Shown: positions 1 to 64,000 of the stretch, one piece after another
Layout: each line of letters opens with the position of its first letter
How positions within the stretch are numbered: position 1 is the first letter of the stretch
Origin: Rubripirellula lacrimiformis
GTDB lineage: Bacteria > Planctomycetota > Planctomycetia > Pirellulales > Pirellulaceae
Direction of reading: 5' to 3'
Length of the DNA stretch: 64,000 nucleotides
Assembly: GCF_007741535.1 (NCBI RefSeq)
Contig: NZ_CP036525.1
Coordinates: forward strand, 2,356,001-2,420,000
Made by a program: the position numbers and the translations under genes
Notes under the pieces: generated by a model
The model's input: the letters and a program-made list of their open reading frames with translations, nothing else
Database searches by the model: none
Told to the model about the DNA's origin: nothing

Positions 1-212
1 TGAAAACCTTCGGCGCGGTGCATGCAGACGACAGGGATGTCCATGCTGCGCAGCTGTTCGCCAATCGGGCCGATCTGACCTAGCGACGCGACCGTCAACT
101 GGTAACGGTTCGGGTCGGCGTGCTTGGCAAACTGGACCAGCAACTTTTCTAGTCCGCCCACGTCCAGGCCAAACGTAATGTGAGCGACGCGAATTCGCGG
201 ATCGTCATTCAT
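1..212 (-). CDS. Glycosyltransferase family 4, N-terminal fragment (runs off the left edge)
   Basis: Only the first ~70 codons are inside the window, read leftward from the ATG at 210-212. The protein opens MNDDPRIRVAHITFGLDVGG and continues with GLEKLLVQFAKH. A beta strand followed by a GG-x-E loop is the usual start of the N-terminal Rossmann half of GT-B (GT4) glycosyltransferases. The gene begins 15 bp after the stop of the sugar transferase on the same strand, so the two are probably co-transcribed and act on the same glycan in the cytoplasm. The acceptor and donor sugars cannot be told. Catalytic residues lie outside the window. Confidence 0.75.
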   Translation of the reverse strand, partial: MNDDPRIRVAHITFGLDVGGLEKLLVQFAKHADPNRYQLTVASLGQIGPIGEQLRSMDIPVVCMHRAEGF

Positions 213-227
213 AGTGGCAACCGACAA

Positions 228-1172
228 TTAGCCGACAGTTTCGAGCATGTGTGATTGGCGTCTTTTGGCTTCGCCTGTGGCATCGGCCAACCAGGGGGCG
301 TTGGACGGTAGCTCGACCACCATCGGAACGACGGGAACACGACGCAATCGGAACAACGAAGTCGAGTACTGTTTCGGGATTCCACACATCTTCAACATGG
401 TTGTGAAAATGATTCGCAGGTCCAGAAGCGGTGTCGCGCTGAAGATGTACTCGATGTCCAGTTCGAATTTTCGCTTGACGCTATGAATCGATTCATCCGG
501 ATCCAGATTGACCTGGGCCAATCCTGTGACGCCCGGCAAGACATCCAAGCGGTGTCGATAACCGGGAATCTGCAATTCCAGTCCGCGGATGATCTCCGGA
601 CGTTCTGGACGCGGGCCCACGAACGACATCTCACCGCGAACGATGTTCCATAACTGTGGCAATTCGTCCAGGTGAAGTGTGCGTAAGTAGTGCCCGATGG
701 CGGTCACGCGTGGGTCATTCTTGGTTGCCCAAACGGCACCGGTTCCATCTTCGGCATCGCTGGACATCGATCGGAATTTCAGGATCTGGAACGGACGACC
801 ATCGATTCCCGATCGGGTCTGCCGATAGAAAATATCGCCACGGCTGGAAAGCCGAACGGCTAAGGCCAGCAGCGCAAGCAACGGGCTCAACGCGACGAGA
901 AACACGATCGCGGCAACCTGTTCGCAGCGTTGCCGAAACCACGACGCACGCTGAATCGGCAATGACGATTGACCCACGTGCAGCAAGTCGGCACGGGGGG
1001 GATCGGCACAGATTTGGTCAACACGGTTTTGATCATCACAGGCGACTGCGACCGCGCTCGCTAGGCGAGACGCTTCGAAAGTACCTGCGTTGGGGGGCAC
1101 GCGGGACTGAAAGTCCTCTGCTGTGCGGCGCATCCTTGCCGAATCGATTTGGTCGGGAGGGGGGCACCTCAT
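228..1172 (-). CDS. Polyprenyl-phosphate sugar-1-phosphate transferase (bacterial sugar transferase family)
   Basis: This family transfers a sugar-1-phosphate onto undecaprenyl phosphate at the inner membrane, starting a lipid-linked repeat unit. Visible marks are one hydrophobic helix just before the domain, then KFRSM, DELPQLWN, SFVGPRPERPE and PGVTGLAQV, all classic for the WbaP/PglC-type catalytic domain. Only the C-terminal catalytic part is present; the four-helix WbaP-like front is absent. The frame stays open to 1376, but the upstream translation is low in protein character and includes a run of eight C on the coding strand. I chose the ATG at 1172; other starts up to 1376 are possible. 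It leads into the GT4 gene and is divergent from the tolC-like gene. Confidence 0.88.
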   Translation of the reverse strand: MRCPPPDQIDSARMRRTAEDFQSRVPPNAGTFEASRLASAVAVACDDQNRVDQICADPPRADLLHVGQSSLPIQRASWFRQRCEQVAAIVFLVALSPLLALLALAVRLSSRGDIFYRQTRSGIDGRPFQILKFRSMSSDAEDGTGAVWATKNDPRVTAIGHYLRTLHLDELPQLWNIVRGEMSFVGPRPERPEIIRGLELQIPGYRHRLDVLPGVTGLAQVNLDPDESIHSVKRKFELDIEYIFSATPLLDLRIIFTTMLKMCGIPKQYSTSLFRLRRVPVVPMVVELPSNAPWLADATGEAKRRQSHMLETVG

Positions 1173-1867
1173 ATCGCCATACTCTGTCGCAATAGAAACG
1201 GGGGGGGAACGATAACCCATCGCTGCGGGATCGGTCGCGTGATGGGGGGCGGCACCATCGGTGGTGGTGCCACGGCTGATCCGACGACGCTGTTCTGTTT
1301 CGCGTCTGGCTGTTGGACAACAGCTTCTAACTGCCATCAAAGTCGACACAATCGCTAAACAACATGCAACCGGCATAATCGTTCGTTCGCCAAATCTGCA
1401 CAGATGTTAACTAGTTGATGGTGGTGCCGCCATGACCGAATTCGATCTCCCGGGTGATTTGATTGCATTTCATCTGCCCCCATTGGAGTGCCGTATTGTT
1501 GGGGGAAAGGGCTATCCCGAGCGATAAACGGCTGTGGTTTTTCAGTTGGCGTAGGCGACAGCATAAGGGGGGACGGTAAACCGCTATTCTTTGGGGATTC
1601 CCCCCGGTTGGTGTGCGGTGGGGCGGCCGAGGATTTCGAAAAAGTGATAGTTTATCTAGCGGTCGTCCAGTCTGTCCCCCTGAAAGGGTGGTTTTCGTGT
1701 GGGGGGGATGCAACGGTTGGGATGATCTTGGCAATGAAATCAGTCGTGTCGCCCGTGCGAATTTCTTCGATCGTTACGGATGTAACTGGACGACGAACAG
1801 CGGTAGGACTGCCCCGTCGAATGTCGACCGTTCTGACCGATTTCTCTGAAAAGTCATCTCCGTCGCT
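1173..1867. other. Divergent intergenic region between sugar transferase and TolC-like gene
   Basis: I see no convincing gene here. Short open frames exist on both strands, but they overlap each other and show no domain-like sequence. The region contains several G-runs, near 1204 and 1703. It must hold the promoters of both flanking genes; no -35/-10 pair could be assigned with confidence. The part up to 1376 may belong to the sugar transferase if a longer start is used. Confidence 0.5.
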
Positions 1868-4018
1868 ATGTTTTGCCCACCACCTTCGTTGCTAACTCGG
1901 TTCGCTCTGACAGCGTTGGTTGCGGCAGCGGTGGGATCTTCGGGTGCGGCGGCGGACGGTTCGTCAGAGCAATACTGTGTCAGTCCAGCGAATACGTTCG
2001 ATCACTTCATCGACGCGATCGAGACCGTCGACGAATCCTGGTACGGCGAAACGTGGTCGGGGAAACCGGAGTCCGAAGCGGTCATCGATGCCCCCGTTCC
2101 GGTCGAAATCCAACCCTCGCGTCCGCAATCGAACCCGTGGGTTTCCGAACCCGCAAACGCCGCGATTTCCACGCCAATGGAAAAGCCCGCGCCGACACGT
2201 TTGGGGATCGGGGATCGCTCCGGTGGATCGGCCCCGTCCGTATGGGATCGGCCCAGCAATCCGACTGTTCCAGTAGCGGTTCAGACACCAGTCCCCGTCC
2301 AGAAATCAATTCTGCTTCAGCAGCCTGCTACCGCGGGAAGTCAAACGGCGACGCCGGCCCCGGGACATTCAGCGGGTTCCGCAGAAGCTTTGCCCCAGGC
2401 GTCGCCGGATGACGATGTGGCGGGGGACAATGCCGTGAATGGATTGGACGATTTCGAGCTGTTTCACCAACAGATACTGCGTGCGCAGCCCGCGGAAGCT
2501 TGGAGTCTAACGTTGGCCGAAGCCGTCCGGTTGGGGCTGGCGAACAACAAGGAAGTATCGGTGCTGAGTCCTAAGCCGGGGGTTGCCGCGGCGATGGTTT
2601 CGATCGAACGAGGCGCCTTTGACCCAGTGACCGGGGTCTCTACTTTTGGCGGCAAAGACAACCGTCAGGTGCGAAGTGAAATCGCAACCTTCGGTGCACC
2701 GGTTTCCAGTCAAAAAATTGACTACTTTCGTCCTCAGAATGGCCGCAACCAGCTTTATCTTCGCCAGCAGTTGGCTACCGGCGGTCAGTACGAAGTTGGG
2801 GTGGGGACGAACTATCTGAACTATTTTCCTGACGCTCCGGAACTGATTGTTCCGTCGGGTTGGGAATCGGCTTTGAATTTCGAATTTCATCAGCCACTTT
2901 TTCGCGGCCGAGGCCGAGCGGCAGCACAGCGCAATCTGCGGGTCGCGGCGGCTCGGCAACGACAATCGGAATTCGATTTCCAGGTTCAACTTCGTGAAAT
3001 CGTCCGCGACATTGATCTGGTTTACTGGGAATTGGCCGGGATCAGTCGACGGGCAAAAGTGGCCAAAGCTTTCGTCGAACTCGCCAATGAATATGCCAAG
3101 CAGGAAGACGCGAGAAAGGATTTAGGGCAAAGCGCCCGCCCCCAAGTGCTGCAGACGGCTTCGGTTCTGAACGAGTTTCGCGTTGATCTGGAAAAGACCC
3201 GGCGAGATCAAAGGGTTGCCGAGATGCGTCTAAGAACGGAACTTGGGTTGGCGATGATGATGCAGCAAAACATGGATGCATTGCTGGCCGATGACCAAAT
3301 GTTTTTGCCGATCGACACGGCGACTTTGGAACTGGAATCGATTTCACCCGCCGATGTCACGTCCGACATTGCTCGCGCGATGACGCGTCCCGAGATTGCC
3401 GAGTCCGGCGCCCGCATCGAGGAAGCTCGCGCGAACCTGGCGGCGGCGAAAAACAAACTGCTGCCGGACGTCCAAGCCCATGCGTTGTATTCCAAGGTCG
3501 GATTGAACAAAGGATTGGACGATTCAGTTTCGACCGTGTTCGAAGACGGGTTTCATACCTGGGGGGCAGGCGTCAGCTATGAACGTCGTCTGCGTCAAAG
3601 GTCCGAGCATGCCGAGGTGCGTCAGTTCCATTTTCAATTGGCACACGAACAGGCTCGCCAAAACGAAATCGCCCACGACATCGTCGGCAAGCTCCGTGAA
3701 CTGAGTTTGCAAATCGAAGGTTCGTTTCGGATTCTGGCAGAGGCCAAGGACTATGTCCGCGTTCTGACCGAGCAGCAGATCGTGCTGGGTGAGCTGTATA
3801 AGGACGGCAAGGTCGGTCTTTTTCAGCGACTTGAAAACGTTCGCGCGTTGCAGGCAGCGGAACTCGATATGCACGACAAATGGATCGATCTAGCCAAGGC
3901 GATCGCTCTGTATCGTTACGAGCGTGGCGACAATGTCGCTAATTACGACATTCAAATCGATGTCGTCGATCCTGTTTTGGGCGACTCCGATGGCTCGGTG
4001 TCCGACGAATCTTTTTAG
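1868..4018 (+). CDS. TolC-family outer-membrane efflux/export protein
   Basis: TolC-type proteins form the outer-membrane and periplasmic channel of tripartite pumps and exporters. An N-terminal signal peptide is visible (start MFCPPPSLL, hydrophobic core, Ala-rich end near residue 30). Residues ~30-205 form a Pro/Ser-rich linker not found in ordinary TolC. The two outer-membrane-efflux repeats follow, with WSLTLAEAVRLGLANN near 220 and long amphipathic helices to ~695. At 716 residues it is about 250 longer than Escherichia coli TolC, mostly because of the linker. The locus suggests it serves polysaccharide or associated export together with the co-polymerase gene downstream; this is inference from position only. 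Confidence 0.87.
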   Translation: MFCPPPSLLTRFALTALVAAAVGSSGAAADGSSEQYCVSPANTFDHFIDAIETVDESWYGETWSGKPESEAVIDAPVPVEIQPSRPQSNPWVSEPANAAISTPMEKPAPTRLGIGDRSGGSAPSVWDRPSNPTVPVAVQTPVPVQKSILLQQPATAGSQTATPAPGHSAGSAEALPQASPDDDVAGDNAVNGLDDFELFHQQILRAQPAEAWSLTLAEAVRLGLANNKEVSVLSPKPGVAAAMVSIERGAFDPVTGVSTFGGKDNRQVRSEIATFGAPVSSQKIDYFRPQNGRNQLYLRQQLATGGQYEVGVGTNYLNYFPDAPELIVPSGWESALNFEFHQPLFRGRGRAAAQRNLRVAAARQRQSEFDFQVQLREIVRDIDLVYWELAGISRRAKVAKAFVELANEYAKQEDARKDLGQSARPQVLQTASVLNEFRVDLEKTRRDQRVAEMRLRTELGLAMMMQQNMDALLADDQMFLPIDTATLELESISPADVTSDIARAMTRPEIAESGARIEEARANLAAAKNKLLPDVQAHALYSKVGLNKGLDDSVSTVFEDGFHTWGAGVSYERRLRQRSEHAEVRQFHFQLAHEQARQNEIAHDIVGKLRELSLQIEGSFRILAEAKDYVRVLTEQQIVLGELYKDGKVGLFQRLENVRALQAAELDMHDKWIDLAKAIALYRYERGDNVANYDIQIDVVDPVLGDSDGSVSDESF

Positions 4019-4034
4019 GGTGCGATGTGGCTTG

Positions 4035-4107
4035 CGGGCTGCCGGATTCGAGCGGCGGCCGAACGTATCACCGCGATTTAGGTGACCGCCGCCTGCCCTG
4101 CAGCCCG
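4035..4107 (+). terminator. Three-tier hairpin after the TolC-like gene
   Basis: Sixteen bases after the stop lies a nested inverted repeat: CGGGCTGC (4035-4042) pairs with GCAGCCCG (4100-4107), GCGGCGG (4052-4058) with CCGCCGC (4086-4092), and TCACC (4068-4072) with GGTGA (4081-4085). There is no T-tract after it, so it is either a terminator of a non-classical kind or a 3'-end stabiliser. Confidence 0.45.
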
Positions 4108-4496
4108 TTTCGGGATGCTTTGACCGCAAACTGGACGGTCTATACGGGTGTCTATTGACGGTAGGGGCCTTCCGAGTAGCCTACCAATGCAGAGTTCGGA
4201 GCTGCGCGGTTGCAATTTTTGCAGCTGAATTTCTGGTCCGCAGATGGGGACCGGCGGTGTTCGATGCCGCCAAGCATCCATCCGTCATCGGTCGATTAAG
4301 CGATCGGTAGGGCTGATCCGACTGAGATTTCGGTGGCAGGTTTTCGAACGACACCGTACCAGCCAAAATCCGAATTGATTGTCCAAGGCGGCCCCGTTCC
4401 TTCACCCGTATGGCTTGAAATGCATTCGGCGGAACGATCCGGCTAGCCTTTTCCCGTTGACCTCGAAGGCGTATCGAATCGCCGGAGTTGCATTTC
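4108..4496. other. Gap upstream of the co-polymerase gene
   Basis: About 390 bases with no supported gene on either strand. It probably contains the leader and promoter of the gene starting at 4497. No riboswitch or recognisable operator was seen. Confidence 0.5.
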
Positions 4497-6635
4497 GTGC
4501 AAGTTGCATCCCGTCGTCCGAAGCTGCAAATTCGGTCACCCCTTGAATTGGCCATTCGTGGGGTCTTGGCTCGTCCCGTGTATGTCGTTTGCAGTCTGAT
4601 CATTGCGTTGCTGGTTGCGGCGGGCTTGGCGACTCAAATGCGAAGCGAACGCTATCGGTACGTCGGCAAGATGCTGTATTCACCCAACCGAGTGACCGAA
4701 CCCTATTACGTTTCACCCGATCTGCGGAACCTGACCGGCGCCGTCATCAGTCCCTCGCTGATGACTGATCTGTACGATCGATGGGATGTGCCGATCGACT
4801 TCGAAGTTTTTACCGATCGGTTGCGGTTTGACGTTTCCAGCGACGCGGCTTTAGAAACCGCCTACATGTCGAAAGACGAACAGCAGGCACGTGAACTGTT
4901 GCAAGACGCGATGGAAGAGTTCATTCGCAAGGCACGCACCTTTCGCGCCAATTCAATCCGCCAACATGTGGATGATTTCCAACGTGAAATCGAGGTCGCG
5001 GCCGAAGCCAAACTGGCCGCGGACATTCGGCTGCGCGACAAACTGCGACTGGGCCAAGTGCGCACGATCGAATCCTTGACGGCCGAAATGGTCAAAATAC
5101 GTCAATCGATTTCGGATGCTGAAAATCGCATCGCTGCGGCGCTGGATCGACAACAGCTTAGCCGAGCACAGTTCGAGAGCATGTTGGCGCTGCAGAATGT
5201 GGAACGCAAAGTGCCGCGTCCGAGCGATCAAGATCGTGGTGATAGCGACGACGCGAAGACGATGGTCAGCACGGATGAGGATGGTGATTCCGATGAAGCG
5301 TCAGACGAGCAGAAAGATATCGATAGCGACGCCGCGTCCCGTGATCTAGCGGCATCTACCTACGAAAACGAACGAGAGGCGATCGAAGCGAGCTACGATC
5401 TGCAAAAACAGAAACTGTTGGAAGACCGTATCCGCCGAGAAAAAGAACTGGCAAGTTTCAAGGTTCGAATCGACGTCGCACGAAAGGAATTTGATCGGGC
5501 CAAGCTGTTGCACGAGCGTGATTTGATCAGCGATGCAAACTTTGAACGAGCCAAGGGGGATCTGGAAGTGTTGATGGCGAATCAGAATGAACAGGTTCGC
5601 CAGCTAGAAGAAAAACTGCTTCAGATCAATGGACGCATCAGCGGGCGTACCGACAGCATGCCCTTGCTTGGCGCCGTTGCCATCCCAGGGATGCCGCTGG
5701 CCGCAGCCGGTCAGTCGAACGAACATCAAACGATTGCTCTGTTGCGTGGCAGCGAGGTCGCGGCGGATGCCAATCTGCAGTACCTGGAATCGGAAATTCA
5801 AGGACACAAAACGCGGCTGCAGGAACTGGTGTCGCTGCAAAATGAAATCAAGCCCTTGCAGGACGACGTCGAATTGGCCGACCTGACACTGGGCCGTTTG
5901 AAGACGCGTCGCGAAACGTTCCAGCAGGCTAGTCGATCGGGAACCGACGAGTTGCGGATCGTGCAAGACGCCACTCCGATGATCAACGGTGTATCCAGCA
6001 ACGCAACGAAGTGGTTCGCCGCGGGGTTTGTCGCCGCTTTTGGTTGCCTGATCACGCCCCTGTTTTTGGTGTCGCTTAAGTCCGCCCTTGATCGCCGACC
6101 AGAAACCGGATCGTCGTTCGGGCTTGCCGTTCTGGGCCGGGCCCCGAGTCGAAAACAGTTCGAAAAGAATGCTGTGACGGCCAACTCGGAAATGGCGCGG
6201 ATCGCACTTCGCATTTGCCACCGGTTGGGGACATCCCAAGGGGTCGTCACACTGGCTAGCGATGATCGTGAACATGCCGAAACTCTGGCGCATCATGTCA
6301 CCCAGGTTCTGCACGGGGAAGGTCGGACGGCGACCACGATCGATTCGTCAAAACTGGTCCGCAGTTGGCCTGTCAACGAAGTCGCTGATGTCCATCATGA
6401 TCCAGAGGCCGGTCACGGCGTCTGTTTGCGGGAACTGCAGCAACAGTCCGACTTCGTGCTGGTCTTCAGCCCTCTGTTCGCAGATGCATTGCAATTGGAA
6501 CAATCCGCTAGCCGAAGTTCGGGCATGGTCTTGTCGGTCCCACCGACGGACCTGCATTCGGCGCGGATGCAGCGGACGATCGCGGACTTGGCCACGCTGG
6601 AAACACCCGTGCTGGGTGTGGTCGTCCAACAGTAG
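4497..6635 (+). CDS. Wzz/GumC-like polysaccharide co-polymerase with a degenerate BY-kinase tail
   Basis: These inner-membrane proteins control chain length and export of surface polysaccharides. Two membrane helices bracket the periplasmic part (residues ~25-46 and ~504-526), which is largely coiled coil. An Asp/Ser/Glu-rich stretch interrupts the coil near residues 245-285, which is unusual. The C-terminal ~185 residues resemble the cytoplasmic P-loop domain of bacterial tyrosine kinases (NSEMARIALRICHRL, GVVTLASDDRE, VLGVVVQQ), but the Walker A glycine-lysine loop is missing, so ATP use is doubtful. Start: GTG 4497 sits 9 bases after GGAG (4484-4487); a TTG at 4488 touches that site and is less likely. 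The MBOAT gene follows after 52 bases. Confidence 0.8.
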   Translation: MQVASRRPKLQIRSPLELAIRGVLARPVYVVCSLIIALLVAAGLATQMRSERYRYVGKMLYSPNRVTEPYYVSPDLRNLTGAVISPSLMTDLYDRWDVPIDFEVFTDRLRFDVSSDAALETAYMSKDEQQARELLQDAMEEFIRKARTFRANSIRQHVDDFQREIEVAAEAKLAADIRLRDKLRLGQVRTIESLTAEMVKIRQSISDAENRIAAALDRQQLSRAQFESMLALQNVERKVPRPSDQDRGDSDDAKTMVSTDEDGDSDEASDEQKDIDSDAASRDLAASTYENEREAIEASYDLQKQKLLEDRIRREKELASFKVRIDVARKEFDRAKLLHERDLISDANFERAKGDLEVLMANQNEQVRQLEEKLLQINGRISGRTDSMPLLGAVAIPGMPLAAAGQSNEHQTIALLRGSEVAADANLQYLESEIQGHKTRLQELVSLQNEIKPLQDDVELADLTLGRLKTRRETFQQASRSGTDELRIVQDATPMINGVSSNATKWFAAGFVAAFGCLITPLFLVSLKSALDRRPETGSSFGLAVLGRAPSRKQFEKNAVTANSEMARIALRICHRLGTSQGVVTLASDDREHAETLAHHVTQVLHGEGRTATTIDSSKLVRSWPVNEVADVHHDPEAGHGVCLRELQQQSDFVLVFSPLFADALQLEQSASRSSGMVLSVPPTDLHSARMQRTIADLATLETPVLGVVVQQ

Positions 6636-6687
6636 CTGATCTCTGCGTCCCTGAATCTCGCGATCACCTTTCATTTCGCCTCGCTAA

Positions 6688-8130
6688 ATGCTTTTCAACA
6701 GCTATCTCTTCTGGGTGTTTTTCATGTTGGTGCTGGCCGTCTATCGGCTGTTGCCCCATCGTGCCCAGAACGTTTGGCTGTTGGTTGCCAGCTACGTCTT
6801 TTATGGATCCTGGGATTGGCGATTCTTGTCGCTGATCTGGATCTCTACCCTGGTCGACTTTATCGTCGCGCAGCGAGTTCATGACGTCACCAGCGAAACC
6901 GCTCGGCGGCGTTGGCTGTGGTTGTCCATGGCGACCAATCTGGGGCTGCTGGGAGTTTTTAAGTATTGCGATTTCTTCCTCAGCGAATTGGTCCAGCTAG
7001 GGGACATGGTGGGGATTTCGATGCCGGTGCGTCTGTTGTCGGTCGCGCTTCCAGTCGGGATTTCGTTCTACACATTTCAAACGATGTCATACACGATCGA
7101 CGTCTATCGTCGTCGGATCACACCTAGTCGTGACTTGCCGAACTTCGCGCTTTACGTCTGCTATTTTCCTCAGTTAGTCGCTGGTCCGATCGAACGGTAC
7201 GAGCGGTTGATGCCACAGATCGAACAGCCACGTAAATTCAGCACGGGTTGCTTTCAGGAAGGGCTGTATCACGTCCTGATCGGTCTGATGAAAAAGATCG
7301 TCATCGCCGACAACATGGCGCCCATTGTCAACGCGGTCTTCGATATGCCCGCCGACGAAATCACGGGCCCCGAATGCTTGGTGGCAGTGTACGCGTTCGC
7401 GTTCCAGATCTACGGTGACTTTTCCGGCTACTCGTCGATTGCGCAAGGCGTGTCGAAGTGGCTTGGGATCGATCTGATGTTCAATTTTCGTATGCCCTAT
7501 TTCGCCACCAGCCCCTCGGATTTTTGGCGCCGCTGGCACATCAGTCTGTCACAGTGGTTGCGAGACTATTTGTACATTCCATTGGGCGGGAACCGGGGCG
7601 GCGAATTTGCGACCTATCGCAACCTGATGTTGACGATGCTGTTGGGGGGACTGTGGCACGGTGCCGCCATGACGTTCGTTGCCTGGGGACTGTTCCACGG
7701 ATTGATCCTGTGCCTGTATCGTCCGGTGGAACGTGGCTTGCAGGTGATGGTCGATCGCAATGGGTTGGTGCGGTTCGTTGCGACCGTCATCATGTTTCAT
7801 TTGGTCTGCTTCAGTTGGCTGTTGTTTCGCGCACAAAACATGTCGCAAGCAATCGAGATGAGCCGGATGATGCTGTTGGATTTTGATGGTTGGGCGGCGG
7901 TCATGTCGGGGCCGGCGACCGCACCGTTGTTTTGGTCTGCGTTTGCAATGATCTTGTTCTTCGCATTGCCCGTCACGGCGTACGAATGGTGGGTAGAACG
8001 CCGTGGGAAGATGCTAAGTTTGCTGAGTGTCCGTTGGCCCGTCCGGGCCGCCTTCTATACCTACCTGGTTTTCATGATGTGGATCTTTCCGCCACCGACC
8101 GCCAGCGTTTTTATCTATTTTCAGTTTTGA
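6688..8130 (+). CDS. MBOAT-family membrane O-acyltransferase (AlgI-like)
   Basis: MBOAT proteins move acyl groups, usually acetyl, across the inner membrane onto secreted polysaccharide. The 480-residue protein is almost wholly hydrophobic with many membrane helices. It carries AlgI marks: LPVGISFYTFQTMSYTIDVY, FPQLVAGPI, FRMPYFATSPSDFWRRWH and the catalytic-histidine segment GGLWHGAAMTF. Length matches AlgI-type enzymes (about 460-520). It ends three bases before the next gene, which encodes an AlgJ/AlgX-type partner, so the pair probably forms a two-part O-acetylation machine for the polymer made by this locus. The exact substrate is unknown. Confidence 0.93.
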   Translation: MLFNSYLFWVFFMLVLAVYRLLPHRAQNVWLLVASYVFYGSWDWRFLSLIWISTLVDFIVAQRVHDVTSETARRRWLWLSMATNLGLLGVFKYCDFFLSELVQLGDMVGISMPVRLLSVALPVGISFYTFQTMSYTIDVYRRRITPSRDLPNFALYVCYFPQLVAGPIERYERLMPQIEQPRKFSTGCFQEGLYHVLIGLMKKIVIADNMAPIVNAVFDMPADEITGPECLVAVYAFAFQIYGDFSGYSSIAQGVSKWLGIDLMFNFRMPYFATSPSDFWRRWHISLSQWLRDYLYIPLGGNRGGEFATYRNLMLTMLLGGLWHGAAMTFVAWGLFHGLILCLYRPVERGLQVMVDRNGLVRFVATVIMFHLVCFSWLLFRAQNMSQAIEMSRMMLLDFDGWAAVMSGPATAPLFWSAFAMILFFALPVTAYEWWVERRGKMLSLLSVRWPVRAAFYTYLVFMMWIFPPPTASVFIYFQF

Positions 8131-8133
8131 TGT

Positions 8134-9096
8134 ATGTCTGACACCACCGGAAATCCCGTGACGACGCTGCACGAATGGGCGGAGCCTCCGAAACCTCGAC
8201 AAGAATGGAAGGTCGTGGTCGCGGTTCTGTTTGCATTGATTGTGTTTGAAGGCACGATTCGGAAGCTGCAAAGCAAGCTGTCGAAAGATCTGGTCCACCA
8301 GTTTGGAATTCAGCAGATCATCGACGAAGTGGCGTCGGCGGATCAACCAAGTGGTCTGTTCCTGGGGAACTCGTTGATTCGTGAAGGTATCGACTCGGAT
8401 ACGTTCGCAACGATGTTTCCCGACTTGCATCTTGCGAAGATTCATCCCGACGATACCAGTGTCGTCGAGTGGCGATACTTGTTTGATCGTGTCGCAGCAT
8501 CCGATTTGAACGCCGGTGATTGGGTCGTGATCGGGTATGCGCAAAACCAGTTGACCGACGACGGAATTGTCCGCCCCCGTCGACTTGGGGCGTGGTATCT
8601 GAATGCCGAAAACCAGGCGGATACGCTATCCGAAGACGTCACCAGTTTTGCTGGGCGTTTCGAATTGTTCGCCGCCAAGTATCTGACATCGTTCGCCGTC
8701 GCAGAACGCATCCGATCACGGGTTTTGGCGGCGTTGGTGCCTATGTACGAGGTCACCGCCCAGCGTTTGAACCGGGTCGCAGAGTTGGAGGAATCACCGT
8801 CGCCGACCGACGGTATGCGTGCGGCCAGCTATGTGCGGTTGGAACGCCTGTTGGCGGTCGCAAAGCAGCATCGGATTGATTTGTCGGTCGTTGCGATTCC
8901 GGTTGGTGAACCGTTTCGCCTTGATCCTGGTTTGCTCGCGAAGCTGGAAAAGGCCGGGGTTCGCCATATCGATGCCCGCAGTGTCCCGGGGATCGGGCCG
9001 GATAGCTTTCCCGATGGCTATCACATGGACCCATCCGCGGCCAAGTTGTTCACCGAATTCGTTGCGCAGCAACTGCGTCAGGAGCCTTCGCCATAG
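8134..9096 (+). CDS. SGNH-like protein, probable partner of the MBOAT acyltransferase
   Basis: The 320-residue protein has one N-terminal membrane anchor (residues ~25-42) and a soluble, presumably periplasmic, domain. FLGNSLIREGI fits block I of SGNH hydrolases, with Ser after GN, and PDGYHMDPSAAKLF near the C-terminus fits the Asp-x-x-His block. In alginate-type systems such proteins receive acetyl groups from the MBOAT protein and pass them to the glycan. The gene starts 3 bases after the MBOAT stop, supporting translational coupling and a shared job. Sequence similarity to AlgJ itself is weak by eye, so the family name is left open. Confidence 0.72.
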   Translation: MSDTTGNPVTTLHEWAEPPKPRQEWKVVVAVLFALIVFEGTIRKLQSKLSKDLVHQFGIQQIIDEVASADQPSGLFLGNSLIREGIDSDTFATMFPDLHLAKIHPDDTSVVEWRYLFDRVAASDLNAGDWVVIGYAQNQLTDDGIVRPRRLGAWYLNAENQADTLSEDVTSFAGRFELFAAKYLTSFAVAERIRSRVLAALVPMYEVTAQRLNRVAELEESPSPTDGMRAASYVRLERLLAVAKQHRIDLSVVAIPVGEPFRLDPGLLAKLEKAGVRHIDARSVPGIGPDSFPDGYHMDPSAAKLFTEFVAQQLRQEPSP

Positions 9097-9142
9097 TTTC
9101 CGACGCGGCAGTCCTGTTGTGAATCGAATGTGTGGTTCGACC

Positions 9143-10252
9143 TTAATTCGATGCGATGGCTTGCTTGTAAACGTCCACATAGGCATCGGCCATGATGTCG
9201 GCGGAATAGACTTGAGCGAACACTTCTTTCCCCTTCGCAGCCAGTGCCGCTTGCTGATCCGGGTTTAATAAAACCGCTTCGATCGAATCGGCCATTGATG
9301 CCGCGTCCAACGGGACGGCGAATCCGACACCTTGATCCACCAATCCGGTCATCGCACCCACGCGTGACATGCCGATCGGGACACCCGCGTCCATCGCTTC
9401 TAGGATCGAGATCGGTGTGCCTTCGGTGGTGGACGGTTGTAAGTAGATGTCGATAGCGGTCAGCGTCCCACGAGCCTGTTTCATAAAACCTGCCAACATC
9501 ACGCGATCCTCGATTTGGTTGCGTGCGATCGCGGCTTCGATGGGTTCTCGCTGCGGCCCTTCGCCGACGATCAGCAGTTTGACATCGTGTCCGCGTTGGA
9601 CCAGGGCGGCGACCGCGTCGACAATCGCCACCTGATTCTTTTCGGGGCTCAGTCGGGCGACGGTTCCCAAAATGGTTCCCGACGCAACAAAGGACTTCAG
9701 ACTTTCGCTCCACGATGACCGGTCGGCCACCGGACCATGGTTGTCCATCGGGCGGATGCCGTTGCGGATGACAGTGATCGGCACAGGAGTGATGTCTCGC
9801 ATTTCGTCGGATACTCCGACAACGCTGCGGTGAAATCGAAGCGACTGACGATCCAGCCATTCGTAAACTGCGATTGCCGATATCACGCGTGTCGTTGTGA
9901 ATCCATGCAACGTCCGCACCAGCGGCGGCATCGGGCAACGCCACCTTTGCATTCCAAGCAAGACACTGGCCTTGTAGTCGTGAATGTGACAAACGTCGAC
10001 ATCATTGGCGATCAACCACGCTGCCATCTGGCGTCCGCCGCGAAGATCTAGTCCCCGTTTCAGTGAAAAGGTATGTGTCGCCAAACCTTCGTTTCGGGCG
10101 ACTTCCGTGACTTCCTTGGGATCATCCCCGGGCACGCGGATGCTGCCCAAAATTGAATCGATCCCGGCGCTGCGATGGGCGCGCATCAATTCCAAGATGA
10201 CTTGTTCTTTGCCGTACAAAGCACAGCTGGCGACGATATGAACGACCTTCAT
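9143..10252 (-). CDS. Glycosyltransferase family 4
   Basis: A GT-B retaining glycosyltransferase acting in the cytoplasm on a lipid-linked or growing glycan. It starts MKVVHIVASCALYGKEQVIL, has VCHIHDYKA in the N-terminal half, and in the C-terminal half LGTVARLSPEKNQ and the E-x7-E nucleotide-sugar signature TTEGTPISILEAMDAGVP. At 369 residues it is of usual length. It lies 26 bases downstream of the GT2 gene on the same strand and ends tail-to-tail with the SGNH-like gene, 46 bases apart. Donor and acceptor cannot be predicted from sequence. Confidence 0.92.
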   Translation of the reverse strand: MKVVHIVASCALYGKEQVILELMRAHRSAGIDSILGSIRVPGDDPKEVTEVARNEGLATHTFSLKRGLDLRGGRQMAAWLIANDVDVCHIHDYKASVLLGMQRWRCPMPPLVRTLHGFTTTRVISAIAVYEWLDRQSLRFHRSVVGVSDEMRDITPVPITVIRNGIRPMDNHGPVADRSSWSESLKSFVASGTILGTVARLSPEKNQVAIVDAVAALVQRGHDVKLLIVGEGPQREPIEAAIARNQIEDRVMLAGFMKQARGTLTAIDIYLQPSTTEGTPISILEAMDAGVPIGMSRVGAMTGLVDQGVGFAVPLDAASMADSIEAVLLNPDQQAALAAKGKEVFAQVYSADIMADAYVDVYKQAIASN

Positions 10253-10278
10253 GACATTGGATCTTAGAGATGACTTGT

Positions 10279-11220
10279 CTAATTCGTCTTTGCTGCACCG
10301 ACAAGACGTTCTCGTAGGACATCAATGAACGAGAACCCGCGAGCGGTGAAATACAACCACGATAAAAACATGCATTGGACAAAGCCGCGGCGAAATCCGC
10401 CTAGCCACTGATGGGCTGCCAGCGTTGAAAGCGCCAATGCAAAAATCGGATAGGCCAAAATCGCTGGCCACCACCCTGTGACCCACGGGCCGATCAAACT
10501 GAACAAAAACGCGGCTAGCAACATCAGCACAAAAATGGGGATCTTCGAAGCAAAGATTCGGCTGATGGGAGTGAAGTTTCCCTTTCCATGCCACCGCTCG
10601 CGGCGAAAGAAATGCCCCACCGTGTTGGGGTATCCCAGGTGCACCGTGACCAACTTGATTTCGTTGAACACATCCGCCCCATGCGCCCGAGCCCGTTCAC
10701 AAAATTCGTGGTCCTCGCCGGTCTCAAAACGAATGTCAAATCCACCGATCCGGTCAAACAAATCTCGTGTGATCAATAAATGACCACCGTTGATGAAGGT
10801 GACCTTCTGTTGCTTTTGGAAGAGTGGGCCGAACCACACTTTGGCCACCCACGACGCGTTCGGGTCAACTGCGTAGACCGAACCGGCGACCGCAGGGTGC
10901 GAGGTGATGGATTCAATCACCGGGTCTAGGTTGTCCCGCCACGTGTCGTGCAGATAAACGTCGCCGTCGATGAAAACCAAAATGTCGCCACTGGAATGTT
11001 CGACGCCGTGATTGCGGACCGCGCTGATCGTGTATTTGTGCGGCAGTGTCAGTAGCGTCACTCCGTGCTGCACCGCGATATCGGGGGTCGAATCGGTCGA
11101 TGCATTGTCGACCACGATGATCTCGTAATCTTCCCCCGCCATCTGCGCATGGATCGATTGCAGACACCGACCGATGTACCGATCTTCGTTGAATGCCGGG
11201 ATGACAAACGAGAATTTCAT
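10279..11220 (-). CDS. Glycosyltransferase family 2 with C-terminal membrane anchor
   Basis: An inverting GT-A glycosyltransferase. It begins MKFSFVIPAFNEDRYIGRCL, with IIVVDNASTDST, the DxD-type metal site in VFIDGDVYL, and FETGEDHEFCERARAHG, which supplies the catalytic-base region. Residues ~225-280 hold two hydrophobic segments and the tail is amphipathic, so it is membrane-bound on the cytoplasmic face. It is the first gene of a two-gene operon with the GT4 downstream. The GT2 start faces the sulfatase start across a 321-base divergent gap. Confidence 0.92.
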   Translation of the reverse strand: MKFSFVIPAFNEDRYIGRCLQSIHAQMAGEDYEIIVVDNASTDSTPDIAVQHGVTLLTLPHKYTISAVRNHGVEHSSGDILVFIDGDVYLHDTWRDNLDPVIESITSHPAVAGSVYAVDPNASWVAKVWFGPLFQKQQKVTFINGGHLLITRDLFDRIGGFDIRFETGEDHEFCERARAHGADVFNEIKLVTVHLGYPNTVGHFFRRERWHGKGNFTPISRIFASKIPIFVLMLLAAFLFSLIGPWVTGWWPAILAYPIFALALSTLAAHQWLGGFRRGFVQCMFLSWLYFTARGFSFIDVLRERLVGAAKTN

Positions 11221-11541
11221 GGAGAACGACGCCAGTGGGCGACCGCTGAATGCGGGGTGGTCGGATGAGACAATCGGAAACGTCCGTATACCGATGGAGA
11301 CTAGTTTGAACGCAATCAGGGATCAACCGTACAGGATCCAGACCGGAGCCATGGTTGTCTGGATCCCATTGTCCGTGGACCAACCCCAGGCCAGACCCGC
11401 CCAGCGGTTATCATGTCGGATACCCGCAGGTACGCTGCCCCGTCCGAATGTCAGGAACGACCTGGCAGGATTGAAATCGAGCATCTAGGCGTCGGCCAGT
11501 TCCCCGCCACTTCCCCTTTTTTTCCAACCGGAGTCTAGCCA
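11221..11541. other. Divergent promoter region between GT2 and sulfatase
   Basis: No gene is supported here. The region must carry two divergent promoters. The only assignable signal is GGAG at 11530-11533, eight bases before the GTG start of the sulfatase gene. Confidence 0.5.
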
Positions 11542-13002
11542 GTGATTCGACTTGCACTGCTATGGATCGTCGCCATGGGCATGACCCGTGGCGTCTACGC
11601 TGAACGACCCAATGTCGTTTTCTTTCTAGTGGACGACTTGGGCTGGGCTGATTTGGCTTGCTACGGCAGCGATTTTCATGAAACCCCCCACATCGATGCA
11701 TTGGCTCAGTCGGGCATGAAATTCACGCAGGCCTATGCCGCGTGTCCGGTGTGTTCACCCACGCGAGCCAGCTTGTTGACCGGACGCCACCCAGTCCGGG
11801 TCGACATCACCGATTGGATTCCAGGGTCGCGTGCGAATGCCGAATCTAAGCCGCGATTTCAGCATGTCGATGATCGCAATGGATTGGCCCTCGACGAAGT
11901 CACCTTGGCCGAATATCTGAAGCAACAGGGCGACTATCAAACGTTCTTTCTTGGCAAGTGGCACCTCGGCGGCGAAGGCTACTTGCCGACGGACCAGGGA
12001 TTTGATGTCAACATTGGTGGTGGTCACGTTGGATCACCGCCGGGGGGATACTACGCGCCCTGGACGAACCCCTATCTAAAAGCAAAGGCCGACGGCGAAT
12101 ACCTGACCGAACGATTGACCGACGAAGCGATCGATTTGATCGAAGACGCCGATCGTCAGCGGCCCTTCTTTATGTTGATGAGCTATTACAACGTTCACAC
12201 GCCGATCCAGGCCGACAAACGTAGCGTCGATCACTACCAAGAAATTGCCAAAGAACGCTTCTCCACCGAAGTGGAACCGATCCATGAACGGGATGCCATC
12301 AGTCGATCACGACAGGACAACCCGCAGTTTGCATCCATGGTCGGCGCGGTGGACCTAAGTGTGGGACGGATCTTGCAGTTTCTGGAAAAATCCAATCTGC
12401 AGGAAAACACGATCATCGTCTTCTTTTCTGACAACGGTGGACTGTGCACATTGCCGCCACGCAAACCCAAACGCAACGGACGCCGGACTGCAGCCGAGAA
12501 GTTTGTCGGTGGCCCGACCAGCAACCTGCCGCTGCGTAGTGGCAAAGGTTGGCTCTACGAAGGTGGTGTTCGTGAACCAATGATCATGCGAGTCCCCGGT
12601 GTGACCCGACCGGGCAGCATCAGCGATCAGTTGGTCGTCAGCACGGACGTCTTTCCTACCTTGGTCGACCTCGTTGGACTACCGATGGCGCCGAAGCTGC
12701 ACGCCGACGGAGTCAGTATCCAGCCGGCGCTGAAAGGCATCGCGATGGATCCACGCAAACTGTATTGGCACTACCCGCATTACCACGGCTCTGGCTGGAA
12801 ACCGGGCGCATCGATTCGTGATGGCGATTGGAAGCTGATCGAATTCTATGAAACCGGTACGTCCGAACTGTATCGGATCAGCGAAGACATTGGCGAAACC
12901 AACAACCTTGCAGATGCCCATCCGGAGATTCGCGATCGATTGAAAACGCAGCTCCGTGATTGGCAAGTCGAATTGAACGCCAAGATGCCCATCGAACGTT
13001 AA
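11542..13002 (+). CDS. Secreted formylglycine-type sulfatase
   Basis: Type I sulfatases remove sulfate esters, in planctomycetes often from algal polysaccharides, outside the cytoplasm. A signal peptide ends near residue 20 (VYA). The metal-binding DD follows in [12 protein letters not shown], then the modification site [12 protein letters not shown] with Cys71 as the residue oxidised to formylglycine, and GKWHLGG. C-terminal FFSDNGG supplies further metal ligands. At 486 residues it has the usual length. GTG start with GGAG eight bases upstream. It needs a formylglycine-generating or anaerobic maturase encoded elsewhere. A 15-bp triplicate repeat begins in the last codons. The neighbourhood suggests glycan processing, but the substrate is unknown. 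Confidence 0.95.
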
Positions 13003-13035
13003 CCCATCAAACGTTAACCAATCGAATGTTAACCC
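12991..13035 (+). repeat. 15-bp tandem repeat, three copies, across the sulfatase stop codon
   Basis: Three units lie head to tail: ATCGAACGTTAACCC (12991-13005), ATCAAACGTTAACCA (13006-13020) and ATCGAATGTTAACCC (13021-13035). The TAA in the first is the real stop. The later TAA triplets are in the same frame, so the gene has three in-phase stops spaced 15 bases apart. Confidence 0.95.
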
Positions 13036-13121
13036 GTTGGCAATGCGACGTTCAGCCGAACGCTGTCAGCGCGGACGGGTGGCTTCGTCCAACACGCCAG
13101 ATATTTCTCGCGTGTTGTTCG

Positions 13122-14030
13122 CTATCCGATGTGGGCGCGAGGGTGAGCCTGTTCGTAAACGCGGCGCAGGTTCGTTGCACTGACATGCGTGTAGATCTGG
13201 GTGGTCGCCAAACTCTTGTGACCAAGCAATTCTTGAACGCTGCGGATGTCGGCACCGCGATCTAGCAGATGGGTTGCAAAGCTGTGACGCAGGGTGTGCG
13301 GGCTGGTCCGTGAATCCAACTGTGCCAAACCGATATATTTCTCTAGCATCCGTCCGACGCTGCGGGTGGTCAGGATGTTGCCGAATCGGTTGACAAACAC
13401 GGGGGCCTGGCGGCCGAGTGATTCGGTTTTGGGGGCGCGAATGCGACGTTGTTCATATTGGTGGATGGCTTTGATCGCATACGAACCCAATGGTGCGATG
13501 CGTTCCTTGCGACCCTTACCGCGGACGCGGACGATCTGTTCGTCGGCGTCGACGTCGCCGTCACGCAGTCCTACCAATTCGCTGACCCGCAGGCCTGCCG
13601 AATACATGGTTTCTAGGATCGCCCGGTCACGCAGTCCCGACGTCTCGTTTGCCGGTGGCGTTAGCAGCAGTCGCCCGACTTCGTCATTGGTCAGCACATG
13701 CGGCAGTTTGCGTTGTCGCCGCGGGTTCCGAAGCGGCTTGGCCGGATTGCTGTTGGCGATCCCTTCACGCATCGCAAACTTGTAGAAGCTGCGCAGGGAA
13801 GCCAACTTTCGTGAAATCGTTGCCCGCGCATACTCGGCCTGTTGCAAGGCTGATTGGAATGCACGCAGGTCCTGAGGCGTCAGGCTGTCGGGATGTGGCA
13901 CCCGACCATGAGTCGCTTCCAACCAATCGACCAGACCAAAGAGGTCTTCACGATAGGCTTTGATGGTCAAGTCCGAAGCGTTGCGTTCCTGAGCCAAATA
14001 AGTCAGGAACTGTGCGATCTCGCGACGCAT
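13122..14030 (-). CDS. xerC: Tyrosine recombinase XerC
   Basis: XerC/XerD resolve chromosome dimers at dif. The N-terminal SAM-like core-binding domain (FLTYLAQERNASDLTIKAY) is followed by the catalytic domain with all expected residues: Arg in MYSAGLRVSEL, the HxxR box in SPHTLRHSFATHLL, and His plus nucleophile Tyr in LLGHKSLATTQIYTHVS. The VQELLGH wording favours XerC over XerD. Length 302 is typical. It is 15 bases downstream of a small conserved-looking gene on the same strand. No attachment sites or phage genes are nearby, so it is a core gene rather than part of an integrated element. Confidence 0.93.
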   Translation of the reverse strand: MRREIAQFLTYLAQERNASDLTIKAYREDLFGLVDWLEATHGRVPHPDSLTPQDLRAFQSALQQAEYARATISRKLASLRSFYKFAMREGIANSNPAKPLRNPRRQRKLPHVLTNDEVGRLLLTPPANETSGLRDRAILETMYSAGLRVSELVGLRDGDVDADEQIVRVRGKGRKERIAPLGSYAIKAIHQYEQRRIRAPKTESLGRQAPVFVNRFGNILTTRSVGRMLEKYIGLAQLDSRTSPHTLRHSFATHLLDRGADIRSVQELLGHKSLATTQIYTHVSATNLRRVYEQAHPRAHIG

Positions 14031-14045
14031 GTTGCCGAAATCCGA

Positions 14046-14291
14046 TTAGTGGAAGTCGTCGATCGATAGACTGTCGAACTCGTGCCCTGCCAGCGTGTCG
14101 TCCTCGGTAGGCACTGCGTCACGAATCTTGCGACTCAGCATCGCGGCGTCGTACCACGAAAAATCTATCTCGGGATCGGCGGCGAACCGGGCCAGTTGGC
14201 GAAGAGTTTCGTCGCGATTTGCATCGTCGAAAAGAAAAAGAAAACGCTCTTCACCTTTGACCAAGGCGAGAACGTTGATTTCAGTATCCAT
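14046..14291 (-). CDS. Small hypothetical protein upstream of xerC
   Basis: An 81-residue acidic protein starting MDTEINVLALVKGEERFLFL and ending SLSIDDFH. It shows alternating strand and helix patterns (RFLFLFDD, ETLRQLARFAADPEIDFSWYDAAML) typical of a folded small domain, but I recognise no family. The frame is open to 14333 with other ATGs at 14333 and 14300; 14291 is chosen because the sequence before it looks non-conserved and GGA lies at suitable spacing. It sits 15 bases before xerC and is probably co-transcribed. Confidence 0.6.
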   Translation of the reverse strand: MDTEINVLALVKGEERFLFLFDDANRDETLRQLARFAADPEIDFSWYDAAMLSRKIRDAVPTEDDTLAGHEFDSLSIDDFH

Positions 14292-14364
14292 TGCGTCCAT
14301 GTCCGAAAAGCAAGAAACGACCTGGTTTGCCATCGCGAGTGCAACTTGCCTGGCTTACCTGGCC

Positions 14365-15663
14365 TCAGTATCGGCTCAGCGGCCAGCGGAGGATGAGGTC
14401 GCTTTCGTCCTTGCCCCCTCGAGACTCAAGCATTTCGGTAATGTGGAGGTGACAACAGAACTGAATGAAATCATCGCTACGTTTCAGATAACCCTGCCAA
14501 CCGCTCGAACGTGCGTCATCCCCCGTCTCGACGTAATCGGCTAGTCGATTGGTGAAGTATGGATCGTCGCCGCGATAGATCTTGGTATGCGTCAGCACGG
14601 GGTCATGACTGGCGATTGCCACCGGTCGGACGGGTGACGGTGGATCGGGAATCAGGTCCGTTGGGTTGGGCCATGCGGGTGGCAAAGGAGCGTCCATGTC
14701 GGACCATTCCACGACTCCGCCGTCGCTGCCGTAAAACTCACCCTGATACACTTCTCCCTCGACGATCGTTCCGCTGTCGATGGTGTGGGTGTCGATGGTG
14801 TGTCCGCCGATGGGTTGCCCGTCAATGACGTACTCGCCCTCATCGATGACCTCACCCGAATCGACCAACTGACCCGATGTTTGGGTGACCAATCCGGATG
14901 GAATTGCTTCGGTTGGAATACGGCTAGTTGGAATACGGCTAGTTGGAATACGGCTGGGGGAGACTTGTCCAGGCGAGATATCGCCGGGGGCCGAGCCGAC
15001 ATCGCTTGGGGCTGCGTTTGCAGACGCGGCCGGGCCGCCAAGATTGGGCGAATCGGTGTCGGATGGCGCGTTGGGGATCGGTGGAAGCGGTGTCTGCGTG
15101 GCCAACTGGCTGCGTGCAAGTTCGAACTCCGCTTCACGGGCGATCCGCCGCGGGATCTGTTTCTCGGCTTCGGTCCCCCAGGGCAATCCGTAACCAGCCG
15201 GGATCGTGTGAAACCCTTCGTTCGCCGCATACCAGTGGACGGTCATCGCCATTCGTGGCGGATAGAAGGCGTCAAAGTCGGTGACTGAGCCGACGACCAA
15301 CGCCTCGACCCCCATCATCTGTGCCAAGCGTTGAAAGTCTTCGCCCGAGGTCGGTTCGCCATAGGTCATGGCGTAACGCAGCCATTGGGTCTTGGCCACT
15401 CCGATAGGCAAGACCTCAAATCCCGGGACCGATTGCAGCGCAGCATAGTACTTCTCGGCGACCAAATCGGTATCGACGGTCGGTTCGCTGCTTTGGTTAT
15501 AGAACGGCAGGACCGCAACCCGTTTCAATTGTGGAAACGGATTGTGGATCGAGTCACGTTGGCGAGTCTCGGGAAAGAACGAACAACCTCCGCCCAGAAT
15601 GATCACCGCAAGTGCGACCACAACCAGATAGATCGTTGATTCAATCGATTGTCTGTGTTTCAC
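14365..15663 (-). CDS. Predicted lipoprotein with TolB/FlgT-like N-terminal domain and Pro-rich repeats
   Basis: A GTG-started 432-residue protein. The N-terminus has a hydrophobic signal ending ILGGGCSFFPE, read as a lipoprotein signal, though Gly at -3 is not ideal. Residues ~35-135 (RVAVLPFYNQSSEPTVDTDL, VEALVVGSVTDF) resemble the nucleotide-sugar-free alpha/beta domain of outer-membrane assembly lipoproteins of the GNA1162/FlgT/TolB-N kind. The rest is Pro/Ser/Thr/Gly-rich, with a triplicated SRIPT motif encoded by a 15-bp tandem repeat, and later ID-x-HTID repeats. Function is unknown; an envelope location is likely. Confidence 0.72.
   Translation of the reverse strand: MKHRQSIESTIYLVVVALAVIILGGGCSFFPETRQRDSIHNPFPQLKRVAVLPFYNQSSEPTVDTDLVAEKYYAALQSVPGFEVLPIGVAKTQWLRYAMTYGEPTSGEDFQRLAQMMGVEALVVGSVTDFDAFYPPRMAMTVHWYAANEGFHTIPAGYGLPWGTEAEKQIPRRIAREAEFELARSQLATQTPLPPIPNAPSDTDSPNLGGPAASANAAPSDVGSAPGDISPGQVSPSRIPTSRIPTSRIPTEAIPSGLVTQTSGQLVDSGEVIDEGEYVIDGQPIGGHTIDTHTIDSGTIVEGEVYQGEFYGSDGGVVEWSDMDAPLPPAWPNPTDLIPDPPSPVRPVAIASHDPVLTHTKIYRGDDPYFTNRLADYVETGDDARSSGWQGYLKRSDDFIQFCCHLHITEMLESRGGKDESDLILRWPLSRY
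14913..14957 (-). repeat. 15-bp tandem repeat, three copies, inside the lipoprotein gene
   Basis: TTGGAATACGGCTAG (plus-strand wording) occurs at 14913-14927 and 14928-14942, with one substitution in the third unit at 14943-14957. It encodes repeated SRIPT pentapeptides on the minus strand, so copy-number change keeps the frame. Confidence 0.95.
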
Positions 15664-15969
15664 GGTGGTTTGCCGGCGCTAAGAGTCCGCGCACATCATC
15701 TCCACCCCCGTCAACTGTATCGGCACGCCCGGACGGGAACCTTGACCTAATCGGAAAAGTTTCTTCGATCGTCACCCCCGGTTGTTTCCGGTGCCGCAGA
15801 CCGATCAGCGGTCCTTGCGGCATCCTGTCCTGCGACCACCCTATCCGGCGGGCATCCAAACGCTGCGGACCTGCCGCCCCGTCGTTTGCTGCCTTCCGCG
15901 ACCAAACCCGCCACGCCTGGATCGCAGGACGCGGTGGCCGATGCCGGCGGCAGTGAATGAGCGGTGGCA
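15664..15969. other. Gap between FadL-like and lipoprotein genes
   Basis: About 306 bases without a supported gene. Overlapping short frames on both strands lack any domain-like sequence. It should hold the 3' end of the porin transcript and the promoter of the lipoprotein gene. Confidence 0.45.
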
Positions 15970-17235
15970 CTACTGCCGCATCAGGATTCCGAAACTAAGA
16001 AAGTCGGCCGACATGGTGTTCGTGACCGACGATCCGGCAAGTGCTCCGGTGCCCGGCTGGATGATCGGGCCTGTGACCGCGTTTTCGAAGTAGTGCGAGT
16101 AGCCAGCGTTCAACGAAACCTTGTCGTTCAGTTTGAAGGAACCGCCAGCGCTTAGCATGTGTTCATAAATCAGCGGTGACGCCAGATTGAAAAACGACTC
16201 GTTGTTTTGGATCGGATTCTGGTTGTAGGTGTAACCCATCCGCAGGTAGATGCGGTCGTTGATCGAACGCTGGGCGCCCAACGCGAGGGCAAACACGCTG
16301 CTCCAGTCCAATCCGTTCAGTTTTCCTGTCGCATCATAGGAAGCGCGGTCGCCAAAGCCGTCTGCGTTCTCGTAATCAATGAATCGGGCATCGGCGGCAA
16401 ACAACCATTTGTCAAAACCCGTGAATCCGAGACCCAGCGAGACGGTTGTTGGAAGGTCGATTTCAGTCGTCAGTGTGCGAGCGACGCCATTTTCGTCGAC
16501 ACCCATGAATTCGAACGTTTCCATCCACGCTTTGCTCTTGTACGAAGCACCAACGTGCCAGGCATCGTTCAGGATGTAGTACATCCCGGCTTGAAACCCA
16601 CCACCCCAGTGGTACTTGGTCGCCCGACCCGCTGAATACGTGTTGTTTGAATTGGCGGAATCGAACACAAACGGTTCAAGTCCGACCTGGGCCGTCGTGA
16701 TGACGGGGCCCGCGGCGACCGATAGACGGTCCGTCAATATCACCGACAAAACCGGTGCGATTTGCAGGAATGTCGCCTCGGAACTGATGCGTCCCAGACC
16801 AGATGGTTGTGGCATCAAGACCGGGTTCGTCGAATCCGATGGCAGGCTGGTTTTGAAACCGGCGACCGAATTGACCCCAAGCCCTAGCGTGAAGGGGGAA
16901 TCTTCCAAATGATGCACCCAACCAAAGTTGGGAACCGGGAAGGTTCCTGGGTCCGCATCCGTGCTGCCGCCGAAGGGGCCTACTGATGACGAAACATTGT
17001 GATCGGTAAACAACAGATCCACCCCGACTTCAAGCTCGGAATGTTCCAAGCCGCTGATCGTGGCGGGATTCCAGTAGAGCGCACCGAGTGCGCTGATCGG
17101 CGCCGCTGTGGACGCCCCCCCCATCCCACGATGGACCGGTCCTGCTGCGGAAATGATTGCGCCCTGCGAATATGCCTTGCCCGACATACCCAGCGCAAGA
17201 AATAGCCCCATACCTAGCAAAAGGTATCTTTTCAT
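15970..17235 (-). CDS. OmpP1/FadL-family outer-membrane porin
   Basis: FadL-type barrels let hydrophobic compounds such as long-chain fatty acids or aromatics cross the outer membrane. The 421-residue protein has a clear signal peptide (MKRYLLLGMGLFLALGMSG, cleavage near AYS). The FadL N-terminal hatch pattern follows: MGGASTAAPISALGALYWNPA. Alternating beta strands run to the end (YRLMGYT-like turns, LSAGGSFKLNDKVSLNAGYS, DFLSFGILMRQ). Length matches FadL (about 420-450). It is downstream of the hotdog-methyltransferase gene on the same strand but 274 bases away, so co-transcription is uncertain. Confidence 0.88.
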   Translation of the reverse strand: MKRYLLLGMGLFLALGMSGKAYSQGAIISAAGPVHRGMGGASTAAPISALGALYWNPATISGLEHSELEVGVDLLFTDHNVSSSVGPFGGSTDADPGTFPVPNFGWVHHLEDSPFTLGLGVNSVAGFKTSLPSDSTNPVLMPQPSGLGRISSEATFLQIAPVLSVILTDRLSVAAGPVITTAQVGLEPFVFDSANSNNTYSAGRATKYHWGGGFQAGMYYILNDAWHVGASYKSKAWMETFEFMGVDENGVARTLTTEIDLPTTVSLGLGFTGFDKWLFAADARFIDYENADGFGDRASYDATGKLNGLDWSSVFALALGAQRSINDRIYLRMGYTYNQNPIQNNESFFNLASPLIYEHMLSAGGSFKLNDKVSLNAGYSHYFENAVTGPIIQPGTGALAGSSVTNTMSADFLSFGILMRQ

Positions 17236-17509
17236 CGAACGTGCCCCGTCGAATGGTCGACCTCTGCGATATCAGCCGAAAGGTCTGACATCACAGTGAT
17301 TGTCGTCTTTTCCGACACGGCGAATTGGCAAAATTGCAAATGCCCATCCAGCTTAACAGGGTCCGCTTAGATAACCTGCGATGGCATCCGGCTGCGTTCC
17401 GCCCCATGCGGATCGAAACGCAGCACTTCGTTGGCTCGCCAACCACTTCGAAACCGGGGAACGCTGTCCCCGGGATGGATACCGGTATCGAACACCAGTC
17501 AATGGTTGA

Positions 17510-18898
17510 TCATCGCTGGAAGACTTGCGAAACGGCGAACTGATAGGTCGATAATACGGGGTCGTTGGAGCCGACGTAGGTCCCCACCGATGTCGACTGG
17601 GTTTCCGAGTAACCGCAACTACCAAGGAATTCACCCGGCTGGTTGTTCCCGAAGATAAACCGCTCGCCCAATTCTTCCATCCCTTGGATGAAGTTCACAA
17701 TTTCCATCGATGGTACCGTTCCCTCGACAACCGCTTCCGTCACCATGTCACACCACACGCGACTATCGCGATGATGCAGCAGGCTGGAAATCTGATGAAG
17801 GATGGCGCGATTTTCTTCGGCGGTGAAGTACATCGAACATCCCTCGTAAATGACCGCGGTCGGCAATTTGGGATCGAAATCCGGATGTCCTAGCAAACGC
17901 TCGGATAGATCGTCGACTTTAAAGTCCGCTTCAATCGTATGCCGAACGATCGAAGAACTGCGTGGGACTTCGTTGACCACTCGTTTGCGTTCTTCAAGCA
18001 TCTCCGGTAGATCGATTTCAAAGAACGTCGGGTTCCCCAGTTCGTTGGATAGACGAAACGGTCGCATGTCCAAACCAACGCCCAAGATGATTACCTGCCG
18101 TAGCCCAGGGATGCGACGCAACGTTTCGTCGGCATGGCTGGTTCGGGCCAATACCATCTCGCGAAGTTGCGGCAAAATGCCATGCAATCGTTTGGCCAAT
18201 AGTTCGCCATGCGGACCGGCGGCTTGCCGTTCGTGGCTTTGATCAACACGAATCTGTGGGCCATCGGATGACGCCCGCAGCCCTGCGATCATCCGCGCCG
18301 AAGCCTTCAACTTCTGTTTGAACAACGGCGAAATGCGGGGGTTCGTCTTAGTAGGTTTCAGCTGAATCGAAGGCTGTGCGAAATATCGCATCTCGGCCTC
18401 TGCCACCAATTCACCATTCGACGTGAAGGTTACCGGAAGTGTGACCAGCACACGTTTCCCCGCAAAATACCTCTGACGTACGGTGTCTGCCACACCCGGT
18501 GGGATCTCGCAGGTACCAACCAGATGTCCGGTACTAGGATTGCGATATTTGACATCCATCGATGCCAACCATAGCGATGCAGAATTGTCATCTGTACATC
18601 GGTGTATCCCCGAAAGGGGGACGCCGCGTAGTAGAGATGCTAAAGCCAATCCGCCCGTGTAGTCGGCCGATAACGAAATCAACGCGGCTTGATGGGTGCC
18701 ATGTTGATTGGTTGCCGCTTGGCAAAGAGGTAGTTCCGACTGGCACCCCCCTTCGGTCACCGAAGTAACTCGCCATCCCACTTCCTTTAATACCGGAATT
18801 GCTTCATGCAGCAATCGTGTCATCAACGGGGGGTTCACTCGTTCGCTGTAATCCTGATCCCAATCAATCTCTTGCCCACTACGAATTAACGTAACCAT
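17510..18898 (-). CDS. Hotdog-fold domain fused to a leucine-carboxyl-methyltransferase-like domain
   Basis: Residues ~1-155 look like a PaaI/DUF4442-type hotdog domain (TNQHGTHQAALISLSADYTGG in shape, then LVTLPVTFTSNGELVAEAEM). Residues ~200-462 match the S-adenosylmethionine-dependent LCMT/TIGR00027 family: QVIILGVGLDMRPFRLSNEL, FFEIDLPEMLEERK, and AVIYEGCSMYFTAEENRAIL. The first part suggests acyl-thioester binding and the second methyl transfer to a carboxylate, but the substrate is unknown. ATG 18898 is preceded by GGAG (18905-18908) at 6 bases; the TTG at 18910 overlaps that site. It is divergent from the giant signalling gene. Confidence 0.82.
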   Translation of the reverse strand: MVTLIRSGQEIDWDQDYSERVNPPLMTRLLHEAIPVLKEVGWRVTSVTEGGCQSELPLCQAATNQHGTHQAALISLSADYTGGLALASLLRGVPLSGIHRCTDDNSASLWLASMDVKYRNPSTGHLVGTCEIPPGVADTVRQRYFAGKRVLVTLPVTFTSNGELVAEAEMRYFAQPSIQLKPTKTNPRISPLFKQKLKASARMIAGLRASSDGPQIRVDQSHERQAAGPHGELLAKRLHGILPQLREMVLARTSHADETLRRIPGLRQVIILGVGLDMRPFRLSNELGNPTFFEIDLPEMLEERKRVVNEVPRSSSIVRHTIEADFKVDDLSERLLGHPDFDPKLPTAVIYEGCSMYFTAEENRAILHQISSLLHHRDSRVWCDMVTEAVVEGTVPSMEIVNFIQGMEELGERFIFGNNQPGEFLGSCGYSETQSTSVGTYVGSNDPVLSTYQFAVSQVFQR

Positions 18899-19202
18899 TG
18901 TCTTCTCCAAAATGAAATCTGGGTGCCCTCAGAAGTTAAATGCGTCACTGCCCGACGCTTTGAGCCGATTGTAGCTATGGCAACGGATCCGTGGATCAAT
19001 TTGAAAAATATCATTGAGAAAAACAAAGCATTCGTAGCAAATGATTTGGAATAACCCCTTTTGGTGATCTATTTTTCCTCGGGCATAGCTATTGAGAACG
19101 CGTTTTAGCGTCGGCAATTGCTCGAAAACGTTTGTGACTCCTGCCCCGAAGTCATTTTCGTTTTGCAACACTTGTATTTGTTCGACAGAAATCGAGGCGA
19201 TA
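18899..19202. other. Divergent gap between methyltransferase fusion and giant kinase
   Basis: A relatively AT-rich stretch between divergent genes. A 118-codon frame on the minus strand (18929-19285) reads through it and partly looks protein-like, but it overlaps the start of the gene at 19203 antisense, so I do not call it. GAGG at 19194-19197 serves the GTG at 19203. Confidence 0.4.
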
Positions 19203-22200
19203 GTGAGGTCAACGATTAATCCTGATGGTGTGGGGCAACGGGCGAACCGATATCGCATCATCAAAGAACTATCGAACACGTCCATCGTCTATTGTTTCCT
19301 TGCCGAGGACCTAGACGAGGGGGGGCAGGTTATCCTCCGCGAAGTACCTAAAGGGTTTTTCCGAGAGAGGGGGTACTATCGTTTTAAAACGGAAGCACGC
19401 CTGACATCTAGTATCCGATGTGAAACCTATGCCAGCCCCATCGATTATGAGGTTGGTGAAAAGAACCTACGGGTAGTGTATCCCTACACCGAGGGGGTCT
19501 CGCTGTCTTCTAAGTTTCATAAAGCCCCGCTGTCCGCCGCCGAAGCGATGGGGTTGGCCCGCGATCTATTGGACGGTTTGGATCATATCCACCGGATAGG
19601 GTGTATCCATCGCGACATCCGTCCCTCGAACATCATCGTGCGACCCGATGGCCGTTCTGTTTTATGCGGCTATGTCCCGCTGTGGTGTCCGGAACTATTT
19701 GGCAAGGACGATCTGCTTGCTCGCGAATGCGCGTCGTATACGTCCCCTGAACTTTCGGGAATCATCGATCACGACATTTGCGAGTCGTCGGATCTGTATT
19801 CGGTTGGATACGTCCTGTACGCCGCTCTGACCGGAGAAACCGCATTCGATGGCGACGTCAGCGAGATTCTGTATCAACACATGACGGCGGACCCGGACGC
19901 TAGCCGGTATCCCGACGACACTCCGGATGCGGTCATTCAATTGATCGACAAGCTGATCTGCAAAGAGCCTCGCGACCGCTACCAAAGTGCTCGCGCTGCC
20001 CTGCATGATGTCGACGCGATTTCGCAAGCGCTCCTGGGGGACGTCAGTTTTGACGATTTTGTAGTTGGCGCTGCTGACCAACGTTCGGTCATCATTGACC
20101 CCGCGTTTGTGGGGCGGGATGCCCAAGTCAAGGTGTTAGAGCAAACCCTTGAAGACGTCGTCGTTGGGAAGTCTCAAAAGATCTTGATGACCAGCGAATC
20201 GGGGATGGGAAAGACAAGATTGCTGAACGAGGTTGCACGTGTTGCGTCTCGAAAGCGGTTCTTGGTACTGCGCGGTCGCGCCACCGAACACGCCGCCCAG
20301 CAACCCGCAGCGGTCTGGTTGCAGGCGATTGATCAACTGGTCAAGCATTTGGCAAATGATCCGTTGTTGCTTGCCCGGACCATGGACCGGATGGAGGACT
20401 ATCGCCAGGAAGTTGCGACAGCGATGCCGCAACTTGCAAAGTCCTTCGGGTGGAATATCAGCACGCTATCGGGTCCGGATGTGCTAGGCCAAGGGCGAGT
20501 GGTATCAGCCTTTCGATCTCTGTTCACTGGTCTGGGGACTGCGGATCGCAGTTTGATGATCACTTTGGACGATTGCCAATGGATGGATGACCAATCGTTT
20601 CGAATTCTAATCGCTTTATGCGAAGCACCATCGGAACACTGTTTTCTGTTTGCGGTTGCGCGCCCCGACGAAGGGATTTCGAACAAGCTGCAAAGTGAGG
20701 TCGAGGTTTCGCAGAAACTTTCGCTCGGACCGCTAACACCCCATGCGGTCAAGCAGCTGGCTGAATCCATGGCTGGCCAGCTTCCAGATGTTGCGATCGA
20801 AGTCGTGCAGCGATTCGCCGAGGGTAGCCCGTTCATGGCTGCCGCCGTCTTGCGAGGTCTGGTTGAATCAGATGCGCTGCGCAGCGTCGACAAGGTATGG
20901 CAGGTCGATCACGACCAACTGTCGTCTTTCCAAACCGCTGATGGTGCGGGGGATATTCTGGTCGATCGGTTGTCTCGTTTGCCCGACGATGCAAGAAACA
21001 TTCTCGCCGTCGCCGCAGTGATCGGTCGCGAGTTCAGCCTTGACATTGCTGCCGATTTGGTCGGCATCAGCGTTGCCGATGCGCATAACGCCATCCATCC
21101 GGCCCGCATGCAACGATTGGTCTGGAGCCGTCCTGACCGAGTGCTTTCGTTCGTTCACGACAAAATTCGCGAGGCGATTTTAGAAGAACTTTCAACGGCC
21201 ACGATCAAAACCGCACACGGTCAAATTGGGCGATACCTCGAAGCGAATGAACCGCATGAGTTCTTTCGGCTGGCCTATCACTATGACGCTGCGGATATGC
21301 ATCAGCAGGCGCTACCCAATGCGATCCACGCCGCCAAAATCGCGCGAAACAGTTTTTCGTTGGTCAGTGCGCAAGAACAGCTGCAGATCGCCGTGCGTGC
21401 ACTGCATCATTCGACGGGCGAACATCAATTGTTCATCGAAATGATGATGAGCGAGGTGTTGTTGTTGCAAGGTGAATACGACACTGCCGAAGAGTGGCTC
21501 GATCGGGCTGACAAAAGCGTTGATTCCAGCAAAGACCAGGCTCGTGTGTTGCTACGGCGTGGCGAATTATGGTTCAAGCGTGGCAACAAAGACCAAGCTG
21601 TGGAGTGCTTTGAAGCGTCGCTTCGGCAGCTGCAGCAACCGGTCTGTTCCACGCCGATTCAATTGGGTTGGAACCTGGCGATCGAAGGCGGCCGACAATT
21701 GCGGAACTCGCTGTTCCCTAGCCTGTGTGGGAAACGCCAGATCGATCCCAGTGAACAGGATCAAATGTCGCTGTCGCTGTACAGCCAGATAGCGCACGCG
21801 TACTGGTACACCCGCAACAAGTATTTCACGCTGTGGGCACACCTGCGGGGGATGAATGCGGCCGAAGAATATCATCCGACGCGGTTCCTAGCACAGACGT
21901 ACTCGGAACACGCACCGGTGATGACGCTAGTGCGTTGGGAAAAACGCGGCATTCAATACGCCAGCCGGTCGCTGGAAATTCGTAAGTCGTTGGGCGATGT
22001 GTGGGGACAGGGGCAATCACGCAACTTCCTAAGCATCCTGTTGTATTCATTCTCGAGGTACGAAGCCTGCATTGACCAGGCGCGCCAAGCGGTCGACGTT
22101 TTGGAGCGAACCGGCGACTATTGGGAAGTGCATATTGCGCGGTACCAGCTTGCTGCGTCGCTTTACCGAATGGGAAAGTTTGACGAAGCGGTCGAACTGT

Positions 22201-25079
22201 CCCAGGTCAACTACCAATCGGCAATCAAGCGTGGTGATTTCCAGGCGACTGGGAATATCATTGACGTCTGGGTGCGTGCTGCGTCTGGGAACGTGCCGGT
22301 CGTTCTGATCGACCTTGAACTTTCCAGAGATGTGATCGACGCACAACGGACCTGCCAAGTCTTGATCGCGAAGGGTGTCCATGACTTCTATCACGACCGT
22401 TTCAGCGAGGCTGCCGCTTCGTTCGAAAAAGCGGTCCTGGTAGCACAGAAGACGAAGGTCAAGAACTCTTATGTCAGTCCTGCTCATGCGTGGATGTGCA
22501 GCGCCCTGCGTCGCAAGCTGGAAACCACCGTGGTTCGCAACGTGGCGACGCGACGGCAAGCGGTGAAGCGATTGTACCGAACGGCAAAAAAGGCCGTTTC
22601 GATTTCCAAAGAATTTACGAACGATCGTCCACATGCGCTGCGTGAATTTGCTGCGGTGCTTGCGATTTCAGGTAAACAACGCAAATCACGTCTGATGTTC
22701 CAACGCAGCTTGGATATCGCCAAGCAGCAGAACGCGAATGCCGAGTACGCTGAAACACTTGTCCTGTATGCGGAATATGCGAAAGAGTTTGGTTGGCCGA
22801 TCGATGAAGATGAAACCGAACAGGCAAAAGAACGACTCTCGAAATTTAGCGATACCAAACACAGCGTCAACGAAAGCGGATCGCTTTCGTTGCTGGATCG
22901 ATTCGATTCACTGCTGGCGTCAGGTCGTCGAATTGCCACCAGCGTGATGCCGCAAGAAATCTATAACGAGGTTCGAGCGGCCGCTGCCAAGATCCTACGT
23001 GGCGAGCAGGTGTTTTTGATTCTCGAAGATGCCGATGGCGAAATTTCGACGGTTCCCCCGGTGCAACGATTTGATCCGTCCATCCTGGATGAATCGCGGC
23101 GGTTGAAGCAAACCGTGGTTCGCGACCAAGAAATTTGCGTCTTGCCAGGTACTTCGGATTCGGACAAGGGAACGTTCCTTTGTTGCCCAATTGATGTGAA
23201 TAATGAAACGGTAGCGTTTCTTTATGTCGTCAATCGTCGGTTCTCTGGAATCTACGGTGATGACGAAATTCGAATCGCCGACTATCTAGCGTCCGCGGCC
23301 GGTGCGGCACTGGAAAAGGCCGATAGCTTTTTCCAATTGCACGACCTGAACCAAAACCTAGAACGCAAGGTCAAGGAACGTACCGATTCGGTGGTGCGAC
23401 ATTCGAAAGAGCTGGAACGGACTGCGCAGCAACTCACCGCGACTCAAGAAAAATTGCAGTTGGCTAAAAGTGTTGCCGAAGAGGCGAATGCGGCGAAGAG
23501 CGATTTCCTGGCCCGGATGAGCCACGAAATTCGAACTCCCATTTCCGGGATTCTAGGATTCACCGACCTAATGCTCCGCGGTGTTGTATCAGACGATGCG
23601 GAACGCACGTTACACCTGCAAACCATTCACTCCAATGCCTTTCACCTGCTGGATTTGCTGAACGATATTCTTGATATCTCGAAGATCGAAGCGGACAAGT
23701 TGGTGACCGAGAGTGTTATGTGCAACCCGATCTTGATCATTGGCGATGTGGTCACCTCGATGCAATCGCAGGCGATGAAAAAGAAGATCGAACTCGGCCT
23801 GCGCGTCGAAAGCAGTGTGCCGGATGCGATCGTCAGCGACTCCACTCGATTGCGACAGATTTTGACCAACTTGGTCAGCAACGCGTTGAAGTTTACCGAC
23901 CAAGGCGGCGTTACGCTGGTGGTCCGAACGCTGGGACCAGCGGCCGCACCCGATCAACTGCAGATCGTGGTGGAAGACACCGGGATCGGAATGACCCCCG
24001 AACAGATGGCGTCGGTGTTCGAACCGTTCAAACAAGCGGACGTTTCAACCACCCGGAAATATGGCGGCACCGGTTTGGGGCTTTCCATCAGCAAACGGCT
24101 GGCTGACGCGTTGGGCGGAACAATCGACATCGAAAGCGAACAGAATGTCGGAACCCAGATGATTCTGACGCTGAAAATTGATTGTCCCGATGATGTTCGT
24201 TTGATTGATCCCGACGAGGTTCTTTCGACTGCCCGTGGGCATCGAAACAATCAGTTCCTAAAGTGCAACCTCAGCGGCGTTCGTGTGCTGGTCGTGGATG
24301 ATGGTGAATCTAACCGGAAACTGTTGTCGTTGTTGCTCGCCGACTCCGGTGCGATCGTCAACACGGCATGCAACGGTCAAGAAGCGGTCGATGTGTTGAT
24401 GGCGGATCATGATTCGGCCGACATCGTCCTGATGGACATGCAGATGCCTGTTTTGGACGGGTACAGCGCCGTCGAATTACTCCGCGAGAAAGGTTTCCAA
24501 AAACCGGTCGTTGCATTGACCGCCAATGCAATGGTGGGCGACGAGGGCCGCTGCCGAACTGCTGGATGCACCGAATACCTGACCAAGCCGATCGATCTGA
24601 ACGCACTGCTAAGAATTGTTGCAGCAAACTCGGTCGGTGAAGACGCTTGCGAGATGATTTCGGTCGAACATGCTGCAGGTGTCGATCAGGCAGCGCCAGC
24701 GTCGCCGATCGCTTTGCAAGTTCGTCATGACGGGAAAGAGTCCATGTCGTCGTCGAATCTGTTGCCGGCCTATCCAGCGTTGTCTGATGATGATGACTTC
24801 CTGGATGACGATTGGCTTGAAACATTCGCCAGCGAATTGGTAGAGCAAGTGGATGTTGTTCTGCCCAGTCTGATCGAGGCCAGCATCGCTGGCGACATGG
24901 ACACGATCGCCAAGCATTTGCATCAGATCAAAGGATCCGGCGGAACGGTGGGCCTCGACAAATTGTCCGAGATCGCAGCCAAAGGCGAACAAGCGATCGT
25001 CGATTCGCAATGGGAAAATATTTCCAGCACGCTGGCGGAGTTGCAAGAGTTCGTGTCGATGGCGAAAGCCGCACGATAA
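19203..25079 (+). CDS. Giant hybrid sensor: pseudokinase, AAA ATPase, TPR, GAF, histidine kinase, receiver, HPt
   Basis: A ~1958-residue cytoplasmic signalling protein. Residues ~15-272 are a Ser/Thr-kinase fold with HRDIRPSN, but lack the glycine loop, have Arg instead of the beta-3 Lys (VILREV), and CGY where DFG belongs, so it is probably a pseudokinase. Then comes a signalling ATPase (Walker A SGMGKTRLL near 333, Walker B LMITLDDCQWMDD), a TPR-like region (~700-1200), GAF (~1255-1375), coiled coil, HisKA with MSHEIRTP (His near 1441), HATPase (NLVSNALKFTD, GGTGLGLSIS), receiver (VLVVDDGESN, LMDMQMPVLDGY) and HPt (HLHQIKGSGG). Start: GTG with GAGG 5 bases before; an ATG at 19092 would add a Cys-rich, non-domain stretch. 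The signal sensed is unknown. Confidence 0.93.
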   Translation: MRSTINPDGVGQRANRYRIIKELSNTSIVYCFLAEDLDEGGQVILREVPKGFFRERGYYRFKTEARLTSSIRCETYASPIDYEVGEKNLRVVYPYTEGVSLSSKFHKAPLSAAEAMGLARDLLDGLDHIHRIGCIHRDIRPSNIIVRPDGRSVLCGYVPLWCPELFGKDDLLARECASYTSPELSGIIDHDICESSDLYSVGYVLYAALTGETAFDGDVSEILYQHMTADPDASRYPDDTPDAVIQLIDKLICKEPRDRYQSARAALHDVDAISQALLGDVSFDDFVVGAADQRSVIIDPAFVGRDAQVKVLEQTLEDVVVGKSQKILMTSESGMGKTRLLNEVARVASRKRFLVLRGRATEHAAQQPAAVWLQAIDQLVKHLANDPLLLARTMDRMEDYRQEVATAMPQLAKSFGWNISTLSGPDVLGQGRVVSAFRSLFTGLGTADRSLMITLDDCQWMDDQSFRILIALCEAPSEHCFLFAVARPDEGISNKLQSEVEVSQKLSLGPLTPHAVKQLAESMAGQLPDVAIEVVQRFAEGSPFMAAAVLRGLVESDALRSVDKVWQVDHDQLSSFQTADGAGDILVDRLSRLPDDARNILAVAAVIGREFSLDIAADLVGISVADAHNAIHPARMQRLVWSRPDRVLSFVHDKIREAILEELSTATIKTAHGQIGRYLEANEPHEFFRLAYHYDAADMHQQALPNAIHAAKIARNSFSLVSAQEQLQIAVRALHHSTGEHQLFIEMMMSEVLLLQGEYDTAEEWLDRADKSVDSSKDQARVLLRRGELWFKRGNKDQAVECFEASLRQLQQPVCSTPIQLGWNLAIEGGRQLRNSLFPSLCGKRQIDPSEQDQMSLSLYSQIAHAYWYTRNKYFTLWAHLRGMNAAEEYHPTRFLAQTYSEHAPVMTLVRWEKRGIQYASRSLEIRKSLGDVWGQGQSRNFLSILLYSFSRYEACIDQARQAVDVLERTGDYWEVHIARYQLAASLYRMGKFDEAVELSQVNYQSAIKRGDFQATGNIIDVWVRAASGNVPVVLIDLELSRDVIDAQRTCQVLIAKGVHDFYHDRFSEAAASFEKAVLVAQKTKVKNSYVSPAHAWMCSALRRKLETTVVRNVATRRQAVKRLYRTAKKAVSISKEFTNDRPHALREFAAVLAISGKQRKSRLMFQRSLDIAKQQNANAEYAETLVLYAEYAKEFGWPIDEDETEQAKERLSKFSDTKHSVNESGSLSLLDRFDSLLASGRRIATSVMPQEIYNEVRAAAAKILRGEQVFLILEDADGEISTVPPVQRFDPSILDESRRLKQTVVRDQEICVLPGTSDSDKGTFLCCPIDVNNETVAFLYVVNRRFSGIYGDDEIRIADYLASAAGAALEKADSFFQLHDLNQNLERKVKERTDSVVRHSKELERTAQQLTATQEKLQLAKSVAEEANAAKSDFLARMSHEIRTPISGILGFTDLMLRGVVSDDAERTLHLQTIHSNAFHLLDLLNDILDISKIEADKLVTESVMCNPILIIGDVVTSMQSQAMKKKIELGLRVESSVPDAIVSDSTRLRQILTNLVSNALKFTDQGGVTLVVRTLGPAAAPDQLQIVVEDTGIGMTPEQMASVFEPFKQADVSTTRKYGGTGLGLSISKRLADALGGTIDIESEQNVGTQMILTLKIDCPDDVRLIDPDEVLSTARGHRNNQFLKCNLSGVRVLVVDDGESNRKLLSLLLADSGAIVNTACNGQEAVDVLMADHDSADIVLMDMQMPVLDGYSAVELLREKGFQKPVVALTANAMVGDEGRCRTAGCTEYLTKPIDLNALLRIVAANSVGEDACEMISVEHAAGVDQAAPASPIALQVRHDGKESMSSSNLLPAYPALSDDDDFLDDDWLETFASELVEQVDVVLPSLIEASIAGDMDTIAKHLHQIKGSGGTVGLDKLSEIAAKGEQAIVDSQWENISSTLAELQEFVSMAKAAR

Positions 25080-25389
25080 GCCCCATCGGACAATTTGGGT
25101 CGTCGGGCGATAGCCCCGGCTATTGAATATTGCAGGTGTGCAGGAACCGCGAATGTCGCCTGATCCCGGGCATTCGGACCGTGGGGCAATCATCGTTGGC
25201 GTTGGATCGCTCATTGGGGCGATCTGATCGCTGATCGGCTGGATGCGACCCGATGGGGACCCTGCCTTGATGTGGGCGTCTGCGTCGCATTCGACGCTGC
25301 TGCCGAAAATTTTCGGGATCACGCTGCCCGCGATCAAATCGCGGGGCGTTGGCAGCAATCGCCGTTGCGAATACTGCCCCCCGAAAAAG
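25080..25389. other. Gap between giant kinase gene and tRNA-Cys
   Basis: About 310 bases with no supported gene. A short perfect palindrome (ATAGCC-CC-GGCTAT) occurs near 25110 downstream of the kinase stop, too short to call a terminator. Confidence 0.4.
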
Positions 25390-25462
25390 AGGCGACGGTG
25401 GGATTCGAACCCACGAATAAAGGATTTGCAATCCTTCGCCTTAGCCACTTGGCCACGTCGCC
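25390..25462 (-). tRNA. tRNA-Cys (GCA)
   Basis: Read on the minus strand, a 7-bp acceptor stem GGCGACG/CGTCGCC closes a full cloverleaf: D arm, anticodon stem AAGGA/TCCTT with loop TTGCAAA (anticodon GCA), and T arm with GGTTCGAATCC. The discriminator is U, as in other tRNA-Cys. CCA is not encoded. Confidence 0.96.
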
Positions 25463-25616
25463 GTTTTGATAATGCGAAAACTAGAGAAAGACTGGCGAAC
25501 AGTCAAGATCGGTAGTTTCGCATGCTTTTGTGTTCTGCACCAGATATGACAGTACTATCGGACAAGATTCTTTGAGACTTCAACCCGAACTGAGAAAATT
25601 TCTGGCAATTGGGTGC

Positions 25617-27119
25617 TCAGTACGTTCCCAGTGGCCGCTTCTCGGTCCCCTTTAGCAGCCGCATCAGGGCCACACGCAGTTCTTTCACCTTCAACGGCAG
25701 CGGCAACAGTTTATGGTTGCCGCCCCGACGTGCCGAGGCGATCAAGCTGGTTTGCCGCCGATCGACCAGCAGAATAGAGGGTATCGACGCGGTGTGTTCG
25801 TCGTCTGCAAATTTATTGAACGCTTCGACAGCTAAACTTCCAAGTTCCGACGCACCGAACACCAGACAGTCGGCTGGCGGATCGTCATCGGGGTGGAAAC
25901 GGGCCAGTGCTCGGTTGGGGTCTGAAATGACCAGGACTCGGTAGCCGCGTGATTTCAGTCGTTCGCGAACGGCATTCTGGAGCGCCACTTTCGATTCGAC
26001 CAGCATCACGATGTAACCTTCGCCTTCGTTGGTCGGATCCTCGTCTTCCTCTTGATATTCACTGCCGGGCGCATCATCGTCGCGGCGGCGGGGGCTGATC
26101 CCCTGTTCCAGGATCTGGATCGCTTTCTTGGCTTCGGCTTGCAGGGCCGCAGCCGACTGGATCCGCTTTTCAGGGTTGAATTCCAACGCCCGTTGGACCA
26201 ATTGGTTGGCGACCCCTGGGACATCAGGGACGCGTTCATGAAGCGGAACGATTTCTTGAAAACGCGAAACGCTAAGCCGCTGCAGTCGGTCACGGGTTTC
26301 CGTCAGCGCCGGGACCCCTGCCAGCATGTGGTACAGCATGTTGCCGGCAAAATAGACGTCACTGCGTGGGTCGTCCTTGCGAACTCCGGTGCCCCGTTCC
26401 AGAGCCGCATAATCGATCGCTCGCGCGTTGGGGCAGTCGGCCATTTTTTCGGGGTTATTGCGGTCGGTCAACGCAGCCAAACCAAAGTCGACCAGCTTGG
26501 CCTTCCCGTCGGATGAAATCAGCACGTTGGACAATTTCAAGTCACGGTGGGCGATCCCCAGTGATGCCGCGTAAGCCAGTCCAGATGCGATCTCGTAGAT
26601 CAAACGCAAACTAAGATCCGCAGGCAGCTTGCCGCGTACCTTCACCAGATCCCGAAGAGTTTGCCCTTCAACAAATTCCATCACCAGGAATGGGTTTCGT
26701 TGATCGGGGACGACGTCCAAGATATTCACGATGTGCGGATGGCGAAGCTTCAGCCCCATGCGACCTTCGCGAAGAAATTGTTCCAGTTCCTTCAACTCGT
26801 CCCGGAAACGTTTTCGCAGCACTTTGACCGCGAAGACCTGGCCGTCTTTTTCCGCCCGGTAGACTCGCGCGAACGTACCCGCACCAATCAGGTACAGAAT
26901 CTTATAGTCGCCATAGAAATAACCCTGGCGATCACCCTTCAAGATTTTGTCGGTTTGCAGCGTCGTCACGACGCCGTTGCCCTGCATGACCCGGATCATT
27001 TCTTCCATCGTGTGGTCACCAACGCCCAATTCGTTGAGTGCATGGTCGATCACACGGCGGTCTGCGAGTCCAAGGTCAGCAATTCGCTGCGCAAACTGTT
27101 GGGGGGTAAGTTCACTCAT
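25617..27119 (-). CDS. Serine/threonine protein kinase with C-terminal degenerate receiver-like domain
   Basis: An active-looking Hanks-type kinase. Residues ~1-65 form a helical front, and the kinase domain spans ~70-335: loop IGAGTFARVY, Lys in VFAVKVLRK, catalytic HRDLKLSN, DFG in LVDFGLAAL. After an acidic linker, residues ~375-495 fold like a receiver (YIVMLVESKVALQNAV, YRVLVISDPNRAL, SIPSILLVDRR, KLLPLPLKVKELR), but the acidic pocket and phospho-Asp positions are not kept (CLVFGASELG). No membrane helix is present, unlike PknB. ATG at 27119 is preferred over a TTG one codon earlier. It stands alone and faces a 700-base gap upstream. Confidence 0.92.
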   Translation of the reverse strand: MSELTPQQFAQRIADLGLADRRVIDHALNELGVGDHTMEEMIRVMQGNGVVTTLQTDKILKGDRQGYFYGDYKILYLIGAGTFARVYRAEKDGQVFAVKVLRKRFRDELKELEQFLREGRMGLKLRHPHIVNILDVVPDQRNPFLVMEFVEGQTLRDLVKVRGKLPADLSLRLIYEIASGLAYAASLGIAHRDLKLSNVLISSDGKAKLVDFGLAALTDRNNPEKMADCPNARAIDYAALERGTGVRKDDPRSDVYFAGNMLYHMLAGVPALTETRDRLQRLSVSRFQEIVPLHERVPDVPGVANQLVQRALEFNPEKRIQSAAALQAEAKKAIQILEQGISPRRRDDDAPGSEYQEEDEDPTNEGEGYIVMLVESKVALQNAVRERLKSRGYRVLVISDPNRALARFHPDDDPPADCLVFGASELGSLAVEAFNKFADDEHTASIPSILLVDRRQTSLIASARRGGNHKLLPLPLKVKELRVALMRLLKGTEKRPLGTY

Positions 27120-27822
27120 CAATGACCAGGAACACTTCTATTCAGGACGCGGAAAAGACATTCAGGCAGGTAGCAGCGTCGGTCCCGCCAAGGCCATCGT
27201 CGTCCCCTGAGAAGCACGGCCAAATTGCCACGGTGACCTCGCCGATTGGTGGGCCACGCACGGCGGGGCAATCAACGGTGGCCATCCGAAAGCGGACGCG
27301 ATCAGGCAACAGGCATCCATCGGGGACTGGAACCAACTGGTTAACAGTTTACACAGAATATTGCCGCGGGTCTTGGCAAGGTTTTTCTGCATGGTGACGG
27401 CGGGCCGTCTTGCGGCCGGAAGCGAAGATCCGGCCCGTTGGCGGTGATCCGCAGTTTGGCGGCGTCGATCGGCGGTCGATCGGCGGTCGGGCGGCGGTCG
27501 ATCGGCGGTCGGGCGGCGGTCGGGCGGCGTGGATCGTCCCTGAGGGGCCTGTGGACCCGTCATTCGGTGTCTGTGAACCGCGATGGATTGTTCATGAACC
27601 GGTGTGCGGGGCAACCGTCACGGGAGCAAGCGTCGCGGGGGATAGCCGGAACAGGGCGACCGAGAAAGGCCGCCAGCAAAGAATTTGTGCCGATCGTTCT
27701 TTGAGTGCTCGGATTGACCGAGGAAACGATTGGCAGGCACTTCGGCAGTTGGTTTGTGCCGACGGGACCGCCAAGTTTGGCGATCCCGTGGATGGTGCGT
27801 TGGTGGAAACTTGGCCGGAAGC
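27120..27822. other. 703-base GC-rich gap with an 11-bp tandem repeat
   Basis: No gene is supported. Open frames here are short, overlap in several frames and consist of Arg/Gly/Pro-rich translations of a GC-rich simple repeat (27468-27533). The right part, 27540-27822, also shows no domain-like product on either strand. Confidence 0.55.
27468..27533. repeat. 11-bp GC-rich tandem repeat (about six copies)
   Basis: Units alternate between ATCGGCGGTCG (27468-27478, 27479-27489, 27501-27511) and GGCGGCGGTCG (27490-27500, 27512-27522), with a degenerate sixth from 27523. The period of 11 bases is not a multiple of three and lies outside genes. Confidence 0.92.
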
Positions 27823-28185
27823 CTAGCCCATCAATTTTTCCAGAGTCGACAATGCCGACTTGGCTTCGTCGATGCCACCGATTTCGGCAACCAGTTGCTT
27901 GACCTTCAGAAGCGAATCAACCGACACGTCGCCATTGGATTTCGCTTTGGCGGGACGGCCAACGGCGCGAACCGATTTGACAGAGCCTTTCGGGCGACCT
28001 GGGCGAGCGACTTTCTTCTTTCGCTTGGATGTTGAAAGGATCGTGCTGACAAATCCAGCGCTGACCGAGATACCTTGCTTGCTAAGGTCTTCGGCGATTT
28101 GCTTTGGCTTTGCCGATGGGTTGCTGGTGTTGTAATCGCGAATGGCTTGCGACTTGTTCGGTCCGCCCGACTTCTTCTTTGCCAT
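27823..28185 (-). CDS. Small basic protein with AT-hook-like motifs, possible DNA-binding
   Basis: A 120-residue protein starting MAKKKSGGPNKSQAIRDY. Residues ~12-50 look like a helix-turn-helix-type helical unit (PSAKPKQIAEDLSKQG, SAGFVSTILSTSK). A Lys/Arg-rich middle follows with two AT-hook-like cores, ARPGRPKGS and VGRPAKAK. The C-terminal ~35 residues are a predicted helix ending LSTLEKLMG. This suggests DNA or nucleoid binding; I know no named family. ATG at 28185 chosen; two ATGs just upstream (28194 and 28191) follow AAAGG closely and could be used instead. Confidence 0.68.
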   Translation of the reverse strand: MAKKKSGGPNKSQAIRDYNTSNPSAKPKQIAEDLSKQGISVSAGFVSTILSTSKRKKKVARPGRPKGSVKSVRAVGRPAKAKSNGDVSVDSLLKVKQLVAEIGGIDEAKSALSTLEKLMG

Positions 28186-28502
28186 GATCATCATACCTTT
28201 CGAACCGAGAATTCGGCCGTGAACTTTGGGGGGTGAAACACATCGGTTGGTGAACGAATTGCAAAAGCCATTGAATAGAACCACGTTGCGAATGTTGTCT
28301 TGCGGGGCGAGCAAAACGACGCGCATTTGTGGTTTGGCCTGCAATCATCGCGAACCATCTGTGCACTTGGTTCCCTAAGTTATGTGGTTTGCGCTTTTTG
28401 TCAATCCGATTATGGGTATTGAGCAAACAAACCACTGCGATTGCAGCGAAGATTGATAATGAAATCGATGTTGATGTTGGTCATCGCCATCGTTGATGTC
28501 GA

Positions 28503-30482
28503 TTACATCCGCTGGACGACGCCGACACCCAAAAGGTTCAGCCCGACACCAAGGATACGCCCGCACAATGCAACCAACATCAACCGTGTCGCTTGGATGG
28601 TGGGGGATTCGGCGCGCAGTACGTGACAGCTTTCGTTGAACTTGGAATACACCTTGGCTGTTTCCAACAGGTAATCAACCAGCATGTTGGGGGCATAGTC
28701 TTTATGGACGGCAACGAGTGCTTCTTCGAACTTCAAAAGCATCAGCGCTAAGTTGCGTTCGGCTGGATGCGTCAGTTGGATGCCGTGGCTTTCCACCATG
28801 TCGATCACATCCGATTCGGCCTTCTCTGCACGTTCCAAGATCTTTTGAATACGAGCATAGGAATACTGAACGTACGCGGAAGTATTCCCGTCCAACGCGA
28901 CCATTTTGTCCAGGTTGAATCGATAGTCACTGGTCCGATGGTGCCCCAAATCAGCGAACTTGATGGCTCCGATGCCTACGATTTCGGCGATCGCTTCTTG
29001 TTCGGATTCATCCATCGGTGGATCGAAGTTTTCCAAGCGATCCGGGTTGCACACCACCTGTTTGGCACGATCCACCGCATCATCGAGCAAGCTTTCCAGT
29101 CCGATCAGCGACCCGCTGCGAGTTTTCATCGGCTTGCCGTCTTCGCCCAGGACGGTGCCGAAGTTGACATGCACCAACTTGACATCGCCGGTCCCCACAG
29201 CATCGGCGACCGCAAACAGTTTTTCGAAGTGCTCGCTTTGGCGGCTATCGACGACATAAACAATTTCCGCAGGCTGAAATGTCTTCAAGCGGTATTCAAG
29301 CGTTGCCAAATCGGTGGTGGCATACAAGAACGCACCATCTTGCTTGCGGACGATCATGGGGGCATCAAAGCCGTCTAGGAAGACGCACGTCGCGCCATCA
29401 CTTTGAGATGCCAATCCCATGGTTTCAAGTTTTTCGACAATCGGACCCAACATGGGGTGGTAGAAGCTTTCCCCCAATGTGTGGTCGAACTGGATATCCA
29501 ATCGGTCATAGATCCGATTGATTTCGTCTTTACAGAAAGGAAGGAACTGTTCCCACAAGGCAAGGTTTTCGGGGTCGCCACGGTGTAGTTTTGCGGTTTC
29601 TTGAAGGACAGCGGTATCGATGTCGCTGTGTTTCTGTGCGTCGGCCATCAATGCCGCGTCGCTTTCCACCGCTTGGATCTTCCCGTCCAAGGATTGGAGT
29701 TCGTCGCGCAGTCCGGCGATCCGTCGTTGCTGCGAAGCGATGTTCTTTTTGGCCTTCTTCTGTTCTTTGGCTGGTAGCGAAGCGAGGCTGGATTCGGCGG
29801 CAGCCAAATCGTTGGTTGCCGTTTCGATCGCTTCGATGGTCTTCGGTTTCGATGCCAGCGCCTTTCGGTATTCGATCAACTGGTTGACATGGCGATACAG
29901 CTTGGAAAGCTCGGGGACGGGATTTTGGTTCACCACTTGGGGGTCACCGAAATGCCTATAACCGTAAATGATGATTCCAAATTGAGTGCCCCAATCACCC
30001 AGGTGATTGTCTGTGATGGTTTGGTAGCCCAGGAATTTCAGGGTTCGGGCTAGAGCGTCGCCGATGACTGTGCTGCGAATGTGGCCGACGTGCATGGGTT
30101 TCGCCACATTGGGTGACGAAAAGTCGATCACAATGCTTCCACCCTGCTGTGTTTTGGCGACACCGCAGCGAGCATCACCGAGCATGGCTCGCAGCTGCTC
30201 CGTTAAAAATTCATCGCGCAGCTTTAGATTGATGAACCCAGGGCCGGCGACGGTTGGCGTTTCGCATAGGTCATCGACCTTCAATCGCGACACCAGCGTT
30301 TCGGCGACTTCGCGCGAAGGTTGCTTCAGGGCCTTGCAAAGCGGCATTGCCGAATTGCACTGATAGTCACCGTGATTGGGATCCGTCGTCGATCGAATCA
30401 TCGACGCGAAAGCATCAGGATCATCGGTCAGGTCTTTCAGCGCGTCGACGAAACGTTGCTGCAACAATTGGGGAATGTGCAT
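28503..30482 (-). CDS. argS: Arginyl-tRNA synthetase
   Basis: A class I aminoacyl-tRNA synthetase that charges tRNA-Arg. The N-terminal Add-1 domain is followed by the HIGH motif in KPMHVGHIRSTVIGDAL (residues 131-134), the ArgS marks TDNHLGDWGTQFG and YVVDSRQSEHF, the KMSKS-equivalent GKPMKTRSGSLIGL, and a DALR anticodon domain ending in the QRM C-terminus typical of ArgS. At 659 residues it is about 80 longer than the Escherichia coli enzyme; the extra length is a charged coiled-coil insertion at ~205-285, inside the catalytic half. Monocistronic by appearance. Confidence 0.97.
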   Translation of the reverse strand: MHIPQLLQQRFVDALKDLTDDPDAFASMIRSTTDPNHGDYQCNSAMPLCKALKQPSREVAETLVSRLKVDDLCETPTVAGPGFINLKLRDEFLTEQLRAMLGDARCGVAKTQQGGSIVIDFSSPNVAKPMHVGHIRSTVIGDALARTLKFLGYQTITDNHLGDWGTQFGIIIYGYRHFGDPQVVNQNPVPELSKLYRHVNQLIEYRKALASKPKTIEAIETATNDLAAAESSLASLPAKEQKKAKKNIASQQRRIAGLRDELQSLDGKIQAVESDAALMADAQKHSDIDTAVLQETAKLHRGDPENLALWEQFLPFCKDEINRIYDRLDIQFDHTLGESFYHPMLGPIVEKLETMGLASQSDGATCVFLDGFDAPMIVRKQDGAFLYATTDLATLEYRLKTFQPAEIVYVVDSRQSEHFEKLFAVADAVGTGDVKLVHVNFGTVLGEDGKPMKTRSGSLIGLESLLDDAVDRAKQVVCNPDRLENFDPPMDESEQEAIAEIVGIGAIKFADLGHHRTSDYRFNLDKMVALDGNTSAYVQYSYARIQKILERAEKAESDVIDMVESHGIQLTHPAERNLALMLLKFEEALVAVHKDYAPNMLVDYLLETAKVYSKFNESCHVLRAESPTIQATRLMLVALCGRILGVGLNLLGVGVVQRM

Positions 30483-30696
30483 AGATGCGACCGCAAAGGC
30501 CGTGGGTCAAAAGAAGGTGGACGATTCAACGACCGCATTATGCCATCGTTGGTTCGCTTTGAACCTACGGCACAATGCGGTCGGGCGCCTTGATCCAAGG
30601 CGGCTGGCCAAGGGGATTCTTACGCCTTGGCTTTGGTAGGATTCGGTGGACGACTGACCGCTGGTGTCCACCGTGGATCGGTCGCTTGGCCGATTC

Positions 30697-31233
30697 CTAG
30701 GCTTGGGGGGGAAGGCCAAGTTCTTCCAATGGGATCGACTTGCCGTCGGCCCACAGCGATTCTAAGTCATAGTATTCGCGGGTTTCGTCATCGAATAGAT
30801 GGACCACGACGCTGCCGTAATCGAGCACGATCCAGCGACTTTCGTCGTATCCTTCGATGCCCATGCGATGGTCGCCAAGCCCTTTTTCAAGTGCGTCGTC
30901 GATCTGTTCGCTGATCGCATGCAGTTGCCGCCGGCTGGTCCCGGTCGCCAAAACGAAGAAATCGAATTCGGCCGATTGGGCACAAACATCGATCACCATC
31001 ACGTCTTGGCCGTTGTTTTCCAGTGCCACGCGAGCGGCTTCGGTGGCCAGTTTGCGACCGTATTCAACCCCCAGGGGACGAATCGCACGCGACGGATTGA
31101 CCATCGGGTTTTCGTTGGCAGCCGACTTCGATGATGGCTTGCCAGCCACAGGCGAATTGGCCGCTGACGAATCAGCAGAAACGGGTTGGGAGCCGGACGG
31201 ATCGGGCGTTTGTTCAGAAGTATTGTCACTCAT
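30697..31233 (-). CDS. rsfS: Ribosome silencing factor RsfS
   Basis: RsfS binds uL14 on the large ribosomal subunit and blocks subunit joining under starvation. The conserved domain is in residues ~65-165: [30 protein letters not shown], and [20 protein letters not shown] with YYDLESLW. The first ~55 residues are Ser/Pro/Ala-rich and disordered, making the protein 178 residues against about 105-130 in most bacteria. ATG 31233 is used; a longer frame to 31272 is open. Divergent from bcp with 145 bases between. Confidence 0.93.
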
Positions 31234-31378
31234 GATCGAGAGTCTAGTAAATTTAGCCGCCCTGTCACGCACCGGTCAGGCAGCGGGCGGCGTTCCCAAG
31301 GCAATGGGTGGACACGATACTATCGTGCAGGTGCCCACGGCGGACCCTATTTCTCACTTCCTAGCAGCAGGTATTTTG

Positions 31379-31858
31379 ATGGCAGATTGGATCGAGCCCG
31401 GCCAAGCGGCCCCCGCTTTCACTTTGAAAGATGACTCGGGAACCAAGGTCAAATTAAGCGATTTGAAAGGGAATCCGGTCCTCGTCTACTTCTATCCGCG
31501 TGACGACACACCCGGTTGCACCAGGGAGGCCTGCGCTTTTCGAGACCGATATGACGAGCTGAAGAAGCTGGGCGTCCAGCTGTTCGGCGTCAGCGGTGAT
31601 ACGGCGGAGAGCCACCAAAAATTTCGTGAAAAATTTTCACTTCCTTTTCCTCTTTTGGTCGATTCGGACCATGCGATGAGCGAAAAGTATGGTGCCTACC
31701 GTGAAAAGAACATGTACGGCAAGAAATCGATGGGGATCCAGCGGTCGACCTACCTGATCGACGCCCAAGGCAAAGTCGCCAAGGTCTGGAAACGCGTGAC
31801 AGTGGACGGGCACGACCAGAAGGTCATCGAAGCGGTCCACCAGCTAGAGAGCGAGTGA
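31379..31858 (+). CDS. bcp: Thioredoxin-dependent peroxiredoxin (Bcp/PrxQ type)
   Basis: Reduces hydrogen peroxide and organic hydroperoxides using thioredoxin. The 159-residue protein has the AhpC/TSA fold: [18 protein letters not shown], then [16 protein letters not shown], with the peroxidatic Cys in PGCT and the resolving Cys five residues later, as in PrxQ/Bcp. The end FLI-type strand [15 protein letters not shown] is also standard. ATG 31379 gives the usual length; the frame is open far upstream but overlaps rsfS antisense there. Confidence 0.95.
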
Positions 31859-31889
31859 GGCCGCGGAATCCCCCGGGCCAGAGATTCGC

Positions 31890-31942
31890 GGCGGCGGTTG
31901 AGTCGCCGCCCGCGTGGCAATCTGCACGTTGATGCAGACTGC
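31890..31942. terminator. Two hairpins between convergent bcp and yidC
   Basis: GGCGGCG (31890-31896) pairs with CGCCGCC (31904-31910) over a 7-base loop. TCTGCA (31921-31926) pairs with TGCAGA (31933-31938), extended by GCA/TGC outside one mismatch. Position between gene ends suggests a bidirectional terminator, but no T-tract follows on either strand. Confidence 0.35.
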
Positions 31943-31965
31943 CCCTGTCCACGGGCGGGTTCGAA

Positions 31966-34383
31966 CTACTTCTTCGGACGCTTCCGTTTGTTGGGACGCT
32001 CGAAAGTCGGCTCGGGCTTCTTCACGCTGTCCTGAATTCGTTTGACCAACGAATCTTTCTTCGCAGCCGGTTTTGACGATCCCGAATCTGTGGGAACTGC
32101 CGACCCTTCTAGGACGGAAGTATCAAAGTGGGATGTCTTGGGAAGCGTTTTCTTGACCAAGATTCGTTCGCCAATGCCCCACAGACTGCTGGTGATGAAG
32201 TAGATGCACAGGCCCGCAGGAACGCGAAAGAAGAACAGTCCCATCATCAACGTCATGACGTTCATCATCTTTTGCGTCATGGCGGTTTGTTCGTCCGTCG
32301 CCGGCGGCATGAACATCTTCTGCTGAGCCAAGAACAGACCGACCACTAGGACCGGCAGGATGTTGAAATAGGGTCCCAACCATCCTGTTCCCCGGCCCGA
32401 CATGTAATCGAACAACCAGTCGCCCCAATAGGCCAGCATGTCGGGGCCGGCCAGGTTGGATGCCCAATCGGTACCGCTGAAAACGGGCTGTTGGCGTAGT
32501 TCGATGTCGACCGACAGGGCGCGATAGAGCCCGATGAAGATCGGCAATTGCAGGAACATCGGCAGGCAGCCGGCCATCGGATTGAACCCAACGCGTTGTT
32601 GGAGTTCCCGCTGGGCCTTCATCCGCCCCTCCATGTCGTCCTTGTGCTTCTCGGCGATCTTCTTCAGTTCGGGAGCCAGTTCCTGCATCTTCTGGGCGTT
32701 GATGGCCGCTTTGCGGCTTAGTGGGAACATGCAACCGCGGACGATGACCGTCAGCAGGATGATCGCCAGGGCATAGTTGCCGACGCCCGAAAGCAGGTGA
32801 AGCAATCCGCCCAACAGTTTCGCGAATCGTTCAAACCATCCGTAGTAAATGAATTGGCCAAGTCCGAAGGGTTCCAGAACCTCGGGGTCCTTGGGACCGG
32901 CGAACATCTGCAATTCTTGGCGAATCGATCCACCGGGCGGGACATTGGCGACCACGCTATCGAGCACGAACGAAGCATTCACCGCGCGTTCTTTGTTCTT
33001 TGGAACGGCCAACGGATCGGCGACGACTCCGGCTACGCAGCGACGGAATGTGGTTAGCGAATCGACACCTTCGCTGGGCACATAGGCGACCGCAAAGTAC
33101 TGCGCATCGATGCCGATGTAGCGAAGGTTGCGTGAGGAGTCATCCAAGTCGGGGGCGAAAATCGGCCGATAAGGATTCTCCGGGGTCTTTTTAGCCAGTT
33201 TCAGCAGTTCATAGCCGCTGACCAGTTCGTGATCTTCGGCGGCAGTGTTGTAGACCACGTCGCGGGCGGCGGCGCCAGAGAAGTTGGGGCTGATTTTATT
33301 GCTGTACCACCAACCTTCTAGGGTCACGCCGTTGGGGCCTTCCAAGCGATAAGACAAGTCTTGTGCTTCGTCGCCTAGATTGTCGACCTGCAGTTGCATG
33401 TCGATCGAATAGTCGGCTGGTTTGACGGCATAGGTGCGTTGCAGTCGAACCGACTGTCCTCCGACCGCTTCCATTTCCGCCTGGGAAAGTTCGACTTGCA
33501 GGGTGACCGATTCGCCTTCGTCGCTGTCGCTGGTGCCGGACGTGCTCCAGATCAGATCCGCTGGGCTGGCGTATCCGGGGATTTTGTTTTTCCCCAAATC
33601 GATGCTCTTGCGATTCACCTGGCTGAGCAGCATCAAGCAAGATTGGCGGGTCAAATTGCCTTCGATTTGATCGGTTCCACCGTCGCGTGCTAGCCGCACG
33701 ACGTCCAGCGGGTACTGCGACAGGGTCACCGTGACCGTTTCGGGGCTCTGGGTCGCCGATCGCACGATTTCCAGATCGACCTGGTCGCCAGGAACCGATT
33801 TTTCCAGCGCCGCGTCGATGCCGTTGCGGGTGGTTACCGGTTTGCCGTCGATCGACGTGATGATATCGCCGACTTTCAACCCGGCGATCTGGGCGGGAGT
33901 TCCCGGTCCCACAACGTTGATGACCACACCGTCCACCGTGGTAGCGGATTCGGCAGCCAGATATCCCAGGTATCCGATTCGGATATCGACCCGGTGGTAT
34001 TTCAGTTTTCCTTTGTCATCCCGTTCGGTCAGTTCGATCCGTTCGATACCCGCACCGCGAGTATTCAGGGTGACCAGCATGTGGTAGCCGGAATCCGCAG
34101 CCATCGAACCCAGCGTGATCCACTCGGGATCCGTGGGGCGATTGGATGCGATTTCGTCGGACGACGCATCGTCCGGGGCCGTTTTATCACCGGTCGGTCC
34201 GACCGCGCCGGCATCCACCAATTCGGGCTTGGGATCAGCATCAGCGAGCAAATCGCCAGCTGGATCGACCATTTCCGCGACCGGTGGGGCTTCAGGCTGA
34301 GGTGCGAATTTCTCGCGCAGCAGCATGTAAACCAAGAAAAACGCCGTCGAAGAGACGATGAACGTAAGCAGACGACGTTCCAC
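31966..34383 (-). CDS. yidC: Membrane protein insertase YidC with periplasmic PDZ domain
   Basis: YidC inserts proteins into the inner membrane, alone or with SecYEG. From GTG 34383 the protein starts [19 protein letters not shown], the first membrane helix. A large periplasmic domain follows; within it residues ~130-210 form a PDZ domain ([37 protein letters not shown]). The insertase core at the C-terminal end has [20 protein letters not shown], with the conserved Arg, and [21 protein letters not shown], then a basic tail (NKRKRPKK). At ~805 residues it is much longer than the 548-residue Escherichia coli protein. The frame is open to 34491, but the GTG has GGGA eight bases upstream and the best N-terminus. 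Confidence 0.95.
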
Positions 34384-34667
34384 GATCGATCCCGATGGGA
34401 AGAGAGAGCGAGAGGCGAGTCCGAGTGCGGATCCGCGTGATTCCAAAGCGCTATTCTGTCCGCCACGCCAAATCTTGGGAAGGCGAGCCAATCAGAACAC
34501 CAAGTCGATTCGGTGGGGCGAGGCTTCGGTGGTGGCATTCGCCCGAATTCCCCGTGGGAAAGGATCTCTGGCGACGCCCGCTGCGTCCATGGTGAAATGG
34601 ACGACCATCGGCCCAAGGATTCCTTGGGCATTCGACGAAAAAACGCAGTCGCGTTGGAGACCAACTT

Positions 34668-37600
34668 TTACGGTCGCGATGCGATCTCGACCGCCGAACT
34701 GACGCCCATGTAGGCCATCAAGTCGCTGATTTCTTCCAGCGTCAAACTATCTAGCAGCCCGCTTGGCATGATGCTGCTGTTGCTGGGCAGCACCTGATCG
34801 ACTTCCGATTCGGGGATCGTCGTCACCTGGTTGTTGGCGTCTCGGATCTCCAAAGTGCGGTTCGTCATCTGGCTGACCATGCCGACCAGGACCCGTCCGT
34901 CGAGCGTCAGAACTTTCTTGCTGGCGTATTGGTCGCTGACAACGTGGTTGGGATACAGGATCGATTCCAGGATCTCGCGTTTGCTGAATCGTTTGGCCAA
35001 TCCATTGAGCGATGGGCCGATGGCTGGTCCGTCACGATTGACTTGGTGGCATTGGTTGCATTTGGCTTTGGCAAACGCGTCCAGCCCATAGTTGGGGTCG
35101 CCTTGGCTGCCATCGTCACTGTCCAGGTAGTTCACCAACTGGTCAAAGTCCCAGCGGGATTCGTCCGCTTTGGGAAGTTCGGCCGATGGGCGATCCGGGT
35201 GAGCCTTGGCGTACCATTTTTGCCAAGGTCGCATCGTCAGGCTTCCGCTGGCCGATTTTTCGCTTGGCGGTCGTTGCATGCCGGTCCAATGTTCCAACAA
35301 TCGTTCGACGTTCTCGATTTCGCGACCGTCTTGTTCGGCACGCAGTCCCAAGATGATCAGCTGTCGCAGCGCCATCGGGTCGTCGGTGGCAACGCTGACG
35401 GTCCGCAATGCTTTGACGACTTCATCGCCGGTTTCGTCTTCCAGAACATTCAGGCTGCGGACCAGATAATCCCAGTTTTCGCCGTCGGGATGTTGGGCCA
35501 ACGCCATCGCAATGACGGCTCGACGTTCCGGTTCGGTTCGCCAAAGTTTTCTCAGGTAGGCTGCCGATTCGTCGTCCTTGGCCGACGCCAACATCGCAAT
35601 GATTCCGGTGCGCAGTCGACGTTCGACGTCGCCGGGACGTGGGTTGGCGATCAGTTGTTGATCCAACGTGCGGAGCGTTTCGGCGGTTTCGTTATCGATC
35701 GGGCGCGGCAGTTTGTAGATGGCCGCCAAGGCAGCGTTCCGCCACACGGATCCTTGTTCCAGAATCGCTTTGACGTCTTCGTCGGACAGCGACCTAGCAA
35801 AGTCACGCGTGACCGCCATCAAGTACATCGACAGCGATCCGCTGGTCACCGCGTTGGCGGTGTTTTCGTAATACTTCAAGATCTGGAATCGTTGATTCGC
35901 TGTCCAATCGTGGGACAGGAACTGCAGGCACATCGCAACCAGTGTTCGGTCGACGTCGGCGTGATCGGTGTTGTTGATGTAGTCCAACGCCCGCTCGGCG
36001 ACGCCGTCGGATTGCAGGTAGGCACACAACCGAATCAGTTCGTGATTCATGCGGTTATCGCCGGCCGGAAATTCTTCTGCAATTTGAATGCTAAGCTCGG
36101 GCACCTTGTCGGGGGAAACTTTCCCGCGGTGCAGCGCGACTTGGCACAATCGAAGCGTGTCGACGAAGTCCACATCGCTAAGGAATTCCTTCATCAGTTC
36201 GCTGGATCGTTCCAACACTTGCAACGCGGTCGCTTCGGTCGGGTCTGCATTGATCAGTCCCAACATGCCGACGATGCTGATGCGTGGGTCGGGGCTGGCC
36301 AGGACTTCGCCACGCCATTTTTCGGTGTCGATACGTTCCAGCACGCGGCGGGCAACAAACGCGAGTGTGCGATCGTCTTCGCCCAGCAGTGGGATGACGG
36401 CATCCACATCGGATGGGAACTGGCCGCTTCGCAGGATTGCTTCGCAGGCGGTTCGTCGCACGAACGCGTCGCCGTCGGAAAGCAATTCGACCAATTCAGC
36501 AGCACTTCGTTTGCCGGGATGCAGCCCCATCAATCGGGCCGCGCGTGCTCGAACGGCTTCGTTTCCGGATCGGCTTAATTCGATCACAAGGTCTTCGCTG
36601 GGGACCGGGCCAAAGAGTTGCATCAGGTCCATGGCGCGAGTTCGGTAATGCGATGGGTTGTCGTCGCTGTACGCAACACCGGCGACCATCTGTCCCCATT
36701 TGTCACCCAATTCGCGTTTGATCGATGCGATTTCTTGGCGGGCCCAAGCGGATTCCAGTTGCGGTTGGCGGATGGCCGCAGCGATCCCAGTGCCAAGTTT
36801 CTTCATGCGTTCGGGAATCTCGCCCTTGTAGACGACGCGATAGACTCCGCCTGCGGTTCCGCGACCGCCGGTGCAGAAATACAGGGCACCGTCGGGACCA
36901 ACTTCCAGGTCGGTGACGTTCAGCGGTTGGCCTTTCAGAAAGACTTCGCTGTCGGCAATGTATCCGCTGCCGCGTGGCTTCAAACGCACATTCAAGATTC
37001 GCCCTTCGGACCAATCGGCCAAGAACAACGAATTGTGATAGCGGACGGGAAACATGTAGTGTTCGTAGCAGGCGGCGCCGGTCGGGCTGCCGCGTCCGGT
37101 GTCCAATAGGTTGGGCAATCGGTCGACGTAGTATTCAGGCCATTTGGCCCATCCGGTTCGCCATCCGAATTCACCGCCTTCGGTGACGTCGTAAAGTGCG
37201 GTCGGGCGGAACCATGCGGTGTCAACATCGGCTTCCATGTCGGCGTCGTGCACAAACATGCCGCCGCTAGGGTGGAACACCAAATCGTAGGCGTTGCGGA
37301 TGCCGCCGGCGACGCGTTCGACCACACTGCCATCGGCGTTGGTTCGAATCACGGTGCCACCAGGTGCGCGGATGCCGCGTCCGTGTCCGGCCGGATCTTC
37401 GTAACGGGGCAGCAGGTCGCCTTCGTACGCGTCGGTGAGGGTTTCGCCAGGGCCGGTCTTGCCGGTCGCTTGGACATGGCTGCCCAGCACAACATAGATC
37501 ATCCCGTCCGGGCCAAGCCGGATACCGTGGGCACCATGTTCGCCGGGGCTGCCATCGAGTTTGACGATCGTGTGCACTTCTTCCAGCGTTCCGTCGCGAT

Positions 37601-38489
37601 CCTTGTCGGTCAAACGGTACAGGGCGCTGCCGTCGGGGCCCTGGCCGGTGACGAAGACTTCGCCGTTAAGCGCTAGGATGCCTTGGCACGATGTCACTTG
37701 ATCGCAATACGTGCGGACATGTTCGGGGATGCCGTCGTCGTCGTTGTCCATAACCAACAGCAGTGGGCCACCTTCTTGGGACAAAATGATGTGTCCAAAT
37801 TCGTTGAACGTCATCGCGATGACCGATCCGGTCTGTTCGTCGTCTAAGACGCGTTGAACACCGAATCCTTTTTGAATCTGGAATCGTTCGCGTTGTTCGG
37901 TCTGGGTTTCGGCAGCGACATGTTCTTGGCGATCCCAAGGGGCGGTGTCACCGAGTTTTCCGAATTCGGTCGGGGAATCCCACAACCGATCGTTGAACAT
38001 GACGGTTTCCCACATCGGATGATCGCTGGTGCTGGCCTTCCAGGTGCGGTCGGTGCTGAACGTGAACCACTTGTCCTGTTTTTCGGGACGGATGGAAACG
38101 CGAGCAGCCAGTGCTGCGGTGTTGCCGCGAGTGTTCACGACGCGGACCGCGATCATGTTGCGGCCGACTTCCAATCGGTCGCTGATATCGTAGGTCTGCA
38201 TTTCGCTGGACGACGTTCCGGTGCCAATCAACTGATCGTTGAAGAACAGTTCATATTCGTCGTCGGCGGTGATTTCGATTTTGCCTTCGGCCGGCACCCG
38301 CAGGTTGATCGGTTTGCGGAACAGGCATGTTTCGCCCTCGGGGATCGCGTCCGAAATGGTTCGTCCGTTCGCCCAAACCCACTGGGCTTCGTCCGCCGAA
38401 GCGATTGGAACGGTGATGCACACAGCGGCAAAGCATGCCGACAGCGCATAAGCGAAGGGGCGGCGAAAAATCGTGGGGAGGCCTTCCAT
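34668..38489 (-). CDS. Exported PVC-type heme-binding CxxCH protein with beta-propeller and HEAT repeats
   Basis: A 1273-residue secreted protein of the large family seen in planctomycetes and Verrucomicrobia. After a signal peptide (cleavage near ASA), residues ~35-140 look like a jelly-roll carbohydrate-binding domain (LRVPAEGKIEITADDEYELF). Residues ~190-565 form a six-blade glucose/sorbosone-dehydrogenase-like propeller (IAMTFNEFGHIILSQEGG, GEHGAHGIRLGPDGMIYVVL, TDLEVGPDGALYFCTGG). A HEAT-like helical region runs to ~1130. A cytochrome-c-like domain with CNQCHQVN near 1160 ends it, with a distal Met-rich part. It probably oxidises a sugar or polyol in the periplasm and passes electrons to heme. 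The substrate is unknown. Confidence 0.88.
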   Translation of the reverse strand: MEGLPTIFRRPFAYALSACFAAVCITVPIASADEAQWVWANGRTISDAIPEGETCLFRKPINLRVPAEGKIEITADDEYELFFNDQLIGTGTSSSEMQTYDISDRLEVGRNMIAVRVVNTRGNTAALAARVSIRPEKQDKWFTFSTDRTWKASTSDHPMWETVMFNDRLWDSPTEFGKLGDTAPWDRQEHVAAETQTEQRERFQIQKGFGVQRVLDDEQTGSVIAMTFNEFGHIILSQEGGPLLLVMDNDDDGIPEHVRTYCDQVTSCQGILALNGEVFVTGQGPDGSALYRLTDKDRDGTLEEVHTIVKLDGSPGEHGAHGIRLGPDGMIYVVLGSHVQATGKTGPGETLTDAYEGDLLPRYEDPAGHGRGIRAPGGTVIRTNADGSVVERVAGGIRNAYDLVFHPSGGMFVHDADMEADVDTAWFRPTALYDVTEGGEFGWRTGWAKWPEYYVDRLPNLLDTGRGSPTGAACYEHYMFPVRYHNSLFLADWSEGRILNVRLKPRGSGYIADSEVFLKGQPLNVTDLEVGPDGALYFCTGGRGTAGGVYRVVYKGEIPERMKKLGTGIAAAIRQPQLESAWARQEIASIKRELGDKWGQMVAGVAYSDDNPSHYRTRAMDLMQLFGPVPSEDLVIELSRSGNEAVRARAARLMGLHPGKRSAAELVELLSDGDAFVRRTACEAILRSGQFPSDVDAVIPLLGEDDRTLAFVARRVLERIDTEKWRGEVLASPDPRISIVGMLGLINADPTEATALQVLERSSELMKEFLSDVDFVDTLRLCQVALHRGKVSPDKVPELSIQIAEEFPAGDNRMNHELIRLCAYLQSDGVAERALDYINNTDHADVDRTLVAMCLQFLSHDWTANQRFQILKYYENTANAVTSGSLSMYLMAVTRDFARSLSDEDVKAILEQGSVWRNAALAAIYKLPRPIDNETAETLRTLDQQLIANPRPGDVERRLRTGIIAMLASAKDDESAAYLRKLWRTEPERRAVIAMALAQHPDGENWDYLVRSLNVLEDETGDEVVKALRTVSVATDDPMALRQLIILGLRAEQDGREIENVERLLEHWTGMQRPPSEKSASGSLTMRPWQKWYAKAHPDRPSAELPKADESRWDFDQLVNYLDSDDGSQGDPNYGLDAFAKAKCNQCHQVNRDGPAIGPSLNGLAKRFSKREILESILYPNHVVSDQYASKKVLTLDGRVLVGMVSQMTNRTLEIRDANNQVTTIPESEVDQVLPSNSSIMPSGLLDSLTLEEISDLMAYMGVSSAVEIASRP

Positions 38490-38593
38490 GGCGCAATCAT
38501 CAATTCGGGGGGAGGGACGTCAATGTCCGGACGGGTCCGATAGAATCCTTTCGGAAACTAGGCTCTACCCCACCATCGATGCAAGATGAATCT

Positions 38594-39067
38594 TTACTGG
38601 CGGACGAAATGGCCCGATTTGCCACCGCTCTTTTCCAACAGCATGATTTCCCCGATCTGAATCTCGCGATCGATCCCTTTGACCATGTCATAGACCGTCA
38701 AACAGCCGACCGATACGGCCGTCATCGCTTCCATTTCGACGCCGGTTTTCCCCGTCGTCTGGACGGTGGCCAGGCATCGCAAACGATCGGCAGCCGCCCA
38801 CTGGAAATCGATCGAGACCGATTCGATCGGGATCGCATGGCACAGCGGGATTAGATTCTGAGTCCACTTGGTGGCCTGGATGGCTGCCAATCGGGCGACC
38901 GCCAACACATCGCCTTTGCGGGCGGTTCCAGCTCGGATCGTTTCAGCGGTCGTCAACAACATTCGCAATTCGCCCGATGCCACCGCTTTGCGGACGGTGG
39001 GTGTCTTTGCCGAAACGTCCACCATGTGGGCATTTCCGTCTTGGTCAAAATGAGGTGTGCCGCTCAT
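38594..39067 (-). CDS. moaC: Cyclic pyranopterin monophosphate synthase MoaC
   Basis: Catalyses the second half of the first step of molybdenum-cofactor synthesis, after MoaA. The 157-residue protein has the family marks MVDVSAKTPTVRKAVASGEL, NLIPLCHAIPIESV, and TGVEMEAMTAVSVGCLTVYD with the catalytic KGID. Length equals the norm. ATG 39067 gives the expected N-terminus; the frame is open to 39112. No other moa gene is in the window. It reads toward the heme-binding protein gene 104 bases downstream. Confidence 0.96.
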   Translation of the reverse strand: MSGTPHFDQDGNAHMVDVSAKTPTVRKAVASGELRMLLTTAETIRAGTARKGDVLAVARLAAIQATKWTQNLIPLCHAIPIESVSIDFQWAAADRLRCLATVQTTGKTGVEMEAMTAVSVGCLTVYDMVKGIDREIQIGEIMLLEKSGGKSGHFVRQ

Positions 39068-39261
39068 GCGTCTGTTCGTCTGTGCCGGATAGTGTGGGCG
39101 ATGGGGCGACAATCATCGGCAAGGAAAGCATGCGTCTGCCGTGATGTGCGATCCGAGTGGAATCGTGGTGGATGGTTCCAGCAGTTGTAGTCGAAGTCGC
39201 CTGGCTTGGGACGCCAATGTTCGATCCGATGCCGGGCTGTGGAAAGATGCCTGCACCAACG

Positions 39262-39299
39262 AAAAAAGGCGTCTCACACCTGCGGGGGTGTGAGACGCC
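39262..39299 (-). terminator. Intrinsic terminator for the HTH-receiver gene
   Basis: A perfect 13-bp stem GGCGTCTCACACC (39268-39280) and GGTGTGAGACGCC (39287-39299) with a 6-base loop is followed, on the minus strand, by six T (39262-39267). It lies 80 bases after the stop of the gene at 39379 and is the clearest Rho-independent terminator in the window. Confidence 0.93.
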
Positions 39300-39378
39300 A
39301 GTCGACGAGGCTCTTTGAGGCTCTTGGAAGATCTTGTTCGTTATTCGAGTCGAATCCTTTCAACCCGGTTTGGCGAAA

Positions 39379-39951
39379 CTAGACCAATTCTTTTTTCGCA
39401 CCGACGAGAGTTCGCAAGCGTTCGGCCAACAAGTGGGCATCGAATGGCTTTTTGAATGTTTCGTTGATGCTGCTTCGATCGAAGCTCATTGGTTGCCCGT
39501 CGTCGGGCAGCAATGCGATCAGGACGATATCAGTGAAGTCGATGTTCTTTCGCAAGTTCTGGCAGATTTGAACTGCCTCGATCTTGCCGATCGAAAAGTC
39601 AACGATGATACAATCCGGATTGAAGCTTTCAGCTTGAATTCCAGCCTCGAAACCGCTCGCGGCGACTGCCACTTTGAACGCTTTTTCGGGAGGAAGTTCT
39701 CGCTTCAGGTTCTCAATCAGCACCTGGTCTTGGGCGACGATCAGGCACTTTGCCATCGCTTCGTCTTCCAAGTCGCCCAGGGGCATACCATGCTCTTTGA
39801 GAAACTTAATTAAGTACTCTCGCGGAATTCTTCGATCCTGGGATCCAGGAATTCGATAGCCTTTCAAACGCCCCGAGTCGAACCATTTCGATACGGTCCG
39901 GGGTGCTACTTTACAGATCTTAGCGACCTGTCCAGTTGTGAAGACCTTCAT
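39379..39951 (-). CDS. Excisionase/MerR-type HTH fused to a receiver-like domain
   Basis: The first ~55 residues are a winged helix-turn-helix of the excisionase kind: MKVFTTGQVAKICKVAPRTV, SKWFDSGRLKGYRIPGSQDRR, IPREYLIKFLKEHG. The rest, ~67-185, is receiver-like: CLIVAQDQVLIENLKREL, DCIIVDFSIGKIEAVQI with the putative phospho-Asp, and ETFKKPFDAHLL with the conserved Lys-Pro. The acid pocket is reduced to VAQD, so phosphorylation is uncertain. Unlike common response regulators, the DNA-binding domain comes first. A strong terminator follows, so it is a single-gene unit. Likely a transcription regulator with unknown targets. Confidence 0.85.
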   Translation of the reverse strand: MKVFTTGQVAKICKVAPRTVSKWFDSGRLKGYRIPGSQDRRIPREYLIKFLKEHGMPLGDLEDEAMAKCLIVAQDQVLIENLKRELPPEKAFKVAVAASGFEAGIQAESFNPDCIIVDFSIGKIEAVQICQNLRKNIDFTDIVLIALLPDDGQPMSFDRSSINETFKKPFDAHLLAERLRTLVGAKKELV

Positions 39952-40872
39952 GCTAGGTTCTCCATAACGCCTCGTTTAATATTCCCTCGAACAATGGTGC
40001 GTCGGTAACCATTGTCCTGTCGGCCTTGCTTCGTGGAACATTCGTCTGAACAACTGGTCCTGATCAGTTGGCATGGACGATTGCGGTGGGTCGCAACTGT
40101 CCAATGCTCAGCAAGTGGCTTGTCGATTTGGCAAACAATCTGCATGAGCACAGTGGTGAACGTCCTACGCTGGGTCTGGCCAGCCGGTTTGCATCTTGCG
40201 ACGCTCGCCTAGCGGGATCCTCGCGGTTTGTTTAGTCAACTCGTTCACAACGAAACCTACGGTCGCGTTGGTGGGGCAGAAGCTGTGGAAAATCTGTAAT
40301 CAATGCTAGGCCTTCCATCGGACTGCGACAGAATCTGCAAGGACACCGAAGGCTCGGCGTCGTTTGCTCTGTGCGGTTCGCATGGAATGCTCGGCAATGG
40401 TCACCGACATCCTCCGAGGTTTCCCCGATAATCGCTTATCAGAAAAACGCCGGATGCGTTTCCCAGAATCCCCCCTGGGTGGACGGCAGGATCGAATGGC
40501 GGTGGTCCTCGGCTGGCTCCCGAAGGAGCGTCGCGTTGGACTCGTTTAAACGATCCCTGTCCGAGAGATAGTGTCGAGTAAATCGGGGTTCACTCTTTAG
40601 GGCGTTTAAGCCAGAACGACCACTATCAACGGTTTCGCCGGTCGTCTGCATTGCGGCTAGCCACGTCCATGATACGTTGGAACTCCGGAAAACCCGCTTT
40701 CTTCACATTTTTAGACGTGATTGGGGTCGTCATGATTCCGCGCTTCGGCCGGGTGGTGGGGGAAAACTTTTTCCTGTTCTTCCGCTTCCCCGCGTGCTCC
40801 TGTCACAATGTTTCAGCGGGGTAATGTCACCCCATTCGTTTCATCCTCTCTAGATTCTCAAGTTTGGCCCTC
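39952..40872. other. 921-base gap between HTH-receiver and M42 peptidase genes
   Basis: The longest unexplained non-repetitive gap in the window. Open frames of 60-70 codons exist on both strands but overlap and lack start signals or recognisable protein sequence. The region separates divergent genes, so it holds two promoters. No tRNA, riboswitch or repeat was recognised; a small RNA cannot be excluded. Confidence 0.5.
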
Positions 40873-41943
40873 ATGGACGTTTCTGCTCGCCAGTTTTTCG
40901 ACGAAGCCATCACCACCCCCAGTCCGTCGGGGTTCGAAGAACCGATCCAGAAATTGATCGGCGATTACATCCGCCCCTCGACGGATGACCTTCGAATCGA
41001 TTTGCACGGAAACCTGATCGCATCGGCCGGTGACAAGTCTGGTCCCCGGCTGATGTACGCCGGTCACTGCGACCAGATCGGAATGTTGGTTTCTTACATC
41101 GATGATCTAGGGTTCCTGTACGCACAGACGATCGGCGGCTGGGACCCACAACAGTTGATCGGGCAATCCATGACGGTATGGACCGACACCGGACCGGTGT
41201 CCGCCGTGATCAGCCGCAAACCGATTCACCTGTTGAAACCCAAAGAACGTGAACAAGTCGTTGGCCTGCACGAATTGTGGTTGGACATCGGGGCGAAGGA
41301 CAAAGCGGATGCCGAGTCGTTGGTGCGCGTCGGTGACCCCATCACCTTGGAACTGAAGATTCGCAATCTGATGCACGATCGGGTCACCGGACCGGGCATG
41401 GATAACAAGACCGGGATGTGGACGGTCATGGAAGCGCTGCGTCGATCGGTCGCTGCCGCTGATTCGCTCCGCTGCCACCTGCATAGCGTGGCAACGGTGC
41501 AAGAGGAAATTGGACTGCGGGGTGCCAAGACGGCCGCCGGCAGCATCAATCCGTCGGTCGCGATCGCTGTGGATGTGACCCATGCGTCGGATTGCCCCAC
41601 GATCGAAAAGCAGATGCAGGGTGATATCTCCATCGGTGGTGGCCCGGTGATCTTTCGCGGCCCGAACATCAACCGCAAGGTCGCAGCGCGGTTGATCCAA
41701 CTGTGTGAAACCCATTCGATTCCCTATCAGCTAGCGGCCGTCGGACGGGCCACCCCGAACGATGCCAACGCACTGCAAGTCCATGGCGGTGGAGTGGCGA
41801 CCGGATTGGTCGCGATCCCCAACCGATACATGCACTCGGCTGTGGAAGTCGTTTCAATGTCAGACATCGATCATGCCGCAGACCTGTTGGCCGCGTTCGC
41901 GACTGCACTTTCCAGCGACGACGACTTCACCCCCGGTGAATGA
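40873..41943 (+). CDS. M42-family metallopeptidase (aminopeptidase)
   Basis: M42 enzymes are two-metal aminopeptidases that assemble as large tetrahedral complexes in the cytoplasm. Ligand positions are visible: His in MYAGHCDQIGML, Asp in GPGMDNKTGMWTVM, the Glu pair in TVQEEIGLRGAK, Asp in AIAVDVTHASDC, and a C-terminal His in NRYMHSAVEVVS. Length ~356 fits the family. ATG 40873 is used; a TTG three codons upstream is in frame but no better supported. A signalling protein gene follows after 278 bases, with no functional link evident. Confidence 0.93.
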   Translation: MDVSARQFFDEAITTPSPSGFEEPIQKLIGDYIRPSTDDLRIDLHGNLIASAGDKSGPRLMYAGHCDQIGMLVSYIDDLGFLYAQTIGGWDPQQLIGQSMTVWTDTGPVSAVISRKPIHLLKPKEREQVVGLHELWLDIGAKDKADAESLVRVGDPITLELKIRNLMHDRVTGPGMDNKTGMWTVMEALRRSVAAADSLRCHLHSVATVQEEIGLRGAKTAAGSINPSVAIAVDVTHASDCPTIEKQMQGDISIGGGPVIFRGPNINRKVAARLIQLCETHSIPYQLAAVGRATPNDANALQVHGGGVATGLVAIPNRYMHSAVEVVSMSDIDHAADLLAAFATALSSDDDFTPGE

Positions 41944-41996
41944 TTCGGGATCGATGGTGACCTTTCGCGGGCACGTCGCAGCGGCGCACATCGCTT

Positions 41997-42024
41997 CGGC
42001 GGGAAGTTGTCGGCGGGAAGTTGT
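41997..42024. repeat. 14-bp direct repeat, two copies
   Basis: CGGCGGGAAGTTGT occurs twice without a gap, at 41997-42010 and 42011-42024, in the intergenic region after the M42 gene. Confidence 0.9.
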
Positions 42025-42221
42025 CGGCTGCTGATGCAGTGGTCATCGTCCCGCAAGCCATTCAGCGTGATCGCCTGGGGGCGACTGGTGTACCGCAGCG
42101 TGTGGGGGCTGCAGCGAGGACGATTTTTGCGGGTGCTCGGACATCGGAGCGTTACCGCGTGTTAAAATTTCGCTTAGACGCGGGGGTGTCTTCCACCGCC
42201 GGTATTTCCGAGGCGAAAAAA

Positions 42222-43118
42222 ATGGCAAAAGTATTGCTGGTAGAAGACAGCCCGACTCAGGCTGTCGAGATGCGAATGTTGCTCGAGGAAGCTTCGCACG
42301 AAGTGATCCATGTTGCCAACGGGAAATTAGCCCTCGCTGCGTTGGGCGAACATCTGATCGAGGTGGTGGTCACCGACCTGGAAATGCCCGAGATGAACGG
42401 CTTGGAATTGGTCGAAGCGATGAGTCTGGAATACGAGCACATCCCGTCGGTGCTGGTGACCGCTCGCGGCAGCGAAGAACTTGCGTCCAAGGCACTTCAG
42501 CAGGGCGCGACCGGTTACGTTCCCAAGAATCACCTGCAAACGATGTTGAACGACACGATCGTCGACGTCTTGGGGGTCTTTCGTACCGATGCCAGTTTTG
42601 CGAAGTTGATTTCGACGCTGCAGAAGAACGTCTTCGTCTTCGACATGCCCAATGATTCAACCTTGATCTCGCCCACCGTGGCGCTATTGATCCAAGTGGC
42701 ATCGGGGATGGAATTGTTGAACGGCAGCACGTTGGTGCGTGTCGGGGTCGCGTTGGAACACGCTTTGTTGAATGCGATGTACCGTGGCAATCTGCAACTT
42801 GGCCCATCGGTCACGCCCGCCCACCGGGCGATCATTTACGATGACGTCACGACCGATTTGATCGAAAAGCGAAAGCAGAGCGAACCCTACAAGGATCGTC
42901 GCGTGCACGTCGAAGCGACGGCTAGCAAGGACGAGATTCGAATTTTGGTCCGTGATGAAGGACGCGGCTTCGACACCTCCAAACTGCCTGGCCGCGAAGA
43001 CGTTCAGGTGGTCGATACTGAATCGGGACGCGGGCTGGTTTTGATGCGTAGCTTCACCGATGAATTGATCTTCAATGAAGCCGGGAACGAAGTCACGATG
43101 ATCAAGTATTGTCGCTAG
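42222..43118 (+). CDS. Response regulator fused to an RsbW-type ATPase domain
   Basis: Residues ~1-120 form a complete receiver: KVLLVEDSPTQAVEM, phospho-Asp in VVTDLEMPEMNGLEL, Thr in SVLVTARGS, Lys in GYVPKNH. Residues ~150-295 are a GHKL ATPase of the anti-sigma-factor kind (EHALLNAMYRGN as N box, VRDEGRGFD, SGRGLVLMRSFTDEL). Such fusions control partner switching through phosphorylation of an anti-sigma antagonist; no phosphatase or antagonist gene is adjacent. ATG 42222 gives 298 residues; the longer open frame upstream covers the 14-bp repeat. The hybrid histidine kinase follows 274 bases later and is the natural candidate phosphodonor. Confidence 0.88.
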   Translation: MAKVLLVEDSPTQAVEMRMLLEEASHEVIHVANGKLALAALGEHLIEVVVTDLEMPEMNGLELVEAMSLEYEHIPSVLVTARGSEELASKALQQGATGYVPKNHLQTMLNDTIVDVLGVFRTDASFAKLISTLQKNVFVFDMPNDSTLISPTVALLIQVASGMELLNGSTLVRVGVALEHALLNAMYRGNLQLGPSVTPAHRAIIYDDVTTDLIEKRKQSEPYKDRRVHVEATASKDEIRILVRDEGRGFDTSKLPGREDVQVVDTESGRGLVLMRSFTDELIFNEAGNEVTMIKYCR

Positions 43119-43392
43119 TGACCAAGGTGCGTTGCAAACTGCGTCAAGCGATTGTCGTTCCACAAGTCATTGCTTGATGACCGGTTCTTGGTCGGCCGTC
43201 GCCGTGATCCAATCGGTGTCCAGATCGGCTACCCTGAACGAAATGTCGACGACGCCTGCGATTTTTGGGCTATTCGGTGATCGCCCCCAGCGGCAATCGG
43301 TCCTTGCCTCGCTTCGGCGCAGCGTTTGCAACTGCATCCCGAATCACCGCATTTGAATTACCGCACACTGCATTCGTAGAAGGAACCTTGCC

Positions 43393-46383
43393 ATGGATTC
43401 GGATCAAGGCGACCACATTCAGTCGCGATCCAGCTACGAGGCTCTGGTCAATGCGCTGCCACTTAGTCTGCTGATCAAAGATGCCGATGGTCGGCGTTTG
43501 TTCGCGAACAAGGCCTATCTGGATTTTCGCCAGATCACACTTGCCGACGTGGTCGGGAAACGTGACAGCGACTTGTTTCCCGCGGACATCGCCAAGCTGT
43601 ATCGTGATGACGACGTCGCGGTCATGCAAAGCGGACAGACATCGCGGTTGGTCGAAGAAACCAGCGACCGCCAAGGCCGACGATCGTGGATCGAACGGAT
43701 CAAGAGCCCCGTATTGAACTCTAGCGGATCGGTGATCGGGATCCAGGTCCTGTTCTGGGACGTGTCGGATCGCGTGCAGGCCGAACGAGCGCTGCAGCAC
43801 GAAAAGGAACTGCTGGGGACCCTGCTGCGCCACATTCCCGATTCGATCTATTTCAAAGATCGTGACAGTCGATTCATTCGGATCAGCGAGGCGATGGCAA
43901 CCAAGTTCGGATTGCAGAACGCCGCGGTGGCCGAAGGGTTGGCCGACGCCGACATCTTTAGCGAAGAACACGCCGACGCCGCTCGGCAAGACGAATTGCG
44001 AATCATGGAAACTCGTGTCCCGCTTGTCGATCGAGTGGAACGCGAAACATGGCCCGAGGGTGAAGACACTTGGTGCATGTCCACCAAAATGCCAATGATC
44101 GATAACGACGATCGGGTCATCGGTACCTTCGGCATATCGCGTGACATCACCGAACTGAAACGGTCTCAGGATGCGCTCAAAAAAGCGCTCGAAGCGGCGG
44201 ATGCAGCGAATCGTGCCAAGAGCGACTTTTTGGCGAACATGAGTCACGAGATTCGCACGCCCATGAACGCAATCATCGGGATTTCAGAACTGCTGTCGCA
44301 GACCGATCTGTCGCCGGAACAGGCGGATTACAACGAATTGGTGCGAGATTCAGCCGATGCGTTGCTGCGATTGTTGAACGATATTCTGGACTTTTCAAAG
44401 ATCGAGGCACGCAAATTAGAACTCGAATCGATCCCGTTTTCGATTCGTGATTTGGTCGAAAAGACCGGACGGACTCTGTCGCTGCGTGCCGCCGAAAAGG
44501 GACTCGAACTGGCCTGCCGTGTCGCCTCGGATGTGCCCGATCGGTTGATGGGGGACCCAGGGCGAATTCGTCAGGTGCTGATTAACCTGATCGGAAATGC
44601 GATCAAGTTCACGGACGTTGGCGAAGTGGTGGTCGAGGTCTGCAATGGCGAATGCCCGCCGGCAAGCGAATCGGCTACGCCCCAAGATTCGACGCCCGTC
44701 GGTGATCGGGTGCCGATCAAAATCAGTGTTTCAGATTCTGGTGTGGGGATTCCCGCGGAAAAGCAAGCCTCGGTGTTGGAAGCGTTCACCCAAGCCGATG
44801 CATCGACGACCCGCCGTTTTGGCGGTACCGGATTGGGGTTGGCGATCACCAAGCAGTTGGTCGAACTGATGCTGGGCGAACTGCAGTTGGAAAGCCAAGT
44901 CGGCAAAGGCACCACGTTTTTCTTCACCGCTCATTTCCCGAAGGCTCCGTCGAATCAAACCGATCCGGTCGCCCGACTAAAAGATCTTGCAGACCTGCCG
45001 ATCCTGGTTGTCGACGACAACGAAACCAATCGCCGGATACTGCGTGAAATTTTGTCGGCCTGGAGATTGTCGCCGACGTTGGTCGATGGTGGCCCGGCGG
45101 CGCTGGAAGTGATCCAGCAGGCGTCCGAAGTTGGCCGCCCATTTTCGATGGCGATCTTGGATTGCATGATGCCCGACATGGACGGGTTCGAACTGGCCAA
45201 ACAGATTCGACGCATGCACCATGTCGACGACATGAAACTGATCGTTTTGTCGTCGGCTGATCGAAAAGAGGATGTGGGGCGTTGCGACGAACTTGGCATC
45301 GCTAGGTATCTGATCAAACCGGTCGTACAGTCGGAACTGTTGGACACCGTTTTGCAGGTGATGAACGCACAGCAGCCGAGCATTCCGAAAGTTGCAGAGA
45401 ATCGGATCTCGTGTCCCCCGATGCGTGTGCTGGTGGCCGAAGACGGGTTGGCCAACCAGCATGTGGCGGTCGGGAATTTGCAGGCCTGTGGACACCAAGC
45501 GGTTGTCGCCAGCGATGGACGCGAAACAGTGGCGAAGTGGAAAGCCGAACCGTTCGATGCGATCCTGATGGACATGCACATGCCGGTGATGGACGGGATG
45601 GAAGCCACGATCGAAATCCGTGCCGCCGAAGCGGGGACCGGTCGCCGGATCCCGATCATTGCGTTGACCGCCGCCGCGATGAAAGAGGACGCCGAGGCCT
45701 GCTTGAAAGCTGGGATGGACGCGCACCTAGCCAAGCCGATCCATCAGCGGCAGTTGCAAGAAATGTTGGCGCGGTTTGCTCCGCAGGTCACCGAGTTGTC
45801 GAAAATTCAGTCGACGAAACAGAAGTCGACGAAACAGAAGTCGACGAAACAGAAGTCGACGGGGCGATCGCTCGGAACGGTGTCGGCCGAGTCCCATCAG
45901 ACCGCCGGCGATTCGAATCAACCTGCGACGCTGCAACCTGCGGCAGACCGACCAGTGTCAGCCCATGATGCATCGATCCATTCCGATGATCTGCCATCCA
46001 CCGATTCCACGGCGGGTGTGTCGCCAACCGCCGGCGATGCGATCGATCTTCGCGCCGCTGCGGCGCGTGTGCCCGGTGGCGTGCAGGGAGTGCGGCGATT
46101 GGCCGAAGTGTTCATCCCCGAATGTGAATCGATCTTGGCGACGCTGCGGAACGAGGTTCCAGACGGCGATTGGAAGCTGATCCGTCGATCGGCCCATACA
46201 TTGAAGGGAACTTCCAATTTGTTCTTTGCCGAACGAGTTGCCGAACTGTCACTGCAGTTGGAACAGTTCGATCCCGATGTGCAGGCGTCTCAGATCGTCC
46301 CGGTTTTCAAGCAGTTGGAAGCCGAGGCCGAGCGGATGTTGGACGCCGTGCGGACCTTTTTGAATTCCGAGGATCCGCAGTAG
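43393..46383 (+). CDS. Hybrid sensor histidine kinase (PAS-PAS-HisKA-HATPase-REC-REC-HPt)
   Basis: A soluble 996-residue phosphorelay protein. Two PAS domains (~10-135 and ~140-255) precede HisKA with [12 protein letters not shown] (His near 285) and the HATPase ([23 protein letters not shown], to ~515). Two receivers follow: [14 protein letters not shown] with [11 protein letters not shown], and [14 protein letters not shown] with [13 protein letters not shown] low-complexity linker contains triple STKQK repeats. The C-terminal HPt holds [14 protein letters not shown] (His near 935). No membrane helix, so it senses a cytoplasmic signal. It may feed the receiver-ATPase upstream; this rests on proximity. 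Confidence 0.95.
45811..45855 (+). repeat. 15-bp tandem repeat, three copies, inside the hybrid kinase gene
   Basis: TCGACGAAACAGAAG is repeated three times identically (45811-45825, 45826-45840, 45841-45855), followed by TCGAC of a fourth. It encodes STKQK pentapeptides in the linker between the second receiver and the HPt domain. Confidence 0.96.
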
Positions 46384-46405
46384 TGTGGCGGCGCGGACGC
46401 CGGAC

Positions 46406-47614
46406 CTAATCCTTTTCGGAAATGCCTAGTTTGGCCATCCAGCGGCGTGAAGGCGTCGTTCCGGCCTCTTGGTTTTGCCGACACTCGCGGCGTGCGTGTT
46501 CGAGCTGTTCTTCCAATTGGCTGGTGCGCCGAGTCAGTTCTTGCCGTTCCCGCGACAACTTCGCTCGTTCCAACGACGCCTCGATCTCACTCTTGCGGAA
46601 TTTCTCTTCCCATTCGGCTTGCAGCAACTGCAGACGCTCGCGTTCCTGCATCACCAATTCATCCGAATCGATCAGTTGGGCGATCGCTGCAGCACCGACG
46701 GCCGTTGCGCCGTCACCGGCATCCGATCGTTGGTCCAGCAAACAATGAAGTTCGCCAATTTCCGTGTCGCGGTTGGCGAGTTCGGCTTCATGCTTGGCCA
46801 GCTGGGCGTAGATCGCACGAACAAATTCAATCGGCGACTCCGCCAGCGCTGCATCGTCGACGTTGTGTTCGGCTTGGAGATCTTCGATGAACGTGTCGGC
46901 ATCAAAGTCGTCGTCTTCTAGCTGCTGCAAGATCAGTGCCTTGCGTTCTTCCCACGACAACGCGTCGCTGGTGCTCGATTGAGCGTTGGAGACCGTGGAC
47001 CGAACGTTTTGGGATGCAAGCCGCGACGCAAGATCTGCGTTCTGTTGGCGCAAATCGTCATTCTCGGCTTCGACAGAACTGACGTGAGCAGAGATTTCGT
47101 CGATCTCCGATCGCAGGTCTTGCAGTTCGTGATCCGAGATTTGGTTGGTGGGGGTGTCGCCATCCCGGACCAGGACTGCCAGCGGATAATCGGTGCCCGA
47201 CGAGGTTGCGGGCTCGCTAGCGGCCGGTTCAGGCTTGCTGGTCTGATCCGCCAGCATTCGATGCAGTTCGCTGATCTGTTCAGCCATCTGCTGAAGCAGT
47301 TCCGTATGGTTGTCCAAGCGGATGGACGCCGTATCGGCGGCGCTCAGTTCATGCGGCGGCGGTGGTGCTTGTTGTTCATCGCTGTTTTCAAACCAATCGT
47401 CGGTTGCCCCATGATCCAAGGTTGCCTCATTCAGGTTTGCCGTTTCGTAGTCGGATGCATGATCGGTCTTTGGTTCGTCAGACCCATCGGTCGATGCATC
47501 AGACGACATGTGGATGGGGGACGTCGAGGGTGCCTGATGGAGGTCGGTTCTCGGAGCCAAGGTTGCGCGCTTTGCGTTCGGCTTCCTGGTGAATTTTCGA
47601 GACTTCCGAGCCAT
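46406..47614 (-). CDS. Hypothetical coiled-coil protein
   Basis: A 402-residue acidic protein with a basic N-terminal tail (MARKSRKFTRKPNAKRAT), a Ser/Thr/Asp-rich stretch to ~110, and long coiled coils at ~118-145, ~170-205 and ~330-385 (EIDEISAHVSSVEAENDDLR, ERERLQLLQAEWEEKFRKSE). A middle segment WEERKALILQQLEDDDFDAD is a possible folded unit. No enzymatic motif, signal peptide or membrane helix is visible. It ends 22 bases from the hybrid kinase end, tail to tail. Function unknown; a scaffold or cell-architecture role would fit but is not supported. Confidence 0.7.
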   Translation of the reverse strand: MARKSRKFTRKPNAKRATLAPRTDLHQAPSTSPIHMSSDASTDGSDEPKTDHASDYETANLNEATLDHGATDDWFENSDEQQAPPPPHELSAADTASIRLDNHTELLQQMAEQISELHRMLADQTSKPEPAASEPATSSGTDYPLAVLVRDGDTPTNQISDHELQDLRSEIDEISAHVSSVEAENDDLRQQNADLASRLASQNVRSTVSNAQSSTSDALSWEERKALILQQLEDDDFDADTFIEDLQAEHNVDDAALAESPIEFVRAIYAQLAKHEAELANRDTEIGELHCLLDQRSDAGDGATAVGAAAIAQLIDSDELVMQERERLQLLQAEWEEKFRKSEIEASLERAKLSRERQELTRRTSQLEEQLEHARRECRQNQEAGTTPSRRWMAKLGISEKD

Positions 47615-47813
47615 TGTTTTGCAGCGAGAGGTAGGCGAACCGGTCAGATAAGCGTTAAAATCGACACAGCTGGAATAGACCTTTCAGCGAAGCAATGACG
47701 CATCGGTAGTGACGCACCAAAGTTTCTGCCCAACCGTGATGTTGCTTCATGAAAGGATTACGTTGCCAAAAGGCAACTGTCAAAGGAAAACACGTTCCCT
47801 CGCACTGGATCTC

Positions 47814-48293
47814 ATGGCGAAAAAGAAAACAGCCACCTCGAAGAAGGGTTCGCAATCCGCAGGCAGCGGGGTGGTGTCCGGTAACTCGGGCGATTCGTCT
47901 GAAAACGGAGGCCAGGATGTCGATGGGATCAACTTCGAAACGGCCCTAGCCGAGGTCGAGCAGATTGTCGCTGAATTGGAAAGCGGCGATTTGGGGCTGA
48001 CCGAATCGCTGGGGCAATACGAGGTAGGCGTGAAGCGTCTGAAGCAGTGCCATCGTATTTTGGCGGCTGCCGAGCAAAAGGTTAGCGTGCTAGCCGGATT
48101 CGATTCCGAGGGAAATCCTGTCACCGAACCGATCGCTGAACTGGAAGTCCGAGGCGGTGGCGGTCGAACCAAGGCATCTGCCGGGCGGCAATCCGCTGCT
48201 AAAACCCAGAAGAAATCGACCAGTGGCGTTCCAGACGCCCTTAGCCAGTCTGGCGATGGGGAAACCGTGGACGATTCGCCAGGCCTCTTCTAG
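47814..48293 (+). CDS. xseB: Exodeoxyribonuclease VII small subunit
   Basis: XseB binds XseA to form exonuclease VII, which degrades single-stranded DNA. The core of ~65 residues is clear: NFETALAEVEQIVAELESGD, LGLTESLGQYEVGVKRLKQC, HRILAAAEQKVSVL. A 40-residue basic/Ser-Gly front and a ~55-residue disordered tail make it 159 residues, about double the usual size. ATG 47814 is chosen from several in-frame starts. No xseA is in the window. It leads the run xseB-ispA-dxs, a common bacterial order. Confidence 0.9.
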   Translation: MAKKKTATSKKGSQSAGSGVVSGNSGDSSENGGQDVDGINFETALAEVEQIVAELESGDLGLTESLGQYEVGVKRLKQCHRILAAAEQKVSVLAGFDSEGNPVTEPIAELEVRGGGGRTKASAGRQSAAKTQKKSTSGVPDALSQSGDGETVDDSPGLF

Positions 48294-48344
48294 AATCTAC
48301 GACTAGGCTCGCAGCCCATCGGTTGCCACCGGCTGCGTTTCGCG

Positions 48345-49364
48345 TTGCCATGCCCCCCGACGGGGGCTATGCACGCTGCGGCCACCCTGCTTCACCTGTC
48401 ACCTGCCTCGCGAAATATCGGCCGTCAAATCTTGGTCAATGGAAAGTCCGCATCGGGGATCGACGATCTGAAGCCCTGGATCGAATCTTCGCTTGAATCG
48501 GCGTGTGAATTTGGTGCGGGGTGCCCCGAGACGTTGGCGGCCGCGATGCGGTACGCCCTGCTAGCACCCGGAAAACGATTGCGTCCAGCGTTGGTTTTGA
48601 TGGCGGGCGAAGCCTGTCACCAGAATCTTGACGATGAACTTCGATCGCAGTTGATGCCTGGGGCTGTCGCGGTCGAAATGATCCACGCCTATTCGTTGAT
48701 TCATGACGATCTGCCGGCGATGGACGACGATGATTTGCGACGTGGTCGGCCGACGGTACACATTCAGTTTGACGAGGCGACCGCCATTTTGGCTGGCGAC
48801 GCGTTGCAGGCTCAAGCGTTTCGGCATTTGGCAGAGTCGGTTGCGGACCCCGCTCGGGCCGTTGCGGCAATCCGGTCTCTGTCCCAAGCAGCATCCGCAA
48901 CAGGCTTGGTCGGGGGGCAGGCCGACGATTTGGCCGCTGAAAAACGCGACGACCTATCGGATCAAGATGGCGGATCGATCGATTGGTTGGAACATCTGGA
49001 ATCGATTCACCGTCGAAAAACGGGGGCGTTGTTCGCGGCGTCGTTGGATTTGGGGGCAATTTTGGCGGGAGCCGACCAGTCGGCGCGGTCGACGTTAGCG
49101 GAATACGCATCCGACTTGGGGCTGGCTTTTCAAGTCGTTGACGATTTGTTGGACCACACGGCGGACGATGCTGATCTGGGGAAACGCACAGGAAAAGACG
49201 CAGATCGTGGAAAGCTGACCTATCCCGGGTTGTTGGGAATGGACGGGGCACGAGACAAGGCGAACGAATTAGTGGAATCGGCAAAATGCCGAGCGTCTGT
49301 TTTCGGTGCCGCCGGATGGCGGTTAACCTGGCTGGCGGACTATGTATTGGAGCGAAAACATTGA
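48345..49364 (+). CDS. ispA: Polyprenyl (farnesyl/geranylgeranyl) diphosphate synthase
   Basis: Condenses isopentenyl diphosphate with allylic diphosphates to make C15-C20 chains. The first Asp-rich motif is HDDLPAMDDDDLRRGRPT and the second QVVDDLLDHTAD, with GKRLRPALVLMAGEA and GKLTYPGLLG also typical. Length 339 is slightly over the norm because of the start; ATG 48369 is an alternative. The chain length cannot be told reliably from the sequence before the first motif. Its TGA overlaps the TTG start of dxs. Confidence 0.93.
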   Translation: MPCPPTGAMHAAATLLHLSPASRNIGRQILVNGKSASGIDDLKPWIESSLESACEFGAGCPETLAAAMRYALLAPGKRLRPALVLMAGEACHQNLDDELRSQLMPGAVAVEMIHAYSLIHDDLPAMDDDDLRRGRPTVHIQFDEATAILAGDALQAQAFRHLAESVADPARAVAAIRSLSQAASATGLVGGQADDLAAEKRDDLSDQDGGSIDWLEHLESIHRRKTGALFAASLDLGAILAGADQSARSTLAEYASDLGLAFQVVDDLLDHTADDADLGKRTGKDADRGKLTYPGLLGMDGARDKANELVESAKCRASVFGAAGWRLTWLADYVLERKH

Positions 49365-51295
49365 CGAACACACCCCCGAAGAAGAGCGACGCACATCATC
49401 ACGCCTTGGGACAGCACCCGTTGCTGGCCGGTTTGGATGATGCGATGCCGCTGCGAACGTTTTCTCCCGATCAACTGAATTCAGTGGCCGCGGAGATTCG
49501 TGACGTTCTGTGCAATCTATTGGCGACCCGTACGGCGCACTTTGCGTCGAACTTGGGCGTCGTCGAGTTGTGCTTGGCGCTGCACTGCGAATTTGACTTC
49601 CGCAGCGACCGTTTGGTCTGGGATACCGGGCACCAGATCTATCCTCATAAACTGGTAACTGGGCGATATCACCAGTTCCCTTCGATTCGGACGCGTGGCG
49701 GTTTGATGGGGTATCCCAACCCCCACGAAAGCGTTTACGACCTGTTCATGACGGGCCATGCCGGATGCAGTGTCAGCACGGCGGTCGGTCTGCGCAGTGG
49801 CGATGTGGTCGGTGGTCAACCGGATCGCCGTACCGTAGCGGTGATCGGGGACGGGGCGTTCCCCAGCGGCATCGTGTTCGAAGCGATGAACAACGCGGGT
49901 GAATTGGGCGACGACCTGACGATCGTTTTGAACGACAACAAAATGTCGATCTGCCCGCGCGTCGGTGCGGTCGCAGACTATTTGGATCGTCTTCGCAGCA
50001 ACCCGTTCTATACGGGGCTGAAAAGCGAGGTTGTGAAGCTGTTGGAACGCGTGCCGATGTTCGGCGATCCGGCTGAGCGATTGTTGGCGCAGATGAAAGA
50101 GGGCGTCAAAGCTGGACTGCTGGGCGGGATGTTGTTCGAGGAACTGGGGATCCGCTATGTCGGCCCCATCGATGGTCATGACATCGCATTGGTGCGAAAG
50201 TACTTGGCGATGGCTCGCGAAACCAGCGGTCCGGTCCTGTTGCACGTGGTCACCGAGAAAGGGCACGGTTACAAACCGGCCGCCGAAGATCCCGTCTACT
50301 TCCACACGCCCCCTGCGTTCAACGATGACGCCGGCACACTGACCACGCAGAAGAGCGACGGGCATCCGCCGTACACGCTGCACGCACGCGAAGCGATCCG
50401 CAAAGCGATGACCGAAGACCAGCGTGTCACGATCATCACCGCTGCGATGTGCCAGGGCAACAAACTAGAACCGGTGCGTGAAAAGTTCCCGGATCGATTC
50501 TTTGATGTCGGTATCTGCGAATCGCATGCGGTCGCGTTCGCCGCCGGCCAGTGCAAGACAGGCTTGCGTCCGATCGTCGATATCTACAGCACGTTTCTGC
50601 AACGTAGTTACGACCAGATTTTTCAAGAGGTTGCGCTGCAGGATCTGCCGGTGACGTTCCTGTTGGATCGTGCCGGTCTGACCGGCCCCGATGGACCCAC
50701 GCACCACGGGCTTTTTGATATCGGTTACATGCGAGTGTTCCCGAATATGGTTTGCATGGCACCCGGGTATGCTGCCGAAACGGGCATGATGTTGGACGCC
50801 GCGTTGCATCACGATCACCCCTGCAGCATTCGATATCCCAAGGCGTCGGCGATCGAATTGGATCATGTGCCGGCACCCATCGAAATTGGCAAATGCGAAG
50901 TGATTCGCGAAGGTGCCGATGGCACCATCGTTGCCTTCGGTGCGATGCTAGAACAAGCGATCGCGGCGGCCGAATCCTTGGACGGCGACTTGGACGTGGG
51001 CGTGATCAATGCTCGTTTTGTCAAACCGATGGACGAAGCGATGGTTCACGACACCGTGGCCGGGGGCAAGTTTGTCGTGACCGTGGAAGAAGGCGCCAGG
51101 ATGGGCGGATTCGGATCGGCGTTCATCGAATCGGCTGTCCAGCAGCGATTGGATACGCGTGCGATTCGCGTATTGGCGCTGCCAGACGAGTTCATTGACC
51201 ACGGCGACCGCAACGAACTGTTGCACGATCACGGGCTAAGTCCCGTCGCGATCGCCCAGGCCTGTCGCGATGCGGTCCCTACCGGCGTGCATTGA
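49361..51295 (+). CDS. dxs: 1-Deoxy-D-xylulose-5-phosphate synthase
   Basis: First enzyme of the methylerythritol-phosphate pathway; joins pyruvate and glyceraldehyde 3-phosphate using thiamine diphosphate. Motifs seen are NLGVVELCLALH, WDTGHQIYPHKLVTGR, the cofactor-binding GDGAFPSGIVFEAMNNAG with NDNKMSI, and the transketolase part DRAGLTGPDGPTHHG. TTG at 49361 overlaps the ispA stop (TTGA) and follows GGAG (49349-49352) by eight bases, giving 644 residues, close to the family norm. A later ATG (49442) would cut conserved N-terminal sequence. Confidence 0.95.
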   Translation: MTNTPPKKSDAHHHALGQHPLLAGLDDAMPLRTFSPDQLNSVAAEIRDVLCNLLATRTAHFASNLGVVELCLALHCEFDFRSDRLVWDTGHQIYPHKLVTGRYHQFPSIRTRGGLMGYPNPHESVYDLFMTGHAGCSVSTAVGLRSGDVVGGQPDRRTVAVIGDGAFPSGIVFEAMNNAGELGDDLTIVLNDNKMSICPRVGAVADYLDRLRSNPFYTGLKSEVVKLLERVPMFGDPAERLLAQMKEGVKAGLLGGMLFEELGIRYVGPIDGHDIALVRKYLAMARETSGPVLLHVVTEKGHGYKPAAEDPVYFHTPPAFNDDAGTLTTQKSDGHPPYTLHAREAIRKAMTEDQRVTIITAAMCQGNKLEPVREKFPDRFFDVGICESHAVAFAAGQCKTGLRPIVDIYSTFLQRSYDQIFQEVALQDLPVTFLLDRAGLTGPDGPTHHGLFDIGYMRVFPNMVCMAPGYAAETGMMLDAALHHDHPCSIRYPKASAIELDHVPAPIEIGKCEVIREGADGTIVAFGAMLEQAIAAAESLDGDLDVGVINARFVKPMDEAMVHDTVAGGKFVVTVEEGARMGGFGSAFIESAVQQRLDTRAIRVLALPDEFIDHGDRNELLHDHGLSPVAIAQACRDAVPTGVH

Positions 51296-51405
51296 TCGGG
51301 TAGGTTAGACTGTCGTTCGGCAAGATCTGGCGGACCAAAGCTTGGTGGCGGATTGGCCCAAGCTGTGCCCGCTCGATCACACCTGCACCTTCGGGAACCG
51401 ACGAC

Positions 51406-52299
51406 ATGTCCTGCCAAGATTCTGGCGATCTGAATCGCAATTCGCGTGACCGCCCCCGAGTCGCGATTCTGGGGGTTCCCGGCCGTGAAAGCGTCCAAAA
51501 GGAACTTCAGCGAATTCGTCCTGCCATCGAAGAACGGGCCGAGATCGTCGTCGAGGACTTGGAGTTCCAGTACGACTTTTCAGACACCGACATCGATTTG
51601 GTGATCGTGCTAGGTGGCGACGGATCGATCTTGCAGTCGGCCCGCCAGATGGGCGTCAACCAAATCCCTGTGTTGGGCATCAATTGCGGCCGGTTGGGCT
51701 TTTTGGCCGCGCTTTCACCAGACGATTTTCTGTGCGTCTGGGCCGATGTGTGTTGCGGGCAGTTTGCGGTCGCCGAGCATGTCATGCTGAAAACGCAGCT
51801 GGTTCGCGACGGTAAGGTCCAGGCGGAACAGTTGGCGCTGAACGAAGCCGCGGTCCTGGGCGGACCGCCCTACGAGATCCTGGACATCGACCTGTATGCC
51901 GATGGCGAGTTGGCGACCCGGTATCGCTGCGATGGTTTGATTTTGGCGACGCCGGTCGGTTCGACCGCTCACAATCTTTCCGCCGGTGGGCCGATTCTGC
52001 GGCGGACGCTGCAAGCCGTCGTGATCTCGCCGATCAGTCCCCATACGTTGACCTACCGACCGGTCGTGGATTCCGCTGACACTCGATTCGAACTGCAAGT
52101 CGTCAAACCGAACGATTCGACCAGCATCGTGGTGGACGGCAGAATGCTGGGGCAGCTGCGTTCGGATGACCTTGTGCGAATCGAACGCGCCGACACCACC
52201 TTCAAGATGGTGTCCGTGGCGGGGAACAACGACTACCGATCGCTCCGCGAAAAACTGGGCTGGGGTGGCTCGGTTTCGATGCCCCGAACAAGAACCTGA
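51406..52299 (+). CDS. nadK: NAD kinase
   Basis: Phosphorylates NAD to NADP. The protein has the kinase signature VIVLGGDGSILQSARQM, the NE motif in ALNEAAVLGG, GSTAHNLSAGGPI, and a beta-rich C-terminal domain (YRPVVDSADTRFELQV, IVVDGRMLGQL). Length 297 is standard. It follows dxs by 110 bases on the same strand; NADPH feeds the reductases of the same isoprenoid pathway. A 15-bp triplicate begins exactly at its stop. Confidence 0.95.
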   Translation: MSCQDSGDLNRNSRDRPRVAILGVPGRESVQKELQRIRPAIEERAEIVVEDLEFQYDFSDTDIDLVIVLGGDGSILQSARQMGVNQIPVLGINCGRLGFLAALSPDDFLCVWADVCCGQFAVAEHVMLKTQLVRDGKVQAEQLALNEAAVLGGPPYEILDIDLYADGELATRYRCDGLILATPVGSTAHNLSAGGPILRRTLQAVVISPISPHTLTYRPVVDSADTRFELQVVKPNDSTSIVVDGRMLGQLRSDDLVRIERADTTFKMVSVAGNNDYRSLREKLGWGGSVSMPRTRT

Positions 52300-52341
52300 T
52301 TCCCGCGGGAGTGATGCTCGCGGACGTGATTCCCGCGGGCG
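52297..52341 (+). repeat. 15-bp tandem repeat, three copies, starting at the nadK stop codon
   Basis: Units are TGATTCCCGCGGGAG (52297-52311), a diverged TGATGCTCGCGGACG (52312-52326) and TGATTCCCGCGGGCG (52327-52341). Each begins with TGA in the nadK frame, giving three successive in-phase stops. Two units hold the palindrome CCCGCGGG. Confidence 0.93.
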
Positions 52342-52562
52342 TGCAGCCACCGCCGTTTGGGTTGGCGAAGCCTTTGCTTGAATACGCAGGGGCGATCTAG
52401 TGCGAGGGGAAGCACCCTCTGTGCAATCGCCACGGGGCGGTCAGTCTGAAGCTGTGTTCCGCCGTGGGGGGCTGAAGATCGGTCTTGTCGTCGATCGGAT
52501 GATCTGCGACTTTTGGGCGTGTTGTGAAACACCCCGTTTTGACGTGTAAGGAGACCTTAGTC

Positions 52563-53447
52563 GTGCACCGAATTTCGCTAGCCGCCCTAGTTCTTGTTGG
52601 ATCGATCGCCTGCGGCGCCCCAGCCGGTGCCGAGGATTCCACTTCGATTTTGGAACCCGCCGAAACTTACCTGCTTCGATACAAGCTTCAAGCTGACGAA
52701 CAGATTCCCTACGAAGTGACTCACATCGCCAAGACCAAGACACGGATTCGGGGTGCCGAAGAAGTTTCGAACGTCCACACCGTTAGCCAGCGTCATTGGA
52801 GCGTGACCAAGGCGACGAAGGACGAAATGACTTTCGAGCACGTCGTTGATTCGGTCGAAATGACGCAACAACAAGGCGAAGCCGAAGAACTTCGTTGGGA
52901 CAGCACCACCGGTGAAAAGCCGGTTGCCGTGTTTGAAAAGGTCGCCGAACAGATCGGCGAGAAGCTGTCGACGATCTCGATCAACGCTCGCGGTCAAGAA
53001 ACCAGTCGCGAAGATTTCGGTGGTACCAAAGCCACCTTGGGAATGGGTTCGTTGACACTGGCTTTGCCAGAAGAACCTGTTGCCGTCGGTGCAACTTGGT
53101 CGGTGCCTCGCGAGGTCCGGACTCGGACCGAAGAAGGCGAAGTCAAGGTGATCAAGATTCGCGAATTGTTCACCTTGGAAAAGGTCAAAACGGGCGTCGC
53201 CACCTTGTCGGTTCGTAGTGAACCATTGACACCGATCGACGACGAATCGGTGCGTGCCCAAGTGGTACAGCAGCTCAGCAATGGGCAGATTCGTTTCGAT
53301 ATCGATGCGGGTCGGATGCTGAGCAAGCAACTCGACTGGGACGAAACAGTGGTCGGTTTTCAAGGCGCCAATAGCCTGATGGAATACCGAGCACGCATGA
53401 CAGAAAAATTGATCGACGGCATCGAACGCACCGCCAGCCGCCGCTAA
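52563..53447 (+). CDS. Exported hypothetical protein (beta-rich)
   Basis: A 294-residue protein with a signal peptide (VHRISLAALVLVGSIACG, cleavage after APAGA). The mature part is rich in charged beta strands: ETYLLRYKLQADEQIPYEVT, TKDEMTFEHVVDSVEM, VAVGATWSVPREV, IRFDIDAGRMLSKQLDW. This resembles DUF6263-type planctomycete proteins, but I cannot confirm the family. GTG 52563 follows a strong AAGGAG (52548-52553) by nine bases; an ATG 39 bases earlier lies before that site and is unlikely. Periplasmic or surface location is inferred. Confidence 0.75.
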   Translation: MHRISLAALVLVGSIACGAPAGAEDSTSILEPAETYLLRYKLQADEQIPYEVTHIAKTKTRIRGAEEVSNVHTVSQRHWSVTKATKDEMTFEHVVDSVEMTQQQGEAEELRWDSTTGEKPVAVFEKVAEQIGEKLSTISINARGQETSREDFGGTKATLGMGSLTLALPEEPVAVGATWSVPREVRTRTEEGEVKVIKIRELFTLEKVKTGVATLSVRSEPLTPIDDESVRAQVVQQLSNGQIRFDIDAGRMLSKQLDWDETVVGFQGANSLMEYRARMTEKLIDGIERTASRR

Positions 53448-53462
53448 TCAGCCGCCGATCGA

Positions 53463-53588
53463 TCGTTTAACCGCGTGGGCATCGCCCCGCGCGCCGATTG
53501 CAAATCACCCAGCCCGCTAGTCACGTGGCTGAACGAGGCGCAACCGATTGGTCGTTTAACCGCGTGGGCATCGCCCCGCGCGCCGATG
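53463..53588. repeat. Two solo copies of the GTTTAACCGCGTG element between convergent genes
   Basis: TCGTTTAACCGCGTGGGCAT continues with CGCCCCGCGCGCCGAT at 53463-53497 and again at 53552-53586, 89 bases apart. The sequence matches, with about one change, the inverted right arm of the palindrome in the 59.6-61.8 kb array. The copies lie between the tails of two convergent genes. Confidence 0.9.
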
Positions 53589-53593
53589 CCGTG

Positions 53594-54100
53594 CTAGTGC
53601 TGCGGTTCGTTCTTGGCACGGCGTCCGGACTGGGCTGACGACTCGGTCGTGGGGGCCGTTTCGTTTTCGGTCAGCACGACGACGGCAACGATCGCGGTGA
53701 TCTGGCATAGTGCAAAGATCAGTGGTGGCGTTTGCCGCAGCTCGGCCAACAGTCGCTGTACCCACTGGGGTTCCCGCGTCTGTTGCTCGGCGATCCATTC
53801 ACCCAGAGTTCGCGCCACCGGCGCCCAGGTCGACGTGTGTTCCCATCCGTTGGACGTCCGTCGCCATCCTTCGGGAGACTTTGCGATCGGGCGTGATACG
53901 ATCGGTGGCGTGTCCGCGCTGGACGCGACGGACGTCGTGGGCAGGATCGAGATCGCCCCTAGCGACGGGATCGGATGCGTCGGCGCGTCGTTGGACAGCA
54001 GCCACAGGAAGCTGGCGATGATGACACAACCGCAAAGGTTGCCTCTCAACCAGCGGGCTAGCCAGCGGGCGTCGTCGGGATGGATGTAGAAAGCTTTCAT
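53594..54100 (-). CDS. Hypothetical membrane protein with two transmembrane segments
   Basis: A 168-residue protein starting MKAFYIHPDDARWLARWLRG. One membrane helix lies near residues 22-40 (CGCVIIASFLWLLS) and one near 122-142 (PPLIFALCQITAIVAVVVLT). A Ser/Pro-rich loop with Trp-rich GWRRTSNGWEHTSTW sits between them, probably outside the cytoplasm. The tail is polar. No family recognised. The frame is open to 54139, but MKAFYI is the better start. Confidence 0.6.
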   Translation of the reverse strand: MKAFYIHPDDARWLARWLRGNLCGCVIIASFLWLLSNDAPTHPIPSLGAISILPTTSVASSADTPPIVSRPIAKSPEGWRRTSNGWEHTSTWAPVARTLGEWIAEQQTREPQWVQRLLAELRQTPPLIFALCQITAIVAVVVLTENETAPTTESSAQSGRRAKNEPQH

Positions 54101-54517
54101 TGAAGGCCATCCATCGCAGATTCCGGTCCGCTGATCCACGAAACGCTTCCGGCGGATTGAAGTGCCGTGTTTTACGGTGTTTGGCGCATCGTCCCGGATT
54201 CTTAGGTGACGCCGTGTTGCATTCGGGCAACCCTGCTGCGTGGCGAGAAATCACCGATGTTGCCCAGAAGCAGCGCGGCGCTGGATAGGCCGTGGGGTCT
54301 ACCTAGCCCGCACAATCGTCACTTTCGGAAACCCATCGCTGATCGGTACAGGAAGCCGTCTGGAATCCAACCAGCTTTGTTTGAATTGCGGCCTAAGTTC
54401 TTGCTAGAGCATCATTCCGATACTGGCTTGGGTCGCGCGGTTCCACTGCGACTGATCGGAGTGATGTCGCGGGTCGACGCAACGAATTGCCACCAACATC
54501 GAACAAGGTTTCCTGAT
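54101..54517. other. Divergent gap before the HDOD gene
   Basis: About 417 bases with no supported gene. The HDOD frame extends leftward through it, but that upstream translation shows no domain-like sequence. Confidence 0.45.
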
Positions 54518-55423
54518 ATGACGACCACCACCCCAATCGCTCTGGAAGACGTCTTTCATTCGGAAGTCCTGCCGGCCTTGCCGCACAGCGCGATCGGACT
54601 CTTGCAGCTATCGCAAAACTCGGACTTTGGTCCCGCGGATTTTACCAAGCCGATCGAAGCTGACCCGGGGTTGATGGGGCAGGTCCTGAAGTTCGTCAAT
54701 TCGTCGTACTTTGGGTTCAGCCGCGAAATCATGAGCGTTCAGCAAGCACTGACATTGGTCGGCACGCGTGCGATCACTAACTTTGCACTCTGGAACGCGG
54801 TGTTCAGTGTGATTCCGAACCCCAAGTTCGGCCCCTTCGATCTGAAGTCGCTGTGGCAAGATTCGCTGCGTCGCGCCTTGTTTGCACGGATGTTGGGAAG
54901 ATCGTTGAAGCTACCGAACGCCGAAGATCTGTTCGCAGGTGCCCTATTGCAAGACATGGCGATTCCATTGTTGTTGAAGGAATTGCCGACTGAATACGAA
55001 GCACTGGTTAGCCGTCGCGCCCTGGAAGGTCGCCGTCTAAGCGGTTTAGAAAAAGAGATGTTCGGTTGGGATCACGCCGATGCCGCCGCCATGTTGGCTG
55101 CCCGTTGGAACCTTCCCGACGAATTCGTCACGCTGATCGCCTTGCACACGAATGTCGACAAACTGTTGGCCGCGGGCAAGGAGCATCGCGGTTCGGCCTG
55201 TGTCGCGCTGGCGTCGCTATTGCCGGCCTGTTGTGACAAAGACTGGAGCGAAAAAGATCAGTTCATCGAAGGGTTCCGCACGCTGGCCGAACAGAGCGAC
55301 CAGCAGTTGGGCGAATTGTTCCTGTCGGTTGACGAGGCCACGGCCGAGTTTGCACCGCTGCTAAAGTTGCCTGTCCCCAAGCGAACGCTGACCGAGTACA
55401 TGGCCGAATACATCGGCGAGTGA
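54518..55423 (+). CDS. HDOD-domain protein
   Basis: HDOD proteins are HD-fold relatives found in signalling, often linked to cyclic-di-GMP or chemotaxis. Residues ~10-210 match: LPALPHSAIGLLQLS, ADPGLMGQVLKFVNSSYFGF, VQQALTLVGTRAITNFAL, DLFAGALLQDMAIPLLL, GWDHADAAAMLAARW. The metal-binding HD pair is absent, as is normal for HDOD, so no phosphohydrolase activity is expected. The C-terminal ~90 residues are helical. ATG 54518 follows AAGG and gives 301 residues. It ends tail to tail with tgt, 58 bases apart. Confidence 0.9.
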   Translation: MTTTTPIALEDVFHSEVLPALPHSAIGLLQLSQNSDFGPADFTKPIEADPGLMGQVLKFVNSSYFGFSREIMSVQQALTLVGTRAITNFALWNAVFSVIPNPKFGPFDLKSLWQDSLRRALFARMLGRSLKLPNAEDLFAGALLQDMAIPLLLKELPTEYEALVSRRALEGRRLSGLEKEMFGWDHADAAAMLAARWNLPDEFVTLIALHTNVDKLLAAGKEHRGSACVALASLLPACCDKDWSEKDQFIEGFRTLAEQSDQQLGELFLSVDEATAEFAPLLKLPVPKRTLTEYMAEYIGE

Positions 55424-55481
55424 TCAGGGACCGCGATTCAGGTGGGACCCGCGCAGCCCGATCGGCTGTGCGTCCGGTCCG

Positions 55482-56594
55482 TTACACCAATCCCCAGCCG
55501 CGTTTCTTTTCTTCGCGGTAGGCGTCGAATCGGTTCTGTTCAATCGCGTCGCGGGCACCCTGCATGACGCGTTGGTAGTAGGTCAGGTTATGGATCGAAA
55601 CCAAGATCGGGCCCAGCATTTCACCTGCGATGAATAGATGCCGCAGGTATCCCCGGCTGTGTCGGCACGCCAAACACGGGCAGTCCTGTTCCAGCGGTTG
55701 AGTGTCTTCGCGGTGAACTGCATTCCGCAATTTCACTTTGCCAAGATCGGTGAACGCTAGCCCGTTTCGTCCGTTTCTGGTCGGCATCACACAGTCGAAC
55801 AGGTCGATACCGCGAGCCACGCTTTCGATCAGGTCGATCGGTTGTCCGACGCCCATCAGATAGCGAGGCTTGTCCTCCGGCAGTGCCGGGCAAGTCGCGG
55901 CGGTGATCCGGTACATTTCGGACGGTGCTTCGCCAACGCTTAGACCACCGACGGCGTAGCCATCGAAGCCCATTGATGAAAGTTCGGTGGCGCACTGCAC
56001 GCGAAGTTCCGTGTCCAAGCCGCCCTGCACGATGGCAAACTTGGCCTGGTCGTCTCGGCTGGCTGCTTCCAAGCATCGCTTGGCCCAACGGATGGATCTT
56101 GCCATGGCGTCTTCGACAACGCCTGGTTCCGCCGGTAGGGCGACGACGTGGTCCAGCACCATCGCTACGTCACTTCCCAGTGCTTCTTGGATCTCGATCG
56201 AATGTTCCGGCGTCAGGCGGACCTTCGCACCGTCGATATGGCTGCGAAAGGTGGCCGCTTCTTCGGTGACGTTGTTGATCGCGTTGAGACTGAAGATTTG
56301 AAACCCGCCGCTGTCCGTCAAAATCGGACCTTCCCAGCCGGACATGCCGTGCAGTCCGCCCAATTTGCGAACCGTTTCGTGGCCTGGGCGAAGCGCCAGG
56401 TGATAGGTGTTCCCCAGGATCATGTGGGCGCCGGTGGCGGCGACCTGATCGATGGTGACACCCTTGACCGTCCCCTGGGTCCCGACGGGCATGAAGCCAG
56501 GCGTCTGGACGGGGCCATGGGGTGTTAAAAAAACACCGCGGCGCGCCGAAGTGGTCGCGTCGCGGTGCGAAAGTTCAAATGCAAACTGGCTCAT
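55482..56594 (-). CDS. tgt: Queuine tRNA-ribosyltransferase
   Basis: Exchanges guanine-34 for preQ1 in tRNAs with GUN anticodons. Marks are [16 protein letters not shown], the base-binding [30 protein letters not shown], the nucleophile Asp in [14 protein letters not shown], and the zinc site [18 protein letters not shown] with three Cys and one His. Length 370 is standard. It is 15 bases downstream of the TPR/alpha-CTD gene and probably co-transcribed. No queuosine synthesis genes are nearby. Confidence 0.97.
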
Positions 56595-56609
56595 GAAAAT
56601 TGCTGGGGA

Positions 56610-57941
56610 TCAGTCCCCACGCATCTTCAAACCGAGGTCCGTCAATTTCTCGCGGACCTCGTTCAGGCTGGTCACGCCGAAGTTCTTGCACTCCAGCATG
56701 TCGTCGCCTGTCTTTCGGATCAGTTCGCCGATCGAATTGAGTTGCAGTCGAGCCATGCACTTGCGAGCACGTACCGACAGGTTCAGATCCGAAATTGGAC
56801 GATCCAGCAGAGCCTGTTCGTCGGGCGACATGTGGCTGGTGTCGACCGGTGGGTCGTTGTTCTTCTTTTCGTGAGCAAACTGACCCAGGCTTAGGCCCTT
56901 GCTGGTCAGCATTTCACGAATTTCGAACAAGCTGGTTTCGCCAAAGTTCTTGCTGCTAAGCAGTTCGGCTTCGCTGGTCCGTGTCAGGTCACCGATCGTT
57001 TCGATGCCCATCTTTTGCAGGCAGTTACGGCTACGAACACTCAGTTCGAAGTTCGTCACCGGCATGTTCAGGATCTGAGCCAAGCGATCGTTGCGACGTT
57101 GGGCTTCTTCGTCATAAAGCATGTTGCCGGTCGCGGCCGCATCCTTCATGTACAACTGGGCCTGCGGGTGATCTGGATAGCAATCCAGGATCCGCTTGTA
57201 GCACAGTTGGGCCTTGTCGAACTTGTTGTTGTCTTCGTAAATCAGACCCAAGTTGATCAGGGCGCCGACACCGGTTGGGAACGTCTTGGCGGCTCGTTCG
57301 TACAGGGCCAGGCTTTCCTGGTCGTTGCCCATGCGATCGTTTTCGAGTGCCAAGCCGAACAGAGCACCAGCGTGGTTTTCGTCGGTGTTGACGGCTCGTT
57401 GATAAAGCGCCAATGCCTCTTCTTTGCGTCCACCGACGGCGGCAACCGTCGCGGCACGTTGGTACATGTAATCAGCCGTCTGCTCTGCAGGGCCGAAGAT
57501 GTTGTCCAAGATCGCCATCGCTTCTTCGATGCGACCGGCATAGCGGTGGCATTCGGCGATGCCGATCTGGCATTGGTCGTTGTTGTAGCCCGAAGTCAAA
57601 GCTTTCTGATACGCGGCGATCGCGTCTTCGTACTGGCCCAATTCGAACTGGCTGCGAGCCTGATAAAACAGCGCCATCGCACCGCCATCGGCAGCCTGCA
57701 GCGTATTCAGGGATTCACGGAATTTACCCAGCAGAAATTCGCATACGCCCTTCTTGGTCGTCCCGGCAGGACTCAGCGTATCGTCGTCGTCCATCTCGTT
57801 GACGGCGTCGCGCAATTCGCCAAAGTGGCCGTAGTTTTCCGAAATCGCGGTTCGGATCTTTCCCACGTCGGCGGGGCCGAACGAGTTGTTGGAAAGGATC
57901 GTTTCCTTCAGGTCGAGGACGTCCAGCTCGGTTTCACTCAT
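56610..57941 (-). CDS. TPR protein with two RNA-polymerase alpha C-terminal domains
   Basis: A 443-residue protein from ATG 57941 (AGGAG ten bases upstream). Residues ~20-270 are tetratricopeptide repeats (MALFYQARSQFELGQYEDAI, TVAAVGGRKEEALALYQRAV, GALINLGLIYEDNNKFDKAQ). Residues ~290-355 and ~380-443 are each close copies of the RpoA C-terminal domain: FELSVRSRNCLQKMGIETIG with NFGETSLFEIREML, and LNLSVRARKCMARLQLNSIG with NFGVTSLNEVREKL. The Arg equivalent to Arg265 is kept in both; the Lys298 position is Thr in both. It may bind DNA or a transcription factor, or compete with polymerase. It cannot be rpoA itself, since the N-terminal domains are missing. Confidence 0.9.
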   Translation of the reverse strand: MSETELDVLDLKETILSNNSFGPADVGKIRTAISENYGHFGELRDAVNEMDDDDTLSPAGTTKKGVCEFLLGKFRESLNTLQAADGGAMALFYQARSQFELGQYEDAIAAYQKALTSGYNNDQCQIGIAECHRYAGRIEEAMAILDNIFGPAEQTADYMYQRAATVAAVGGRKEEALALYQRAVNTDENHAGALFGLALENDRMGNDQESLALYERAAKTFPTGVGALINLGLIYEDNNKFDKAQLCYKRILDCYPDHPQAQLYMKDAAATGNMLYDEEAQRRNDRLAQILNMPVTNFELSVRSRNCLQKMGIETIGDLTRTSEAELLSSKNFGETSLFEIREMLTSKGLSLGQFAHEKKNNDPPVDTSHMSPDEQALLDRPISDLNLSVRARKCMARLQLNSIGELIRKTGDDMLECKNFGVTSLNEVREKLTDLGLKMRGD

Positions 57942-58147
57942 CGACACAGGTCTCCTGCCCTCCGCGGGGGGCTTCAAAAGCATGTGATACGGGAGCAAGA
58001 AACATCGGTGCGGTACCAACGAATCCTGCCGCGAATAAGTCCGCAAATCGCTCGGTAGAACCGAGCATTCTGTGATCAAACCGCTATTTTTTCCGTGCAC
58101 TTCATCCAAAGGCTGCTGGACCGGTCTTCGGGCCGGTCAAACAGAAA

Positions 58148-58221
58148 AGCCAGCGGTGGGATTTGAACCCACAACCTCCGCATTACGAATGCGATGCTCT
58201 GCCAATTGAAGCTACGCTGGC
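58148..58221 (-). tRNA. tRNA-Thr (CGU)
   Basis: Minus-strand cloverleaf with acceptor stem GCCAGCG/CGCTGGC, D arm, anticodon stem TCGCA/TGCGG with loop TTCGTAA (anticodon CGT, so CGU in RNA), and T arm GGTTCAAATCC. Discriminator U, 74 bases, CCA not encoded. Confidence 0.95.
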
Positions 58222-58422
58222 CTAAGTGATCCAAACGACGGTGTCCTGGCCCAACAGCCACTGGACTCAATCGATCGTGCACGTAGGTGATGAAGTGTAC
58301 GAAAATAGGCGTTTTCGCGGGATCGGGCATGCTTGAATCGATTCAAAAAGCTACCCGCGTGCCAAACGTCTTCGCCAAAGAAGAAAAATACGGTATTTCA
58401 CTAAATATCGTCAAGAGGCGGT

Positions 58423-58470
58423 CACCCGGCCGGCACTAAAAAGGCTGTAAGAAGACTGGCTGGCCGGGTG
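58423..58470 (-). terminator. Hairpin downstream of the cyclophilin gene
   Basis: CACCCGGCC (58423-58431) pairs with GGCCGGGTG (58462-58470) across a 30-base loop that can pair a few bases more. It lies 26 bases after the cyclophilin stop. There is no T-tract, so termination is only a possibility. Confidence 0.35.
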
Positions 58471-58496
58471 TTATCAATTGCATTCCTTGCGTTGCC

Positions 58497-59111
58497 CTAC
58501 TTCTGGACGCCGGAGACCACCCGAACGGCCTGGATCAGGACGGGTTCGACGGGAACATTCTCCATCAAGCCGCCCTTGGGCGCGGGAACCGTGCGAGTCG
58601 GCTTGGCTTCGATTTTATCGACCACATCCTTGCCTTCGATCACTTTTCCGAACACGGCGTACCCGAAACCATCCGACCGAGGGTCGGCGCGGTTCAAGAA
58701 GCTGTTTTTTGTGCCCGAATTGATGAAAAACTGGCTGGTGGCACTGTGGGGGTCGCCGGTCCGAGCCATCGCGATGGTGTATTCGTCATTTCGCAGTCCA
58801 TTGGACGCTTCGTTGCGAATCGGTGGCAGGGTTTCCTTTTCGCTCAAGGTTGCGTCCATTCCACCGCCTTGGATCATGAAATCGGGCATGACGCGGTGGA
58901 AAACGGTGCCAGGGTAATGGTCCTTTTCGATATAGGCCAGAAAGTTAGCAACCGTCTTGGGAGCCTTGGCTTGGTCCAGTTCGAGGACGATTTTGCCTTC
59001 GGTGGTCTCCATTTCGACCACGATAGCCTTGTCAGCGGCCAACACGGTGGACGCAAAGACGCCGGTCATCAACGCGAAAGCGGCGGCAAACATCGAGATT
59101 CGTTTCTGCAT
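58497..59111 (-). CDS. Exported cyclophilin-type peptidyl-prolyl isomerase
   Basis: Isomerises proline bonds during folding of exported proteins. A signal peptide (MQKRISMFAAAFALMTGVFA, cleavage near VLA) directs it to the periplasm. The cyclophilin core has VANFLAYIEKDHYPGTVFHR, VMPDFMIQGGG, MARTGDPHSATSQFFIN and YAVFGKVIEGKDVVDKI, keeping the catalytic Arg in FHRV and the QFFIN strand. Mature length is usual for the PpiA type. ATG 59111 with AGGAG ten bases before; the open frame to 59243 is ignored. The repeat array begins 475 bases upstream. Confidence 0.94.
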   Translation of the reverse strand: MQKRISMFAAAFALMTGVFASTVLAADKAIVVEMETTEGKIVLELDQAKAPKTVANFLAYIEKDHYPGTVFHRVMPDFMIQGGGMDATLSEKETLPPIRNEASNGLRNDEYTIAMARTGDPHSATSQFFINSGTKNSFLNRADPRSDGFGYAVFGKVIEGKDVVDKIEAKPTRTVPAPKGGLMENVPVEPVLIQAVRVVSGVQK

Positions 59112-59586
59112 TCCTGAGGAACTCCTGAGTTCAGAAAATCGTTGGCGACGGTGCGACGTCCCGCAGGACGGGGAACGGCGACGGTCGACAAAGGTGGGAC
59201 TTTGGGTGGGACTGGCAATGCCATCATTCGCCGGCGCCGCCACAGGGCGTTCCCTGTAGACAATCCGCCCGCGGACTCATTGTCACGTTTTGTTCGTACA
59301 AGGCAACCTTTGCGAGGGCAACATGGATCTTGAATCCCTGCGATTCGCCGATCACACGATGGTGCATTGTAAATTAGCAAGCCGAGGCAAACCGATGAAA
59401 TACAGTACCTTGGCCGCGGTGGCAACGCGATTCACGTCGAATCTTTGTTTTGAGTGCATTTCGCGGTTGGCGATTTTCGGGGCAACCAGGAAGGCCAGTC
59501 TTTGGGGCCGCTTCGTCCCACGTACGTTTCGCCGCGCGCCACGCGGGTACGTTTCCCACACGTCTGAACAAACCAGCACGCAAGTC
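59112..59586. other. Region between cyclophilin gene and repeat array
   Basis: About 475 bases with no supported gene. A 100-codon plus-strand frame starting near 59290 has no recognisable product. Segments near 59524-59570 (GTTTCGCCGCG, CCACGCGGG) look like decayed pieces of the repeat unit, so the array may once have reached further left. Confidence 0.45.
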
Positions 59587-61812
59587 GTTTAACCGCGTGC
59601 CCATCGGGCCGCGCGTTTTCGGTCCGGTGCGCGCGGGGCGTTGCCCACGCGGTTAAACGATAGGGCCGCTGGCATGATGAGAACCTCGCGCAATGCATCG
59701 TTCATGTTCGTTTCACCGCGTGCCGATCGGGCCACGCGTTTTGGGTCCGGTGCGCGCGGGGCGTTGCCCACGCGGTTAAACGATAGGGCGGCTGGCATGA
59801 TGAGAACCTCGCGCAATGCATCGTTCACGTTCGTTTAACCGCGTGCCCACCGGGCCTCGCGTTTTACGTCTGGTGCGCGCGGGGCGTTGCCCACGCGGTT
59901 AAACGATAGGGCCGCTGGCATGACGAGAACCTCGCGCAATGCATCGTTCACCTTCGTTTAACCGCGTGCCCACCGGGCCGCGCGTTTTCGGTCGGGTGCG
60001 CGCGGGGCGTTGCCCACGCGGTTAAACGATAGGGCGGCTGGCATGATGAGAACCTCGCGCAATGCATCGTTCACATTCGTTTAACCGCGTGCCCATCGGG
60101 CCGCGCGTATTCGGTCCGGTGCGCGCGGGGCGTTGCCCACGCGGTTAAACGATGGGGCCGCTGGCATGCCGGGAACCTCGCGCAATGCATCGTTCACATT
60201 CGTTTAACCGCGTGCCCATCGGGCCGCGCGTTTGGTCCGGTGCGCGCGGGGCGTTGCCCACGCGGTTAAACGATAGGGCCGCTGGCATGCCGGGAACCTC
60301 GCGCAATGCATCGTTCACATTCGTTTAACCGCGTGCCCATCGGGCCGCGCGTTTTCGGTCGGGTGCGCGCGGGGCGTTGCCCACGCGGTTAAACGATTGG
60401 GCCGCTGGCATGATGAGAACCTCGCGCAATGCATCGTTCACGTTCGTTTAACCGCGTGCCCACCGGGCCGCGCGTTTTAGGTCGGGTGCGCGCGGGGCGT
60501 TGCCCACGCGGTCAAACGATAGGGCCGCTGGCATGCGAGAACCTCGCGCAGTGCATCGTTCACGTTCGTTTAACCGCGTGCCCATCGGGCCGCGCGTTTT
60601 CAGTCTGGTGCGCGCGGGGCGTTGCCCACGCGGTTAAACGATTGGGCGGCTGGCGTGATGAGAACCTCTCGCAATGCATCGTTCACGTTCGTTTAACCGC
60701 GTGCCCATCGGGCCGCGCGTTTTCGGTCGGGTGCGCGCGGGGCGTTGCCCACGCGGTTAAACGATGGGGCGGCTGGCATGACGGGGACTTGTGCAGCGTA
60801 TGGTTCGCGTTGGTTTTGCCGCGTGGACGTCGGGCCGCGCGTTCGGTCCGGTGCGCGCGGGGCGTTGCCCACGCGGTTAAACGATTGGGCGGCTGGGATG
60901 CCGGGAACTCGCGCAGTGCATCGTTCACGTTCGTTTAACCGCGTGCCCATCGGGCCGCGCGTTTGGTCTGGTTCGCGCGGGGCGTTGCCCACGCGGTTAA
61001 ACGATGGGGCGGCTGGCATGACGGGAACCTCGCGCAGTGCATCGTTCACGTTCGTTTAACCGCGTGCCCATCGGGCCGCGCGTTTTCAGTCTGGTGCGCG
61101 CGGGGCGTTGCCCACGCGGTTAAACGATTGGGCCGCTGGCGTGATGGGGACTTGTGCAGCGTATGGTTCGCGTTGGTTTTGCCGCGTGGACGTCGGGCCG
61201 CGCGTTTTTGGTCCGGTGCGCGCGGGGCGTTGCCCACGCGGTTAAACGATTGGGCGGCTGGGATGCCGGGAACTTGTGCAGCGTGTGGTTCGCGTTCGTT
61301 TCGCGGCGTGCCCATCGGGCCGCGCGTTTGGTCTGGTGCGCGCGGGCGTTGCCCACGCGGTTAAACGATAGGGCCGCTGGCATGACGAGAACCTCGCGCA
61401 ATGCATCGTTCACGTTCGTTTAACCGCGTGCCCATCGGGCCGCGCGTTTTTGGTCCGGTGCGCGCGGGGCGTTGCCCACGCGGTTAAACGATGGGGCGGC
61501 TGGCATGACGGGGACTTGTGCAGCGTATGGTTCACCTTCGTTTAACTGCGTGCCCATCGGGCCGCGCGTTTTCGGTCCGGTGCGCGCGGGGCGTTGCCCA
61601 CGCGGTTAAACGATGGGGCCGCTGGCATGACGGGAGCTTGTGCAGCGTATGGTTCACGTTCGTTTAACCGCGTGCCCATCGGGCCGCGCGTTTTCGGTCG
61701 GGTGCGCGCGGGGCGTTGCCCGTGCGGTTAAACGATGGGGCGGCTGGCATGACGGGGACTTGTGCTTCGCATCGTTCGCGTTCGTTTCGCCGCCTGGCCG
61801 TCGGGCTGCTGT
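59587..61812. repeat. Tandem array of ~18 palindromic 119-123-bp units
   Basis: The first core runs 59587-59658: GTTTAACCGCGTG at one end, CACGCGGTTAAAC at the other, perfect 13-bp inverted arms, with further pairing of CGCGCG inside, about 72 bases in all. A 51-base linker follows, then the next core. The anchor GCGTTGCCCACGCGG (last unit GCGTTGCCCGTGCGG) recurs at 59638, 59761, 59884, 60007, 60130, 60251, 60374, 60497, 60619, 60742, 60862, 60982, 61105, 61227, 61346, 61469, 61591 and 61713. Two linker classes exist: one with GAGAACCTCGCGCAATGCAT, one with GGGGACTTGTGCAGCGTATG. A decayed final core reaches 61812, four bases from the stop of the flavoprotein gene. Confidence 0.97.
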
Positions 61813-61815
61813 GGT

Positions 61816-62916
61816 TTAGGCGACTAGTGAGTTTGCGACACGGGTCACCAGGGACGGGCAGGTTGCAGCCAAACTTGCGAAAAGACGACGTCCAATTTTA
61901 TGGTGCAGTGAGGTCGTGATCACCTTGCACATTTGGCGACGCCGATTCAGCAGCCGATTCAAATTGGCGTTCCATTGGGGACCCAGCGTTGTCGGATCAG
62001 CGGTCGATGCAATCAAGTTGGCCGCCTCGATCCCGCTGGCCAAAGCCCAACTCATCCCCTCGCCCGTGAAGGGTTCGACATAACCAGCCGCGTCTCCAAT
62101 CGCGATGATTCGACCATTGCCGGAAACGCGTGTTCGTCGCATCGGTGGCGTGGTAACGACGCTATGGACCTGGTCCCAGTTGGTCACATCAAACGCACTT
62201 CGCTGAACCAGTTGTTGCATTCTTTGAACGGGATCGCCAAGCGTTTGTGATTGGTTGCCCGACCGCAGTGCGGCTGCGACGTCGACTCGTCGTTCATCAA
62301 GACGAACCAGTCCGACGTATCCGTCGTCGCCACAAGCCATGTAGATCGCACCGCTTTCGATCGAGTCGGTCGCAATCGTGCAGGAGACACCGAAAGGGCC
62401 ATGAGGGGCTTCGATCCACGGCAAAATATCATTGAATCCACCCGACGAAAGTCCGGACGCAATCACGGCAATGTCGAAACGTGATGATGTGATCGAACTC
62501 TGATGTTTCAGCTGGACATCCACACCGCGATCATCTTGGCCAAGGATGCGGCCGCTCGTGTTCATGGATACTTCGACGCCCAGTTCAACCGCTCTTTCGA
62601 TCAGCACCGGATCAAGACTTTCTCGCGAAATCGCGAGCCCCTGCGGGATTTTGGCTTCGACCAGATGCGAGTCAAACGAAGCGATCCAGCGATCGGTCGC
62701 CAACCCGAGGTCGACGACCGTTTGTCGGATCGCCAACGTTTCCAGACTGTGCAAACCTTTCGCGTTGAGGCAGCATCCGCACGCTTTGGATCGCGGGAAT
62801 TGTTTCCGTTCGGCAAGCGTGACGTGGCAACCAAGTCGTGCCAGCATGATCGCGTTGCTGGCGCCCGCTGGCCCACCGCCGATCACAAGAACCTTGCGAG
62901 GTTGATCGGAAATCAT
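61816..62916 (-). CDS. Geranylgeranyl-reductase-like FAD-dependent oxidoreductase
   Basis: A 366-residue flavoprotein. It has the N-terminal FAD-binding loop VLVIGGGPAGASNAIMLARL, then AERKQFPRSKACGCCLNAKG, which has the Cys-rich form seen in geranylgeranyl-reductase/halogenase-like monooxygenases, and the second FAD motif IIAIGDAAGYVEPFTGEGMS. The substrate is unknown: prenyl reduction or aromatic hydroxylation are both possible. Its ATG overlaps the methyltransferase stop (ATGA), so the two are translated together. The frame is open to 63435, but the extra part overlaps the methyltransferase. Its stop abuts the repeat array. Confidence 0.88.
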   Translation of the reverse strand: MISDQPRKVLVIGGGPAGASNAIMLARLGCHVTLAERKQFPRSKACGCCLNAKGLHSLETLAIRQTVVDLGLATDRWIASFDSHLVEAKIPQGLAISRESLDPVLIERAVELGVEVSMNTSGRILGQDDRGVDVQLKHQSSITSSRFDIAVIASGLSSGGFNDILPWIEAPHGPFGVSCTIATDSIESGAIYMACGDDGYVGLVRLDERRVDVAAALRSGNQSQTLGDPVQRMQQLVQRSAFDVTNWDQVHSVVTTPPMRRTRVSGNGRIIAIGDAAGYVEPFTGEGMSWALASGIEAANLIASTADPTTLGPQWNANLNRLLNRRRQMCKVITTSLHHKIGRRLFASLAATCPSLVTRVANSLVA

Positions 62917-63647
62917 GGTGACCTTCGGTGCTGGTTGTTGGTTGGGGCAAAATCGGGGGCCCACAGTTTGAAATAAAATCGCCCGGGAAAGATGCGCCGT
63001 GCCTGGATGGTTCCTCCCACCGCTTCTTCGGCCAGCGTCTTGGCTTCGGACAATGTGTAGGCACCTTCGACGCTCAGCCGAGCATCGTGGTGGACCACTT
63101 TGGATCGAGTCAGCACACGCGAAGCAGCCGAAATCAGCTCTCGGTTCAACTTGGACCTTTCCAGATCGCAAACCATCGACGCAACTCGCGCGGCGGAATG
63201 CATGGATTTCAGCAAATGGATCGTGTCGTGCGGATCCAGGTGATGCAGAAAGAGTGAGTTGGTGATGACATCGAAACCGGTGGGCAGTGGTTCGCGAATG
63301 CAGTCCTGTTGGATCGCCGAAATCTTGACACCCGCCAACGCTGCTCTTTGGAATTGTTTCTCGATTGCGAAATGACTGATTTCGACGGTGGTCACTTCGA
63401 TGTCGATCCCGCATCGATTTCCCATCTGGCTCCATGCAATGGGCAGGTCGGCGGAGCCCGATGCGACGTCCAGTACGCGCAGTTTGCCAGAGGTGTGCTG
63501 GGAGGCAATCTTTTTCAGATGACGAAACAGAATCGGTGCGATGAAAGAAACTTTGTTTAGCCTGGCCAGGCCCGAGAGCGCGTGCACATGCAGCTCCTCG
63601 GGCAGATCTTCCTGATCCATGATTTCCGGTTGCCGGTTACGTTCCAA
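62913..63647 (-). CDS. Class I S-adenosylmethionine-dependent methyltransferase
   Basis: A 244-residue enzyme with Rossmann motif I LRVLDVASGSADLPIAW, an acidic strand-2 end in VEIS, and FDVITNSLFLHHLDPHDTIHL as motif with post-strand-4 helix, followed by a C-terminal substrate-binding part. It starts with TTG 63647, with AAAGG eight bases upstream; an ATG at 63620 is the alternative. A stop lies in frame shortly upstream, so no longer start exists. The ATGA overlap with the flavoprotein points to a two-step modification of one small molecule, possibly a polyketide or quinone. Confidence 0.85.
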   Translation of the reverse strand: MERNRQPEIMDQEDLPEELHVHALSGLARLNKVSFIAPILFRHLKKIASQHTSGKLRVLDVASGSADLPIAWSQMGNRCGIDIEVTTVEISHFAIEKQFQRAALAGVKISAIQQDCIREPLPTGFDVITNSLFLHHLDPHDTIHLLKSMHSAARVASMVCDLERSKLNRELISAASRVLTRSKVVHHDARLSVEGAYTLSEAKTLAEEAVGGTIQARRIFPGRFYFKLWAPDFAPTNNQHRRSP

Positions 63648-64000
63648 GATGGGGCCTTTGTCGCTGGCTGGTGGGTAGGTGTGATCATTGGCGTCCTAAA
63701 GAGCGTCCCTAAACAGGGTCATCGTGCGGCAATGCCGATTCGATCGCCGAGCCAAGTTCATCGCAGCATAGCGTACTTGTCCAGGCTTTCGGCTTCGCAA
63801 CAGCCGCCGCGCCCGAAAGAGAGTGCCCCGTGACGACATGTTTTCATGCAGTCGGGCGGCGAATGCGGCCGCCGTCCCGACGCCGTCATCGGCTCACGCC
63901 CACCAGCGGAGCGTTGGCAAGAAAGATGGGGCCGCTGTGCCCAGGACGAAAGAGATCGGATGCCGGTGCGGATCGGTCGTCCGATCAGGCCATGATCGAT
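63648..64000. other. Right-edge region without a recognised gene
   Basis: About 353 bases with only short, overlapping frames on both strands. It should contain the promoter of the methyltransferase-flavoprotein pair. A larger gene may begin beyond the edge. Confidence 0.4.

Follow-up and report, generated by a model that had tools for sequence, protein, structure and literature searches.

The nearest known counterparts of the repeats reported here are those of the RAYT/REP system, with REP repeats in E. coli and Pseudomonas, and its REPINs. As set out in the available parts of PMC3116915, PMC8266576 and PMC6006769, these are high-copy extragenic palindromes that serve as IS targets, have units built of two REPs in inverted orientation whose changes compensate each other, form tandem clusters that include flanking sequence, and are accompanied by a HUH/tyrosine transposase gene flanked by its own REPs; all of these traits recur in the repeats studied here. 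The canonical REP foot is GTAG or GTGG, and the recognition work in the accessible portion of PMC8266576 concerns GTAG-tagged REPs. For P. fluorescens SBW25, the published account, as far as available, gives a largest REPIN cluster of four REPINs and, for the two largest REP arrays, 12 GI and GIII sequences; the T. roseum GTAG-23 elements are described as clustered in large blocks (PMC3733652). The same paper, in the sections available, also describes TIRtrons (TIRYTs), in which RAYT-like genes are flanked by long non-GTAG repeats, some of them forming genomic families, dimers and clusters, and it names R. baltica among the species with a plethora of RAYT-like genes and flanking repeats. The class 3 TnpAY1 proteins of Planctomycetes, Acidobacteria and Proteobacteria likewise bring together planctomycete Y1 transposases and atypical high-copy hairpins, about 600 of which occur in Solibacter (PMC6006769, accessible part).

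Here, we analyze a tandem array of Rubripirellula lacrimiformis that, judged from sequence comparisons, is very probably a tandemly expanded REP-doublet (REPIN-like) cluster of the RAYT/REP system. Since RAYT-like genes with non-GTAG repeats are already on record and R. baltica is rich in them (PMC3733652, available sections), the kind itself is known, and what is variant here is the foot GTTTARC, the scale of the tandem expansion and the planctomycete clade of the transposase. The consensus foot TCGTTTAAC, which reads GTTTARC across the clade, contains no GTAG or GTGG tetranucleotide, and the canonical GTAG families were thus rejected as a home for these repeats, as were the CGTC families, which have no associated transposase. 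As for the TIRtrons, the sole shared TIR motif named in the available text of PMC3733652 is GGGGWSAS, and the GTTTAAC foot was not found in that text. Our literature search found neither a link of the foot GTTTAAC to planctomycete repeats nor Rhodopirellula work on palindromic repeat elements, and no REP topic appeared among the inspected titles, part of the total, of literature containing the string TCGTTTAAC. In scale, the analysed stretches of this one genome hold 49 clusters, the largest with 24 units, some units being partial, and this sets them apart from the SBW25 clusters in the account available.

Results

Organization of the array

The window, that is, the whole stretch of 64,000 nucleotides that was analysed, is part of one 8.54-Mb single contig. 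An earlier note on this DNA had described a tandem array of about 18 units in 2.2 kb, and this was borne out by TRF and by a unit table, which place 18 units at 59585-61806 (TRF period 123, 18.2 copies, 90% matches). The unit spacing, taken at the right hairpin, is 119-123, the same range as first given. The features of the array and its surroundings are as follows.

59585..61806, plus strand: tandem array of 18 head-to-tail units, very probably REP doublets (REPIN-like) (TRF, unit table)
59585..59660, plus strand: core of unit 1, 76 bp, two inverted hairpins, closing arms TCGTTTAACC/GGTTAAACGA (sequence, fold, structure counts over 62 cores)
59585..59593, plus strand: left foot of unit 1, TCGTTTAAC, the same tag being present around transposase relatives (sequence, locus scans)
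59599..59609, plus strand: left mini-hairpin of unit 1, GCCC-ATC-GGGC (structure counts)
59636..59646, plus strand: right mini-hairpin of unit 1, GGGC-GTT-GCCC (structure counts)
59652..59660, minus strand: right foot of unit 1, TCGTTTAAC read on the minus strand (sequence, unit table)
59661..59707, no strand: first linker, class A, 47 bp (unit table)
about 53462..53585, minus strand: degenerate core pair, the second in the window, between convergent predicted genes (profile matches, context, sequence)
61816..63435, minus strand: FAD-dependent oxidoreductase (flavoprotein) gene, 3′ end adjoining the array (ORF; FAD_binding_3 PF01494, E 6.4e-17)
58497..59117, minus strand: cyclophilin-type peptidyl-prolyl isomerase gene, 5′ side toward the array at about 470 bp (Pfam PF00160, E 6.8e-43)

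Two lengths had to be revised, since the cores measure 73-76 bp across the 18 units, not 72 bp, and each of the 17 inter-unit linkers measures 46-47 bp, not 51 bp. The 13-bp arms, at first thought to be perfect inverted repeats throughout, are perfect in 11 of the 18 units and carry one to three mismatches in the other seven. A further observation of the earlier note stood, namely that one linker class occupies the left and mostly the other the right with mixing in the middle (the order along the array is AAAAAAAAABAABBABBB), and so did the position downstream of the flavoprotein gene, whose 3′ end adjoins the array. Cores average 93% pairwise identity and linkers 83%. At the gathering threshold, Rfam returned no family across the array and only two tRNAs in the window. 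An empty site was not seen either: among the relatives' rows listed, many of them short-contig drafts, the genes flanking the window array were never side by side.

Folding of the core

One unit folded as RNA, as had been proposed as a check, gave -47.0 kcal/mol on the plus strand (z -3.9; 200 dinucleotide shuffles) and -41.9 kcal/mol on the minus strand (z -3.3). Structures were compared on an alignment of 62 cores, 44 from the own genome and 18 from four relatives, at about one per cluster, after removal of two of the 64 listed cores (L022 and one from L074). The results showed that the best-supported structure combines a pair of inverted hairpins with an outer stem of 10 bp and a short stem in the middle. 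It has 95.0% of cells paired, 44 cells altered on both sides and a covariation of 0.126; none of 500 shuffles equalled the two latter values, and the covariation of slid controls was at most 0.041. Each of the two REPs is headed by a TCGTTTAAC foot and has a mini-hairpin in which four base pairs close a three-nt loop. A four-way cloverleaf scored nearly as well (93.5% paired, 32 both-side changes, 0.106), and the core may pass between the two forms by branch migration. A plain long palindrome was weaker than the two-hairpin form and was set aside (82.3% paired; 24 both-side cells, with 140 of 500 shuffles as high; covariation 0.077, with 10 of 500 as high). The clearest compensatory case is the left mini-hairpin, which is GCCC-ATC-GGGC in the own genome and GGGC-ATC-GCCC in a genome of the same genus (G021); both sides are swapped, so that the local hairpin is kept and the long-range pairing is lost. 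Consensus folding by itself also gives local pairs (12-30, 13-29, 61-76 and 62-75). The inverted REP doublet with compensatory changes that marks members of the RAYT/REP class was therefore found in these cores.

Distribution of the cores and their gene context

A 25-base core pattern with at most three mismatches matched 551 places in the genome (229 + 322), and its reversed control matched none, so that the core is by no means confined to the window, a point on which the earlier note had left its reading to be judged. A profile search gave 525 units, some of them partial, in 49 clusters of 2-24 units each (46 stretches plus the window), where units at most 2.5 kb apart were joined and some clusters therefore include IS copies or a transposase gene. 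Selection of the own-genome stretches was guided by the strongest matches and the IS positions, so that solo copies may exist outside them, and at least one further core match, at 3040073, lies outside the stretches covered by the 525-unit count. Within the own-genome stretches analysed, no single-copy cluster and no fresh single insertion was observed. With 551 matches, and clusters in 49 gene gaps, the core is a high-copy, mainly extragenic palindrome, as the elements of the RAYT/REP system are.

Cores are 94% identical within clusters (computed on at most eight units per cluster) and 83% identical between them. The linkers, 16-54 bp long over the clusters, are 82% identical within clusters and 48% between them, with shuffled linkers at 45% (linkers of 39 of the 49 clusters). 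Since linkers recur within arrays, the CRISPR reading is out, as had been argued from the window by itself. The suggestion of repeated unequal exchange held in part: array-specific linkers agree with it, but 25 of 741 pairs of clusters have linkers at least 70% alike, over distances of megabases in some cases, and local exchange alone is therefore insufficient. The solo and tandem copies asked about in related genomes were found in both forms, as core copies are mostly solo in G021 and related cores form tandem arrays in G027 and G115, both of them single-contig genomes from another genus. Of the 149 family genomes, 20 had core matches (E ≤ 1e-4, stricter filters).

The gene gaps that hold clusters were then compared with other gaps, using genes called by a home-made hexamer script; one cluster (6853305-6856129) encloses a helicase-like gene, and inner genes were removed before counting. 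The 49 cluster gaps comprised 27 convergent, 22 tandem (co-directional) and 0 divergent ones, whereas the 183 remaining gaps with a length of 80 bp or more divided into 20 convergent, 103 tandem and 60 divergent ones (Fisher p: convergent 3e-10, divergent 7e-8). Clusters lay a median of 64 bp from the 3′ end of a gene and 247 bp from a 5′ end, and 31 of 49 clusters followed the local leading direction (hand count; binomial p 0.085). This placement, together with the strong folding of both strands, would suit arrays maintained mostly because they serve the host at the 3′ ends of genes, which is compatible with the RAYT/REP reading and which we hold to be a possible, if minority, explanation; its variants, that is, bidirectional terminators, mRNA 3′-end protection or supercoil sinks between convergent genes, are no more than tentative even when taken jointly. 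The same kind of gene-end bias has been published for ordinary REPs, where selection against promoter insertions yields it as well (PMC3733652, available sections), and it thus argues for class membership and promoter avoidance as much as for function. The patchy presence of the cores in the family (20 of 149 genomes at E ≤ 1e-4) speaks against an essential role.

Insertion sequences in the mini-hairpins

The IS copies listed comprise at least 12 long ones, of two IS1182-like subfamilies, and at least seven IS4/IS50-like ones, from a genome search that scored 40 of 108 first-look candidates and in which weaker or shorter copies may be missed. The names IS1182-like and IS4/IS50-like are those that we presume from Pfam domains (one protein per kind). 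All 12 IS1182-like copies interrupt the left mini-hairpin at its loop, one of them (5797579) in a degenerate core, and in 11 of the 12 the 3-bp duplication is the hairpin loop itself (ATC, AAC, GGC, GCT, GAT, AGC or AAT); the loops of the twelfth are unmatched, as after recombination. Six of the seven IS4-like copies occupy the right mini-hairpin and are accompanied by a duplication of 10 bp, GGGCAACGCC or GGGCATCGCC; the seventh is in another repeat and has no duplication. The ends of the ISs (GAGGCTGTGAA, CTCTTTATCC) are unlike those of the cores, which the ISs interrupt without being bounded by them. DDE transposase genes are to be found inside clusters.

Insertion of ISs into palindromes has been described before. 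IS1272, of the IS1182 family, targets stem-loops, and a loop-only duplication is one pathway drawn in the model in the accessible part of PMC5678879, while for ISRm22, of the IS4 family, 10 of 10 copies lie in REPs according to the part of PMC1525189 available. The present copies resemble those cases in being inserted in palindromes and differ from them, as far as those sources extend, in the exact 3-nt loop duplication of 11 of the 12 IS1182-like copies and in that two IS kinds use two different hairpins of one repeat.

A RAYT-type transposase gene inside a core cluster

A search for a RAYT transposase had been proposed along with the suggestion that the array is an expanded REP/MITE-like element. 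The own-genome cluster 5221867-5223587 encloses a 204-aa HUH/tyrosine transposase gene (5222195-5222806) with cores of the same kind on both sides. With its dispersed copies, hairpin doublets and this one cluster-borne transposase, the element is well described by that suggestion. The genome thus contains a HUH and tyrosine (Y1) transposase of RAYT type, although its protein scores below curated cut-offs, with E 4e-12 and 46 bits against NCBIfam NF047646 'REP-associated tyrosine transposase' (cut-off 80) and 21.6 bits against Pfam Y1_Tnp (PF01797; cut-off 23). The Pfam PF01797 search alone gave the transposase as sub-cut-off (22.4 bits), and the gene was recognised through gene reading inside the cluster. 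Among 16 aligned proteins (own plus 15 relatives), all 16 match NF047646, and HxH and Y-V-x-x-N-P are invariant in all of them. Class 3 TnpAY1 was rejected on this account, as the Y motif there is YV[VI][AENY]EQ and the foot CnGA, and none of the visible rows of the subclass table, as we read it, fits the HxH, W and Y motifs jointly (PMC6006769, accessible part).

The structure predicted for a 59%-identical relative has a mean pLDDT of 81.7, with values under 50 at residues 18-28 and 33-48; by E-value, its best matches were IS200-type transposases (ISDra2, 1.7e-5). Its match to the REP-bound RAYT 4er8 (E 8.2e-4, rmsd 3.7, TM 0.45 by query length) had the lowest rmsd among the best 50 structure rows. 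One gene only of this transposase's close type was found in the own genome, along with seven further RAYT-like matches; RAYT-like gene matches thus numbered 8 in the own genome (G000), against 15 in G021 and 11 in G027, and close relatives of the transposase were present in 22 of 149 family genomes (E ≤ 1e-5). Surrounded by the same cores, and with no second gene of its close type found in the genome, the transposase at 5222195-5222806 is in our view the most likely cognate mover.

Linkage of foot and hairpin body to the transposase

The transposase gene is flanked by the repeat in other genomes as well as in its own. In G115, a 72%-identical gene lies amid nine full-length tandem cores and two partial ones, and in a Fuerstiella MAG a 59%-identical gene has two cores, on one side only. 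Distant relatives of the transposase have other hairpin bodies and the same foot, e.g., TCGTTTAACGGCAAGCCGAAGGC. On one strand or the other, TCGTTTARC was present no farther than about 450 nt away at 15 of 24 loci of the own transposase type (14 on both sides; 83 matches versus 0.24 expected by shuffling) and at 1 of 41 other Y1 loci (1 match versus 0.43 expected), where the split was made by hand on E-value with L165-L170 left out, and where the 41 include eight weak matches of the same search and the overlapping loci L044 and L045. A set of 80 named relatives' loci from Planctomycetota, which came by another route, contains partly the same genes and is not fully independent, gave TCGTTTARC within 500 nt at 41 loci (29 on both sides), with 131 matches in 75,284 bases versus 0.72 expected; at 1.5-2.5 kb from the same genes there were 5 matches, at 4 loci, in 128,773 bases. 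The shorter GTTTARC was near 65 of the 80 loci (60 on both sides; 287 matches), compared with 16 matches at 14 loci at 1.5-2.5 kb. Nearby, 39 of the 80 loci had no 9-mer TCGTTTARC, and 15 had not even the 7-mer GTTTARC. A core model built without these 80 loci, with both-strand matches merged, gave 39 places at E ≤ 0.05, of which 33 lay no more than 500 nt from the gene, at 21 of the 80 loci.

The hairpin bodies were also placed on a transposase tree of 37 rows, for which 39 loci were labelled by hand from their repeats and those that translated without a stop were kept; seven pairs of rows are identical or nearly so between the two locus collections. The 12 body labels need 12 changes, with a minimum of 11 and a shuffled mean of 25.7, and none of 200 shuffles was as low. 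The three genes carrying the window's hairpin body group together as a clade (100/98). GGCAA, which with nine rows is the largest body group, is not a single clade and needs four changes, so the match between body and clade is imperfect; with this exception, the REP body was found to be specific to the transposase clade. Nine genomes had both cores and a close transposase relative where three were expected (p 4e-4), an overlap that is partly self-made since the core model detects related bodies too.

It is conceivable, though we think it unlikely, that some other transposase moves the cores as a MITE-like element and that the RAYT-type gene merely landed in one array. The DDE transposase genes within clusters, the other RAYT-like genes in core-bearing genomes and the 11 of 20 core-bearing family genomes that lack a close transposase relative, single-contig G027 and G145 among them, would all fit such a course. 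Loss of the transposase with survival of the repeats is possible in these genomes, REPtron deletion having been reported in E. coli strains (PMC3733652), and so is a different RAYT-like mover. Another mover would nevertheless leave several observations aside: the tag flanks the same gene type in two locus sets, same-type cores stand beside the gene in G115 and Fuerstiella, the hairpin body broadly tracks the transposase tree, and the ISs have ends of their own and interrupt the cores. The core model found no match at E ≤ 0.05 in any of 46 other Y1 or RAYT-like loci (weak matches at L099, E 0.42; L094, 1.4; L043, 1.6), and the few other RAYT-like genes inspected had no strong core beside them. 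The presence of any RAYT-like gene was dropped as a predictor of cores, since 26 of 30 chosen genomes have one whether cores are present or not.

Integron attC sites follow the pattern RYYYAAC...GTTRRRY. The arms GTTTAAC...GTTAAAC fit this pattern and the genome has two genes above the integron-integrase cut-off, yet an array of attC sites with empty cassettes is highly improbable and was dropped, as no core match at E ≤ 5 lies within about 1.5 kb of the two intI-like genes (L040, L041), linkers of 16-54 bp are too short for cassettes, the arms are fully paired, and the linkage is to a Y1 transposase. A collapsed or chimeric assembly is scarcely credible for one 8.54-Mb contig with 49 clusters of mostly cluster-specific linkers and with related tandem arrays in single-contig G027 and G115.

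Discussion

Taken together, the dispersed copies, the solo copies in G021, the hairpin doublets, the embedded transposase and the foot around its relatives lead to the RAYT/REP reading of the array. Mobility, the copying route, present activity and any host benefit go beyond what the sequence shows and are matters of inference. In single-stranded DNA, e.g., the lagging-strand template, the core would fold, and the transposase would recognise foot and hairpin, cut, rejoin and seed doublets at new intergenic sites. A seeded doublet with its adjacent DNA could then be multiplied head-to-tail by slippage or unequal exchange, and such multiplication, the biochemistry of which is proposed here by inference like that of the earlier steps, would yield arrays that are alike inside and differ in linker. 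Insertions would persist mainly beyond gene 3′ ends, and the mini-hairpins would come to serve as landing sites for two unrelated IS kinds. Linkers that distant clusters have in common (at least 70% identity in 25 of 741 pairs) are left unexplained by local amplification of one seeded doublet.

A bolder and more speculative proposal, to which we give limited credence, is that these repeats represent an unnamed, phylum-wide Planctomycetota branch of the RAYT/REP system with a constant foot, GTTTARC, and co-evolving bodies. In such a branch, the own-genome transposase might drive head-to-tail copying by repeated single-strand transfer from one foot, giving tens of arrays instead of scattered doublets, and the hairpins might act as safe landing pads for ISs.

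With at least 49 tandem clusters in one genome, the question of how a REPIN becomes a tandem array is made testable. Draft assemblies may collapse such arrays, and our guess is that they could be commoner than is apparent. The loop-exact IS duplications are an indirect sign that living cells recognise the mini-hairpins or matching palindromes, and a constant foot combined with clade-specific bodies makes the clade a natural experiment in the reading of foot and hairpin by single-strand transposases, and in how these change jointly.

Genes and repeats outside the main array

The window and the R. lacrimiformis genome hold the following features, with coordinates as indicated.

Window 27440-27536: short G+C-rich tandem repeat with periods of 11, 22 and 33, separate from the 18-unit array
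Window 56610-58109, minus strand: 499-aa protein with tetratricopeptide repeats and an RNA polymerase alpha C-terminal domain
Genome 192198 (locus L041) and 2970738 (locus L040): integron integrase genes above cut-off (TIGR02249)
Genome 405228: IS4-like copy (locus L086) inserted in a repeat other than the core
Genome 6853305-6856129: two small arrays on either side of a helicase-like gene of about 1.8 kb (locus L033)

The RNA polymerase alpha domain of the 499-aa protein matched PF03118 (E 1.1e-42), and its fusion with tetratricopeptide repeats is an unusual pairing. The small arrays flanking the helicase-like gene lie in opposite orientations, and a GGGC-rich palindrome is also present in the non-core repeat that hosts the IS4-like copy at 405228. 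TIGR02249 gave 36 matches in the genome, two of which exceeded the curated cut-off; scanning the flanks of both loci revealed no adjoining cores.

Linkers common to distant clusters

A near-identical 20-bp linker (75-95% identity) was found in the clusters at genome positions 3527138, 3632205, 3673397 and 5543668, which are separated by up to 2 Mb. This sharing suggests that not just cores but array units are mobile or undergo conversion among themselves. Several solo cores of G021, a genome from the same genus (e.g., loci L048, L053 and L057), are followed by a common 3′ stretch like CTTCACGGCGTTGG, which looks as if a longer unit had been transferred.
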